Positions 1 through 64,000 of a stretch of 64,000 nt of DNA are shown here, one piece after another; positions within the stretch are counted from its first letter, which is position 1; the number at the start of each line of letters is the position of its first letter. A program made the translations under genes and the position numbers. The notes beneath the pieces were generated by a model, which was given only the letters and a program-made list of their open reading frames with translations, was not told where the DNA came from and ran no database searches. This stretch comes from Nereocystis luetkeana (lineage: Eukaryota > Sar > Phaeophyceae > Laminariales > Laminariaceae): positions 9,491,076 to 9,555,075 of the forward strand of contig JARUPZ010000008.1 of assembly GCA_031213475.1 (NCBI GenBank). Direction: 5' to 3'.

Positions 1-1955
1 GTGTAAACGTTCTGATGTATGTTCACAGCAGCATGCGCCACGCTCGTTGGTGCAGCAGTACAAAGCTAGCCGGATAAATAACTGCGTTTAATCTTGATGT
101 TAAACTTCAAGCGGTATTATATTATCGTCCAAAGGGGCTTGTGTCAGAACCCTCCAAAAAATACGTAGTGTTTCTAACTTTCAGAATACCCTTGTACTTT
201 AAGAGTAGTGTCATTTCCTGTGATGACGAGATCATGTCTTACTTTTCACGCTAGAGGTAGGTGCCTATATCTGTAGCAGGGGTACTCTAAACGAAAAGCC
301 AGCCTCTGCTGTGCCGTAGCAGCTACAACAGGGAGGGAGCTCGTGCCGCTCCTCTATATCCCATGCTTGTGCTGTTACTGTTGTTCATGTGATGATGCTG
401 TGTGCGGCGGCTCTACTCGTAGTGTGCAAGAGCACGTACGCGCACAATAAACGACCAGGGAATAATTCCTCTAGCACCAGCCGCACCCACCGTAGAGCCG
501 CCCTCTCAGACCGCCCGCTTTGCGAGCAATTTTTGCGGGCTTCTTCTGCAGCCGAGCTAGCGTGTGTGCGTGCGTGCGTGTTCGTTCGCTGGGCGCTGCG
601 TACTCTCCTTCGTTATTTCCAAATAATTGTGTGGGTTTCCACTAGAAATATTGCGCCTTTTTTGTGGCAGGTTCCGAAACTTCACCTGCGCAGTCGGTTC
701 TACGGCGGCTGAGTGGGCGGGCGAGTACTGTAATGAGACTTTTGTCCAACAACCTTATATCTTGACCTGGCTGTTGAGAACACGTATAACGGTCAGCGAC
801 GCCGAGGCCAGCTTACCGAAATAAGTACGTACCTGGTACACGATTGCCCTTCGAGATGTGATTGACCTCAAATCCCGGGGGTCTTGCCAATATTGAAGGG
901 GGAAACATCATCTGGTTTTCGTTATATGTATACCTGGTACTTCGTATTAATAGTAGGACGGAATAGGTTCGCCGATGTGCGGTTATTTGAACAAGTAAAA
1001 CTCCATAATGTTCGGCTGCTGTAGTCACAAGTTTGCATTGTCTGGTGATGACTGTACAAATGCAAACGCGGGAGCACCGTCACCATCAATCACAAAAACG
1101 AGATAGGGCGTGACGCGCGGGTGCTGTTGTACCACTTCGGCTGCTGCTGTACAGCTCTTCTGTTGTGCTGCCGCTAGCATTGTAGTGTAGGAGTAGTGCG
1201 TCGCGTGGATGCGCGTTGCTTGGCAGTTTTCAAGACCTGTGGCCGGATATCGTCCTGTCCGAGCAAATACACCACTACTTGCCGAGACTGTCAGTATGTG
1301 TCTGTTTCGATTTCCCGGGAAGGCAGGAATTATGGCATACACGCGCTACGCAAACGAATGGTCCGTCGCCATCCCAAACGGAGGAGCCCGAAGATGGACT
1401 GCTCTTGTACCGTGGCTGCCGCAATACACAAAGCATGAGAGTTGAAAGAACGGTGTGATACAGCAGCTGAGCAAAGGTCTACACACATCGCATTGTGGGG
1501 TAATCGCATTGTTTTGGCAGGCGCAGGATCGGCGGAAACAGATCCCGTAGTCACTTGCTTGTTTTCGCGGCTTTGAAGCTACGGAACACGCGACGGGGTC
1601 AAACTTTGAGCCTTTTGTGCACGCGGACCTCCGGCATGTAGCGCGGTCGAGAGCACGAGAATCAACCCCCGGCCGGGAAATAAAAGCAAACGTAATCCGG
1701 AAATAAAGTCCACTTGAAACCTATGCATACAAGGCTCACCTTCGGGGAGTGGGGTGGGCCCCTCGTGGTGACGCCAGCTGGCATGCCGCAGATCAATTTT
1801 CATGTTACCAGCAGCAAAAGCGAAAGGTTCTAGTCACGACCGTACTCAAACATCTAGGCCCCTTTCGAAATTAGCGTGCAACGTTTATTTACGCTCGACC
1901 ACGGTGGTCTCCGAAAGCATCGCTGCGAAATAACGCCACACATCAGATCCAGCTA
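1..1955. other. No gene identified
   Basis: Only short unrelated open frames. Two TACCTGGTA motifs at 830 and 931 are the only notable signals. Confidence 0.6.
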
Positions 1956-2058
1956 TTACGGGGGACCATAGTTAACAGGACCTATGGTACACATAAAAAC
2001 CTATGTGTTTAACCATTTTTACTAACAATATTTGGTCCTGTTAACTACGCCCCCCCGT
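1956..2058. mobile_element. Palindromic MITE with TTACGG ends (M1a)
   Basis: Ends TTACGGGGGACCATAGTTAA and its degenerate inverse, enclosing an AT-rich centre (ttactaacaatatttggtcc). Same family as 35755 and 41906. About 103 bp, no coding capacity; its mover is unknown. Confidence 0.75.
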
Positions 2059-4555
2059 TCTAGAGAGTTGTTATATCTGCCAACAACAGTTTGCTGATCG
2101 CTAGACGTATCATCACAGAGAGATAACAGATTGCAGGTCCCCGCGAGACCCATCCAGACAGCACCAGCAAGCCGGATAGCAACTAACTACCAAGACCATG
2201 CGCACCCATCATCGCGCCTGGGAACGGGTGACAACGTTTGTCCCTGTCGTTCTCCGCTGGTCGCTGGTGTATTTCCTTGTACAATGTGGTGCGACCCTGC
2301 TGTGCGATCCCTCGTACCTCTGAGCGTGATAGCACCAGAACCAGCTGCAATCCGGTTCGCGACACCTGCTCAAAATTGAAAAATTAGGAATCTGGGAATT
2401 TACAGAAATAAATGCATTTGCTCTCAGCAAGAATACCACCTTGAATCCTACACAACGGCCTTCAAGAACATGTGTTCTGGTCAGATATTTCCAACTGATG
2501 TTGCTGTTGGGCACTGCACACAGCCAGTACGCAGGCAGGCCGGCATATTTTTAGAAAATCTGCTGCCACACCGAGCTGGCTACTAGAAGCAGGACTACGC
2601 AAAGGCTCCAAGCGACGCTAGCTCGGAGGACCGGGTGTAGAGACCACGGCTGCAATAAACATTGAGAAAACATTCTTCGAGTTTGTACAATAGTCGCGAC
2701 ACATAAAATACCCGGTTAATGTCTGACGTAAACCTCGAACGCGGGTTACAGTCCTGGCCAGAAAGGCACCTTCTACCCGCACAATGTTTGTCACAGAAGG
2801 GCTCCCAAAAAAAGAAGTCCTCGGAAGCCCTCGGGTCCGATTTTTCCTGAAAAATGCACTGGGAAAAACGCACTCGTTCTTTGAATGTAAATTCAGACCA
2901 CACACAGTAGATTAGGTTACTTGTTTATTCCGCTACTATTTCTACTACTGCAGTAGTAGCAGGTGTATTTTACTGCACTTGTCTGTCCCATATGCTTTCG
3001 ACGTGTGTGGAGATACGGCCCGATGTGGTCGTCAAGGCGGGTGCAGTTAGCAGCTTTGCTAACATAGGAGCGTGCGGCATGCACGAGACAAGAACAGGTT
3101 GATGTTTGGACAGAACGCTTGCGGCCAATCAACATTTGAGAACAACGGCCTGTGTGAAGGGTCCAAGAGGTACTGATAACAGGTGAGAAAAGAATACATG
3201 ATCATAGGAGAGTAACAGCGGAGGGGGGAGTTGTCTATTATGCCGTAATATCTAGAGCTACTGGGCCCTTGTCCTGTGTCAAAACACGTAGACCTTCTTC
3301 TGGGCTCTCTCGTCTTGTCCGGCGTATTAGAAATATCGTATTATCTTCCAATTCCGTACTAATCGAGCCGGTTGTATCTGCCTTGAATGTCTCGTGTCGT
3401 AAGGGGAAATACGCGTTCGGGGTGCTACAGTAGTGCTGCGGCGAAGACGGGGATCTCTGTCTGTGTCCATCTATCAAGGATATTGAGAATACGGGCCATT
3501 TGGGTGTCCGTTTTGAGTCCGGAGCGGAGTGTGAGATCCCTGCGCCCCACGGCAGGGTTGTGGGAGCATGTTCTTCCAGCCAAGATACTCGTTGACTTAA
3601 AATGTTTCGTCGTCAGCTTTAGTCTACTGAGAAGGAACCATAAATAGATGTGACTAAAGCAGGATGGCATCAAAAAGTCTGTCAAGGTAGTTTGACCAGA
3701 AGCGAAAGAGCGCCATCTTCTTGATAGACGTGATGAAGGGACGAGGCGGTCCGACGTCTACTGATGTACTGTCTTGGTTGTAGATCTTGTAGCGTCCACC
3801 TCCGGTGCGCAAGACCACAGCACGCGTGTTGGACTCTATTGTTTGCAGCGTTTGCGCGGCATGGCAACAACGAAACAACAATCAGCCCGGAGAGTTTTTC
3901 CCTACCTGGCCTCTCGTCTCTCTAATAATAATGCAAACGTCAGGCGGTTTAAGCGTCTGTTTCTGTCGAGGGGGACGATTTCGGACGCAACCGGTGTCAC
4001 TATCTCCACCAGGCTCTTCGTCGACGATACGACCGAGCGCTTGAACTGCCCGTGGTTGCCAACCGGTCGGCGTTTTTCGAGGGTTAGGACTGAGTAGAGC
4101 GTACCTTTTATCCGAGACAATATGGTTATTGTTTTTTAATGGTTGACAGGGTCTGACAGGGTGAGGCGCAGGGTTAAGAATATATTGCTCGTCTCATACA
4201 CAGTGGCAGGGTGACATTCATTAGTCCCCTGGAGCAAGTGAGCTTCCCTCGTACAGCGACCTGCAGACCTTCTTTCCCGTGGATAAGTACCCACACGGCG
4301 ATAAAAGCGATCTGGTATTGACAGGAGGCCAGGTGCGTTACATACATGTAGGGGTATTTTCCTAGCCCACGCCAGCTAGTAGTGTCACACAATTCGCTTG
4401 AGCGGTTTTTAGTACTGTTGTTTCAATGCTGGTTACGGTATATATTTCACTCACACCGTGCGTAGTCCGTTTCAGTGACAAGCACCACCACTGTCTGTTG
4501 TATGTTTTCGCGGCTGCCTGCTTTTAGACCTTCGTCTTTGGCATGACTCGTGACC
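2059..4555. other. No gene identified
   Basis: Short minus-strand frames between 3240 and 4120 look slightly protein-like but are broken and match nothing I know. Confidence 0.5.
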
Positions 4556-4776
4556 CGTTCTACGATAGAGATAGCATATTTTCCCTATTTTGTTTCTGAA
4601 AGACGGGGTTTCTTGACCCCTAATCGTCGATAAACAAAAAACAATGTAGACTTGGGGCATGGGATTTTTCGCCGCAATGCATTGTGATTTTTACTGAAGT
4701 CAGTTTTCGGGTGAGGTATGGAGCTCCTTACGTGAGGAGCCTCAGAGAATTTATGGTGAACCTCTATCGTAGAACG
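4556..4776. mobile_element. MITE with 15-bp perfect inverted ends (B1)
   Basis: CGTTCTACGATAGAG at 4556-4570 is exactly complemented at 4762-4776. An inner hairpin (gagctccttacgtgaggagcctc) lies near the right end. 221 bp, non-coding. Confidence 0.8.
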
Positions 4777-6164
4777 CCTCTGGTTGAGTATCGCGGCCCA
4801 ATAGACTTGCCCCATCAACGATGCAACTTCACCGTCAGGATGGAGCGCTCTTGTCTTGTAGGCTTTCTCCAGGGATTTCGCAGTTGGCTGCGACGTACGT
4901 CTATCGCATGATCCTCAGGGCGTGTGTTACGGTTGGTGCAGGGCCTATTGCCCATGCGTCTCACCACTTGAGGAGCTCTTTAAGCATTCGTCCCCTGACG
5001 AGCGCACCCGAATTCATTTCGACAAGCCGCGTTGAAATATTTTACTTCAGCCCCCCCCCGACACCGTCCTTTCCCTCTGCGCTTGAGCTATACGTATGAA
5101 GTGAAGTAAGGGGATGGTAACGAGCGGTCCCCCCCCCCCCCCCCCCCCTGCGCGCCACCCCTTGCTTGATATATGAAACAATAGGAGAAAGTAAATAGCC
5201 TCCCACCCCGCTACACGATACAAGGTAATCGGGGGACGGCAGACAGTCCTCCTCCGTTCCTGCTTGAGAGAACGCCGTCCAAAATGCTCTACATCTACCG
5301 GCGAACTATCGGCCACAGCTGCGTAGTTGCCGCGGCTGCTGGGAAAGCGAGTGCTCGGTACGTGGTGTAGATAGAGTTACGAGCTCACTCGAAAGTGTAC
5401 CAGAATGCCCATGCGACCCGTGCGATCGGAGCACTTGGCCGGTAAACTATGGTTGAAGAAAGTTGGAGGGGGGGAAGTTGTCGCTTTGGAAACGAGTGAC
5501 GGTTCAGCTCTCGACCACTGCTGTGAATTAAAGTGCATGTCAGTTATGCACAATCCTCCGACCTTACGACAACGCGATGCTCAGCCAAGCAAACAAGACC
5601 ACTTTTCATAGGCGATAAAATGCATCGTACGACATACCATTTACATGAGAAGTAGTGGAGAAAACGCCCGCATATGACTACGAGGACGTGCTCCTCTTCA
5701 GCTCTGCCATCAAACCCACACGATCTACTCTATGTACCAACTGGGATCGAATTCTGGTTTCTCGATTCTTCTCGGGAGACGGGCGGGGCGGTAAGGTGTA
5801 TGGTACCCCAATACCCCTGTTCCCAACATGTTTTTGAAGAAACAATGGGCCTATAGCACAAGACAACTAAGAAGAAAATGCACTACAAGAAGACCAGTTC
5901 GAGGGAGAGAAATTCCGGAGTTGTTGCGCCGCGAGAAGGTGTAGCATGCACCCCATCTAAAACGCAATTTGTAACCTACTGGACCATCTCTCGCGTTACT
6001 TATGACAGCGGGTATAACGTACTCTGTTGTACGCGTTGTTCGAATTGTTGTGATGTAAAATCGAATGAAAAGGTGGCATCCACGATGGTATTCGACCGTA
6101 CTTTAGCTGAACAACAAGCACTCGGTCCGAAAGAGGTGCCATAGATGGACTTTCCCAATTGTGA
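4777..6164. other. No gene identified
   Basis: Contains an 18-base C run near 5131. Nothing else recognisable. Confidence 0.6.
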
Positions 6165-6335
6165 CGTCAGCCCCTCCTTTCTCTCTCCAGCCTACATTTT
6201 CCGCAACTAAGATTCGGGTCACAACAAGGCTCACCTCCCCACTCCCCACTACGGTCTTTGCCAATATATTTTTCGAAAGAAGACTTCAACCCTTTGTTCT
6301 CTCATAGACTCGCGCCGAAATGCGGCAACCCGTGA
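6165..6335 (-). mobile_element. Old SINE relic (S7)
   Basis: Diverged but colinear with the SINE body: ctctctcca, gattcgggtcac, ccactacggt, gaaagaagacttcaacc, ctcgcgccgaaatg. Neither Pol III box is visible. Confidence 0.5.
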
Positions 6336-7704
6336 CACCGGGCCACAGTGAGGAAGAGGCGGAAGGCTGTCGACGCGCTTGGTGTGTACCGTGAATGCAG
6401 GGTGTCATGACGACCGTCCGCTTCTGCCCTAAATATCAGTAGGATTTGGAGGACTGCCACAGCAGGAGTAGTGCTACTATTTCCTCAGTTCCGCACAAGA
6501 GGCGCAAAAAATCCCCCGACAGACGATCTACAGGATAGCGAATATCTTCGCGCAAATCGAGCAACATTTCCGTGCGCTCGTCCTAAACGATGTCGCTAGG
6601 GAGAGCATCAACACTGTAGCTCTCTGGTGAATATCCGCTCGTTTCAGTGTTTGGGTCCGAACCGCTCAACCCCTACCGCGAGACAAGTCTGACTTGGGGG
6701 AACCATATCGCCGCACATACCACTCTCCGTGCGGGCACTGCCTGGTCACAATATTTCGAGGACATGGCAGCATTCGTCTAGAACGCAAACAAGAGAAGGA
6801 AACGTATCTATACAATACTAGACGAAGGGCCATTCATTCTGGAGAGCTTTGATTTGCATCTTCCACTTTTTCTTTGCTTCTGAAGTTTGTCTGATGACAG
6901 GCAAGCGCGTCCTGTCCGACTTCGGCGAAACATTTACAACCACAGACTTGGACATTCTTGCACCGATTTCCATGTTCCGAAGGAAGTGTTAAGAGACAGG
7001 CGGTAAATACATTGCCTAATGAGTTAAGGCTAAGTTGCTGTTCAACTATTTATGACACCACAGTATGACGAACGGAATATTTCAAATGCCGTTCAGCAGT
7101 TCTTGTGGTCGACGAGTTACAGCGACTAGCCGTCGATAGTCATTGCTATAAGAGGACGTCGAAATCGAGGAATTGCAGCATTTGCAAACACAACTTTTTT
7201 TCTTCTCACTCGCATCTGAGCGTCGTATAGTTCATCGATCCTTAAGCTAATTTTGGCCCATCGAGCGCCACTTTCTACTCCGCATGCATCCCTTCTATCA
7301 TCACCGATACCCGAGATTGTCCAACAACGGCCTTGCGCTAGCCTGTCTGTGAAGACCATCTTCAGTCAACCATCCCGGAGTGTATTCAAAACGCTCTTAA
7401 TAAGAGGAAGTGCTCCGACACGCGTCCTGGCTCGACGTTGGGACCACCGGATATCTTTCGACGTTGACCAGGGGCGTCCATCATGATAGACGATAGCAAC
7501 AAGCGCCCTGGTCCTACCAATTTGACCTGATACCATGTCACATGTTCCCCATATTCTCCGGTGCGTAGCCGTGTGAACTGCTGGACTCCGGCTTCACGGA
7601 AGCATGCTGATAATAATTAAGCTCGGCAGGTTCCTGCTGTTCGGTGTCTGTAGCAATATACATCTGGTTTGATACATCGTTAGAAATATACGGGCGACGG
7701 ACGC
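6336..7704. other. No gene identified
   Basis: No frame longer than 77 codons and no recognised repeat. Confidence 0.6.
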
Positions 7705-7943
7705 GCCTTACGATAGAGGTAGCACATTGAAGCTTATATGTTTTCTGGATGACGGGGCTCCCGAACCCGAAACCGTTGGAATGCCTATCTTGTTTCGATA
7801 AATGACGTTTTGTTATACTCGGGCCATGGTATTATCAATCGAGATGCAGTTTGAGTTTTGCTAAAGTCGGTTTTCGGATGAGGTATGGAGCTCCTCAAGT
7901 GAGGAGCCTCAGAAAAGTCAGGGTGAACCTCTATCGAACAACC
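7705..7943. mobile_element. Second copy of the same MITE (B2)
   Basis: Shares the ttacgatagag start, gacgggg, the gtcggttttcggatgaggtatggagctcc segment and the gggtgaacctctatcg end with B1; about 239 bp. Confidence 0.75.
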
Positions 7944-9407
7944 CCTCGACTGTTTTGAGCAAAGATGTCAGAAGACCCTTTTGACCGACAGGAACTTATT
8001 TTGCCTGGCTTGACTGATGCCTTAACGGACCCCATACTGCTGGAAGGTTCCATTGTGTTTTCTTCCTTGCTCTCTTGGAGGTACATCTAACTTCTATAAA
8101 TACGTTATTTCTTCTACAGCTGTTATATTTTTCGTAGTTCCATGGAAGTAAGCAGGGAGCGAATTATCTCCAACCAAGTTTTTTTCGTCCACGGAAGAAA
8201 TCTCAAATAGACAATAATCTCCGGCATCGCCCGGGTTCCGCCGCACAATCCCACACCTACTCCTACCACAACACGGTATACATGAACATTCGCCTCTCTG
8301 GTCACTTGACACGCAACCCAAGAGCAAGTAAGCCGCTAAAAGGCTGACCGTTTGACCGGCAGGTGTTTATATATGGCGAAAAGCGTAGCTAACGAATAGT
8401 CGCGAGGGTCGTTTCCACCTCCAACTGCCCCTCCCAGCCCCTTAATACTACTGGTGCCTCTGTTCTTCGCACTATACTGGTATTTCTACCCGTCGGCATA
8501 TAGCACATCCTGTGTCCTTTCCGGCAGGTTGGCTCTAATCACCATGATCATCACATACCTGGTATGTTGTAGAAGCAGAGGTACCACCTGTACCACCCCC
8601 GCATCGCAGCCGTGGATGACGCGAGCCGACTGAATCCCCGGTGTGCAGTCTTAATACCAGCATTGATCGCGAAGGATGGTGCGCGTCAAAGCTTGCGCAC
8701 GAAACACCGGATAGGGGTTGAACTGCGTGGATGACTCTAGGGACCGCTTGTGCGAACCTGCGACAGGTGATCGCTTCAGGACTACACGAATACCTGGAAG
8801 AGCGCTCAGCCGAAACCGAGATATTCCCTAGATGACACCGAACAGCGAGGGTTCCACAAGTAAGTACCTGACGAGTACGGCAGGGCCTTACTGGAAGAAA
8901 GAGAGGAGCGGGCAGCGTAATAGTGACGAACATGGCACACTAATGCGGGAGGACGTCCTCATTTATTTATACACGACGGGGGGGGTTCTTCCACATACAC
9001 TCGAGGAGTCGGAATCGCCGAACTTCGATTTCACCACCACTGACCTATAATATAGTTCCACCACGATCGCTACAAGGCTTCCTTGTAGGCAAACGATTAC
9101 TTCAATGAGACGGCAGGAGCGATAAAACTGGCTTGCCGAACAGGAAATCCGATTGGTCCCGATGACCTCCTGACCTAGATACTAAACGTCGATCACATGG
9201 AACTCATCCGATGTTTTCTTCACGATTTCTCCAAGGTTTAGAAACCGGAGAAGACCCAAAGCAAAGAAAATGTACGATCATGAAGGCACTTCGCAAACGA
9301 ACGGTCTCTCCGATTGCAGCTACGACAGAAGGCTTTCGCGTTTTTTCCCAAGTAGACAGAATGATGTTTTCAATCGCGTCACGCCTTAGCAGATTGTACT
9401 TGTCCAC
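7944..9407. other. No gene identified
   Basis: A 132-codon minus frame (8535-8933) has no recognisable domain. TACCTGGTA at 8556. Confidence 0.55.
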
Positions 9408-9482
9408 GATAGAATTTTCGGCACGGACACTTGGTGTGATGGATGTCGACGGTAAGAAAGAACGGTTCAATATGAAGAACAC
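9408..9482 (+). mobile_element. LINE 3' end scrap (LN0)
   Basis: Matches the last about 75 bases of the LINE 3' UTR (cggcacggacact...gatgtcgacgg...gaacggttcaatatgaagaacac). Directly followed by the internal RT sequence of copy LN1, so LN1 abuts an older LINE tail. Confidence 0.65.
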
Positions 9483-10855
9483 GCCCACTGCGAGAACCGG
9501 GGAATACTCGTTGAGGAACACTGCGCGGTTTTCGTCCCGCACCATTTACAGTCGACATGCTGCTCGTGGTGCGACGCTTGCGGAGACTCGGGCCGGAGAG
9601 AAAACAATATTTGAACATTATGTGCGTCATTGATTCTCACAAACCACGTACGACTTGGCCAATCGATAGCCGATAATAGCCCAGCAGGTATTCACACGGT
9701 TAGTCGTACCAGCGAAGATGGTTGCATTTACAATGCTCGTCACTTACTTCCAGGAAGGCATGAAGACTTGCGTGCGAACGAATTTCGGTGGGCACTTGAA
9801 ACGATTTGATGTCACGCAGGACCTGCCCGAGGCATCGGCCCGTCACCGTGGTTGTTTAGCGTGTTCTTCGCTACCACGATACACGCGGTTCTAATGTGGT
9901 ACGCCTTATTCAGGTGGAGGACCTGGGAAGATATTTGATCCACGTGGAGGGGGATGTCGGGATCGGGAAATAAATAGGTGCCGATGGCATGCGCCCGAAA
10001 GGCATGTTGTACGCCGGCGGCATATATATTTTCTGAACGCCGGTTGGAAATATGTTTTTAAACGCCGACTTTCGCCGGGAATGTGTTAGATGCAGCAGGC
10101 CGCACGGTATAGAGACAGAAGACGAAGACGATCTTCACCGACCACGGGATCAGGCATCTTTTACATCCGTTCGTGATCGAAGCAGATGGCCGAAAGAAAA
10201 TTAAGACGGCCAAGGTATTATACTGTACCTCGGCGGTGGCATATACGGAAACGTGAATCGCTCGCTCGAATCGAACGACGGTCTCGTGTCACGTGGGTTG
10301 GCGCCAAGCGGTGGGCCTCAGGGTTGTGCGATATATAGACGGCACTGCTTAGTCTGAAAATCCCCGTGTAAAGGTAGGTGATGCAGACACTGTTGTATAC
10401 GGATGTCTGATGGGGGCGCTCTGCGCGTAACCTTTCGCCAGACGCCGATCGGTGCGCCACAAAGCCCTCCTACGGTTCATGGGCTTACCACCGACACCAT
10501 ACCGACTACACTATCCTCTCGTCCACGAAGACCCCAAAACTACCAGCATGGGGACAACATCGATAGGACCATACGTGAACGGTCGCTTCTCCTCGAGGAA
10601 GCCTTGGCGCTACCAAAGCAGGGCTGATTACCCTGTCGGGTGATGTTCGCTACGATGTCAGGTGGGGAAGACCGGAGACAAGGGAGACAGCTGCTTGATG
10701 GCTACGTGTAGACATCATGGTGATTGTAGCCACCAAGAGATCAAAGGAATTGTTTGACGTTGAGACCGCGGTGTTGACCGATGCAGCAAACAACGCGGGC
10801 AAGTGGTACCGGGGGGGGGTTCTTAACGTGGCCGAATGATTCACAATTAAGTAGC
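9483..10855 (+). pseudogene. LINE reverse transcriptase relic (copy LN1)
   Basis: A decayed non-LTR retrotransposon ORF spread over several frames. In order: a FRPA box and VDMLLVVRRLRRLG (9540-9590), a degenerate DLQKAYDxVxR box (about 9630-9660), VFTRLVVPAKM (9690-9725), QEGMKTCVRT and RFDVTQDL (9750-9825), ILYLGGGIYGN (10220-10250), and the C-terminal RHKALLRFMG (10455-10490) and FDVETAV...AGKWYRG (10758-10810). The order matches the minus-strand copy at 35.3-37.6 kb and the plus copy at 46.8 kb. The 3' UTR is missing. This is the most diverged and probably oldest coding copy. Clade within LINEs is not assigned. Confidence 0.7.
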
Positions 10856-10904
10856 ACAAGGCGGCGACACTGGTTAGAAGCGCCAAAACAATCCGTTGTG
10901 GGTG

Positions 10905-11425
10905 GTGTGTTACGACAAGCCTTCCCGCGTGAGCTGTCAGGGCTCACCTGCCTCGCCTCCTGAGTTCGTATGTTGGACCCGTCGGCAGTCAAGGTGGCTC
11001 CAGTGCTTCGCTCAGGCGAGAGGGAAGCAACTAAACAACCCGGTCACGAGCGAGGCTGACACTCGATTATGCCCGCCATTACGCAGAATGATGCGTTTAT
11101 GCGAGCGAACCGTCGGTCGAGCCTTCAATCTGGTGGTATTCATTCGTTTAGTTCACTTTTGAGGTATTGAACCTACTCCGGTCCTTGTGTGGGTAGCGTC
11201 TAAAGACACTCGGAGTTGGCCCACGAACTGTATGCGCTAGACACCCTGGTCAGGCGTTTTTCATTTAGCGGGCTGAAACCATCTGCTGAATAAAACGCGT
11301 ATCCCACGCCCAAAGAGTATCCCGCCTCTACTCTGCTCCCTGCGACTCGTGGCTGCATGCCTCGACTCGTCGTAAATTTGGTTGCTCCTACGTCCCTCCG
11401 CTGCAACACCTCCGGAAGACTTTGT
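10905..11425. repeat. Dispersed repeat D, copy 1
   Basis: Aligns with 32817-33295: gttacg.caagc..cccg.g.gagctgtca, gtcggcagtcaa.gtgg, gacactcgg.gttgg, ctcgtggctgcatgcctcg. Begins only about 50 bases after LINE LN1 ends. No convincing protein. Confidence 0.7.
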
Positions 11426-14400
11426 ACGGTTATCCAGATAATACAAGACCGCGGCCTCGGAAAAGGGAGCCCTACTACTCCCGTCCCAGCCAGACCCGCC
11501 GCTTCAAAAAACGGTTTAGACTGAAATCGCAACCAGCTCCTTCCTCGGTTCCGGCTCTGAATGGTTGAACTCCTGCTAGCATTTTTTCCCTTTCCAACTA
11601 AATCCGCCGCTTGAAAAACGATGACTTGCAGAGTCCCGAAAATGCTTTCTCTAGCCACCCTCTCTTCTACCGACAGCTCGCTGCCCTCGGGAGTAGTTGA
11701 CGGGACTGTAGCACACCGACCCTCTAATCCACTGGCACAGATGGTTCACGACTGTACACGCCCCCCCTGCGACGCCCCGGACCGATAGCAGTTCCGAGAG
11801 GCACATAGCCCAGTGTGAGGCTTTACCGCAAGGGCCACCTTGGACGGCACAGGGCATGTGAGCAAAGGACCTGCTGGCTTCTTCTACCAACGGTATCACA
11901 TAATCGAACCTATTACCTGCTTAGCCCCGGTTCAAGGCTCTAGATGTACATCTCAGGGACCTTCTGCGACGGCAGGGTGCTAGTGAGAGATACTGACACT
12001 TTCGTGGTCAGTCACTTGCTTCTCCTGCGCAAACATAAGAGCACATACTCTACGTCCATGTCTAGCGTGGGCGACTTACACTTGCCCTGGACCAGCAAAG
12101 TTCTGCGCGAATAGTCGCGCCGATAACTAAATGTGCTGCGAACCAAGGCGAACTAATCGCGCCGATAGCTAAAAGAGCTGCGAACCACTGCCTTGGGTAT
12201 AGCTATCTTTGAGCCCTCGTGGTTAAGGGCCTGCCGGCGTATACCTTTGTTCTATTGCAGGAATCGTCCTCATTCGTCTATGCCTCGTCACCGGACCCAA
12301 GATCGGTCAAGAATATGCGTATTTCAGTGGCAGCACTCCACTTCTTCTCTGCGTTCTCTTAGAAAGTAGGGAAATCCGCACTGCATCAATTACTTGTCAA
12401 TATGGCAGATGGTGGAATACGGGCCCCTCGTACCGTCTCGTGGACCTTGGAGATGACTTACAAATACTCCAACAGTGTGTTGGTAACAACGCGGTTGATT
12501 ATCTGACCTCGAGCACATTTTTTACAGGATGCATGCATACGTAACAGGTGGCATATATATGACCTTAAACACATATAGCTTTAGAGAGGTCCAGTATCAC
12601 CCTCTGTTGCCGATACAAGCCCGTCGCCTGCACCAAACTCCGCAAGGACAAGGCCCTCGGATGCTTGTCCTTCCGGACCTCGGTACCTTGTACAGCACGG
12701 TGCATCGTCCGGAAGAGCCTTCCTGAAGCTGTTATCTCAGCTCGGGACACGCCAACCTTGACAGGGTATTCTGAGTCACGTGACGAGCTCAGGGTGTCCT
12801 CTGCAGGTCCATGGCGTATTAGATATCAAGCCCAGATCTTTTCTGCGCCGCATGGAGGAAATCCACTGAAATTCAAACTGCCTGGTCGACGACGGGGAAA
12901 ATCCTTCCCAAGGCATAAGGTCAGACGTAGTTCACCAACCACAACACCGAACTCATCTCCTGTGCCGCGGATGACCGCCAACCAATAAGTGTTTGACTCC
13001 AAGCCACGCAACACTCGATGGCCCGGGCGAGACCTTTTTTCCCACTTCCTTACATGTGTTGGACATCCCTGCCTGACCGAGCCAGGTTCGGTCAATATGC
13101 TAGTGAGCGGTACTGAGACGCGCGATCACCGAGAACAAGCCACACTCACCAAGAGGCTCACCTTCCCCACTACGTTGGCCTGCATATGTTGGGCCCTTCA
13201 TCGTATGGGAACACAGCGACTGCCCAAAGCAATCCACCCTCTTTGGATGTCCCTGGGCTATATGTTGTTTTTTATTCCATTTGGTTGTTTCGTCTTTGAG
13301 TCGATCGCCCACTTCTTCCGGAATGGCCCCCGTATCTTGGTGTCAATGAAACGTTTAATCTTGGGGGAACTCAAGGACCACTCAAAACAATCATCTCTAC
13401 TTGGATATCCTTGGAAAGTTCGTGCATTTTCATGGTATATAAGAGGGACTTAACCCTGGGTTGCGTTGATCACCCAAACTATTAATATTGATAGTCCCCT
13501 CACCTTGGGCATCCTCTCCCAAGGGTTCAGTTGACCGACCGGACTAGACCCCATACCTTGGATGTCATCTTCCCTCCACTCCCTTGGATTTCGCTCGCCT
13601 TAGTGAACGCAAGATCCACTGGTAAACGACAACTACCTTCCGTGGGTTGCTCAAGTGATGCTTTGACCTATCTCTGGTGTCGTGGTTTCGATTCGGATTA
13701 TCTGTTAGGCGTGCATTATTTCGTGACAGCCACATACTTCAGTTGTTCTACCCGCTAACGCGGCTGATTTCCTGGCTTAAATCATGTGCCAGATAATCTG
13801 CACAGGTGTTGAAAGTAGTTGACCTTGGTATGTTGACACTAGGTGTATGTTGTTTCTGTCTTGAGGGGAGTTCCGAATGATTTGCGCAGGTGTACACGCA
13901 AAGGCCTTGGCTGTGACATGTGGATACATTTAGATATATCCCGTCTATGTTTTTGTTTCCTTCAGTCGTTCACCCTCCTGAAAGCAGCAACTATCACAAT
14001 AGTGTGGTACTATAGAGCGTGCGTAAAACCATGAAAAACGCATCTGAAACAATGACCCAAATACACCACTGCACTCTCGGATAGTATTAATAGCGCATGA
14101 AACAATTATGACCTCTGCAAAAAAGTCGAATCAGCTATATGCCATCGTACAGATCAATTTTGGTGTACAATTCAACGAAAGTTGGCTAAAATAGGTGGTA
14201 CGTGATGTGTGCCGTCCCTGCGGCAAAGGATTTGTACACCAAACCCAGACCCTTAGACACTCAGTAACACACCTCCCTACCAACCTCCCGGAAACCCCAC
14301 AGCATCAAAACGTCAGCGAGGGGCTAACCTCCACCTCGCATCATCTCAGCCAGAGTAAAGTGGCTAGTGTGCTTACCTTTACTTTCAAGGTGCTACGCTC

Positions 14401-14884
14401 ATCAGCACCCCCCTTCACTGAGGACAATATGCGCCATTCCACCTGCTAGTAATTAATGACAAAGTGCTCACTCCCCAGCATGCTACCATACTAGGGTACC
14501 AACCGTCGTGCCATTCAACCACAAAAACAGCCGATATGCGAACATCTCGGGCATTTTATCATACGAATAAGATCGAGGGTACTACCTGGTATGCATCAAG
14601 AAACCATAACAACAGCCGATATGCACGCCACACGCTTCCTATCATATCAAGTGTCCCGAACGTACTATAGTAGTAGCATACACCCCCCCATGTTGTTGCG
14701 TCCAAATCTGGCTGTGAACGTGAATACGTGCAAAAATGGCAAATCACTTTTAAACAATAGGTGTAGAATGGCGGTATATTGCCAGCTGTACTGATAATAC
14801 ACTGCTGCTGGCGTATCATCGTTGTCCGTTCCACACTCTGGGCAATGGACCCAACACTAGTCTATTGCTTCAACAAAAAGATGA
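11426..14884. other. No gene identified
   Basis: A 154-codon plus frame (12989-13453) was examined and looks non-coding. A short tandem duplication lies at 12108-12185 and another at about 14510-14640. Confidence 0.5.
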
Positions 14885-15440
14885 GGGGGGGTATTCATCG
14901 ATGTATATTGTCTGCGACAATATATTGTGGAAGGTATATATCGATAGACGTTGTCGGCGTCTATAGACTGGGATATTGTTGATCGATAGACATTGTCGAA
15001 CACAATGGACGGTGAACCGCGTCCATCGATGGCCATTGCAGGCCTCAATAGATTGTGCGAGCTGTCAACCGATGGCCATTGCCGGCCACAAAAGATAGTG
15101 CGAGATGTCGACCTATGTTCATTGCCGGCCACAATAGATCGTACGAGATGATGTCTGCCGATAACCTTCGCTGGATACAGTGGATTGTGCAGCATGCCTA
15201 TCGATAGCCATTGGTCGCCACAATAGATAGCGCAAGATGTCTATCGATAGCCATTGCTGGCCGCAATAGATAGCGCAAGATGTCTATCGATAGCCATTGC
15301 TGGCCACAATACATTGTGCGAGAGGTCTATAGACGGCCATTGCCGGCCAAAATAGATTTTGCGCAAGATGCGTATCTATGGCCAATGCCGGCCACAATAG
15401 ATTGCACAAGGCTGCCCTCGATAGACATCTCGCGATATAC
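14885..15440 (+). repeat. 43-bp minisatellite, array 1
   Basis: About 13 diverged units; clean period of 43 at 15241-15283 and 15284-15326. Core: CTATCGATAGCCATTGCTGG, then ccacaatagat and gcgcaagatgt. Open frames here are repeat artefacts. Confidence 0.85.
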
Positions 15441-16539
15441 GCGAGTCAATCTATCGTGGATGGCGATGGGTACTGTAGGACACAATCGCATATATACCCG
15501 AGTTCCCTATTCATAATATATGTATTGCCTTTCCGATGATAATGGGATTTCATCTTTTGGAACACAACAAGTTACCAAATATGTATCAGGTATATTATCA
15601 TGTTATGTACGTTTGTGGTCATGTGAACCCATGTCATCATGTTGTGGAGGCCATATGTTCAAACAATCATTTGAAAAATACATTATTTATAGACGTCGCT
15701 AGGAACTCGTGCACCAGGATATTGGCAACTAACTGTCGTTGACATGTGTGCGCTGGTAGTTTCGGGAATTGATTCGATTTAGGTTCATTCTTATCGAAGA
15801 GCCTTTTTCCCATATTTTCCAAAGTTTGGAAATAATTAATTGGAGATATGTATCAATATACGGAGGCGTTCTGTCACTATTCGTGAAATTCTCCACAACC
15901 AAAAACAAAAAGTTCGTTAACATTCCAATATTTGGAAAAAAAAAACTGGAAAATATGGAAGATTGAAAAATTGCGCGATAAGAATGTCGAAGAAAAGGAA
16001 AGAAAGCTCTCCGATAAGAATGACCCTTAGTACACTTCCTTTGTCCTATATTAATATCACTTTGAATAAAACGTGGATCGTTAAAGTAAAACCCCTATAT
16101 TAGGCTGAAAATGATAGTCTTTCCGTTTCTCATCTCGAGTTTTTTGTCCCATACTGAAATCAATAAAATAAATCAGATTGTTTTTTCGGATGCCGATCAA
16201 CGTTAGTTACAAGAAAGTCCTCAGCTTTCCGTTTCTTAGATTGAGCTTATGTGCCTCAAATGAAGTGAATCAGATTCATATTTCGTAGCCCGGCCAACAA
16301 TCTATTGTTCGTGGCGATTTGTACACAAACGCGTCCCTACTATTATTGGCGGAAATAGAACCTTCGGCGGTCGTCAAGAATGGCCATCGACATGCATCAT
16401 TCCACGGTATACAATAGGCTTAGTAAAAGTTTTTTTTGTGAAATCACACGCAGCAGTCTATTGTAGGTGACTGGATGCAATTGCGTGTATATCGTTGGCG
16501 GCAATAGCGACCGGTAGACAAACGTTTTGGTCTATAATA
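15441..16539. other. AT-rich DNA between minisatellite arrays
   Basis: No gene. Contains the 25-base segment (16003-16027) also found inside a LINE at 47985. Confidence 0.6.
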
Positions 16540-16900
16540 ATATTGTTCAAACAATATATATCGCGGTTGATTTCCTAACATCTTTTGTTCAGGACAATGG
16601 CCATCTATGAACAGCGTTGTGACTTCAATGTTTGAGCAAAGCCATATATTGTGTCCATTGCCGAATATTTATGGCTCCCTGACAATATCTAACGATATGC
16701 AGCGTTGCCAGTCTTTCGTCGCTAACAACATATATCTATCGAAAGACAGCGTTGCCAGTCCATTACGGTTAACAGTGTCTATCGATAGACGCTGCTGCTA
16801 GTCTTTTGTGGTTCACAATGGCTATAGTGAGCCAGCGTTGGCAGTCTGTTGTCGTTAACAATACCCATTGATACCCGCTTTTTCGGGGCTACTGCTGTAG
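16540..16900 (-). repeat. 43-bp minisatellite, array 2, opposite orientation
   Basis: Units such as tctatcgatagacgctgctg...cttttgtggttcacaatggc align with the reverse complement of array 1, spacing 43-46. Confidence 0.7.
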
Positions 16901-17239
16901 CGGCAATGTTATATTTCCTTTCTATTGTCCAGGGTATATGTACATTACTACCTCACATATCCCAAGGAATAAATATGAAAAACACCGAGTACCAACCACA
17001 ACAACACAGTCGACCATGCAACTAACTTTCCCCCCATGATGCCCACTGTCTTGTTGAGACACACAACGTTGCAGCCATCCTTCACGCTATGTCATGCACC
17101 CACACTGCTGTTCATCACCATACACCATGCACTCATTTCATACTCGTGGTGATCACTAAATGAAGTTGTGGCATTGCTGAGGCACATAGTATTGCAGTTC
17201 TTAACGAATCAGAGTACATTGTAGGTGTGGGAATAGGCG

Positions 17240-17700
17240 AGTGATGGTGTCCATCGACAGACATTGCCCACCACAATAGATTTTCATCGATGTTCATCGA
17301 ATGCAACTGCCGGTCATAATAGATTAGAAATAATATATATATCGAAAGCCATGGCTGGTCACAATAGATTCAGAAACATATATATCGATAGCCGTTGCCG
17401 TCACAATATATTAAGAAATGCATCTATCGATAGGCATTGCCGGCAACTATAGATCAAGAAGTGTTTTTATCGATAGCCACTGTCGACCTCAATATATTCT
17501 GCAAGCTATACCGTCGATAGCCATTTTCGGTGACAATAGGTTCCAACCCGGGTACTTCAGCACACTCCTGCCTGGACATTATGGTGGGGACGTAACCTAT
17601 CGATATACATACATTATCGACGACAATGGATCGAGGAACATGCCAATCGACAGACTTTGCGACGACAATATACCCACCCATGGCACCATATACTATTCCT
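17240..17700 (+). repeat. 43-bp minisatellite, array 3
   Basis: Same orientation as array 1 (cgatagccattgccg...cacaatagatt), spacing 43-55 with AT-rich insertions. Confidence 0.75.
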
Positions 17701-18044
17701 ATTGCAGGGGGCATTGTCTATTGTCCAGGATGTGGCCCGTTCGAGCCAAGTCTCTGCATGGTGTATGCGGCAAATATTCATTCCTGCTCTACAGGAGAAA
17801 AAACCACGCACAAACAAAAGTTGCCAGATCATCCCATGAGTCACAGCCTCTGCTGTGGATCACTACTACTGTTGCTGCTTGATATAGTGTAACAAGTGAT
17901 TGATGACGTTTTCGTGCGTGCACACCGGGTTTGGCCCTTGCTGCATCAATCCACGAAGGGTTCTTGATGGACACGCAAAGTAATAACAACAGTAGTAGTA
18001 ATCTCACGCTAACGAACGCAATGCACGTACGGGACTATAACCGC

Positions 18045-18396
18045 GGCGCAATCTTTTTTTCTTTTTTTTTTCCATCCCATTCATTATCTTCGCACATCTT
18101 CTTCTCTCTCTCCTTCCAACTCGTAACTCAGATCCGGGGTCACATAGCAGGCCCTTCTCCCCCCTTCCCGCTACGGTACGTGCCTTCATTTTTTATCGCG
18201 AGAAGATTTCAGCCTTTTCTTCCCTCGTCGACTCGCATCGAATTGTGCCTACCCACGCTGCAAGGCGCTCTCAACAATTGAATCCTTTTTTTTTATTTTT
18301 GCAAATAAAGTCAAAGTCCGACCCTCCTGGGGCTCGAACCCAGGACTCAAACAAGTAGAATTCGAGGTTAACCACTTGAACCACCGGGGCGACCTG
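18045..18396 (-). mobile_element. tRNA-derived SINE (copy S1)
   Basis: Minus strand. The tRNA-like head (18316-18396) has an A box (TGGTTCAAGTGG) and a near-consensus B box (GGTTCGAGCCC), about 40 bases apart. The body continues gactttgactttatttgc, ...gttgagagcgccttgcagcg..., gtgaccccggatctgagtt and an A-rich tail. These are RNA polymerase III internal promoters. Nearly full length. Confidence 0.8.
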
Positions 18397-18884
18397 GAGT
18401 ATCGTGGCCGAATCGTAAACTGCAAACATACCCTGTGGTGCACCTGACTCAGCGAAACACTCTTCTTGCGAATCAATTCTACTTTAGATGGGATGCTTAG
18501 TGTTTGAGGTTTTTGAGGCTACTGTGTACGAGTAGTCAATTTTATGCCAGCTTGTGATGGAGTAGCACATCCATTGTATAATAACGTATATTCCCGTATG
18601 CGGGTCGTTGCATGGTTGCACAGAGCTCTTCTCACATACAAGATATACCTGTAGACGAATACTATACGGTTGCATGTAGAAACGTAGGAATATATCTGCA
18701 GGCGAATCTCGTATGGTTATACATAACTTTTAAGCAATATTCTACGGAGCAGTTCAGACATCCCCTTTGCCCGCAGAACATTCTATTTATTATAGTTGGG
18801 ACTCTTCTGTGGGAACACGTCCCGATAACCTGTATCTGCATACAGGTTGATTTTGGTTGGCATCTGGGCTGAGCTGTGTTCGGG

Positions 18885-19245
18885 CGTTTTGGAAACTCGT
18901 TGTGTGTTTTGTAAAATATTTCCGGCATGCTACTCGTTTGGAAAACTTGCATTACCTTTTGCAAAATGAACCGGTATACTGTTCGTTTCAAATAATCGAT
19001 GTGGCTTTCGCCAATTGACCCCGCATGCTCGTTTGGAAAAATCGTTGCGTCTTTTGTAACAATTGCCGACATGCTACTCGTTTTGAAAGCTCGGTTGATT
19101 TGTTTTTGGTATAATGTCCCGGCATGCTGCCCGTTTTGAAAACTCGTTGTGGTTTCCGTAAAAGGAACTGGCATGCTGCTCGTTTTGAAAAATTGCAGTA
19201 CCGTTTGCAAAATGGACCGGCATGCTGCTCGTTGGGTAATATTGC
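18885..19245 (-). repeat. 49-bp tandem repeat
   Basis: About seven units around GGCATGCTGCTCGTTTTGAAA; exact spacing of 49 between 19122, 19171 and 19220. The minus-strand frame gives a repetitive peptide (SSMPVPF...), an artefact. Confidence 0.85.
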
Positions 19246-19415
19246 CGTTGTTTGAAAAAACGTATCAGCGTTGTATGCATCGCGCGCTGTGTGCCCCTAC
19301 CCACGCACACGCATGCTGCGAAAATCAATCTGTTGGACCCGTTAAAACAAGATCCGATTTTCAGCCTCGAGTATAGGCTGCGCAAACCGGTGAAAACTGT
19401 CTCGCACGATAATAT

Positions 19416-19550
19416 GATTTTGTATCGGGGCGCTGCGCAACTGTTGATTTTGCATCGGCGTGTCGTACAACTGTTCATTTTGTATCGGTATGCGGCACAA
19501 ATGGTCCAAAATGTTCCGGCGCGAAAACCATTTTGTGCCGGTATGCTGCA
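19416..19550. repeat. 30-bp tandem repeat
   Basis: Three clear units GATTTTGTATCGGGGCGCTG... at 19416, 19446 and 19476, then two degenerate or inverted ones. Confidence 0.75.
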
Positions 19551-20312
19551 CAAATGTATCAAAATATACCGTTGGTGTTATAATCTTTCACTACTATCTG
19601 TTTTCTCTCTTCTTGTGCCTTATATATGGTACCTTGAGACCGTACCGATATCGTAGTAGATATGCAACAAATCCCGACAATGTACTCACACGCTGCAGAA
19701 TTTTTATTCTCCCACGTGCAGTAGTGCTTGTTTTTTTTAGCTTTTGAGTGCGCTCGTAACACCCGCCGCGTCATTCCCTTGTCTCTTAGATACAGATACC
19801 ACACTCTGTACCTATGTGTCGACCTGGTTTCATGTTTACAAATTTAGGAAAATACAGACCAAGTGCTGCCCAAATTGGTCTAATACCACACTCCGGGCCA
19901 TGCGTGTATACCGCTACTAATATTAATAATTGGGCTCTAACTTGACCCAGCATGCCATTAGTAGAACACCTACGAGTAGTTATTTATTCGTCGGGATCTA
20001 CAATGTAGCGCGCCTAGACAAGTAAGTGTAGAACGCCGTACAAGTTGCTTCTTCGTTGGGTTATAAATTAGTAGCGCATACACCTCCCCCATGCCGCATG
20101 TCTCTGTTTTGTTTTCTTATTTGTTATTCCTACTTTTTTTTTTCCGGCATGGATTTTGTTTCCTTGATTTTAGAATCCACAGCTTCGAAGCCGCTACCGC
20201 TCCAGCTGTATTTCCTCGCCTTCTACCCTGAGGTTTTGGGCGTACTCCATTCTACCTTCTCTGCTCCAGTGCCAGCGTTACTCCTCCACCTACCAGGCCA
20301 CCCAGAGACACC

Positions 20313-22896
20313 ATGGACACCTCCAACAACACTCGCGGCGAAAGGTATGCTGCTCGTTCGTCACGTGCCCCTGAGGCCCGCGAGGGGGAAACAGCGGACA
20401 TCGAGGGCACATTGAGCGATATAGCAAACATGGTTGTAACCAAAGAAGAACCTCCGTCGACGGAGGATATCTTGGAGGGGGCCAATACCAAGCCCGAAGC
20501 CGAGGAACGTACGAGGGCGGCCGACCTTCCAGCCGCGGCTGCCGAACGTGATGCTGCTCGCGACGCTGAGTTGGACACACGCGAAGCTGCCCGTGACGTG
20601 GTGCTCGCCAAACGCGACGTCATCTTTCGCCATCTTACCGAAGCTAACGCGGAGTTAGTTTCCCTTACCCCCTATCGGTCGCCGACCACTTCAACTTCCG
20701 TTTTGCCCGCCGTGCAAACGACGACGAGCACGGCGGCAGCCGCCCCCACCCCTGCAACTACCGACCAGCTGTCCCCCGCCACGATGAAAACTGCTAATAC
20801 CATCGTCACGGCACCCTTTCCCTCGCGCCCGACAGTCTCCGCCTCCGAAGCCACTGACATGAAATTCCTCAGTGTCACGCTTGAGTGCATAGAAATCACA
20901 CGCGGATCGTCTGTCCACGTCGTTTCGTCGGCGGCACACCGCCTGCTGAGTTTCTTCCCACGAAACAAGGACCCAACGGTTGCAGATGCAGTGGCCCACG
21001 CTCCAACCGGGCCATCCACCGATTTCATTGCCGCCACGAACACCCTGCTCCATGCCCTTCGCCACCTCCATCCAACATCTGGCCCCGGCCTCAACTTCAA
21101 CTGGGCTCAGACCGACAACCCTCGTAACGACGAGCACTCCACCCGCCCCACCTCCTTCCGCCAAATCCGCGGCCACCCTTCCTGGATGAGCAACCACAGC
21201 ATCGACGACGACAACCGCAGCAGTGACATCGACGTCGACGTGCCTCAGGGACGCCGACTCCACCGTGACCGTGACGGACGCGACTCGGGTCGCGACCACC
21301 ATCAACGCGCGGCCCGGGCGCCCACCCCTACATCCACAAAAGCTCCCAGCATTCCTGCGGCCAGCCAACCTTCGCCTACGCAATCGGCGATGGACACCAC
21401 GCCAGCACTGTCGGACGCAGCACGCACTAGGCGGAACTACACCAATGTCAACATGCGGAGCATGGAGACAATCACTCGCCTTCCGTTCCCCCCTGGCGTC
21501 GACGTTACCACAGGCCTAAGAAGACAACTTTCCAGCGTAACGTTGGTCCAAGCGGAGATCCTCGCCGTTTGCGACGAGACAGGGACGTCCTCCCTCACAT
21601 CCGAGCGCTGGGTTATGAGATGGGACGTCTCCTTCCACAAAATCTTCCGCAGGGCCCTCTCCTCCGCGCAGGGGAATACGTCAGAACTTCCACGGATCAT
21701 CGAGGGTTTTTCCCGTCAGGTACGCAACCACCTCGACCAGGACAACAGGGGGCCTTCGGCGTTGAAACTGCTTTTTGCGCCTGCTCACCTCGCACGTCGA
21801 TACGGGTGACCAAAGCTTCGGCTTTACCCAGCTTCACTCTTACGGTGTACCCACAAACACGGCTTTCGCTGTCTTCTTCCGAGGAGCTAAGGACGTAGTC
21901 TCCATTGTGCAAGGTACAGAAAAGGTGTTCAAGCCAACTGACGCCATGGTCGCGGAGTACGTCCGGTCGAGCGTCAGCCAACAATTCCCGGCTCTGATGC
22001 CGGCACGTTTCCCTGGCTCCCTCATGACCAAGCCGGAGCCCTCCGCCACCGTTCAGGACATGAGGACTGCCTTCGAAGTTCTAGCAACAAACAAGACGCC
22101 GGCTATCAGTGGCGACAAGTTCCACGCCCGGACCAACTGTGGGCACACTACTTAATCCTCAACGAATCCTGCCCCGGTCCAGCTGCAGCGGTCACGTGGT
22201 TCGCACAACCACGCACCGGGATCCTCGTTAAGCCCCTTCGTCATGAACGTCCAAGGTGGAAGCCACGACCCATCCCTGGACGACGCGGCCGACTGGCCGC
22301 TCAGGTGCTTCCCGGAGGTATTCGCCGTCTCCAGGAGGTTCCGCACCCACTACCCCCTGCTATTTTCTACTTTTCTCAACAAGGCCCACCGTACTCAAGC
22401 CCTTCGGGAACACGGTGGCTACTGCCTCAACTGCGGAGGGCGCGATCATAGTTTGAAATCGTGAGAGCTACCGTTCACCAACTCCTCCGGCATCCTCAAC
22501 CCTGATTTGGGTATGCTCAACGACGATTGTTATACTTTCCGTCAATGGCAACAACGCATGCGGTCCTACCGACGGGAACACGGTGATCGCAACCGCAACC
22601 GCTGCAACCGCAACAGCAACAACAACTACAACAACCGCGGCAACAGCCGCTATAACCATGGGCAACCGCGCCAGTACCGTGGACGATACGACGGCTACCA
22701 ACAGCCTCCCGGGCATCAATTTCAACAACGACGCCTCGAGGCATCAGCGGCAGCCGCGACACCTTCAACAGCCTTGACAGTGCAAGCTCCCACTGCAAAC
22801 ACTCCCGCAGCTACTCCTGCGACAAACTTGCGACCCGGCAACAACTATACGCCGACTAGCAACCACCGGCAGCCGGGTACCTTCCGTACGAACTGA
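20313..22896 (+). pseudogene. gag-like region of the gypsy element
   Basis: The ATG at 20313 has a good context (gacaccATGG) and opens a 498-codon frame. The N-terminal third is acidic and coiled-coil-like (AAAERDAARDAELDTREAARD), followed by a proline/threonine-rich stretch and a capsid-like segment. A frameshift near 21800 moves the frame by one base into a continuation (21775-22155, then 22243-22896). A CCHC zinc knuckle reads CLNCGGRDHSLKS and then TGA at 22462 exactly where the last cysteine belongs. The frame then continues with an arginine/asparagine-rich tail (RNRNRCNRNSNNN) like nucleocapsid. Gag packages the RNA; this copy is dead. Confidence 0.72.
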
Positions 22897-23059
22897 CAGG
22901 TTAGTGGTGGAAGGACACTTGCACCTCCCCCAACTGCACCTCCAGCGAGTTTACACGGCGCACAAGACCCCCGTGTTCATCACGTCCGCTCCAAAGTTAC
23001 CCCTGCCCCCAACAGTATTCGGCAAGGCCGATCATTTCCTCTGCGGACACTGGGAGCGC

Positions 23060-23708
23060 AGCTGGATCTACTGACCCGGCTCCCCTCCACACGACCCCAT
23101 GCGACGGTTTACATGACCGACGCCCATCACCACTATCGGACAAGCCTGCACACACCCGGATCCGCACGCTCAACCAACTCCACCTGTTCTGGCAACGCGA
23201 CTCCGTCCTTTCACAGTGGCACATGTCGGACTTCGTACATGAAGGCACCGACTACAACTGCGCCAAGCAGTTCGTCATGGCGCGTAAGGACGCACTCTTT
23301 GGCGACACAACGCGCCACCACCAAATCTTGGTTTCGTCGGGCCCGGCTAAACAGAAGGCCCTCGGACGCGCCGTGTCTGGTTTCCACGACAACGTATGGG
23401 TCCGGCACCGCTTCTCCATCGTTCGTCAAGCGAACGTGAGCAAATTCGGCCAAACCCCGGACTTGCTCAGGTCTCTCTTGGAAACGTGCACCAAAGTCCT
23501 TGCGGAAGCCAGCCCTTTTGACATCATCTGGGGCATAGGTTTCAGGGCAGAAGACCCACAGGCCTACCCACCTTCACTCCGGAAGGGCTCTAACCTTCTG
23601 GGGAGGGTGCTGATGTCCGTTCGACAGGATCTTGCCCCACCCCCTGCCCCCCCTCCTTTTTCTTTCGGGCCCCACGAGCCGAGCGGCACCGCCCAACCCT
23701 CCACCTGA
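23060..23708 (+). CDS. NADAR (YbiA-like / DUF1768) domain inside the retrotransposon
   Basis: Intact 161-codon frame from the ATG at 23223, open without an ATG well upstream; homology begins near 23160. The fold-defining blocks are all visible in order: FWQRDSVLSQWHMSDF, YNCAKQFVMARKDALFGD, LGRAVSGFHDNVWVRHR, SKFGQTPDLLRSLL, EASPFDIIWGIGF and NLLGRVLMSVRQDL. These are hallmarks of NADAR, a family acting on ADP-ribose-linked substrates (riboflavin intermediates, ADP-ribosylated guanine). The usual A-E-Q/H glutamate of the second block is lysine here (CAKQ), so this copy is probably inactive. It is followed by a proline-rich linker, a TGA at 23706-23708, and the protease region in the same frame. 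Position between Gag and protease suggests it was part of the polyprotein. Family assignment is from memory of motif patterns; its role in the element is unknown. Confidence 0.8.
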
Positions 23709-24480
23709 GTGGCCCCCACCAACAACCGTATCTACGAGACAGTTGATACTCCCCTGCAGCTTCCACCGAGTTGTCTGCTTACCCATCTGCTGCCCCCGTC
23801 CACCCCGGACGCATTCCCAGCAGGCCACTCCACCCGACCGCCTGCCCCGGCAGCCAAAACTTACCCCATCGCTGCCGCACCCACGATACCGGAACATGGA
23901 CCCTGCCTCTCCAGCGCCATCCTAACAGTCGACGACTCGTGCGTCACAACGAGGGTGCGAGTTCACAGCGGCCCCAATGCCGTCGAACGCTGCATCACCG
24001 TCACTTTATTGGATACGGGTTCGCTGCAGACTTTCATTGCCGCGGAAGCGGTGGAAAACCTGAAGGCCTGCGGTGCTGGTACCGATGTGTGCGATTGACA
24101 CGGAGCCCCTCGCTCATGTGGCGGCTTCGGCACCTCCGCCCCTCTCACCACCTCCGACTCCATCCGCCTTAGCGTACAGTTCCTGAGAGAAACCTCTCCA
24201 ACGGCCGCCCTAGCCGTGTGGGCATGTGTTGTCCCTCGGGGTACTATGCAGCACCTTATCCGTCTTGGGCGGGACAGCTGGATACACTTCGAGCAACGCT
24301 CGTATACCACGCTTCCCCACCAGCCACCCGGATAACTCCTTGGCGAGCTTTCCCTTCTCCACCACGACCGCAACCGAGCCGCCGCGTTCATTCCCGGCGA
24401 CCGTTCCACAGACGACGTTTACCACCTTCAATACGCCGGCACCCGACCAATCTCCCTTTCGATCACTCCAACGCTTGCCG
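23709..24480 (+). pseudogene. Retropepsin-like protease region of the gypsy element
   Basis: Same frame as the NADAR-like domain, separated from it by one TGA. After a proline-rich leader the aspartic-protease motif reads LLDTGSLQTFI (D-T-G). The frame stops at 24098. The rest of a retropepsin (RLSVQFL, then a segment ending near LGRDSW) continues in another frame up to about 24300, so a frameshift lies near 24090. It would cleave the polyprotein in an intact element. Nothing downstream to 24480 is recognisable. Confidence 0.68.
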
Positions 24481-24491
24481 AGGTCAACCTG

Positions 24492-24805
24492 GTGCGCCAG
24501 TCTGGCGCTCCAGCGTTCCCCGGGCACTACTTGGTCGACATGCTTCGCCGCGATGATTCCTTTGCGGGCACGGCGATTTTTGTCTCCGATGGGCACCAGA
24601 CAATACTGCTCTCCGGCTCCACCGAGCTTGAACCGGGGGACGTCCTTGGGACCGCCTCTGCTCCATTGGCGCAAGCGCCAATTTCCACCCTGTCCGACCC
24701 TTCCCTGGAGCCCCCTCCGCCCCTTCCCGCCACCGACGTACATGCCCTCCACGACAACATTCTAGTGGCTAACGAGGGTCCAACCTCAGCAGACCCCCCC
24801 CCCCG
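24492..24805 (+). pseudogene. Protease-RT spacer of the gypsy element
   Basis: Open frame continuing the polyprotein (FPGHYLVDMLRRDDSF, then a proline-rich stretch). The coding signal changes frame around the C-run at 24791-24800, an obvious place for an indel, and resumes in the RT frame. No known catalytic motif is seen. Confidence 0.45.
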
Positions 24806-24883
24806 TCGAAGACGCCGTGCCCTGACCTCCTTGCACGCCTCCACGCCGATCAACACGCGAGCTGTCTACGTCTTTGGGACCGT

Positions 24884-25705
24884 TTGCCACAACACCTTCG
24901 AGACATCTCATTCGACCTCCACGGCCCCGGCTCGTCACCATCGGCCATCGTTGATTTAGGCGACGTTCTGCTCGAATACCAGGACTTCTTCTCCACATCC
25001 AAGATCGACTTCGGCTCGTGCTCCCTGATTCCGTTCAAGATCACCGTGCCGCCTGACAGCGCCCCCTTCACCTCCCGCCCATACCGGATGAACCCGATCA
25101 TTGCCAGAAAGGCCGACGCCATCATCGACCAAGTCCTTGCGGCCGGGCCCATCCAGCACTCCACTTCGCCGTACTCCAGCCCCATGGTAGCTATTCCTAA
25201 GAAAGACGTAGGTGTTCGCATCACGATCAACTACAAGAAGCTCAACGCTATCAGCTCCTTCGGACAACTCCCCATTCCCCGCGTCGACGAGATCCTGGAC
25301 TCTTTGGGCGAAGGACGTATCTTCTCCCTGTTCGACCTCGTCTCCTCCTTCCACCAGATCACCATCGATAAGGACACGATTCCCCTCGCGGCTTTCTGCA
25401 TGCCCGATAGGCTATTCGAGTGGCTCGTCATGCCACCGGGCAGTAGCGCCGCGCCCGGTTGGTTCGTCAATCTCATCAACGAGACCATCAAAGGCCTGGA
25501 ACGCGTCGCCGCCTACGTTGACGACATCATTGTCTATGGTACGGACCCCACCGCCAATATCCGAGCCCTCTTCCTACGCCTCCGCCTCCACAAGCTCAAG
25601 CTCTCCTCCGCCAAGGCCAGAATCGGCGCCACCAAGGCTGCCTTCCTGGGACATACGATCTACCCCGCCGGCGTTAGCCCGAACGCCGACAAGGTCTTTG
25701 CCTAG
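24884..25705 (+). pseudogene. Ty3/gypsy reverse transcriptase domain
   Basis: Contains the RT blocks in order: SRPYRMNP, STSPYSSPMVAIPKKD, ITINYKKLNA, FSLFDLVSSFHQI (block with the first catalytic Asp), MPPGSSAAPGWF, and the YVDDIIVYG active site. It ends with AFLGHTIYPAGVSPNADKVFA before an in-frame TAG at 25703-25705, after which the same frame continues into RNase H. The RT itself thus retains its catalytic aspartates; the polyprotein is cut by the nonsense codon. Confidence 0.9.
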
Positions 25706-26524
25706 ACCAAGATGCCGATGCCGTCGAAAGTAAAGCAAACCCGCGCGCTCATTGGCGGAATTGGCTACTACTGCAAGTTCCTCGGGAACCTCTCCACACG
25801 CCTACGCCCCATCACGGCCCTGCTCAAGCAAGGAGCGAAATATCTTTTCACCCCGGCCATGGAAGCGACCGTCCGCGAGATTCTCCGCGAGCTCGCCGCC
25901 CCTCCGATCCTAGTTTTCCCGGACTACGACGCTGTCGCCGACAACTCCCGCCCCTTCCGCTTGCACTGTGACGCCAGCCGCGACGGCTTCGGCGCCACTC
26001 TCGAGCAGGAACAACCCGACGGCTCCGTCCGACCAATCCTTTTGATCAGCCGCGCCACTTTGGACGCAGAACGTCCTTGGACCCCTCTCGACTTTGAAGC
26101 CGGCAGCATCGTTTGGGCCATCAAGCGACTACGCGGTCACCTTTGGTCAACCATTTTCGTCATCTACTCCGACCATAAGGCGCTCGAGAACAGCGCAAAG
26201 GTCGGCGAGCACAACGCCCGCGTGCAGGGTTGGTTGGAGTTCCTCTGCGCGTACACGTACACGCTGGAGTACCGGACATGTACGGCCAATGGTAACGCCG
26301 ACTTCCTCTCCCGCCTCCCCCAGCCAGCCACCGACGCCGACCGCACTGGACCCAACCGACTGACCAGCCCCGACACCGTGCGTATCTACCTCATCCGTCC
26401 CTGCGGCTTCACGCTGCGGCTTCACGCCGTACGAACCGTCCATGCCGGGCATCGGTTTGGGTGGCCTCGTACCAACTCCCTCCTTTCCCATCCCGGTCAT
26501 CTGACCAATCCCCGTCACTTATGA
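25706..26524 (+). pseudogene. RNase H domain and tail of the gypsy element
   Basis: Continues the RT frame directly after the TAG. The connection domain reads KQTRALIGGIGYYCKFL. RNase H blocks follow: LHCDASRDGFGATLEQ (first Asp), the DFEAGSIVWA glutamate, YSDHKALEN, and NGNADFLSRLP (last Asp). All four acidic positions appear intact. The frame closes at TGA 26522-26524; the spacer to integrase (26525-27480) is proline/alanine-rich and split over frames. Confidence 0.85.
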
Positions 26525-27480
26525 CGACTACGGCGACTTCCGCCACCTTGGACCCTCCATGGGTTCCTCCGGACCTTCCTCGGCCCCCAAAACCTTCGTC
26601 GGGCCTATTTCGACCCACGACAACGCCGCCGGGTCCCTCGCCAGACCCGCGAACGGCGCCGTGGACGCTGGCGCTTTTCCTGGTTTGGCTTTCAGGCCGC
26701 CCCTCGTCTCTCCGCCGCCCACCATTGGCGCCACAACGCCAGCTCCTACAGACCTGATATCTTCGCGGACCAGCCATCGCGTCGCCGCCGCTGGCATTCC
26801 CCGTGCCACCGTCGACTATGGTTTCGGCCGCCGAGTAACGGCGGCTGCACCTCCAAAATCAGCGCCTTCCCGACCTCGCGCACCCGCGCCCACAGCCAGA
26901 GGGCTACCGCGTCTTTCCGAACCAACAACCCTCCAGGCCGTGCCGCCCGCGTAACCAGCGCAGACCGCGCTGCGAGCGCCCATGTGCTCAAGATCGCCTT
27001 CGGGACCGTCTTCTTCCCCACCTAGGCCCCACACCCACGAGCCTGCCGTCGGGCCCAACAACGGTCTCCCAAGACCGGCTTCAGCGCGACCTCTTCCACG
27101 ATCTCCGGTGTCACCCCCGCTTCTCCTGCCGGCGTTTGCCGACAACGACCCCCCCCTCCTCTCGTGTGTGGAGCACTTGACGCACACAAACTGGGCGCGC
27201 GAACAAAGCGCCGAGCCCCACTGCGCCGCTACCATCCACTACCTTTCCCTGCACTCCCCAGCCCCCCCGCCGCCCGACCTTCTGCATCAATTCCAGCTGT
27301 GCCGGCGCCCGTCGCTTCCAGACGTGATTGCCTTCGCAGGAAAAACCAACTTCACCGCACAGACGACAACACCGTTCTCCTGGTTCGACAACCACTTAAG
27401 CCTCACCACACCGGAACCAGCTGCGCATCCTCCACCGCACCCCCTCCACGCATCTACGTTCCGATGTTGATGCGTCCTTA
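26525..27480 (+). pseudogene. RNase H-integrase spacer of the gypsy element
   Basis: A GC-rich, proline- and alanine-rich stretch with partial open frames (for example 26559-26954). I recognise no domain. Its composition matches the neighbouring coding DNA, so it is read as a frameshifted linker of the polyprotein. Confidence 0.45.
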
Positions 27481-28562
27481 GGTGGTGCACACCTGCCACG
27501 CCACCGCTTCCTGCCACTTGAGAGTCTCCCGCACGGTCAGCATGCTCGCACGCGTTTTCTGGTGGATCGGCATGGACATCTCCGCCCGCTGGTGGATCCG
27601 GCGCTGTCGCAAGTGCCAGGCGCGTAAGACCTCGCGCCAAACCATCCGCTGGCCCACCCTTTTCCAGCCCCTGCCTAACGGCCCCGGTATCACCGTCAGC
27701 GTCCACTACGTCGGCCCGCTGCCCCTTACCCCACGCGGCCACTCCTACGTCCTCCTCTTCACCGACCGCTTCAGCCGCCGCGCCGACATGTACGCAGTGG
27801 CAGGAGCCCAGTACACCGCCGTCGATACCGCCGATATCCTAATCGACCAGTGCATCCCTCTGTGGGGGTGCCCCGTCACCCTTTATCTCCGACAACGCGC
27901 TGCACTTCACCTCGAAGCTCTCCAACGCCATCTATGAAAACGCCTTGGCATCAACAAGATCAACACCAGCTCGTACCACCCCTTCACCAATGGCGATGTC
28001 GAGCGCGTCAACCACACCATGGCCCAAATGCTCTCCATGGGCAGCAACGAGTGACAAGACAACTGGAACGAGCTGCTTCCGCACGTCGAATCCGCCTACA
28101 ACAACTCGGTCTACGCCTCTACTGGGCTGGCGCCTAACGAAGTCCACATAGGCTGCCTTCCGCGTCTGCCCCTTTCCTGTTTGGACTGCCCCAACATTGG
28201 CGGCCACCAGAGCCTGGACCGAAACCGCCTGTCCTACTGCAACCTTGCCATCGAGCGCCAACAACCCGCTTACCGCCTCGTCCGCGAACACCACGCCGTC
28301 ACCGCTTCACGTCTGGCCCGCCGCAACAATCCCATCATGGACGCCCTTCGCCTTTCACCCCCGTACACCATGGGCGGCTGGGCACGGGTCTACAACTCCG
28401 CGGCCACTATTCGCCAAGGTGCCAAGAAAGACACCGACACCACCGTGCTCAAGACCAAGCTTTCCCTCAACTAGATCGGACCGTTCAAGATTCTCGCCGT
28501 GGGCCCAGCGCCGGCCGTTTTTTCCGATCCAATCGGGGGTTGTAATCGCATTTGACCCAGTT
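27481..28562 (+). pseudogene. Integrase of the gypsy element
   Basis: The zinc-finger part reads SCHLRVSRTVS and CRKCQARK (C-x2-C). The core starts SVHYVGPLPLTPRG, where a histidine codon (CAC, near 27703) stands at the place of the first catalytic Asp. The second Asp (ISDNALHF, near 27880) is out of frame with it, and the glutamate motif (NGDVERVNH) lies in a third stretch. In-frame stops follow at 28052 (TGA) and 28472 (TAG), and similarity runs on to about 28530 (GPFKILAVGPA). No chromodomain is seen. It is inactive on at least four counts. Confidence 0.85.
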
Positions 28563-29492
28563 GAATAGAAAAAGTACCGGAGGTGATTTCCTGCAACTGG
28601 TCGGGTGGAGAAGCGGGAAACAGCTCTAGATAGGTCTTGGAGAGAAGTCCAAGTCATTCTGAGGCAAGAAACAGCAGTTTCGCACATTGTTGGGACAAAA
28701 ACTCGTGCGAACGTGCCGATAGCACCATTTCCAACTGACTCCAAATCCGACTGCATAAGAAGTGGCCTTAGCAGACCTTCCAAGATCGTCCAGGGAAGAC
28801 ATAAAATCACCGGCCCTGACAACCCGCCCTCCCGGCCTGTGTTATGCTCCTAACACACTTTTTATATCGGTGGCACCGGAGAAGTACATGTCGGTACGTG
28901 CTGTACGAGTATACCTGGTGAGATATGCCCGAGGGTATACTATTCCCAAATTTTATAGGCATACTATCAAATATTCAAATACTAATAGTGAAACTACATG
29001 ATCAAATATATAAAACGTAAAATCATACTGCTACCTATAGGTATTACCCTGACGAAAACACACACAGTCATTTAGATAATAATTTTAGCGATCATGGACT
29101 ACTACATCGGTCATTCACTGGGTCTTCCACACCTAATCGTTCACAACAACGATTTTGTTTGGCAGGTTATAGCCGTGGTGGGGGTACATGTATGTACCGT
29201 TTGTACTGCTCACAGGTATATTGTATATGCTCTTACTGCAGGTCACCAGCCAGCGCATTTTTTCATCATCAGGCGTACACCTCCTACTCGTACTCCTTAC
29301 CAGTGTTGATACAGGAACTAATCATATATTTGCTAGGGTACCTGGAGATACGAGTGGTCGTGGCACTGTTGCCTTGCCACTCGAGGAAGCCAGCACGGAC
29401 ATCTCCTGTTTGTCTTGCCAACATTTTTTGTGAGAAAGCTTAGATTGGGTAGACGATCGGTCAACATTATACCGATAGCCCAGAGGACTATT
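28563..29492. other. 3' flank of the gypsy element, no gene
   Basis: Searched for an LTR resembling the 5' side; none seen. Confidence 0.5.
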
Positions 29493-29496
29493 TTAA

Positions 29497-29585
29497 CCCC
29501 TTTAGTACCGCAGTCCCGATTCGGGGACAAACCACTCTAATTCAAAGTGATTTGTCCCCAAAACGGGACTGGGGTTCTAAAAGGG
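29497..29585. mobile_element. piggyBac-type MITE (P1)
   Basis: 89-bp near-perfect palindrome beginning CCC and ending GGG, flanked on both sides by TTAA (29493-29496, 29586-29589). TTAA duplications with CCC/GGG ends are the signature of piggyBac elements. Confidence 0.8.
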
Positions 29586-29589
29586 TTAA

Positions 29590-30429
29590 GACCCTGACAT
29601 TTAGATGAGTCTGGCGGCAGAGCGCTACTGTTGACAGAACCAACGTACGTATGCAGCCAACCACGGGTACTTTCCATAGTACTTCATCTGATAACCAAAA
29701 AACAGGCCTACCTCCCTCTTCTTATTTCTATTGTAGAGGCCGACAACAACCATCCTATGAGCATTTTGTGTATCTACTCTAGGTTAGGTGCCTATCAACA
29801 CAACGGAAACGATTCCACGGTTTGTTGTCGAAGGGCTGTCACACCCAGAAGGGCGTTTCGAGCTTCTCCTTCTGCTCACATCAACGTAAAGACGATCGCA
29901 AACAAGCGCTCGTCCAAAACTCAAGCTGGTACGTAGTCACAAGCTTCCTGGCCAGCACAGGTGTCCCGCATCCCAGTGTGATGTTGGTATCGACTCACTC
30001 GCCGTGCAGAGACAGCGTATTATCATATTTTGTTGTACTAAACAAGGACGGCTGCAGTATGTATATTGAACATGAGCTACTCTCAGTAAACGAAATATGA
30101 TTCTTGCCATCCGACGATGTGCACCAAAACATTCTTGAAACATGTAATCCCCGGAAAGAAAGGTAACCTATGCTCAAGGTACATCTACCTTATATTCCTA
30201 TTCCCCTCTATGCTTTATCTACGATACTCCATGTGTTGGCTTTGCTCCCTCCAAAAAATCAAAATGTACTCGTCACAATAAATTTTGAAATCTCAAGCCG
30301 CACCCAGGCTCCATCCCCACGATATCGATGTGGGGTCATTCGCCCCCCCCGCCCTGCTCCTTCTCGATTTCTGACGACTCCTAAGCTGGAGTCTAAATCG
30401 CGACAACCAGTTCGAAATGGGGATTTGTG
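29590..30429. other. No gene identified
   Basis: Frames up to 118 codons without recognisable features. Confidence 0.5.
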
Positions 30430-30933
30430 TAGTCACCGAGACTATATGGAGTGGGCGTTCCTACACCAATCCTGTCTTTCCCACGACCGGCCATCCCTCC
30501 CGCCCACGACACTAGCTGCCAGCTAGTCGATTAACCTACTGCCCTCTACGTCGAGACAGCTAAAGCTTTCCACTGCTAAGGTGGAAGGTTTGAGACGTCG
30601 CCCGTCAAAGGACACATGTCCCGGACAAGCTAAGGGTTGGCACTTGCGTGCCTCTGATATACAGGCTGCTGATCCATCGTGATCAGCACTGACTCCTCGC
30701 AAGTGTATCTGCGCTTCTGGGGCAGCATGGGTGAGGTCCAGCAGGATGGACGTCTTCCTACACTCCCTATTAGGAGCGTACTGCAGACCTCCTCTCCTAA
30801 CGACAATGTCGACCCGCAGACTTCTGTCTGCGGGGAAAATTCGCCGCTCTCCACTTGGTGTCGAATTCTTAGCCGCTTCAACGTACGGGACATCGCGTGG
30901 ACGAGCGGTGGGTGCTGATTTACCTGCGCTCAA
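30430..30933 (-). pseudogene. Unrecognised coding relic, probably transposon-derived
   Basis: Minus-strand frame of 136 codons (30523-30933) containing RKTSILLDLTHAAPEAQIHLRG and CPGHVSFDGRRLKPSTLAVE. A TAG near 30525 interrupts it, and the same frame continues LAASVVGGRDGRSWERQ. The peptide looks conserved-protein-like and I associate the pattern with mobile-element ORFs of algae and oomycetes, but I cannot name a family. No promoter or splice sites were assigned. Confidence 0.35.
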
Positions 30934-31084
30934 TCACACGTTGAGCGTGGAGCACGTGGCGAACTCGGCCACACCGAAAACGTACCCGCCCGGTACCCTA
31001 CCTAATGTATCACACCGAAGACGATGTCGCCAATAAAGGCCCGGGGGCGAGTGACGTACCCTGTTTGTTTCCACTCAGCCCTGG

Positions 31085-31735
31085 GTGATCCTCTTGCTGG
31101 AGCCTCACTGTTTGGTCTCCCATGCCCTCTGCCATTCTCTGCTCCTCTCTCTCCACTACTTGTCTGGCTCACTCCTCTACCTACGCTTCGCAATCCACTT
31201 CTATATTGCGTTTCTCTGGGTTCCGCTTATCCTCTACCTTCCCTACACCCCCCCCCTCTCCGCTAGCTTCGCTCCTTGTACCCATCCCCGCCGCTTCCGT
31301 CTTCTCCACCCCCCCCCCCGATCCCCCGGTCCGCCTTGCTCTCTCCACTACCTGCTCTCTCCCCAGTCCCCCCGCTCGTCTTGTTCTATGAGCTACGCCC
31401 ACACCTCCGCCCCCCCCCTCTCCCGCCATTCCCCCCGTTTCTCTTACCCCCCCCCCCACCCCCGTCCCCCTCTCCCTCTCCAGACCTGCTAGCGGGGGTG
31501 CCGCCCTTTTTCCCGCCATCGTTTTTCCCGCAGTCACTGCCCTCTCCAATCCGTCCGCTCGCCCCGCCCACCCCACTCTTCAAAGTCCCCATGCTCCACC
31601 TGCTCACCCCGTTCCCCTGGCTCCCCCCGCCCAACGGTTTCCTTGTTCCTGCCGTCCTCCTTTCTCCCTCGCTCCCCCGCCCCCCCCCCTGCCCCCCCCA
31701 TGCTCCTCTACCCCCTCCAGTCCAGCTCTAAACGT
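31085..31735. repeat. Pyrimidine-rich tract with C runs
   Basis: For about 600 bases the plus strand is almost entirely C and T, with many runs of 6-10 C. All frames here read as proline/serine/leucine-rich on one strand and glycine/arginine-rich on the other. Treated as low-complexity DNA, not a gene. Confidence 0.8.
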
Positions 31736-32816
31736 ATCGTAGGTCGATATCTGTTTTGATTGTTTAGTTCAATGTTTGATATTTTGACATAATTAGTTGT
31801 TGTTGTCGCATACTGTGATTCAGAGTATAGCCTGAAATTATTTTTCCTCGCTTGCCATTTGTTTTAGTATACATATTCCCTCTCACCGCGTATTAATAAT
31901 GGTGTCTTGTAATATTGGCTGTTGTTCGTATAATATTCCATCAACCGTACAATAATTTTCATCGTTGTTGTTGATCTCACGCTAAGTCTCAAATCAAGGA
32001 GTCCGTGTTAACAAAAGGGGGCTGGAGCCCTTCGAAAATCACATCGTTTTACTACTGGGGTCTCCTCCGCGTATGGCAGCTTAGCTGCTATCCACATGGC
32101 ATAGGTAAATTCATGGCGCCATCAATTAGCTGTTTCATTGATACTACTGGCAGCACAACAGGGTGCACAGTCCAGCTACAAGTGGGCTCTGCCTGGTTTC
32201 GTCTGGTCTGCTCAACCGTATTTCCAGCCCGCACATGCACCCCGTACAACACCATCTATGACCGATTTATCATGATGCGTTTATGCCATTTTTGTATCAG
32301 TTAATAGTTTTTCTTTTTGCCACATAGTCGCTTTCCATTTTTGTACCACGTGATAGTATACCACAGCTATAGGCCGTCATTTACGCGATGTGATCAGTAG
32401 GGTAGATACGTATATATATATTAGTACCAATGCACTATGCGGGCTCGTCAGATACTCTGAGCACTCCCCCCGAGAAGGGCTCACCCCGCGACTCATCGAC
32501 TATATATAGCTGGCGGGTGCTCACCTTCTCTATTCACGTTCGTACGACGATATACAAACATTTTTCAGATGCCACCAGTTGACCAGGCCAAAGCGTTACC
32601 GGACTAAAAACATTATCATATTCCCCCAAGTCCGCAAAACAACCAGTCAGTACAGAACATTAGATTACATCCGTTCGACGGACCCTCCAATGATGTTTGC
32701 AGACTCCAGCCCACGAGCGACTGGTGCTCGCGTGATTTGCTCTCTCCGATCTGCATTTTTCTCGTAACCCTATCGCAACTTCTTCATCCTGTCTGGGTCG
32801 ATCTCCCTCGGTTTAG
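31736..32816. other. No gene identified
   Basis: Apart from the repeat C fragment at 31957-32040, anonymous DNA. Confidence 0.55.
31957..32040 (+). repeat. Repeat C fragment
   Basis: ttgttgttgatctcacgct...aaggagtccgtgttaacaaaag...ctggagccctt; diverged match to the first 85 bases of repeat C. Confidence 0.5.
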
Positions 32817-33295
32817 CATGTTACGGCAAGCTCCCCGGCGCGAGCTGTCAACGCTCACCTGATTCGCCGTCTCAGTTCGTACGATGGACGTCGGCAGTCA
32901 AAGTGGTCCCAAGGCCTCGCTCAAGCAAGGGCGAAGCAAAAATGTGATTAAAACCACATACGATTAAGAGCGAGCGAACAGTGGGCTTAACCTGTACTCT
33001 CTTCGTGTGTGGTATTTTAGTTCCCGTTTCAGGTTGTGCACCTATTACCTTCCTTGCTTGCGTGGCGTCTGTCGACACTCGGTGTTGGACCACGCGCTGC
33101 GTACGCTGTACACCTTGGTCAGGCGTCTTGCTTTCAACACGCTGAAGCCGTCGGGGGAATGAAACACCTATTCTACCCCGACAGAGTATTCCGCCTCTAC
33201 TCTCGCCCAACGACTCGTGGCTGCATGCCTCGTCTCTTCGTACTTTTGGTTGCCCCCACGTTCCTCCGCCGCAACAGGTGCCCAAGAAAATGTGA
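32817..33295. repeat. Dispersed repeat D, copy 2
   Basis: Partner of 10905-11425, about 75 percent alike in the best stretches by eye. Type unknown. The minus-strand 154-codon frame here is not conserved with copy 1. Confidence 0.7.
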
Positions 33296-34465
33296 ATAGG
33301 GGGAAACACCAGCGGTAGGGAAAGCGCGGTTGACAAGAAGACCAGGAAGAAGACGGCGTACAGCGCGAGACGATACCAGACAGACTACATACAGCAGGTA
33401 GAACCTTCCCAAGCAACGTAATATTCTGCTGCGGTTGCCTCGAAATCGCATGTTGGGCGTGCTCAGCTTTTCTTACCCTTCTTCCATCTTGTTTTTGTAC
33501 CAATTAGCTTAAACGTATCGTCACATTATTTCCTTCGTGGGTGGCGCACCTGCTCCACGTGATTGGTGTGATTTCTCTGCTAGCTATGTTATTGTTTTGG
33601 TTGACTCAATATTATTATCGTTGAGAGTGCAATAACGTAATTTGCGGAATACACAACTTATTATATGTTAAGTCGATTGTGCTCAAACCGAGACAGCAGC
33701 TTAACCCTTTTAGAACTCCAGTCCCGTTTCGGGTACACACAACTCAAATTCCGAGTAATTTGTCCCCAATTGTCCCCAAAACGAGACCGCAGTCCTAAAA
33801 GGGTTAATATTGATTTAATTGTCAATCGCAATTACTCCCGGGGGGAACAATACTATTTGTTTACACTGGAGTATATTCCCTACGTTTCCCATACGTTGTT
33901 TTCCTCGTGTATGGATGCATACCTGAATTGCTGCCCTGTGTATATTGTGCCTTTTGTATCCAGTTTGATGGCATGACACTCCTTTTCTCACTGGTTTTCC
34001 TGCGTTAAATTGTGTTTCCGCTGTGTCGGTGTCGTTGTGCGCAATGAGTCTAGCTCTCGCGGAGTAAAAATCGTTACGGACATTGGGCGATCTGGATGTC
34101 GACGTGTCAACATACTGTTTCATTGTACAGAACGCACACACGAAGGGCCGTTGTTACGAGAGAGCTATATTTTCCCATAATATGCCGAAACTCGCAAGTA
34201 AGTGTGTGTATGTAGCTCAGCAGTTCTACAAGAATTACTATTAAGGGTCGGGTCGCAGCTGGTACACGATTCGTACTGCGACTTTGTCATGTTCAGCGAA
34301 ACAATCATCAGGAAATATATCATATACTTTAAAGCTTATGTGCTACTCCTTGCTGTACCGTACCAGTACATACATGGTGGTGGTGGGATTCGGGCGTGGA
34401 GCATGTTGTTTGCCCGGCCTGGTTCTTCGCAGCGAACTGTTGTATTTTTTAGCCTTCGTTGGCTT
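33296..34465. other. No gene; one MITE
   Basis: Holds MITE P2 and a possible very old LINE tail near 34080-34140 (ggatgtcgacgtgtcaa...cgcacacac). Confidence 0.5.
33705..33803. mobile_element. piggyBac-type MITE (P2)
   Basis: 99 bp, TTAA on both sides (33701-33704, 33804-33807). A ttgtccccaa segment is duplicated in the right arm. Confidence 0.8.
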
Positions 34466-34620
34466 TAACGAACGTGTGTGTTCTTCACATGAAAACGCTC
34501 TGCCTGTCGACATCCATCACAACCAGTGCTCGTGCCGACCGCGAGTACTAAAGAGATACCGCGTACAAGCTCCGCGGTCGCAAAGCCACGGCACAGCGGA
34601 GGGTTTACAATGTTTTGCAG
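34466..34620 (-). mobile_element. LINE 3' end fragment (LN3)
   Basis: Minus-strand 3'-UTR terminus: GTGTGTGTTCTTCACAT, then the gtcgacatcc..caaccagtg motif and the gtggtcac-like segment, diverged after 34560. 5' truncated. Confidence 0.6.
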
Positions 34621-34794
34621 CAGCACAGCAGAAGATGATGCAACATTTCGTCATCGGATAGAGGAGCGAACACATGCAAATCAGAAAGAGCCCTTTGAGA
34701 TAATCAGTGATGCGAGAAATGGCCCGCTGTTTGGCGGACGCTAAAAAAGTTGGATTGTTGAATGATGCTGTGGGGTCCGTCTCTCGAAACAGTT

Positions 34795-35345
34795 GTTTCT
34801 CCCCGTGTGTGTGTTCTTCACATTAAGCCGTTCTTTCTACCCGTCGACATCCAGCACAACCAGTGTCCGTGCCGATTCTTCAATCCTAAAAGGAATACAA
34901 GGCCACGTGGTCACGAAGCTACGCCACAGAGATCTACGTTGCCACGTATGCAGTAAGCATAGCATTGGGCAATGCAATGCCATGTCATCATACCGGTATA
35001 CTATAAATAGATACAACAGGCACGCCATACACATTCTATGAAACGGAGAAACGAAATGAAACAATCAAAGAGATAAAAAGACGAATCGTTAGAGAAAAAA
35101 AACGAACTAGAAGAAACAATCTGTCGTACCCCCCCCGCCCTCCCCCCGCAGGCGAGGTGGCCAACACTTGAAAAAGAACGAGCTGGAACCCTATAATATA
35201 CCAGGTACCAGGTATAACACAAACACCACTTCTTGTAAACAGAGTAAGACAAAGAACCATGGAAAACATAACAAAGGGAAAATAACAGGCAGACCAAAGC
35301 CCAAAGCACCCTCCAGGTGGCGGCAGCAGTTTGTGGTACGAGTAT
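34795..35345 (-). mobile_element. LINE 3' UTR copy, 5'-truncated (LN4)
   Basis: Covers the 3' UTR from the (GT)n tail end at 34800 to the GGTGGCGGCAGCAG segment at 35330, colinear with LN7 and LN15 in reverse. Two adjoining TACCAGGTA motifs (35199-35214) interrupt it relative to sister copies. It ends exactly where the tail of the older copy LN5 begins. Confidence 0.75.
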
Positions 35346-37570
35346 TATAGCCGTCGACATATACAGCAGCACAACCAGTGCCCGCTCCAAGTCTTCCATC
35401 ATAGATCGAGCGATACATATTATGTGGTCACCAATCTACACCACATAGATCCTACAGTCAGTACGTTATTATACAGTAAGCAGCGCCACGTATACAATGC
35501 AAAGCTACGTCATCTTAGTCGATACCACAGCGGACGACATAATGACGAGTATTGTAGCTGGTATGAAAGAGATAGAACAAAACAAACAAAACAAATATAG
35601 AAGAAAACAACAAAATTGAAATTGAAGAAAGTAAACATAACAGCTGTCGTGCCCCTCTGCCCGGGACGAGACGATACTCGGAATAACGAGCTAAAGAAAT
35701 AACACCACTAATAATAAAGACCAGGTACAGAGTAAAACTCGTACCGGTATATTATTACGGGGGACCATAGTTAATCGGACCAAATATTGTTAGTGAAAAT
35801 GGTTCAATCTAAAGTTTTTTTTTGCATAGCATAGGTCCTACCTGGTATTAACTATGGTCCCGCGTAAAAATAAGAACGAATCAACGCAACTATTAAAATG
35901 GAGGCAGACCGGAGCACATCAGTAAACCACCCTCCAGGTAGCCGCAGAAGTTTGTGGCACGAATAGCATAGACAGTTAGTTGCTACATAGTCGTTCCTTT
36001 GCTACCCTGTCTACCGCCTCCGTACTGCTCTCGCCCACTAAGCCCCGCTCCCCGAGAGTATGCGTCGGATCATACGAAAGACGCAAATCAGGCTCGTCAT
36101 TCATCCGCACTGCAACAATCCAGTCAAAGAGAAGGTAGATAAAAACAAGTAGCAACCGAGAAAAAATATTTTTACAGAGGAAGACCACGTTCGAACCAGC
36201 TGCAGCAGTTGGCGGCACGAGGGTACAGGCGTGTTCCATTAGCTACTCGGGATGCAACCCTGCCTACCCACTTCTTCCTGCGTTCGTCCACCGCGGTTTC
36301 CCTCCTACTCCTCCTGTTACTCCCCTCTCCCCACTCCCTTGTCAAGTATTGAACTGCCCGCCAGGTCTCGGGTTCTCCTCGATAACCATCGTCCCGAATA
36401 TTTTAGTCGAATGTATAATCGCTCCCTGCTTTTCCTTGCCACGGCCCCGACCCGTAGTTCACGAATGGTCGTTCGATTTTTGTTGCAACGTCTCATCTTG
36501 AGAGTGTTCGCGTACCAGAGGACGTCATGGTCGGTATGAAGTCGGCGCTGGGAACCGATGACTCCCGAGACGACTTGGTGGTGAGATTTTCGAAGATAAG
36601 CAAAGTGCCCCGCTCTAAGGGCCCACGTCACCCCCCCTGAATAGCAGGGCTCCACAACCTTGGACTTCAGCCCTTATGCTGTCGGGCTGAATGGGGCTGT
36701 CGACGAATCATATAACTCCGGGCCAAACCGTTTCAGGCATGCGTGAATAAGACGGGTCCGTCGTTCGATTTCGAGCGAGAGGTCACAGCTTTTTTCGTGG
36801 ATAACGACAACTAGGTGCAAAAACTATACTCTTTGTTTGTACCTTTGGTCTGCTGCTTCGATGGCGAGCGGTGGAGCGAGGGTGGTCTGGTCTCTGGTGT
36901 TCGTAGAATCAAAGCGTTTGTCCTGTTTGAACAACATCCGATACGGTAAGGCCGGCTGGTTCGAAGGCGTTCACGATGACTATCATCATTCAAGCGAACC
37001 CTTCAGCCGACTTCGAAACACTTCCATGGTCAACCGCGTAAAACAAGCACCACACAGCCCTTGGTACGCATGCGATCGGCTCCTGCTCCTCTGCTCCGAC
37101 TACTCCAGTATCACCGAGTTGAATCGAACCCCTCGCGGTGGTTTTTTCGAGTACTGTACGATATGTTAAGCAGCAGCGAAGGACACGTTGAACAGAACGC
37201 AGCCCCGGCGTGACATCAAACCATTCCGTGTGCTCGCCGTCATCCATAGGAAGGTGAGCCCGCATGCCTTCGTAGAAATTGCGCGGTATTCGAAGCTTCG
37301 TTATTGGGCTATAGCGTGTTGGTGCCCCCCACAGCAGCTCTTCGGTTGACAAGCTCGTACGCTTTCTGCAGGTCAATGACGCACACGTACAGCAGTGGGG
37401 CGTAGAACATGTACCTCTCCATTCCGACCTCTTGCAACTGGCGCACGACCCAACAATATGCCGATCGTCGATCGTGGGAGTGTTCCTCTTGGAGTATTCC
37501 CTCTGTCTCGCAGTAGTTAGTTCAGTTGCTGATGCGGGACACGATGATTTTCAACAACACTTTGCCTGCG
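35346..37570 (-). pseudogene. Longest LINE copy: RT, C-terminal domain and 3' UTR (LN5)
   Basis: Read on the minus strand from 37570 downward: the VIDLQKAYELVNR box (about 37370), FYEGMRAHLPMDDGEHTEWF (about 37270) and GLR(S), then a frameshift to CVLFNVSFAAA. The catalytic YADD box is changed to FYAVDH (37024-37043), followed by SKSAEGFA, stop, and FEPAGLTVSD. The C-terminal part reads GGVTWALRAGHFAYLRKSHHQ and TTIRELRVGAVARKSRERL (36420-36640). About 200 bases are deleted near 36340 relative to LN11. The 3' UTR runs 36240-35346 and is split by a MITE at 35755-35867. It is inactive. Non-LTR elements copy by target-primed reverse transcription. Confidence 0.78.
35755..35867. mobile_element. 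MITE with TTACGG ends (M1b), inside LINE LN5
   Basis: Complete inverted ends. Interrupts the LINE 3' UTR on the minus strand. Contains CCTGGTA inserted after ggtccTA (35841-35847), absent from M1c. Confidence 0.8.
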
Positions 37571-37819
37571 TGGGCAACAAGCAAAATCCTTGTTGTGTAG
37601 GTATTGCAACCAGTTGTGCTCAGAAGAACATCCGCCACACTCAATCCTACATAGTAATAATATTATAGGCGCGAATAAAAATGGATGCTGTCACGGATCA
37701 TGTAAGGCTGGTATTAATAGTACGTGAGTGAATGTTTCTTGTTGGCGAACCCATTCTCAATTTGGTCAATTTCCGTTGTTGTCTGGACGACTCCATGTTC
37801 CACGCACAGTATTAATAGC

Positions 37820-37912
37820 ATATCGACGGCATGGATAAATTGGCGGCAGGAGTGGGGGCCAACACTGGTTTTACCGAATGCCGACGGGTAGAAAGAACGG
37901 TTTATTAAGCTG
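37820..37912 (+). mobile_element. LINE 3' end scrap (LN6)
   Basis: Short diverged match to the LINE terminus (ccaacactggtt...cgacgggtagaaagaacggttta). No coding part. Confidence 0.45.
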
Positions 37913-38009
37913 ACGACCAAACGCACATTTTGTGTTTTTCGAATTAATAATATGCCAGAAATTTTACGAAGGCTTCGCAGAATTCTGGATTCGTACGAAA
38001 CATACGTAT

Positions 38010-39215
38010 ATATATATAGAGACCGCGTTGTGGTCCACTGCAGCCAAAAAGGCGGGGAAGTGGTACCGGGGGATCCTTGAAGCAGCCGAACGGTTCATGG
38101 TGAGGTGGCACGAGGCTGAGGCTGAGATGAGTAGGCAGCGCCGCGCATCCGCCGTGGATGGTGCCCAAGGGAACGGGGGGGTAGGGGGCAACAGAAGAAG
38201 TGGCAGAAAGCCCGACCGAGGGAATGCGGAGAGGGGGGGGAACAGGAGGGGTAGAAGGGAAACGGCGGTAGACGAAAGTAGGAAGGAGATGGCAGACAGG
38301 GTAGCAAGGCACCAAGTCGACTAGGAAGTAGAACATGACCATACTACTAGTGCTACCAACTGGTGCAGCTGGTTCGAACGTGGTCTTCCCTTGTCTTCTC
38401 TTCTTGTTTTTGATTTTTTTCTTTCTTGCGCTGGCTCTCCGTGATTTTAATATATTTTTTTCTCTTCCTCTTCCTTTTCTGACTGATAAGCCGTACTGAA
38501 GGAGCCGTGTGGCGTGGTTGGAAGACGAACCTGCTCTGCTCGTTTCGTATTGTCTGACGCCAAGGGGCCGGGCATAGTTGACGAACCCAGGGCGGAGACG
38601 GCAGTCTGGGTAGCAAGGTACCAGGCGGATTAGCAGGGAGAACCTGGCTATACTACTCGTACGACAAGCTGCTGCCGCCACCTGGAAGGTGCTTTGGGCT
38701 TTGGTCTGCCTGTTATTTCCCCTTCGTTATTTTTCCTTGTTACTTGTTTCCTTGGTTCTTTGTCTTACTCTGTGTACAAGCAGTGGTGTTTTTTCTTTTG
38801 TTATTTTTCTTCTTTCTTTTTCTTCTCCAGCTCGTTGTTTTTCAAGTGTTGGCCACCTCGCCTGCGGGGGGGGGGCACGACAGATTGTTTCTCCTAGATT
38901 TTGCTTTCAATTTTTCCTTCTTTTCCTCTTTCGATTTGTCTACCTCGTTTTCGTGTTCTCTTTGATTGTTTCTTTTCGTTTCACTATTTCATAGATTGCG
39001 TATGTCGTGCCTGTCGTATCTAGTATGATGACATGGCTTTGCATTGCCCACTGCAGTGCACACTGCACAAGTGGCAACGTAGTATCTCTGTGGCGTAGCT
39101 TTGTGACCACAGAACTTGTATCTCTTCTAGGATTGAGGAATCGGCACGGACACTGGTTGTGCTGGATGTCGACGGGTAGAAAGAACTGTTTAATCTGAAA
39201 AACACACACACACAT
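38010..39215 (+). mobile_element. 5'-truncated LINE with C-terminal codons and full 3' UTR (LN7)
   Basis: Starts inside the LINE C-terminal domain (ETALWSTAAKKAGKWYRGIL..., frame open to the TAG at 38322-38324), with the glycine/arginine-rich end GNRRGRRETAVDESRKEMAD. The 3' UTR of about 890 bases ends in (CA)n at 39199-39213. It is almost identical over about 1.1 kb with LN15, which suggests recent movement. The amino-acid end has no assigned function. Confidence 0.78.
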
Positions 39216-39839
39216 ATAAATATATGTATTTTTCTTCTCCGGCTTCTCGACCGCTGTGAGCGAACCCTAAAATCCCTATTTGATCTTCAACTTGGTCTGG
39301 GACTCCGGACCTCTTCGCTTCCCTGCCACCGTGATTGCTTTTTCGACCGCTTTCCTCGAGGGTCGCGCGAGCCGGCCTCCGACGGGTGTTCTCCCGTGCG
39401 CGCGTCTCGGAGTCTAGGGCCACCGACGAGCGCGGCGACTCCGAACTTGAGGTGTATTAGCTGGGAAAAGGAGACACGGACGTTCTATTTTCGTGGTTCT
39501 GGAATTTGGTTTAGGTGCTGTATCTCCGCGAAGAGCTTCTTGTGACAGGCTTCATCTTACAGTAGTAGCTTTTGTCTCTCCGAGGTTCGATCTCTCGGTC
39601 TGGCTGATGCTACCGCTTTTTTCCGGCTGCTTTGCTTTGCGGGCCGCCCCCATCGGCCTGTTCGAACCCCTCGGTCCTGCCTTTCTCGGTGGATGCTTTC
39701 CCTCGCTCCTTCCTCTTCGCCGGACGACTACACGCGCCTTCTCGTGGTATCGCGCCGTTCTTGGTATCAGATCGTTGCATCTCCCGGTGATTATGCTTTG
39801 TTTGTGTTTTTGTAATTTTGATTTTGATAGCTCAGCGCG
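39216..39839. other. No gene identified
   Basis: A 131-codon plus frame from 39493 has no recognisable domain. Confidence 0.5.
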
Positions 39840-40215
39840 TCTTCTGTTTTCGCCGGTAGAATGGGATGAAGGTTGTTGGGGAGTATGAATTCGACCGGCT
39901 ATCGTTAGTTCGACAAGAAAAAACAACCAATCACATCGGAGTGTATTGCACAGGTGACCGTACATGCTCGGGCATTCCACTCCTACCACCGCTGAGTGAG
40001 GCGCATTGGAATACCAATAATACTGTTAATAACAACCACAACAGCAGCAGTAAAGTAGTTTAGAGGTAGGTGTTCTATTTCGAATATGTACGTACAAAGC
40101 TTTGTTTTCTCCGGTGGAATTGAGCGAAGGTTGTTGGCAAGTCGGCCGGGTGCTGTGAGTTCGATAAGAAAAACCTACCAATCGCATCCGAGGATACCAT
40201 ACACAGCAGACGTTT
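39840..40215 (+). repeat. Direct duplication of about 110 bases
   Basis: ttttcgccggtagaatggga.gaaggttgttgg...ttcgacaagaaaaaacaaccaatc at 39846-39935 recurs at 40107-40183 with differences; spacing about 262. Confidence 0.6.
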
Positions 40216-40471
40216 TATACTTTGAGAAAATTATCATATCCAGTCCAGATGCGAGGTCTATATTTACTATTAATAGTCAATAATTGGAGATACGGACCCA
40301 CTTTAAAAATACGGTCCTTCGTTCCAGGTATATAAAGGCCAAGTATTATGGGAAATTTTTGAGACGTTATTTCTGGCTTTTTCAGCGATCTCCGAAGCCC
40401 AAAAATCAGAACCATCTATTATGGGACAGGAAATCATCGATATTTTTTATCTCAGTTCCTGGAGGGGGCAA

Positions 40472-40525
40472 AAATCAGCAAAACCTCTCAGAACTGAGCT
40501 CAGTTCTGAGAGGTTTGGCTGATTT
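40472..40525. repeat. 54-bp near-perfect palindrome
   Basis: Arms of 27 bases meet at GAGCTC (centre 40498/40499) with one mismatch, aaacctctcagaactgag and its complement. No loop, so a cruciform is possible. Lies within the Harbinger-like element. Confidence 0.85.
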
Positions 40526-40675
40526 CTGAGAACTGAGATTTTTCGTATTTTGGGTGCTACATCTCACTACTACTGCCAGCCCACCTATCTACCTGCGCAC
40601 CTGCCACCCGTCACCCACCACGCGAAAGCATCAAGCCGACGGCGGGCGGTAACTACGGCGCTTGTGTAAAGAGAG

Positions 40676-40794
40676 ATGGCTTCTCCTTCACATGGGAGCA
40701 ATATTAGCGGTGGCAGCAGCAGCTGCAACAGCGGCACCAGCAGTAGCAGAAGCAGCAGCAGCACCGCCAGCAGCAGCAGCAGCAACAGCAGCAC

Positions 40795-40832
<38 letters not shown>

Positions 40833-41092
40833 GCAGCAGCGATGGCGACTCGATGTCGCCGGCGCTAATCCTCCCGTGTTTGGATGCTGAAACCACGCTC
40901 GCGGCCGCCGCTGCCTTCGCAACGTTTGAAGACGACGAGGAGGACGCTGAGACGCCTGCCGTAAAACGCTCGCGACGTGCCAAGCCACGCCCAGACTACA
41001 GAAAATCAACTTGGATGAAGATGCTACAGGCCGAAGCCAAGCTGTTGGACCCCACCTCAGACGAAGCCACTTTTATACAAAACCACTTTTAA
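40676..41092 (+). CDS. Polyserine protein inside the Harbinger-like element
   Basis: 138 residues. After a short start the protein is almost only serine (residues 10-58, encoded by AGC/CAG repeats). An acidic patch EDDEEDAE and a basic patch KRSRRAKPRP follow, then STWMKMLQAEAKLLDPTSDE and a stop after a short tail. The last segment resembles, in my reading, the start of Harbinger-type transposases, which would make this a truncated transposase N-terminus; that is an inference. No DDE residues are present. If translated, the basic patch could be a nuclear signal. The opposite strand reads polyleucine/polyalanine and is a shadow. Confidence 0.5.
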
Positions 41093-41209
41093 AAATCAGA
41101 ACCCATAATACACGTTATATATTTTCACCCACACTTTTCTGTAGCCCGAAAACTCACAAAATAAAAAGACAGAAATAACGTCTCAAAAATTTCCCATAAT
41201 ATTTGGCCT

Positions 41210-41682
41210 AAGATATTATGTTCGGCTGGGCGATATTTCCTGTTGAAAAACGCGTACCTGGTACAGTTGTTTCGGCGAGCACTACTGGAGGTAATCGAGG
41301 GTTGGAGACTGCTTGCTCAGACTGCAAGTACTCGCAGTATTTCGGAGTTTTGTGCTGCTGTACGTATACTGCTGACGCGTGTGTGTGCTACGCGTATATC
41401 CAACATGATTACTTTGGTATTCGCGCTATGAGACTACTGCCGATGTCAGCAGTACTTTGCGGTTGTTCTGTATTCTTGCCGATAGATACCAGGCACCAGG
41501 TATCTGTTTTCAGGTGTTCGATACTGGTCATACCCACGGTATCTCGATTACTGCCTGTTCTCAGGATTGAGTGCGATAATGCGCACACACTACGCGTCCT
41601 GTTCGGCCAGTAGTTTGGGCGTACACTGTAAGATGTTAGCTGCGGCAACCGACCGCAGCAGCAGCGATGCCCGCTACTACTC

Positions 41683-41713
<31 letters not shown>

Positions 41714-41903
41714 TGCCACTTTACAAGTTATGCTGCTGAATGCTGCTGCTGTTATCGCTTTCATGTGCCGGAGAGACCCTCTCTTCTGCACACTGTGACA
41801 GGCGCCGTTGGAAGTGGGTAGAGCTCGCCCTAGATAGGGGTGTGATATCGGCGTCGGTATTGGGTACTTACTTGGCAAATGGGCAGAAAAATGGCAGCAC
41901 TAC
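41210..41903. other. No gene identified
   Basis: Contains TACCTGGTA (41255), a doubled CCAGG motif (41491) and the CTG repeat. Confidence 0.55.
41684..41720 (+). repeat. CTG microsatellite
   Basis: About ten CTG triplets; the CAG/AGC repeat of the polyserine ORF (40712-40840) is a separate tract. Confidence 0.85.
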
Positions 41904-41905
41904 TA

Positions 41906-42010
41906 TTACGGGAGACCATAGTTAATAGGACCAAATATTGTTAGTAAAAATGGTCAAATATGTAGGTTTTTATGTACACCACAGGTCCTATTAACTATGG
42001 TCCCCCGTAA
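41906..42010. mobile_element. MITE with TTACGG ends (M1c), best copy
   Basis: Inverted ends TTACGGGAGACCATAGTTAA and their complement, flanked by TA at 41904-41905 and 42011-42012. This supports a TA target-site duplication (Tc1/mariner-like or Stowaway-like class). Confidence 0.82.
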
Positions 42011-42013
42011 TAC

Positions 42014-42053
42014 TATTCTTCTTCTTCTTCTTGTTCTTCTTCTTGTTCTTCTT

Positions 42054-42084
<31 letters not shown>

Positions 42085-42100
42085 TTATTATTATTATTAT
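42014..42100 (+). repeat. CTT/ATT microsatellite
   Basis: (TTC)n with TTG interruptions passing into (TTA)n, directly after MITE M1c. Confidence 0.9.
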
Positions 42101-42154
42101 CTACTACAGTACTACTATCGTAAACATCATCATCAAAATATTCTCAGTGAGAGT

Positions 42155-42270
42155 ATAAAAGAGACCTCGCAGAACTGAGATGATTTCTGCCCCCGCCAGC
42201 AGCAACTGAGCCCCGAATTAATTACCGATGATTTCCTGGCCCATAATTATATACCAGGTAGGCGGTTCTG
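42155..42270 (-). repeat. Inverted copy of the 40395-40500 segment
   Basis: On the minus strand it reads tcagaacc..., ttatgggccaggaaatcatcgg, ctcagttgctg, gggggcagaaatcatctcag, as at 40402-40500. TACCTGGTA is present here where the other copy has a plain TA. Confidence 0.6.
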
Positions 42271-42644
42271 ATATATGTGGGCTAAAGAGTGGACGGCTGA
42301 AACAGACAGCAATGATAACGTTCCACAAAAATGCTATTAATAGCAGGTAGGTATAAAAGTTGGTCTATAATTCGAGTAAGGCACATTACAAAAACTGAGA
42401 ACTGACACTCGGCATTGCCTTTTCTCTCAACCACTTGGCATTGCCCTGATCCCGTTCGCAACAATATCGAATGCTGTATTTAAGTCAACTGATCACACGA
42501 CTTGGTACTGAGGTATATTTTCCTCTCCGGAGCATGGGTGCCGGCGCATGGGTGCCGGCAGGCACCCATGCGTAGCCCTTGTACGTACCTACTCTTGTAA
42601 CAAGTCGATTCGTAAATTACTGCTGCAACAAGTATCGTTGTTGT

Positions 42645-43025
42645 TGTACAGTATTGTTGTTGTACATTATTGTTGTTGTTGTTGCTGTTCGTTGTTGTTC
42701 TCACGTTAGCTCTCTGACCAGGGAGTCCGTGGTCACACAAAGGTGCTGAAGCCCTAGGAAGATAAACAAAAAACAAAAAAAACGAAATTTGGCTGCCTAA
42801 AAATACACGAGACAAAGAAAGCGCACACAAGATAAAACCAATGTGCAAACTAAACTAATATGGCCGCAGGTGTATCCTCTCAACTATGACATAGAGTATC
42901 CCCGTTCCCGCCACTAATCAAGATGTGGCTGCTGACTACAGCGGCTGCTCTCTGGAGTGCTGCCTGCACCGTACGAAACGCGCTTTAGTCGTGAACACGA
43001 AAGAAAGAGGAACACACCTGTATAG
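42645..43025 (+). repeat. GTTGTTG-headed dispersed repeat C, copy 1
   Basis: Starts with (GTT)n, then ctctctgacca.ggagtccgtggtcac, ggtgct.gagccctaggaaga, gagataaaaccaatgtgcaaac and ends gaacacgaaagaaagaggaac. Copy 2 at 51000. Confidence 0.75.
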
Positions 43026-43167
43026 TGTCAGAGGTGCTGCTATTGCTGTGGTTGCATACCAGGTATTATAAGCCTGGTACATGGTATAGTGCACATTTTG
43101 AAACAGCAAACATGATTCCGACATGCGCTGTATGTACATAGATAGGTGTTAATCTTCCTACTTTTGA

Positions 43168-43855
43168 CCCCTTTTAGGATCGATCTTAACGACACCTATT
43201 TATTATTGTATTTCGTTTTTTCCTTAGACTTCGGCATTTCACCAAATTCAGCGAGGGTTGAATCTTATAGAGTAAAGTGCCTCCGTTGGCTCGGGAAATA
43301 CTCGTCCACCCGGCACGGAACCAACCGGCCCTACAGCAGCTGCGCTCGCGGAACCCATGCGTGCGGTGGCCCCACAGTCATCGGCCTGACTCGTAAGCAG
43401 GTGTCGGTGCCTTGGGGAGTCAAATGCATCACCAACTCGTCACGCAACAACGCCCAACGCTTGCCCAAATCGACAAAGTCTCAGCTATTGCTGTCACCGA
43501 GCTCAGTCGGTCGGCCACCTCGGTGCGGTCAACTTGTGAACTCGGTCACGAGAGCCCAGAAAGCTATTGCGCCTTCTGCGTTCGACCATGACTTGCGAGT
43601 GACCTTAGGAACGACCACTGTCAGCTCTGTGCGCTCGTGAGAGGTGGCACAGCTCGAGCGGTGGGGTTGCCCGATCCTTTACGGCCTTGAACCTAAATTT
43701 CCTGAACACCCCTAAAAACGTCGAGGCGACATTTTGGGGGGGTGAAGCTTTTCGGCTTTTTTCCCCGAAAATATGTCTGGAAAATACCGAAATTTCGGGA
43801 AAATACCGAAAAAAACTGAAAAACACTCGTCGTTAAGATCGACCCTTACGCAGTC
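43168..43855. mobile_element. Candidate DNA element with inverted GATCTTAACGAC ends
   Basis: ggatcgatcttaacgac (about 43178-43194) is mirrored by gtcgttaagatcgaccc (about 43830-43846). It encloses a 164-codon plus-strand frame (43146-43640) of unknown meaning and a GGGGGG-rich right part. A piggyBac MITE abuts it on the right. Confidence 0.4.
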
Positions 43856-43920
43856 CCGGTTTTGGGACAAACTACTCGAAATTTGAGTGGTTTGTTCCCA
43901 AAACGGGACTGCGGTTACTA
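43846..43920. mobile_element. piggyBac-type MITE (P3), eroded ends
   Basis: Central palindrome intact (gcagtcccggttttgggac and complement). TTAA follows at 43921; the terminal CCC/GGG bases are degraded. Confidence 0.68.
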
Positions 43921-43929
43921 TTAATCCCT

Positions 43930-44205
43930 TTTTGTGGGTTTTTTCACAATGTACATTGAACCGTTCTACCCTCCCGTCGACATCCGCCCAGCACAAGCAC
44001 TGTCCGTGACGACCGGTCAATTATGGAGAGAGAGATGCAAGCGATTTGTTTACGAACGTACACCACCACTGAGAAACTACGGCAGATCTTTCAGCAGTAT
44101 TCAGGGTAGGCAATTCAATGCCATGTCCTACAAATAGTAGTGCTGGATGCGACCGGCACGACGTACACATTCAATAAAAAAACATCGGATTTTTTTTTTT
44201 TCAAG
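43930..44205 (-). mobile_element. Diverged LINE 3' UTR fragment (LN8)
   Basis: Minus-strand terminus (cacaatgtacattgaaccg, cgtcgacatccg...) and the catgtccta / cggcacgacgtac segment, about 270 bases, clearly older than LN7 or LN15. A piggyBac-type MITE lies just upstream (43846-43920). Confidence 0.6.
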
Positions 44206-44324
44206 ATCAAAGTTTCGTGCCCCCGTAAGGGAGATGTGGCGGACAACACAGAACGAGGCGTAGGAGCGAAAATCCGGAAAACTCAGAACGAAAAAAACGG
44301 CTGTACGCTGTACGTCAGTAGGTA

Positions 44325-44662
44325 CGGTCGCTCCGGTGGTTCTCGAATTCTACTTGTTTGAGTCCTGGGTTCGAGCCCCAGGTGGGTCGGGCTTTGACTT
44401 TATTTGCAAAAAAAAAAGTAAAAAAGGATTCAATTGTTGAGAGCGCCTTGCAGCGTGGGTAGGCACAATTCGATGCCAGTCGACGAGGGAAAAAAAAGCT
44501 GAAATATTTTCGCGATAAAAATGAAGGCACGTACCGTAGCGGGAAGGGGGTAGAAGAGCCTGCTATGTGACCCCGGATCTGAGTTACGAGTTAGAAGGAG
44601 AGAGAGAAGAAGATGTGCGAAGATAATGAATGGGATGAGTGAAAAAAACAGAAAAAAAAGTA
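44325..44662 (+). mobile_element. SINE copy S2, A box deleted
   Basis: Full body and tail. In the head, ggtggttc runs straight into tcgaattc, so 12 bases containing the end of the A box are missing compared with S1, S4 and S5. B box intact. Confidence 0.78.
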
Positions 44663-44865
44663 CGTCCTCTGCAGTAGTACGTGTGTAGTCGATCCAGGTA
44701 AAAAAACGAATTTCCAAAAGACGCAATTAATTTCAATTTCCCACGAACATCATCAATTCATCATGCAATATATGGTACCAAGAACCAGGTACCTCCTAAA
44801 ATATTGAACGTATGTAAAGTATGTAAAATACGACGTGCTACCTCTGAGTGTCTTCTTCTTCCCAT

Positions 44866-44932
44866 TCATTATCTTCGCACATCTTCTTCTCTCTCTCCTT
44901 CCAACTCGTAACTCAGATCCGGGGTCACCTAG
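44866..44932 (-). mobile_element. SINE 3' fragment (S6)
   Basis: Matches only the SINE 3' end (cccattcattatcttcgcac through gatccggggtcac). Head missing. Confidence 0.65.
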
Positions 44933-44993
44933 TAAGTGTGTCTGTAAACGAATCTGTTATTTGTTACCAGATACCGTGATTTCTATTGCCAGT

Positions 44994-45412
44994 AGCCGGT
45001 CGCGCAGTCAGTCCCGTTTTGGGGACAAACCACTCAATTATCAAGTAGTTTGTCCCCAGAACGGGACTGCGGTCTTAAACGGGTTAACCTCGAATTCTCC
45101 TCGACAATGTTTTTGAGTCCTGGGTTCGAGCCCCAGGTGGGTCGGGCATTTGACTTTATTGGCAAAAAATTGAAATCAAAAGGATTCAATTGTTGAGAGC
45201 GCCTTGCAGCGTGGGTAGGCACAATTCGATGCCAGTCGACGAGAGAAGAAAAGGCAGAAATCTTCCCGCGATAAAAATGAAGGCACGTACTGTAGCGGGA
45301 AGGGAGTAGAAGAACCTGCTATGTGACCCCGGATCTGAGTTACGAGTTGGAAAGAGAGAAAGAAGAAGGTGTGCGAAGATAATAAATAGGATGAAAAAAA
45401 AAAAAAAAAAAA
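44994..45412 (+). mobile_element. SINE copy S3 split by a piggyBac-type MITE
   Basis: The head start (agccggtcgc) lies at 44994-45004. The rest resumes at TTAAcctcgaattc (45084 on). Other SINE copies have ggTTAAcctcgaattc there. The MITE at 45006-45083 thus sits in the SINE's own TTAA, with loss of about 20 bases at the left junction. Tail of 18 A. Confidence 0.75.
45006..45083. mobile_element. piggyBac-type MITE (P4), inside SINE S3
   Basis: Right end GGG then TTAA (45084-45087), which is the SINE's own TTAA. The left end lost its first bases. Confidence 0.75.
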
Positions 45413-45415
45413 CAC

Positions 45416-45640
45416 GCGTCGACACCCAACACAACCAGGTGTCCGTGATGGCTCTTCAATAGTATCAATCACAGCAAGCAATAATAGAAGAGATGGAGGC
45501 TCTGCAGTCTGCGGTCACGAAACTATTAATTAATACACCGAGATGTATGATTGTTTTGCAGTACCGTGGCCAGAATGGACAAAGCATTGACTGACACGTA
45601 ATCGTAATCGTATCGGGTACGACAGGAACGACCTATCTCG
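45416..45640 (-). mobile_element. Diverged LINE 3' UTR fragment (LN9), abutting a SINE tail
   Basis: Starts gtcgacacccaacacaacca, continues through a gtcacgaaactatt segment and ends in the cgggtacgacaggaacgac motif. The poly(A) end of the SINE at 45084-45412 touches it. Confidence 0.6.
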
Positions 45641-45799
45641 CCTATTCTTTGCTGCGTTGAATTCGGGAAAAACTCGAGAAAAAAACCGAAAACCTTCAGC
45701 ACAGCTTGCAGAACAAAAACACACGTATCATAGGACCACGTCCTATATTAATAGTTGCTATTATTTATATTACGGCGGGGCAAATTTAGTAGGATCTAT

Positions 45800-46332
45800 A
45801 GTACCACAAACTAACTGCTGCCGCCACCTGGAGGGTGCTTTGGGCTTTGGTCTGCCTGTTATTTTCCCTTCGATATTTTTCCTTATTTTCTTGGTTTTTA
45901 GGTTACTTTGTTCACAAGCAATAATGGTGTTTTTGTAATTTTTTATTTTCTTCCAGCTCGCATTTTGTCAAGTGTTGGCCACCTCGCCTGCGAGGGGGGG
46001 CACGACAGATTGTTTCTCGAAGTTTTTGCTTTCATTTATTTTAGTTTTTTATTTTGATTTGTCCACTTTGTCTTTGTTTACTCTTTGATTGTTTCTTTTC
46101 GTTTCTCCTTTTTATAGAATGTGTACGTCGTGTACCAGTATGTCGTATCTATTATCTGTATGACGACATGGCATTGCATTGCCCACTCTGCTCACTGCAT
46201 ACCAGATACCAGGTACGTGGCAACGTAGTATCTGTATCTCTTCTAGAATTGAAAAATCGGCACGGACACTGGTTGTGCTGGATGTCGACGGGAAGAAAAA
46301 ACGGTTTAATGTGAAGACCACACACACATAGT
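45800..46332 (+). mobile_element. LINE 3' UTR copy (LN10)
   Basis: Colinear with LN7 from ctgctgccgccacctgg to the terminal cacacacat. At 46200-46215 it holds TACCAGATACCAGGTA where sister copies have a simple TA or CA. No coding part remains. Confidence 0.75.
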
Positions 46333-46361
46333 ATGCTCCAAACAAAAACCCAAGTAGTTCC

Positions 46362-46409
46362 CTTTTTTTACTCACAATATTTGTTCCTATTTACGATGGT
46401 CCCCTGTAA
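46362..46409. mobile_element. Half copy of the TTACGG MITE (M1d)
   Basis: Only one arm with the centre remains (ctcacaatatttgttcct...atggtcccctgtaat). Confidence 0.65.
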
Positions 46410-46814
46410 TACTGTAATACTGACTGTGTGAAAGGGAATATTTCGTTTGCAGCGGAAAGCGCGAGGGCCTGAGTTCGCTACATTCGATGAAAAGCGACGA
46501 GCAGTGGGAATCCGGCACCCTATCTATGCGCGACACCTGTGACCACGGCTTGTCTAGACGATCGCTGAGGGTAAAACCTCCAACGAGTTAGGCTGGAAAG
46601 AGAAAGTGATCAAAATAAAACACACACACACCTCGGCGAGAGTCGTCTGCGACAGGAGGTCTCGCGATGTCAAAACAAGGTGCGAGCCGAAGCAGGGAGG
46701 GAAATGTTTCCTGCGTTACACCGGGTGTGCCTCACATCTGCAGCACCAGGAGGAGGTATAACAACAATGGTAGTAAAATAGTAGTTAGTTGAGGGAAATA
46801 CAAAAAAGGGCGAA
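46410..46814. other. No gene identified
   Basis: Anonymous DNA between the half MITE and LINE LN11. Confidence 0.5.
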
Positions 46815-48305
46815 GACAATGGATTCAGACCCTTCTGCTGTACGGGTATGTGACGTGGACCCTGATAGTGCAACACTTGGTTTGCCGAGCTCCGAACGGC
46901 TCACCACCAAGTCCTGTTTCAAGTCATTGGCTTCCAGCGACACGGCTTGGTACTGACGATGCCACCCTCGCGTAGCGAAGGCCCTCACGATTACACGAAT
47001 CGCAACGACCATTCGCAAACGGTGGTTCTTCTTTGGAGGAGGTTTTGCACGGCAAACGAAGCAAGGAGCGATTACTCAGCCTGGTAACGATTGGGACGAT
47101 GGCTCGTGGGGAGAACCCGAGACCAGGCGGACAGTTTATAGACTTGGCATAGATGCATAGCCGAAGACCTTAGGGAGTTCCGAGCCAACGAAGGGTCAAC
47201 GGAACTGGCCACCTTGGTGTTTGGAGTTGAGACCGTGCGGTGGTTCAATGCAGCTAAAATGGCGGGAACGTGGTACCGGGGGATTCTTACAGCAACCGAA
47301 CGATTGATGGCGAGATGGTACGTGGCTAAGGCTGAGCTGAGTAGGCAGCGCCTTGCCTCCGCCGTGGGTGGTGTCCAAGGGAATGCGGGGTGGGGGGGGT
47401 GGGGGGCAGGAAGAGTGACCGAAAACCAGATGAAGGGAATGCGGAGATAGTGGGGAACAGGAGGAGTACAAGGGCAATTGCGGAGGACGAAAGAAGCCTG
47501 GGAAGAAAGAAGGAGATGGCAGACAGGGTAGTAATGCACCGATCATACTAAGAAGTAGAACATAATGACTAGATTTCGTGCCACCAACTACCTGGTGAAC
47601 AGCTGCAGCTGGTTCGAACGTGGTCTTCCTTCTTCTCTTCTGTACGTTTTTTTTTCGTTCTCGCGCTGATACTACTGCAAGTGATTTTCACATTCATTCT
47701 TTCTCTTCCTTTTCTCGATTGATAATCCTTATCGAACGAGTTGTGTGGCGTGGTTGGATAACGAGCCTGCTCTGCTTGTTTCGTATTGTCTGGCGCAAAT
47801 GGGATGGGCATAGTTAAGGGACGCAAGACGGAGACGACAGTCAGGGTCGCAAGATGCCAGGTGGACTAGCAGGTAGAACTAGGCTACGCTACTCGTAACA
47901 AACACTGCTCCCGCTACGTGCAGGGAGGGAGGTGCTTTGTGCTTTGGTTTGCCTGTTATTTTCCCTTGGTTCTTTGACTTGAAAAAAGCTCTCCGATAAG
48001 AATGACCCTCACTCTGTTATAGTTACGTAGTCGTGTTATGCTTCTGATTTCCTTTTTTCCCCCAGCTCGTTTTTTTCAATTCTGTCTCCCACATTCCCTG
48101 CGGGGGGGGCACGACAGTGTTTTTCCTCTTTTTCGCCTTTTTTTTTTTTGATTTCTTTTTTGTGTTTGTTTTTTCTATGTCTTGTTGCCATTGGTTTCTC
48201 TTTTTCATAGAATGTGAATGTCGTGCCTGTCGCATCCGGGATGATGACATAGTATTCGATTGCCCACTCTGCTCACTGCATACCAGTTACACGGCAACGT
48301 AGTAT
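46815..48305 (+). pseudogene. LINE C-terminal domain and 3' UTR (LN11)
   Basis: Starts with the ctgctgtacgggtatgtgacgtgg segment (LLYGYVTW), then HHQVLFQVIGFQRH and TTIRKRWFFF in shifting frames. A cleaner stretch at 47167-47450 reads DLREFRANEGSTELATLVFG and WFNAAKMAGTWYRGILTATERL. It ends in a truncated 3' UTR with TACCAGTTA at 48281. A 25-base segment (47985-48009) interrupts the UTR and is shared with 16003-16027. A minus-strand LINE tail is joined to its end. Confidence 0.72.
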
Positions 48306-48831
48306 CTGTGTGTGTTCTTCACATTAAACCGTTTTTTCTGCCCGTCGACATCCAGCACAACCAGTGTCCGTGCCGATCCTTCAATCCTAGAAGAGATACA
48401 AGTTCTGTGGTCACGAAGCTACGCCACAGAGGTACTACGTTGCCACGTGTGCAGTGTGCACTGCAGTGGGCAATGCAAAGCCATGTCATCATACTAGATA
48501 CGACAGGCACGACATACGCAATCTATGAAATAGTGAAACGAAAAGAAACAATCAAAGAGAAAACAAAAACAAGGTAGACAAATCGAAAGAGAAAAATAAG
48601 AAAAATGAAAGCAAAATTTAAAAGAAACAATCTGTCGTGCCCCCCCCCCGCAGGCGAGGTGGCCAACACTTGAAAAAGAACGAGCTGGAGAAAAAAAAGA
48701 AAAAAAAATAATAATAATAAAAAAAAACACCACTGCTTGTAAACAGGGTAAGACAAAGAACCAAGGAAAAAAGTAACAAGGAAAAATAACAAAGGGGAAA
48801 TAACAGGCAGACCAAAGCCCAAAGCACCTTC
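48306..48831 (-). mobile_element. LINE 3' UTR copy (LN12)
   Basis: Reverse of LN7 from the GTGTGTGTTCTTCACATTAA terminus to the aaagcacctt segment. It is close in sequence to LN7 and LN15 and is tail-to-tail with LN11. Confidence 0.78.
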
Positions 48832-48957
48832 TGTGGCGCAGCTTTGTGACCACAGAACTTGTATCTCTTCTAGGATTGAAGAATCGGCAAGGACACTGGT
48901 TGTGTAGCTGTCGACAGGTAGAAAGAACGGTTTACTATGAAGAGAACACACACACAT
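48832..48957 (+). mobile_element. LINE 3' end fragment (LN13)
   Basis: Last 126 bases of the LINE 3' UTR ending in (CA)n, fused head-on to the truncated 5' end of LN12. The last piece of LINE before the epimerase promoter. Confidence 0.7.
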
Positions 48958-48999
48958 GTGAGATCAAAAAAAAAAAGACGTGGAACGTTCTCCACACTT

Positions 49000-49406
49000 T
49001 TTGTTCGACGTATTACGGTACGCGTATCGTGTGTCCTGGGTGCAAGTGTTTTTAACGACGTCGTCAGATGTGTTGCTTTGTTCTGGTCAGGTGTTTTCAC
49101 CTGGCAGCAGCCAAACTAAAGTTAGCATCAACCAAGCAAGCTTAGTGCACATCATTTCACCTGTGCGGTTCTACCAGTATGCTCTTTATAGAAGACTCTG
49201 GTATTCGAAGTAGGGCCGCTCTCTATTCACTGACCCTGCCCCGGTCGACTCCATACTGCGCCCCTCCTCATCACTCCACGCCCAACCCCTCCACCCAACC
49301 CACCTTTCACACGCACTGTCCCGCAGGGTTAGAGGTTGTCATTCAGGATATTACCTAGATAGATACATAGCAACGGATCACCTTCGACAAGCTGGTGCAG
49401 ATCCAA
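49000..49406 (+). promoter_or_regulatory. Upstream region of the epimerase gene
   Basis: Between the LINE scrap ending near 48957 and the ATG at 49407 lies the only unique-looking DNA in which a promoter and 5' UTR could sit. The last 200 bases are C-rich (49225-49330). I see no clear TATA box or initiator and cannot place the transcription start. The promoter is therefore squeezed directly beside LINE debris. Confidence 0.35.
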
Positions 49407-49760
49407 ATGACCACAAGAACAATGCTTCGAGCAACCGCCATCATGAGCCTCCTTGCGGCATCCAGAAAGGCCGGTGCGGTAGACACAGCCTCACCCAACG
49501 TCGCCATTCCCAAACCCGAATGCGACCCGAGCCTCCCAGTGTCCATCCGATACTCGTCGTCCTCAGCACGGCTTTACCTCGAGTCGGCCGACGGCAGCAC
49601 TCGGGGAGGGTGCGTCACTCTCAGAGACATCTGGGACAGCCGGCGCGGCAAGGCTCCATTGTTCGCCGTTGACCCGATTAGCGGCGTCGTGAGCAGTACC
49701 GCAACGGGAACTTGGCTTCTAAGAGAGAGCTTGTATGTCGAAGACGGCATTACTCTACAG
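49407..49760 (+). CDS. ManC5-E: Epimerase exon 1 (residues 1-118)
   Basis: Begins at the ATG at 49407. An in-frame GTG lies 12 bases upstream, but the ATG precedes the basic-then-hydrophobic leader. The exon ends in CAG before the donor GTGAGC at 49761. It carries the signal peptide and the N-terminal region (GTWLLRESLYVEDGITLQ at its end), which precedes the beta-helix. Phase 0. Confidence 0.92.
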
Positions 49761-52700
49761 GTGAGCCTCTATTAGTAGTTGTATGCCTAGTACATGACAT
49801 GATCGGCGATAATGTTTGCGAGTATCCATCGCGTTTCGTTTCGAAGACGACAACAGGTCGTAGCCGCCTTGGCAGGGAATCGTGGACGTTTTCACTTCTA
49901 CAGCATGCAGTACAGCACTAACTAGTAAATGCGCACGATGTATGTACCGCCCCCCCCGGTTCGTTGGGAAGAGGTCAGCGTGATCACAAAGTATCAAAAT
50001 ACCAGTATCTATTTTGTGGGTGCGAGTCTTACCGAATGCATACTTGTTCTCGTACGAAGGGACTTATTCTTGCATAAAAATCGAGGAGTGGAAAGCAGGA
50101 GAGCGTGAATTCGCAACAATCGACGAAACTCGACGAGCAGCAGCATTGCTGAACCCTATTCCGGGTGAATATGAAGGCACCTACTGGGGGGGGAAGGGAC
50201 GACACCTGTGTCCATGGGTTGGCAAGGAGATCGTTTAGCATAAAAGCTCCTACGAGTTAACCAGGAAAGTGTAAGTGATAATCGAACGATAAAAATACGA
50301 ATGTTTTTAACCCTTTCGGACTACAGCCCCGTTTAGAAAACCCACCTCAGTGCTAGGTATTTGTACGTTTGCCCCTTAACACCACATATGTAAATTACGT
50401 GCACACGCGCACTTTATGTTCTTGTCGTTATGATACCCGGGTACCTGGTACAATTTAGCTTTTTCCGCTGTCTTTTTTCTCTCTCCCTCTATCAACAGTC
50501 ATCATCTACATGATCGACACTGAGATCTGAGGCCGTACAGGAGGCAGGCTCTCGCTTCCCGACCCTTTTTTTGTTTTCAACTCGAAATATATTGAGCCTT
50601 CTTTCCTCTCGACGACTCGCGTCAGAGTTACGTACCCACGGCATGCTCTCCGCTCGTCTATATTTTTTCGAATTCATTCGAAATCTCACGGAGGGTGAGA
50701 GATCCGAATTCCAGACGTGAACTTCTATTTTTAATAATGGGATTATACGGTAACCAAACTCATGCATTAGGGTTGCAAAACGGGCGACCTAGATAGTGCC
50801 CGATGACGACCATCGCTAGAAATCTGCAACGGACAGCAGCAGTAATATCTGGTGATATTTGTTTTTCACGGAGAAGTTCCGGCCGCAGCTGCTATTAATA
50901 GCAGCAGCTGCTATAAATAGTAGCAGCAGTGGGGATCGCGATACATATTCGTAGCGACCCGTTACGACGTACCTGGTACCTGGTATTTTGAGGTAGATGC
51001 TGGGATGTTGTTGTTGTTTTTGTTGTTGTTCTCCTATTAACTCTCTGACGAAGGAGTCCGTGGTCACAAAAAGGTGCTGGAGCCCTAGGAAGATCCGAAA
51101 AACAACCAAAAATCGAAAATTCGGCTCCCTCAAAATACACGAGACGCAAAAAGCGCACACGAGATAAAACCAATGTGCAAACTGTACTAACATGGCCGCG
51201 GGCAAATCCTCGCAACTATAACATCGAGTTACCCCCGTTCCCACCTCTAACTCGTGGCTGCTGACAACAACTAGTGGATGCTGTCTGAAGTGCTGCCTGC
51301 ACCGTACGAAACGCACGGCGGTAGTCGTGAAAACGAAAGAGGAACACATCTGCCTGCTATCTGGAGTGCTGATATAGATACCTGGTTGTTGTTGTTGTTC
51401 TCACATTAACTCTCTGACGAAGGAGTCCGTGGTCACACCTGGTATATACGTGCCGGTCCTACAACATCCTCTCACTTTTGTGACCCGACATACTCACTGG
51501 TTTCATCCCTTTTTATCGGGTCGTTGTTCCAATACCGACTCGTAATTACTGTTCCAGCAGCAATAGCGTGTCCCGCGTCTTCCTGGCGAGGAAATCCACC
51601 AACAAATTTGTTGTAGACCCACATTCTGTGAAAATGCGTTTCACGGTTTTGAAGCGGAAAGTTCCGGGTATGGTATCGCCCAAAGCGTGTGTGCAATAAA
51701 TAGTCAGGTACGAGTGCAATACACTCCTCCTTCTTTGGAGGTGGTACCCAAAGTTGTACTTTGTGGAGTACTGTACTGCTGCGTTTCATATACAGCAGTG
51801 CTGTAGTACTCCACGAAGTACAACTTTGCGTACCACCTCCGAAACTACAATAATACCGAACACATCATCAGGAACTACTACTATTAATAGGCAGTTGGGT
51901 AAAGTTATTTTTCTGTGAAAAGCTACGGTTGTGCAGCGCTGAAGGCACCGCACACAACTTGCTTGGGATTAGAGTGGAAGTGTGTGCATGCATGGGCAAT
52001 GCATGAAATAAATTCGATTTCCCGATATAGAAGGTCGCATCGTAGCTATCGATTGATTGATGAAGGTGTCCACGCCCTATATCCCACCAACGAGGTGCCC
52101 TGCCAAACGGGCATTACATGCTTCGCGTAATTGTGTTTTTGTTTCTTAAACCGGAATCGTACACATTCTTCCTTGAATCACAATAACAGCAAGCAGTATT
52201 CCAATGGGGCAGCCGTGCACTTTTCAAAATATTGTTGGGCTCCGTAGGCCTGTCCAGTAACAATATTGCCGTATGCGATTAACCCCTGTACATTTGAATG
52301 TCACATACATATATCATACATATATCACATATTCTACGAGGGTTGTATCAATCGATACCATGGTATATGCATACGTGGTGCATACAAATTGTGGCATCCT
52401 AGTCACCGTGATGAGCAATGAAATATCGGTGATCTGCGTGGCCAGTTCTTTTTTGTGGGGAGCGGTAGGGCGGTCGCTAGAAACAAAAACCGAAATTACA
52501 GACCAACCACGGGTATTAAAACAAAAACGTAGATCAAGGCCTTGCGTAGGACGAAGAAGCCATTTTTGTTTCACTTTTCCGGGTTCGGTAATCCAGGCAA
52601 AAAAAATCTCGCGAGGGTTCGAAGTACGAATTACTGCAGTGCACGTGCAGTGGGCATGCAAGAAGAGTGGTACAGCACCAGTAGTACCATAATTTCAGGT

Positions 52701-53996
52701 TCAACTCTGAAAGTTGATCCTTGTACTGAAAACGACTTGTTCGAGGCAGGGCCTTATCTTGTCAGACGCGTACCGCACTAGAGGGTGAATGAACAACCTC
52801 GACCTTTCACCACTTAATAAGTTGATATTGATTGGCGTCACACTTACTTACAAGCCGGTCGGCCCGGTGGTTCAAGTGGTTAACCTCGAATTCCACTTGT
52901 TTGAGTCCTGGGTTCGAGCCCTAGGAGGGTCGGACTTTGACTTTATTTGCAAAAATAAAAAAAGGGATTCAATTGTTGAGAGCGCCTTGCAGCGTGGGTA
53001 GGCACAATTCGATGCGAGTCGACGAGGGAAGAAAAGGCTGAAATCTTCTCGCGATAAAAAATGAAGGCACGTACCGTAGCGGGAAGGGGGGAGAAGAGCC
53101 TGCTATGTGACCCCGGATCTGAGTTACGAGTTGGAAGGAGAGAGAGAAGAAGATGTGCGAAGATAATGAATGGGATGAAAATAAAATAAAAAAAAGGGTG
53201 TGTGTTTTTCACATTAAACCGTTCTTTCTACCCGTCGACACCCAGCACAACCAGTGTCCGTTCCGATTCTTCAATCCTAGAAGAGATTTTTATTTTATTT
53301 TATTTTATTTCTTATTTTTCTCATCCCATTCATCATCTTCGCACATCTTCTTTTCTCTCTCCTTCCCACTCGTAACTCATATCCGGGGTCACATAGCAGG
53401 CTCTTCTACCCCCTTCCCGCTACGGTACGTGCCTCATTTTTATCGTGAGAATATTCCACCCTCTTCTTCCCTCGTCGACTCGCATCGAATTGTGCCTACC
53501 CACGCTGCAAGGCGCTCTCAACAATTGAATCCTTTTTTATTTCCTTTTTTCAAATAAAGTCAAAGTTCGACCCACCTGGGGCTCGAACCCAGGATTCAAA
53601 CAAGTAGAATTCGAGGTTAACCACTCAAACCACCCGGGCGACCGGATACAGTTCTGTGGTCACAAAGCTACGCCACAGAGATACTACGTTGCCACGTGTG
53701 CAGTATGAACTGCAGTGGGCAATGCAAAGCCATGTCATCATCCGCCGTGGATGGTGCCCAAAGGAACGGGGGGGGAGGGGGCAACAGGAGAAGTGGCATA
53801 AAGCCCGACCGAGTGAATGCGGAGAGGGGGGGGAACAGGAGGGGTAGAAGGGAAACGGCGGTAGACGAAAGTAGGAAGGAGATGGCAGACAGGGTAGCAA
53901 GGCACCAAGTCGACTAGGAAGTAGAATATGACCATACTACTAGTGCTACCAACTGGTGCAGCTGGCTCGAACGTGGTCTTCCCTTGTCTTCTCTTT

Positions 53997-54095
<99 letters not shown>

Positions 54096-57000
54096 CCTCT
54101 CTTGCGCTGACTCTCCGTGATTTTCATTTCATTTTTTCTCTTCCTCTTCCTTTTCTGATTGATAAGCCGTACTCAAGGAGCCGTGTGGCGTGGTTGGAAG
54201 ACGAACCTGCTCTGCTCGGCTCGTATTGTCTGACGCCAAGGGGCTGGGCATAGTTGACGAACGCAGGGCGGAGACGGCAGTCTGGGTAGCAAGGTACCAG
54301 GCGGATTAGCAGGGAGAACCTGGCTATACTACTCGTACCACAAGCTGCTGCCGCCACCTAGAAGGTGCTTTGGGCTTTGGTCTGCCTGTTATTTCCCCTT
54401 TGTTATTTTTCCTTGTTACTTTCTCCTTGGTTCTTTGTCTTACTCTGTTCACAAGCAGTGGTGTCTTTTGTTATTTCTTCTTTTTTCCAGCTCGTTCTTT
54501 TTCAAGTGTAGGCCACCTCGCCTGCGGGGGGGGGGGCACGACAGATTGTTTCTCTTAGATTTTGCTTTCATTTTTCTTCTTTTTCTTTTTCGACTTGTCT
54601 ACCTTGTTTTGTTTTCTCTTTGATTGTTTCTTTTCGTTTCACTATTTCATAGATTGCGTATGTCGTGCCTGTCGTATCTAGTATGATGACATGGCTTTGC
54701 ATTGCCCACTGCAGTTCACACTGCACACGTGGCAACGTAGTATCTCTGTGGCGTAGCTTTGTGACCACAGAACTTGTATCTCTTCTAGGATGGAAGAATC
54801 GGCACGGACACTGGTTGTGCTGGATGTCGACGGGTAGAAAGAACGGTTTAATGTGAAGAACACACACACACACACAGATACGACAGGCACGACATACGCA
54901 ATCTATGAAATAGTGAAACGAAAAGAAACAATCAAAGAGAAAACAAAAACAAGGTAGACAAATCGAAAGAGAAGAAGAAAAAAATGAAAGCAAAATCTAG
55001 GAGAAACAATCTGTCGCGCCCCTCCCCCCGCAGGCGAGCTGGCCAACACTTGAAAAAAAACGAGCTGAAAAAAAAAAAAAAAAAAAAGTAAAATAATAAA
55101 CACATATGAAAAGCGTAGAACGCCATTGGAATTCCATGCATAAATTATCGCGGGCTAATTGTACATGTCAAATTTTGGAAAACGGCGAGAAAGACATGTA
55201 GATTTTGTCCACCTATCGTGATACTTCTTTCCCATCTACTTCCCATAGTTCTTCCTTCTTGTCTTTCTTTCATGGATGGGATATGTCGTGGCTGTCGTAT
55301 GATGATGGATATGGCGTTACAGTGGTTAATCGGCTTGTCGCATAAAAATGTGATAATTCTGTTTTGTAGTTTCGTGACCACGTAGCAGCTCTCTCTAGGA
55401 TAAGAGAATCGGCGTTTTTTTACATTGGTCGTGCTTGACATCGACAGGTAAAAAAAACACGGTATATTGATGAGGTGGTGAACAGCCACAGACATGTATC
55501 TGTTGATATAGGCGTTGGCTGTAGTTGGGCAAAGGCAAGTGTGTCGGCAGTTTGGCCCCGTCTCGACGCATGATGTCCACATAGCGTATCAGCGACTCAT
55601 GTTTCGGACTTTCGTACACCACGAAATGTTCCGTTTTCGAGACAGCAGTAGGTGTAGGTCGCACACGCTGGATATTTCTAGACGAGCATGGTCTTAACTG
55701 GATGTTTTCGAGGAAATGGATACGAATTCCAGAAATACGAAACTCGAACTTTGTCAACTTCACTGCAGAGAGTCAGTAGCACTGCTTGCTGACATACCTG
55801 GTATACTCCTCAATAAAATGGGTTAGGTTTGCGAAAACGATGGATAGCATAAAGGCAGCATTTTGGTCAGCCCCCCCAGTAGTGGTCTAGATGTACATAT
55901 CAGCATACCCTTGATTTTTAGTGAGTCAGGCACCCCTCCTTATGTTTGAAGTATATACTTTGAATAATTTTTTATTCTGGTTATTCGATCCGAGGGCAAT
56001 CGCGAGACGATACGAAACAAAAACTCCAGCACCCGTCGCCAACCCCTGGGTTGTTTATGTACTTTTTGCCCGACGTCAGCAGTGCAGTGCGGGGTATTGA
56101 ACCGAGAACGATTAATGTTCCTCTGGGTTTTAAGATATTTCATCCAATACACGTCGGTTTGGGTCGTTTTTTCTCACATGAGCAGAACAAAGCTGAATGA
56201 AACGAGAGATGGAAAACAGGTCTGCTGGTAGGTTTTGGTCGGTTATTATGTGTAATTAAAGCCGAAAATCTGGTGTCGGTAGTCGGTCGAGAAATATCAG
56301 TGAAAAAGAAATGGGTGCGGTTTTCGGTTGACAGCCACGAGGGTCGTACAACGCAAGTAATCGTGCTACGTCGGGGACCGTTTTTCACAACGCTGTGAAA
56401 ACTTGCAAATAAACTAAACAAGTTGATGGAAACTTCGGGTTTGACGTCTTCCTAAAAACGTAACAAATGAAATAGGAAGTCCAAGCTTTCAAGCACTTAC
56501 TTGCTAACAAGGGGATGGAGATGGAGAATGTAAACATCCAGAATAATGCTTGGCATTAAGCTTGCAGTTTTTGGCGAAATTGAATGCAAACTTCCAAAAA
56601 CTTGCATTTTCTGCAATTTGTATACAAAATCCGTGTCCTTGAAGACGATTCATGGCCGCACTATACGATCCCCATATATATTATTCGGTTGGTAAACCCA
56701 ACTCAATAGCCCTTTTGAAGTTTCGTCTCTCACCGCACAGCGGTAGTGAGGATAAAATCGCTGTGCGGAGCAGTTATTCGCAAAACCCTATTACTTATCA
56801 TGATTGTCGCCAATATCATCGGTAGTTTTGGGTTTCGATATTTCTTCGGAACTACGCAGGAAAATATGGATATTGCCGTGGTGAACATTCGAGCGGCAGG
56901 AAAAAACATTGGGATCGCCTATCTATGCAACGAGCTCGTACGACCCTTAAACGTCAAAATGGTCCCTTTTATCATTCGTAGAACCTCTCTCTCCTCTGAT

Positions 57001-60000
57001 GATCAGGTGCACGGTACTTCCTCCGGGGGTGATGCCGACGAGCTGCGGCTTCTCAGCACAAACGGGACCTACATAAATCTGCGTGGCTACGGAGGGAACC
57101 TCGACTTCGTGAGCACCAAGGTTCGTTCGGCGTTCGCATGAACATATAGTTGATTTGACATATATATATATATATATATATATATCTGGGACGTCACGCC
57201 AATTTTGCTATTTACGAAGAAAATCGTATATCGCGGGCATCGTTACTATTATGCATCTTGGTGGCACCCCACATCATATATATACCCCAAAAAACTGACT
57301 CGGAAAAGGAATCGTGTACAGGTCTGTTAGCACTATCGTGCTAAAAGTGTGCTGCACTATATACTGACGTGTACTTGCAGGTAAGAAACATTTTGTGTCC
57401 GCCGAACGTCTGTTTGCTAGTTGATGAATTATTGCGTGCTCACAAGGGCTACTGCCCCTCTTAAGTGTTTCCCCGGGCCCGACGCCATCACCCCGGTGTC
57501 TCCAGGTATATTCGTGGGATACTTCCATCAACGCACCAGACGAAAACGAGGAAGACGGTCGGTCCTTCATCAGCGCCGTATCAGAGATTATCACAGACAG
57601 CACAGAGACGTGCGTTGGCAGGGCCAAGAAAGAGATGGGAGAGGCGCGGATGGACATCGAAGACAGCGAGATGGCCTACCTTGGGTTCCACGACGGCGAG
57701 AGCTACGGCCTCACGTGGAAGGTGAGGGGGGGGGGGGAGTACGTACGCCGTCGAACGACGAGTCGTAGTTCTGGGTATGTCGTCACTTGCTTTTTAGTTT
57801 TGCAGGATAATGCTTGCGGAGAGTCATGATGAAGGCAAGGCGATATGGTCGTTTTCGCTATATTCGGACAACAAATACTCTTGTCTGGTACGTAGTTCCT
57901 GGTCAGACATGCTCGTATCATATATGACGTACACTGGTACGAAACAGTCTCTTCCCTACATGAACGTAGATGGTCATTATGAGGTGGGTGGGGGTCGTCC
58001 GCAGAAGACTGTCAAGTTGATGACGTCACGCCTACGCCTCTGTAACGGATACCGACTGAACAAGCATCGATAGGAAGTCGTCACCCTCTTGTGGAGGTGT
58101 TTACCTTCGCAATACGGTTGCACGTCGCTAGTAATGGGTGGAAGGATATCAACAAGGAAATACGGAAGCCATCGGTCGTACGTAATAATATTGTTCCCGA
58201 CCGCCATGGTTTTTTTCTTATCGCGCCAAGGCGCGCTGAGATTAGAGTTGCAAACGAGTGGATGGTTTTTGTCATATATCCCCTGTTGCCAGCTATCGCA
58301 CATTGATCCCGAACTCACACATTCATATCAGGTTCGAGGGTTCTGCAAGGTTAAGAGCAACCCTGAAGTATTCGATGTGGTCAACGTGTACGGCAACATC
58401 TACGACTCAGACATACACCACAACCACTTTGGTATGTACACGTACGGCCACCAGCAAGGCGACTGGAGGAGGAACAAGATGCACGACAACACGGCGTACG
58501 GCTTCGACCCCCACGACGACAGCGACTTCTTGACCATTCACGACAACGATGTCTACAACAACGTGAAGCACGGCATTATCGCCTCCAAGCGCTGCAACGG
58601 AGTGTCCATCCAGGTATGTTGGTTGGGGAATTTGGGACGGCTAACGTTCCTGATCGCCTTTGTTAGCGATATTGACAGATGTAGGGCCACGTTTCGAAAC
58701 TACGGTGCTCAAAGATCGCAGAGAGACATGCCTTACCTTCTGGGCACCAACCTCTTCTAGTATTGCATTGCTTATAAGTGAAACTGCCTAGTGAGATAGT
58801 GTTCGGCAACAAACAAATTTGAGACTTGAGTTAGTGGGAAGTGTTACCTTGTTTGTACTACACGACGTAATGAACGTTTGCTCTTAGTTGTTGGCGATTG
58901 AATGTACTCCTTGCATACGTTGCCTCGACACACCCATTTCCGATATGGTTTTCATTTGTGCCGACTGTCAGGGAAACGAGGTATACGGTGGCGGTGAAAA
59001 GTCGGTTGGAATATTCCTGCACCGGAGCGGTGATGACGCCACTGTCAAAGGTATGGAATCCTGTTGAGCAGCTAACTTTCACGCATCCGCCCATGCGCCT
59101 GTGCTGCATCGTTCGAGATGTGAATTGTGCGTGACCCGGTTTCCTTGTCTGAATCGTTTCTAGACAAAATTATTCAGCCACCCAACTCTCATGAAATCAG
59201 AACTTTCGCTGGACGACTATGTTGCCCGGTGACGTCATCGACGATTTCTGTCGATCTTCTCGCATTCCCAAGGGGAAACGCTTGGGCCAAGTTTCGGTTT
59301 TTCGGTGTGCATCGGCGCTGTACTGCTACATGGACCAAGCGACATTGAGGCGTATTTGATCGGTTCACGAGATAGAATGCACACAACCGGAACCGCGATA
59401 ATTTGGAACTGACACGAGGCCGGCGTGGTTTGACCTTCATGCTGCACGATCTCGTACACCGTATCGTGGACCGAAATAGAGGGAGTGCAGGGTTGGTTTC
59501 TGTATTTGGTGGCCAAAGGATAAAAAATACCCATCATAACGGTTGTTTCTGTGCTTGATTGTATCACAGGAAACTACGTCCACGACAACGGCGATGCCGG
59601 TATGGCCTTGATGGAGAGTTTCAACGCCGACGTGTCCGGCAACACTTTCGAGAACAACAAGTACGGTGTGAGAATGTCGGTTGGATGCGCCAACAACATC
59701 TTCTACGAAAACGTCTTTGATGATGCAACCAAGTGAGAATGGTCACCTTGGGTTTTCAACCCAGTTGAGGCGGGCACATGGCACGTGCTTTTTTAGCGGT
59801 AGTGCGCAAAGGTTCTTGGGCCACCTGACGCGAGGAGCACCATACCTGGCGGACGACTGATGTTTGTCAACATGAATAGACTTGCATCGATAAACAATCA
59901 TATGGCATCTGAGGTGGTGCGCCAAAGTTCTCGGGCCACCTGACACGAGGAGTCCCAGACCTAGCGGACGCCAGATGTTTGTCAACATGAATAGGCTTGC

Positions 60001-61255
60001 ATCAATAAACAATCATATGCCATCTGGGTGGTGACAAAATCATATGGTACACCACAGATATGATGCGGGTATGTTTATAGTTGAGCATCTCAGTCCGCCA
60101 GAAACACTTCGTCAGCGACATCTGCCATCCATATAGTAGCGCGAATGTCCATCCCCCGTGACGTCCACAACGTCTCTCCACCCTCTTAATTGGTTTTGTT
60201 TGACGCGGTGCGGATTCTTGTCCTCGGAAAAGTGGACACAAAAAGGCCATGACAGCGGGGGCAGAGTCACGCCACGACATCGTGCAGTAACGGTCGTACT
60301 TTGGACCCAGTGGTTTCCAGCTGATGGCGATTCCACGTGTGGGGCAAATGCTCTACGACCTTGTAGTCCTCGCACCACATGTGTTGTGTCGTTGACTCTG
60401 AATCCGATTCAGGTTATTCCAAGCTGATAAGCTGGGTGGATCGCTCACCGATACGTGGAGTACAAGTGTAACATATCCACATGGGTCATGTACAGAGCTC
60501 CCTTCCTCATGTATGTGAGGAACCTGTGGAAGTGTACGTACCTCAAACCCGGTGGAAGCCTTCCTGCTAGAGAAACAGTGGGCTCCTCACCCACCGTAGA
60601 TGAGAAGCAATAGGTACCCTATCTACCGTTGCTGGGAATTTGTCGGTACACAACCTACCCCGTCACGGATCGGTACAGCTTCACTCTTACTGACCCTCAC
60701 TACCGTAGCTGGGAAACAGTCGGTACCCTATCTACCGTTGCTGGGAAATTGTCGGTACATCACCTACCCCGTCACGGATCGGTACAGTTTCATTGTTGCT
60801 GTTCCGCCTGACGACCTCGTGTAGTTTGAACAGACCACGCCCAGCCACTGCACGAGGCCGAGTTGCGGCCGGAAAGTTCACGCATTATATTTCAACAATG
60901 TATCTTGTTTCTCACGCTTCCACACGTGTTTTGGCTTTCTGCCGTTCTCAGGTACAACGTGTACACATACGAGGGGTCTGATGCGCCTACTGTGGTTGCA
61001 TCCGGCCGCCTGAAGGACAACGTCGTGAAGAACAACATCATTATCGGGGGCGGAAAAGAGACCATCAAGCTGAAGGCTGCCGACGGGCTCCAGATTGTCG
61101 ACAACACCTTCATCAACCCCGCCAAGACCCGCTTCCAGGACTGTTTCGGGACTGTCGTTTCGGGTAACACAGGCCTTGACGGCATCAGAGTCAGGGTTAC
61201 CCATGGAAGCTGCTTCGACGCCAGCTCAGACGCTGCCTATACTCCCATCTGCTAA
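49407..61255 (+). CDS. ManC5-E: Mannuronan C5-epimerase, 7 exons, complete
   Basis: The enzyme converts mannuronate to guluronate within alginate, in the secretory route or cell wall of brown algae. Exons are 49407-49760, 57007-57120, 57506-57721, 58332-58613, 58972-59050, 59570-59732 and 60952-61255; they sum to 1512 nt (503 residues plus TAA) with no internal stop. All introns are GT/AG. The ATG at 49407 is followed by a short hydrophobic stretch (residues about 8-17, AIMSLLAAS) that looks like a signal peptide. The C-terminal two thirds form right-handed beta-helix coils with N-x-x-x-G turns (HNHFGMY, NTAYGFDP, NVKHGIIA, NGDAGMAL, NKYGVRM). The AlgG-type catalytic motif DPHD is present at residues 287-290 in exon 4. 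The product matches my memory of brown-algal epimerases almost throughout; no WSC domain is seen. Intron 1 is 7246 bp and full of repeats. Failure to splice it would stop translation at the TAG at 49773. Substrate preference cannot be read from sequence. Confidence 0.93.
50311..50345. mobile_element. piggyBac-type MITE end fragment
   Basis: TTAA then CCCTTTCGGACTACAGCCCC; only one arm. Confidence 0.5.
50475..50660 (-). mobile_element. Old SINE relic (S8)
   Basis: Weak colinear match: ctctctccctct, gagatctgag, gcaggctctcgcttccc, ccttctttcctctcgacgactcgcg, cgtacccacg. Strongly decayed. Confidence 0.4.
51000..51362 (+). repeat. Dispersed repeat C, copy 2 (epimerase intron 1)
   Basis: Colinear with 42645-43025 over its length. 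TACCTGGTACCTGGTA lies just upstream at 50970-50985. Confidence 0.75.
51384..51438 (+). repeat. Repeat C 5' fragment bracketed by CCTGG
   Basis: Only the first about 53 bases of repeat C, ending gtccgtggtcac. Preceded by TACCTGG and followed by aCCTGGTA. Confidence 0.65.
51737..51840. repeat. 104-bp hairpin repeat
   Basis: ggaggtggtacccaaagttg... and its inverse with about 46-base arms and a loop near gcgtttcata. Fold-back structure in intron 1. Confidence 0.82.
52853..53192 (+). mobile_element. SINE copy S4, best-preserved head
   Basis: A box tggttcaagtgg at 52872 and B box ggttcgagccc at about 52911, body and A-rich tail complete. It lies in epimerase intron 1, tail-to-tail with LINE LN14. 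Confidence 0.82.
53193..53735 (-). mobile_element. LINE 3' end (LN14) split by a SINE
   Basis: Two parts, 53193-53285 and 53645-53735, join into one colinear minus-strand LINE terminus (...cctagaagaga / gatacagttctgtggtcac...) when the SINE at 53286-53644 is removed. The SINE therefore inserted into it. Confidence 0.75.
53286..53644 (-). mobile_element. SINE copy S5, inserted in a LINE
   Basis: Minus strand; tail of (TTTTA)n at 53286-53310, head with both boxes at 53565-53644. The flanking LINE halves are colinear. Only GA is obviously shared between the two flanks, so the target duplication is short or eroded. Confidence 0.8.
53736..54876 (+). mobile_element. 5'-truncated LINE (LN15), near-identical to LN7
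   Basis: Begins at ccgccgtggatggtgccc within the C-terminal codons and runs to the terminal (CA)n at 54862-54875. A T tract of about 97 bases (53999-54095) replaces a short T-rich stretch of LN7. Lies in intron 1 of the epimerase gene. Confidence 0.78.
53999..54095 (+). repeat. Poly(T) tract, about 97 bases
   Basis: Uninterrupted T run inside LINE copy LN15, where LN7 has only short T runs. Exact length in an assembly may be unreliable. Confidence 0.85.
54877..55080 (-). mobile_element. Internal LINE 3' UTR fragment (LN16)
   Basis: Reverse of the middle 3' UTR (gatacgacaggcacgacatac ... aacgagctg), joined tail-to-middle with LN15; ends in an A tract. Confidence 0.7.
55205..55475 (+). mobile_element. 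Diverged LINE 3' UTR fragment (LN17)
   Basis: Shows the atggatgggatatgtcgtggctgtcg segment, a gtgaccacgtagc segment and the cgacaggtaaaaaa terminus in the right order, strongly diverged. Confidence 0.5.
55476..57006 (+). other. 3' part of intron 1, no other gene
   Basis: Unique-looking DNA with TACCTGGTA at 55795. An open frame (56746-57006) leads into exon 2 but lacks family similarity. Confidence 0.6.
57007..57120 (+). CDS. ManC5-E: Epimerase exon 2 (residues 119-156)
   Basis: Acceptor CAG ends at 57006 after a pyrimidine-rich stretch. The exon starts VHGTSSGGDADELRLLS and ends DFVSTK before the donor GTTCGT at 57121. It is 114 nt, phase 0 at both ends. The frame is also open upstream of the acceptor to 56746, but that extension does not resemble the family. 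Confidence 0.9.
57161..57185 (+). repeat. AT dinucleotide repeat in intron 2
   Basis: (AT)12 about 40 bases after exon 2. Confidence 0.85.
57506..57721 (+). CDS. ManC5-E: Epimerase exon 3 (residues 157-228)
   Basis: Acceptor CAG ends at 57505; translation opens VYSWDTSINAPDENEEDG and closes ESYGLTWK before donor GTGAGG at 57722. It is 216 nt, phase 0. An acidic loop (DENEED) precedes the helical segment EIITDSTETCVGRAKKEMG. A G-run (57725-57738) follows the donor. Confidence 0.9.
58332..58613 (+). CDS. ManC5-E: Epimerase exon 4, catalytic DPHD (residues 229-322)
   Basis: Acceptor CAG ends at 58331, donor GTATGT is at 58614; 282 nt, phase 0. Encodes the start of the beta-helix and the catalytic segment TAYGFDPHDDSDFL, with DPHD at residues 287-290. 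Histidine-rich turns (DIHHNHFGMYTYGHQQGDW) precede it, as in AlgG-type epimerases. Confidence 0.93.
58972..59050 (+). CDS. ManC5-E: Epimerase exon 5 (residues 323-348, splits 349)
   Basis: Acceptor TGTCAG ends at 58971; donor GTATGG at 59051. Encodes GNEVYGGGEKSVGIFLHRSG plus DDATVK and one base of the next codon. It is 79 nt; the phase-1 junction is completed by exon 6. Confidence 0.9.
59570..59732 (+). CDS. ManC5-E: Epimerase exon 6 (residues 349-402, splits 403)
   Basis: Acceptor TCACAG ends at 59569; donor GTGAGA at 59733. Encodes NYVHDNGDAGMALMESFNAD and further beta-helix coils through NVFDDATK. It is 163 nt. The exon ends in phase 2, and the lysine codon at 403 is completed by the first base of exon 7. 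Confidence 0.9.
59803..60031 (+). repeat. 114-bp tandem duplication in intron 6
   Basis: gtgcgcaaaggttcttgggccacctgac...caataaacaatcatatg occurs twice, starting at 59803 and 59917. Confidence 0.8.
60613..60792 (+). repeat. 109-bp tandem duplication in intron 6
   Basis: ggtaccctatctaccgttgctgggaa...cccgtcacggatcggtacag at 60613 and again at 60722. Confidence 0.8.
60952..61255 (+). CDS. ManC5-E: Epimerase exon 7, C-terminus (residues 403-503)
   Basis: Acceptor CTCAG ends at 60951. The exon reads YNVYTYEGSDAPTVVASG, continues through the last coils (NNIIIGGGKETIKL, LQIVDNTFINP) and ends AAYTPIC at a TAA at 61253-61255. The cysteines near the end match the family's usual C-terminus. Confidence 0.92.
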
Positions 61256-62518
61256 GGGTAGTATCAACTGCCGAAGACGCCAGCTTAGCCTATCTTGCCC
61301 TGCTTCCATCGAAAAATTAGAAATGTACGTCGGGAATCTTGTTTGTGCCTGATTCTCTCAAGCCTACGAAGCAGTCGCTTTGCCAGATTGATCAAGTACC
61401 ATGTTCACAACCCCGTCCGCTGGGATCGGTCGAGGGGGATATCTAACCGTCGCCTGGAAAGGTCGTCGTTCCAGTAGCATCCATCGTGCCAAGCTATGGG
61501 CTCACGCAACGCAGCTGTTGTCAAGACCATTTATCTAGAGTAGACTCTGAGATAAGTGTTTTGAGTGTTTCATCCCCCCGCGAAGCGCGAACCGAAGTTG
61601 CTCTATGGCCGACCCTAAACCGCAGGTATCCACCGTTATTTAGTAGTAACCAAGGTGTCCCAAGTTTTTTACCATTATTGTGCGAATACTTGTGTTTTGT
61701 TTTCGGACAACGTTTCTGTTGACAGCTGTTGACCAGATATGTCGTTTGTGTTTTTTAATTTGATGCTGCAATGTCTACTACCATTAGCTGTAATACTGCC
61801 GATTTTTATTTGTGTCAGTAACGTTGTCTAGATATGGAAGCAAGTACGGCTTGAAGGCGAGTGAGTGAGGACCTTGACTCGAAGGCGACCGCGAGCGGGT
61901 CGGGTTGATTAGAATTGTTCAGGAAACGCCACGTGATGCACAGAAAGCTGTTGCTGCTGTACTGCTCTGTATTAGTGGCTAGCGATTTGTTCGGATGTTT
62001 CACGATATAGCCAGTCTAAAGTGATCGATATGAGAGAAACACCCTGCACCGTGCATGGTGTTAACGCAATAACGTGTATTTGATAACGTTACCGTTGTAC
62101 AGTAGTACTTGTTTTACCGGGAATGAGTTCATCATAACCTGGATCAAGGTGGTTCGCCCATTGGACGCATAGCAAATCGATGAATTGATTTCAATCCCCT
62201 TGGTTATTATTCGTAGGCACTCCGGGCAATGCCCACGCGTCGCACTTCCTGGTCGATGGCTCTGGTGGAGGACGGGAAACATGTAGTACATGCTCATTCC
62301 TACGCTTCAGATAGGAGGGTGATGCAGTCAGAAGTACGGTTGGTGAAAACGGGATTGGTTCAGGCAGGCCTTGAGTCACGGTGGATCGCCCGTAGCACTC
62401 GGGGTAAAGCGGTGAAATGTTTTTTTTCCGCCTTGCCTGGATGTTTTTTGTAGGCACTCGGGGAGACGGTATGGCCAAGGTAGAAGACGTCGAACATGTG
62501 ATATGTGCTACCTTTTGA
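61256..62518 (+). other. 3' flank of the epimerase gene
   Basis: Presumed 3' UTR followed by anonymous DNA. No obvious AATAAA just after the stop, so the polyadenylation site is not placed. Confidence 0.5.
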
Positions 62519-62727
62519 GGCGTTTTACGATAGAGTTCACCCTAACGTTTCTGAGGCTTATCATTAAGGACCTCCATACCTCACCCGAAGACTGACTTCA
62601 GCAAAAACCAAATTGCACCCCGATTAATAATACCACGGCCGAAGTGTTCGAAGAACGTTTTTGTTTTAACAAGATTGGCCTTCCAACTATTTTGGTGAAG
62701 GACCCCCGTCATTCAGAAATATTTTAG
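62519..62727. mobile_element. Third copy of the same MITE, inverted (B3)
   Basis: Starts GGCGTTTTACGATAGAG, contains the inverse of ttcgggtgaggtatgga and ends near agaaatattttagcgg with one inverted end lost. Confidence 0.7.
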
Positions 62728-64000
62728 CGGACTTCTGGTACCTCTAAGGTAAAAAGCGTTTTTACGCATGGGATATGAGGGCGATGCCGCCAGCCGCGTA
62801 GTTGGTGAGAGCCGTCTGGGATAGGTCGGTGTCCGTGAGATATGCACGTTAAAAAAGCATTGGCGAGGCTCACCATATTGTTCTGACGTCGTACGTAATA
62901 CTGCAGTTCCACCGAACCTTTTTGACAAAGCGATCTCGTCCCCTGTTCAATTTCAGGCGTTTTGGTTGAGGAAGATACTGCGGCTATTTGACGGGTAACC
63001 ACTGCAAACACTTTGATGTACGTAGTATTTGATGGGTCTCAACATCAGATCTGGATTTCCACGAGTGCAACATCACAGCGTTCGTTCAGAGTGACCGAAG
63101 CACGAGCGACACGGTTTTGCTCGAAGATTCATGAGTGACCGAGGACCAGAACGCGGTTTCAGTCAAGCACTATCTTCGACGTACAAAAATTTGTGAGAAC
63201 ACTACATATCGACATAATAACTCGTCTTGACCCAAGTACGAAACCCTGGCTTTCACAGCTGATCAATCCTTCCTGCCGATAATTTCGTGCCCTCCCCCAT
63301 CTTTTTATCGAAACTGTTTGATGCATATTATTGATTATACCTGGTATAAAATAAACTCTTTTTTTCCGGCCACTTTTATCTGTCTTGCAAGTATATTCCG
63401 TAACACGCGCGATCTAATTATCAAAGACGACGAATATGAGGCACTATCTATCAATATCGCGTCCCCCTTTTGCCGCGTCGAGGACTGTAGTCAGTTCCGT
63501 ATTAAACACAAGCCCGTCATATTCTGACTGTGTTCTCACCGAAGTGGGACTACGACCTTGAACGCGTTAATTCACATTATTATAATTTGATGTCACGAAA
63601 GAAATACGTGTACCAGTAGTATTACGTTAGTGGAATTTTGTCCTCACGCTCCCCATATAATCTTTCAATCTCAATGGTATACACACAGTCCTGACTTATT
63701 TATGCCGCTGTGTAGTAGTGGTGTTGGGATTCAAATATATCTGAAGCATCTAAATTTTATTCGAAACAATATATTTGAAACAATTAAACAACTACTGGTC
63801 TGAAATACACCCCAGAAAATCCCCACTCGTGACACAAGTGCAACCTCGGTTTCGTCCATAAAAAAATATTTCTTCCGGCTACAGACGACAAATTCCTTTA
63901 ATTCTGCAGGTTCAGGTCCTCATACATACAGCGAAAACGTCTGCGGGTTGTGTGTTTCTCCGGGAGACCATTTAATACCCGTTGTCCGCTGCGATCTACA
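62728..64000. other. No gene identified
   Basis: AT-rich end of the window with a piggyBac-type scrap and TACCTGGTA at 63338. Confidence 0.55.
63525..63568. mobile_element. piggyBac-type MITE end fragment
   Basis: Arm-like gtgggactacgaccttgaacgcg followed by TTAA at 63566-63569; degraded. Confidence 0.4.

Follow-up and report, generated by a model that had tools for sequence, protein, structure and literature searches.

A putative NADAR ADP-ribosyl-hydrolase domain at the start of Pol in Ty3/gypsy retrotransposons of the brown alga Nereocystis luetkeana

Introduction

What is a NADAR (YbiA-like) domain doing inside a retrotransposon? The question is raised by a stretch of 64,000 nucleotides of Nereocystis luetkeana (contig JARUPZ010000008.1, positions 9,491,076 to 9,555,075 of the forward strand; hereafter the window), for which a NADAR domain captured by a Ty3/gypsy element, between its gag and protease, had been proposed from the letters alone. 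NADAR proteins, including YbiA-family members, remove ADP-ribose from guanine in vitro (PMC11543638, PMC11125620). A NADAR-carrying Gypsy lineage, exemplified by Gypsy-12_Ec32, was described from Ectocarpus in 2025 (PMC12477816), and NADAR in a gypsy Pol is thus an already known kind of arrangement. Because it is in print, the value of the present analysis lies in extension and testability.

Results

The window holds a decayed element with a NADAR domain

The profile search bore out the NADAR domain predicted at 23060-23708: PF08719 matched the open frame at 22905-23708 with 145.4 bits against a curated cut-off of 35.1 (E 2.4e-42), and the domain conforms to the YbiA fold. The recognisable parts of the element are:

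20232..21809, + strand: 5' part of gag, an open frame that matches the gag frame of locus L017 from 20826 on
21772..22893, + strand: 3' part of gag, in a different frame from the 5' part, ending QPGTFRTN as in group A gags
near 22423-22464, + strand: CxxCxxxxH knuckle within the 3' part of gag, damaged at its last position
22894..22896, + strand: gag stop TGA; next comes CAG, with a pol-leader-like QVSGG read in the gag frame, resembling the gag-TGA-pol junction of relatives
22905..23708, + strand: NADAR-holding open reading frame, 267 aa
23187..23633, + strand: NADAR (YbiA-family) domain, frame residues 95-243, PF08719
~24009..24023, + strand: LDTGS, motif of an aspartic protease, past a stop codon but in frame with NADAR
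25193..25660, + strand: reverse transcriptase (RT), PF00078, E 5.2e-18
25940..26254, + strand: RNase H, PF17917, E 4.9e-25
27485..27634, + strand: integrase zinc-binding domain, PF17921, E 2.3e-10; the rve core after it is weak (E 0.097)
27635..28516, + strand: remainder of the integrase region, with breaks; the match to group A Pol stops at 28516

The flanks that had been predicted are therefore present, with a knuckle-bearing gag upstream and, downstream, LDTGS and then pieces of RT, RNase H and integrase, all on the same strand; the predicted zinc knuckle itself survives except for its damaged last position. In this copy the NADAR lies outside the gag frame and shares its frame with LDTGS across an intervening stop codon. 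The Ty3/gypsy order of protease, RT, RNase H and integrase is found both in the window pieces and in the frames of long relatives. The window copy is a dead, truncated member of this group: several stops and frame changes showed in a tblastn comparison with the L017 Pol frame, and homology ends about 134 codons short of the end of the L011 Pol frame. DNA identity with long group A copies was ~72% from ~23181-23202 to 26834 and ~75% from 27139-27145 up to the end of the match at 28516. A search for LTRs around this 3'-truncated copy gave no pair.

Other features of the window were recorded alongside. An inverted repeat pair of 68 bases (79%; 29523-29590 and 33700-33767, 4.1 kb apart) lies directly downstream of the element remnant, and a ~43-base tandem repeat forms two arrays with similar units upstream of it (15021-15404 and 17308-17479). 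Pfam searches of ten more window frames gave one family match, a beta-helix at 58074-58757 that resembles mannuronan C5-epimerases; two of its 87 homologues carry an enzyme name, both Ectocarpus mannuronan C-5-epimerases. The homologues with a named source were brown-algal (including Discosporangium, Choristocarpus and Hapterophycus) except for three with generic JGI labels.

NADAR-first Pol frames are abundant in the genome

PF08719 yielded 778 candidates in the 465 Mb assembly (1987 contigs), and all of the best 150, which were scored, exceeded the cut-off. Internal stops were present in 20 of these best 150 places and absent from 130; 47 of the stop-free ones lie in open frames of 2000 aa or more. 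These figures bear in both directions on a reading that we consider very improbable, namely that the domain was captured once and has been carried along ever since without use to the element: the 20 places with stops agree with it, and the 47 long open frames among the same 150 argue against it. Fetched loci were assigned to groups A (32 loci), B (15 loci) and C (L028), the window's own subfamily being termed W. In the Pol frames of L011, L017 and L028, Pfam recognised NADAR, RT, RNase H and integrase in this order, with NADAR as the first recognised domain, the rve core under the Pfam cut-off in all three and LDTGS between NADAR and RT.

A protein search with the NADAR and protease of L018 as query returned seven long proteins among 6199 candidates. 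Six of the seven, P0078-P0083, from other contigs, have RT and RNase H alongside NADAR, and integrase as well in four cases; the window's own species may be among their sources, as the epimerase-like frame at 58074-58757 has a 100% identical database protein (P0085). The long RT relative P0084, with no NADAR listed, was rejected as a case of loss because its sequence begins inside the NADAR-protease linker and so cannot be counted. Viral contigs scanned with the NADAR and RT pieces yielded no relative. A C-terminal chromodomain on the integrase is a feature of the Ectocarpus NADAR-Gypsy lineage. Pfam gave no chromodomain match in L011, P0081, P0082 or P0084, and the window copy ends before that part; to the eye, the C-terminal tails of P0082 and P0084 resemble a chromodomain. 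The two tails share a second segment, WYK..DG.WWLGKI...YI.RFLD, with no Pfam name, which could be another reader domain. Elsewhere among the NADAR proteins, the domain occurs together with the tRNA-binding domain PF01588 in P0001, P0003, P0004, P0005, P0007, P0008 and P0012, which form one tree group, and these fusions suggest a tRNA-linked role for NADAR.

Starting from RT, 1503 candidates were found and 128 scored, 99 of which have a listed NADAR 0.87-2.15 kb upstream on the same strand. The chance insertion of a host gene into the window copy only, raised with the original prediction as an outcome that would undo it, is rejected by this count and can be put aside as practically impossible. 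No listed NADAR lay upstream of the other 29 scored RT matches, which is no proof of its absence there since the NADAR searches scored the best 150 of 778 and 144 of 892 candidates; the excess of RT over NADAR candidates leaves room for NADAR-less relatives. The capture of a NADAR by a gypsy element is thus supported and reaches well beyond the window copy, to many loci. We regard the identity of the domain and its place at the head of Pol as nearly certain.

Gag ends in a TGA codon ahead of Pol

Twenty loci of 10 kb were taken, 19 of them group A loci with the gag-end motif. In all 19, gag ends in TGA, and a stricter pattern gave TGACAA in 12 of 12 matching loci. The peptide after the TGA was Q-A/V-D-G-G-A-P in most of the 12 group A loci and, similarly, Q-V-S-G-G-R in the gag frame of the window; of three group B frames, two (L001 and L003) start with Q-V-D-G-G-S directly after a stop, and the group C locus likewise has gag followed by TGA, with a different leader. 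Relatives in better condition run Gag, UGA, leader, NADAR, protease, RT, RNase H and integrase. The domain had been proposed as a Gag-side accessory, which has to be revised: it follows the gag stop and forms the N-terminus of Pol.

Read-through of the UGA would most likely make Gag-Pol, as judged from these junctions. The NADAR frame equals the gag frame in 7 of the 19 group A loci, and in 6 of these (L014, L015, L016, L018, L019 and L022) no further stop interrupts it between the TGA and the NADAR. In 12 of the 19, gag and pol frames differ, so that read-through cannot serve these loci without further events. The Pol leader, from the gag stop to the NADAR, contains a repeated unit (23017-23092 in the window) with two or three matches each in L050, L051, L052, L054, L055 and L056. 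The leader is not equally long in all copies, a difference that may account for the changes of frame between gag and pol.

The active site is largely conserved

Ten ADP-ribose-contact or rescue positions of the Phytophthora nicotianae NADAR (8bau) were taken from PMC11543638. Seven of them (E43, K50, R79, W89, E125, D130 and W133) are invariant in five transposable-element (TE) representatives (A, B, C, P0079 and P0082), compared with 50 of all 153 columns (hypergeometric p 0.014). One of the five departs at K75 and one at R93, and the contact residue D86 is variable, reading E, C, A, H and S across the lineages. Group A retains E43 in 31 of 32 loci, group B in all 15 and group C in its single locus; the window copy has lysine at this first active-site glutamate (8bau numbering) and keeps K50, while the three other fetched NADARs of subfamily W (L049, L053 and L057) keep E43. 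At the E125 position, glutamate marks the YbiA family, aspartate the BC4488 type and histidine the phage type; glutamate was found in the window, the five representatives, all 32 group A loci and 14 of 15 group B loci. Fold and active site, including E125, are shared with the YbiA-family 8bau and E. coli YbiA (2b3w), which were studied as separate proteins, whereas the brown-algal NADAR is a domain of Pol.

From this conservation we judge a catalytic role of the domain probable. Retention for binding or particle architecture alone, with no catalysis, would agree with the variability at D86 and with a NADAR that changes faster than RT (see below); it is improbable in view of the seven invariant positions.

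NADAR is under purifying selection and evolves faster than the compared Pol regions

Selection on NADAR is purifying between groups, with pN/pS below 1 (0.38-0.62 at pS 0.61-0.80 in seven between-group pairs), values that also tell against a domain of no use to the element. Within groups, the polymorphism ratio was 0.46 in A (31 stop-free copies) and 0.57 in B (13), and among four W copies 0.37-0.74 (six pairs), all as expected for many sampled copies in decay. One A-C locus pair had 47% identity in NADAR, 57% in the protease region, 68% and 69% in the integrase domains, 78% in RT and 81% in RNase H; pN/pS for this pair was 0.52 in NADAR versus 0.20 in RT. The faster change of NADAR than of the compared Pol regions would fit either an arms race or weaker constraint.

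Between lineages, the TE NADARs are just 42-64% identical, and persistence over such divergence further disfavours passive carriage. Identity with three stand-alone homologues, one from Actinomadura and two metagenomic and labelled bacterial, was 43-53%. The source of the domain was probably bacterial, in line with what the Ectocarpus authors suggest (PMC12477816). A single clade of TE NADARs was compatible with the data for 9 TE rows (p-AU 0.42) and for 15 TE rows (p-AU 0.76), the tree constrained to that clade scoring higher in the latter case. Separate captures in each lineage are accordingly unsupported, without a single origin being thereby proven. A swap of NADARs between lineages is likewise unsupported, as the RT grouping is compatible with the NADAR data (p-AU 0.508), although the TE-only NADAR tree splits A and W from the rest. 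One old capture followed by descent with the element would be the simplest reading of these trees.

A deletion derivative lacks a whole NADAR

The expected NADAR site was fetched for 11 RT matches 80-88% identical to the window. Four sites hold a whole NADAR, three of W type and one (L059) of A type, and seven do not. Six of the seven carry the repetitive leader there instead, ~0.7 kb closer to RT than in the window; the seventh, L058, matched nothing. In L060 (G000:C6:8178800-8179860), which continues one of the six, ~0.71 kb are missing between the equivalents of window positions ~23409 and ~24122, removing the C-terminal half of the NADAR and the protease motif. At five further places the NADAR match ends at residue 168 or 169, and two of these adjoin RT matches of the eleven. 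It seems that one W-type deletion derivative multiplied to several copies, one junction having been seen in DNA.

Multiplication of a derivative that lacks the C-terminal half of NADAR would suit a domain of no use to the element; because the protease motif is missing too, these copies were probably moved in trans, by the proteins of whole copies. Related copies without the domain had been named in advance as grounds against the capture. Such copies do exist (the seven of 11 without a whole NADAR), and the one examined is a secondary deletion, not an absent capture; with one junction seen in DNA, we read the derivative as a secondary loss and not as evidence against the capture.

Discussion

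The elements described here belong to a brown-algal Ty3/gypsy lineage whose Pol starts with a NADAR domain, a putative ADP-ribosyl hydrolase. The Ectocarpus lineage is described as having the same arrangement of NADAR and gypsy element (PMC12477816); the window copy differs in being decayed, truncated and in Nereocystis luetkeana. The same paper reports a NADAR, termed divergent by its authors, in the ORF1 of Crassostrea gigas Tx1 LINEs; these too are retrotransposons, but non-LTR ones with the domain in ORF1, and their NADAR is probably a separate capture. In the positive-strand RNA viruses of PMC9503650, NADAR likewise sits in a polyprotein with a polymerase, there an RNA-dependent RNA polymerase, and unlike the gypsy element these viruses are not retroelements; the retroelement terms searched for in the main text of that paper were absent. 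Only PMC12477816 joined NADAR and transposable elements in the literature texts examined, PMC11088682 naming both in unrelated places. Within the texts on NADAR with retrotransposons, the Ectocarpus paper being taken without its supplements, we found no active-site and rate analysis, no gag-UGA-NADAR-Pol layout, and no copy numbers in further genomes or deletion derivative.

Its kept active site and its place before protease and RT make a particle-borne eraser, removing ADP-ribose from the element's own nucleic acids, the likeliest role of the domain, one that we advance tentatively. The functions first proposed for it, protection of RNA or cDNA against ADP-ribosylation or a part in NAD metabolism, would be in keeping with the conserved active site. 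Occasional read-through of the UGA would yield Gag-Pol; NADAR would enter the virus-like particle at Pol dosage, and the protease would free it beside RT, where it could strip ADP-ribose from guanines in RNA or cDNA of the element or, alternatively, dispose of related ADP-ribose derivatives of host origin. Against this reading, the search for a host writer enzyme gave just one PARP exon match (of six candidates; E 1.1e-5), matched in none of 14 control genomes.

The main rival to a nucleic-acid eraser is action on small molecules, that is on soluble ADP-ribose derivatives, NAD-derived signals or toxic by-products, which we regard as unlikely. PMC9503650 holds that viral NADARs may favour soluble ADP-ribose derivatives, and NADAR enzymes of bacteria and plants also serve riboflavin metabolism (PMC11543638). 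For eukaryotic RNA viruses PMC9503650 itself inclines to macromolecular targets; the family members assayed in PMC11543638 and PMC11125620 act on DNA bearing ADP-ribose on guanine, and placement in Gag-Pol suggests that the amount and site of the domain follow the particle, not the cytosol. Processing or repair of the element's RNA or of its tRNA primer is quite unlikely: the Ectocarpus authors propose processing of the RNA intermediate (PMC12477816) and links of NADAR to RNA repair are noted in PMC9503650, but Pfam scans of six long Pols (L011, L017, L028, P0081, P0082 and P0084) revealed no partner domain for such a role.

An eraser in Pol could also be a counter-defence, with brown algae, and perhaps oysters, marking the RNA or cDNA of retroelements by guanine ADP-ribosylation and the Pol NADAR erasing the mark, a conjecture that we rate as doubtful. 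If it were true, nucleic-acid ADP-ribosylation would be a hitherto unrecognised way in which eukaryotes restrict transposable elements, and the faster change of NADAR than of RT would reflect an arms race. The arrangement recurs in a second brown alga, where its copy number is high (a lower bound), Pol frames are open and the active site is conserved. With a putative ADP-ribosylation eraser fixed in the Pol of successful retrotransposons, host ADP-ribosylation of transposon nucleic acids becomes directly testable.
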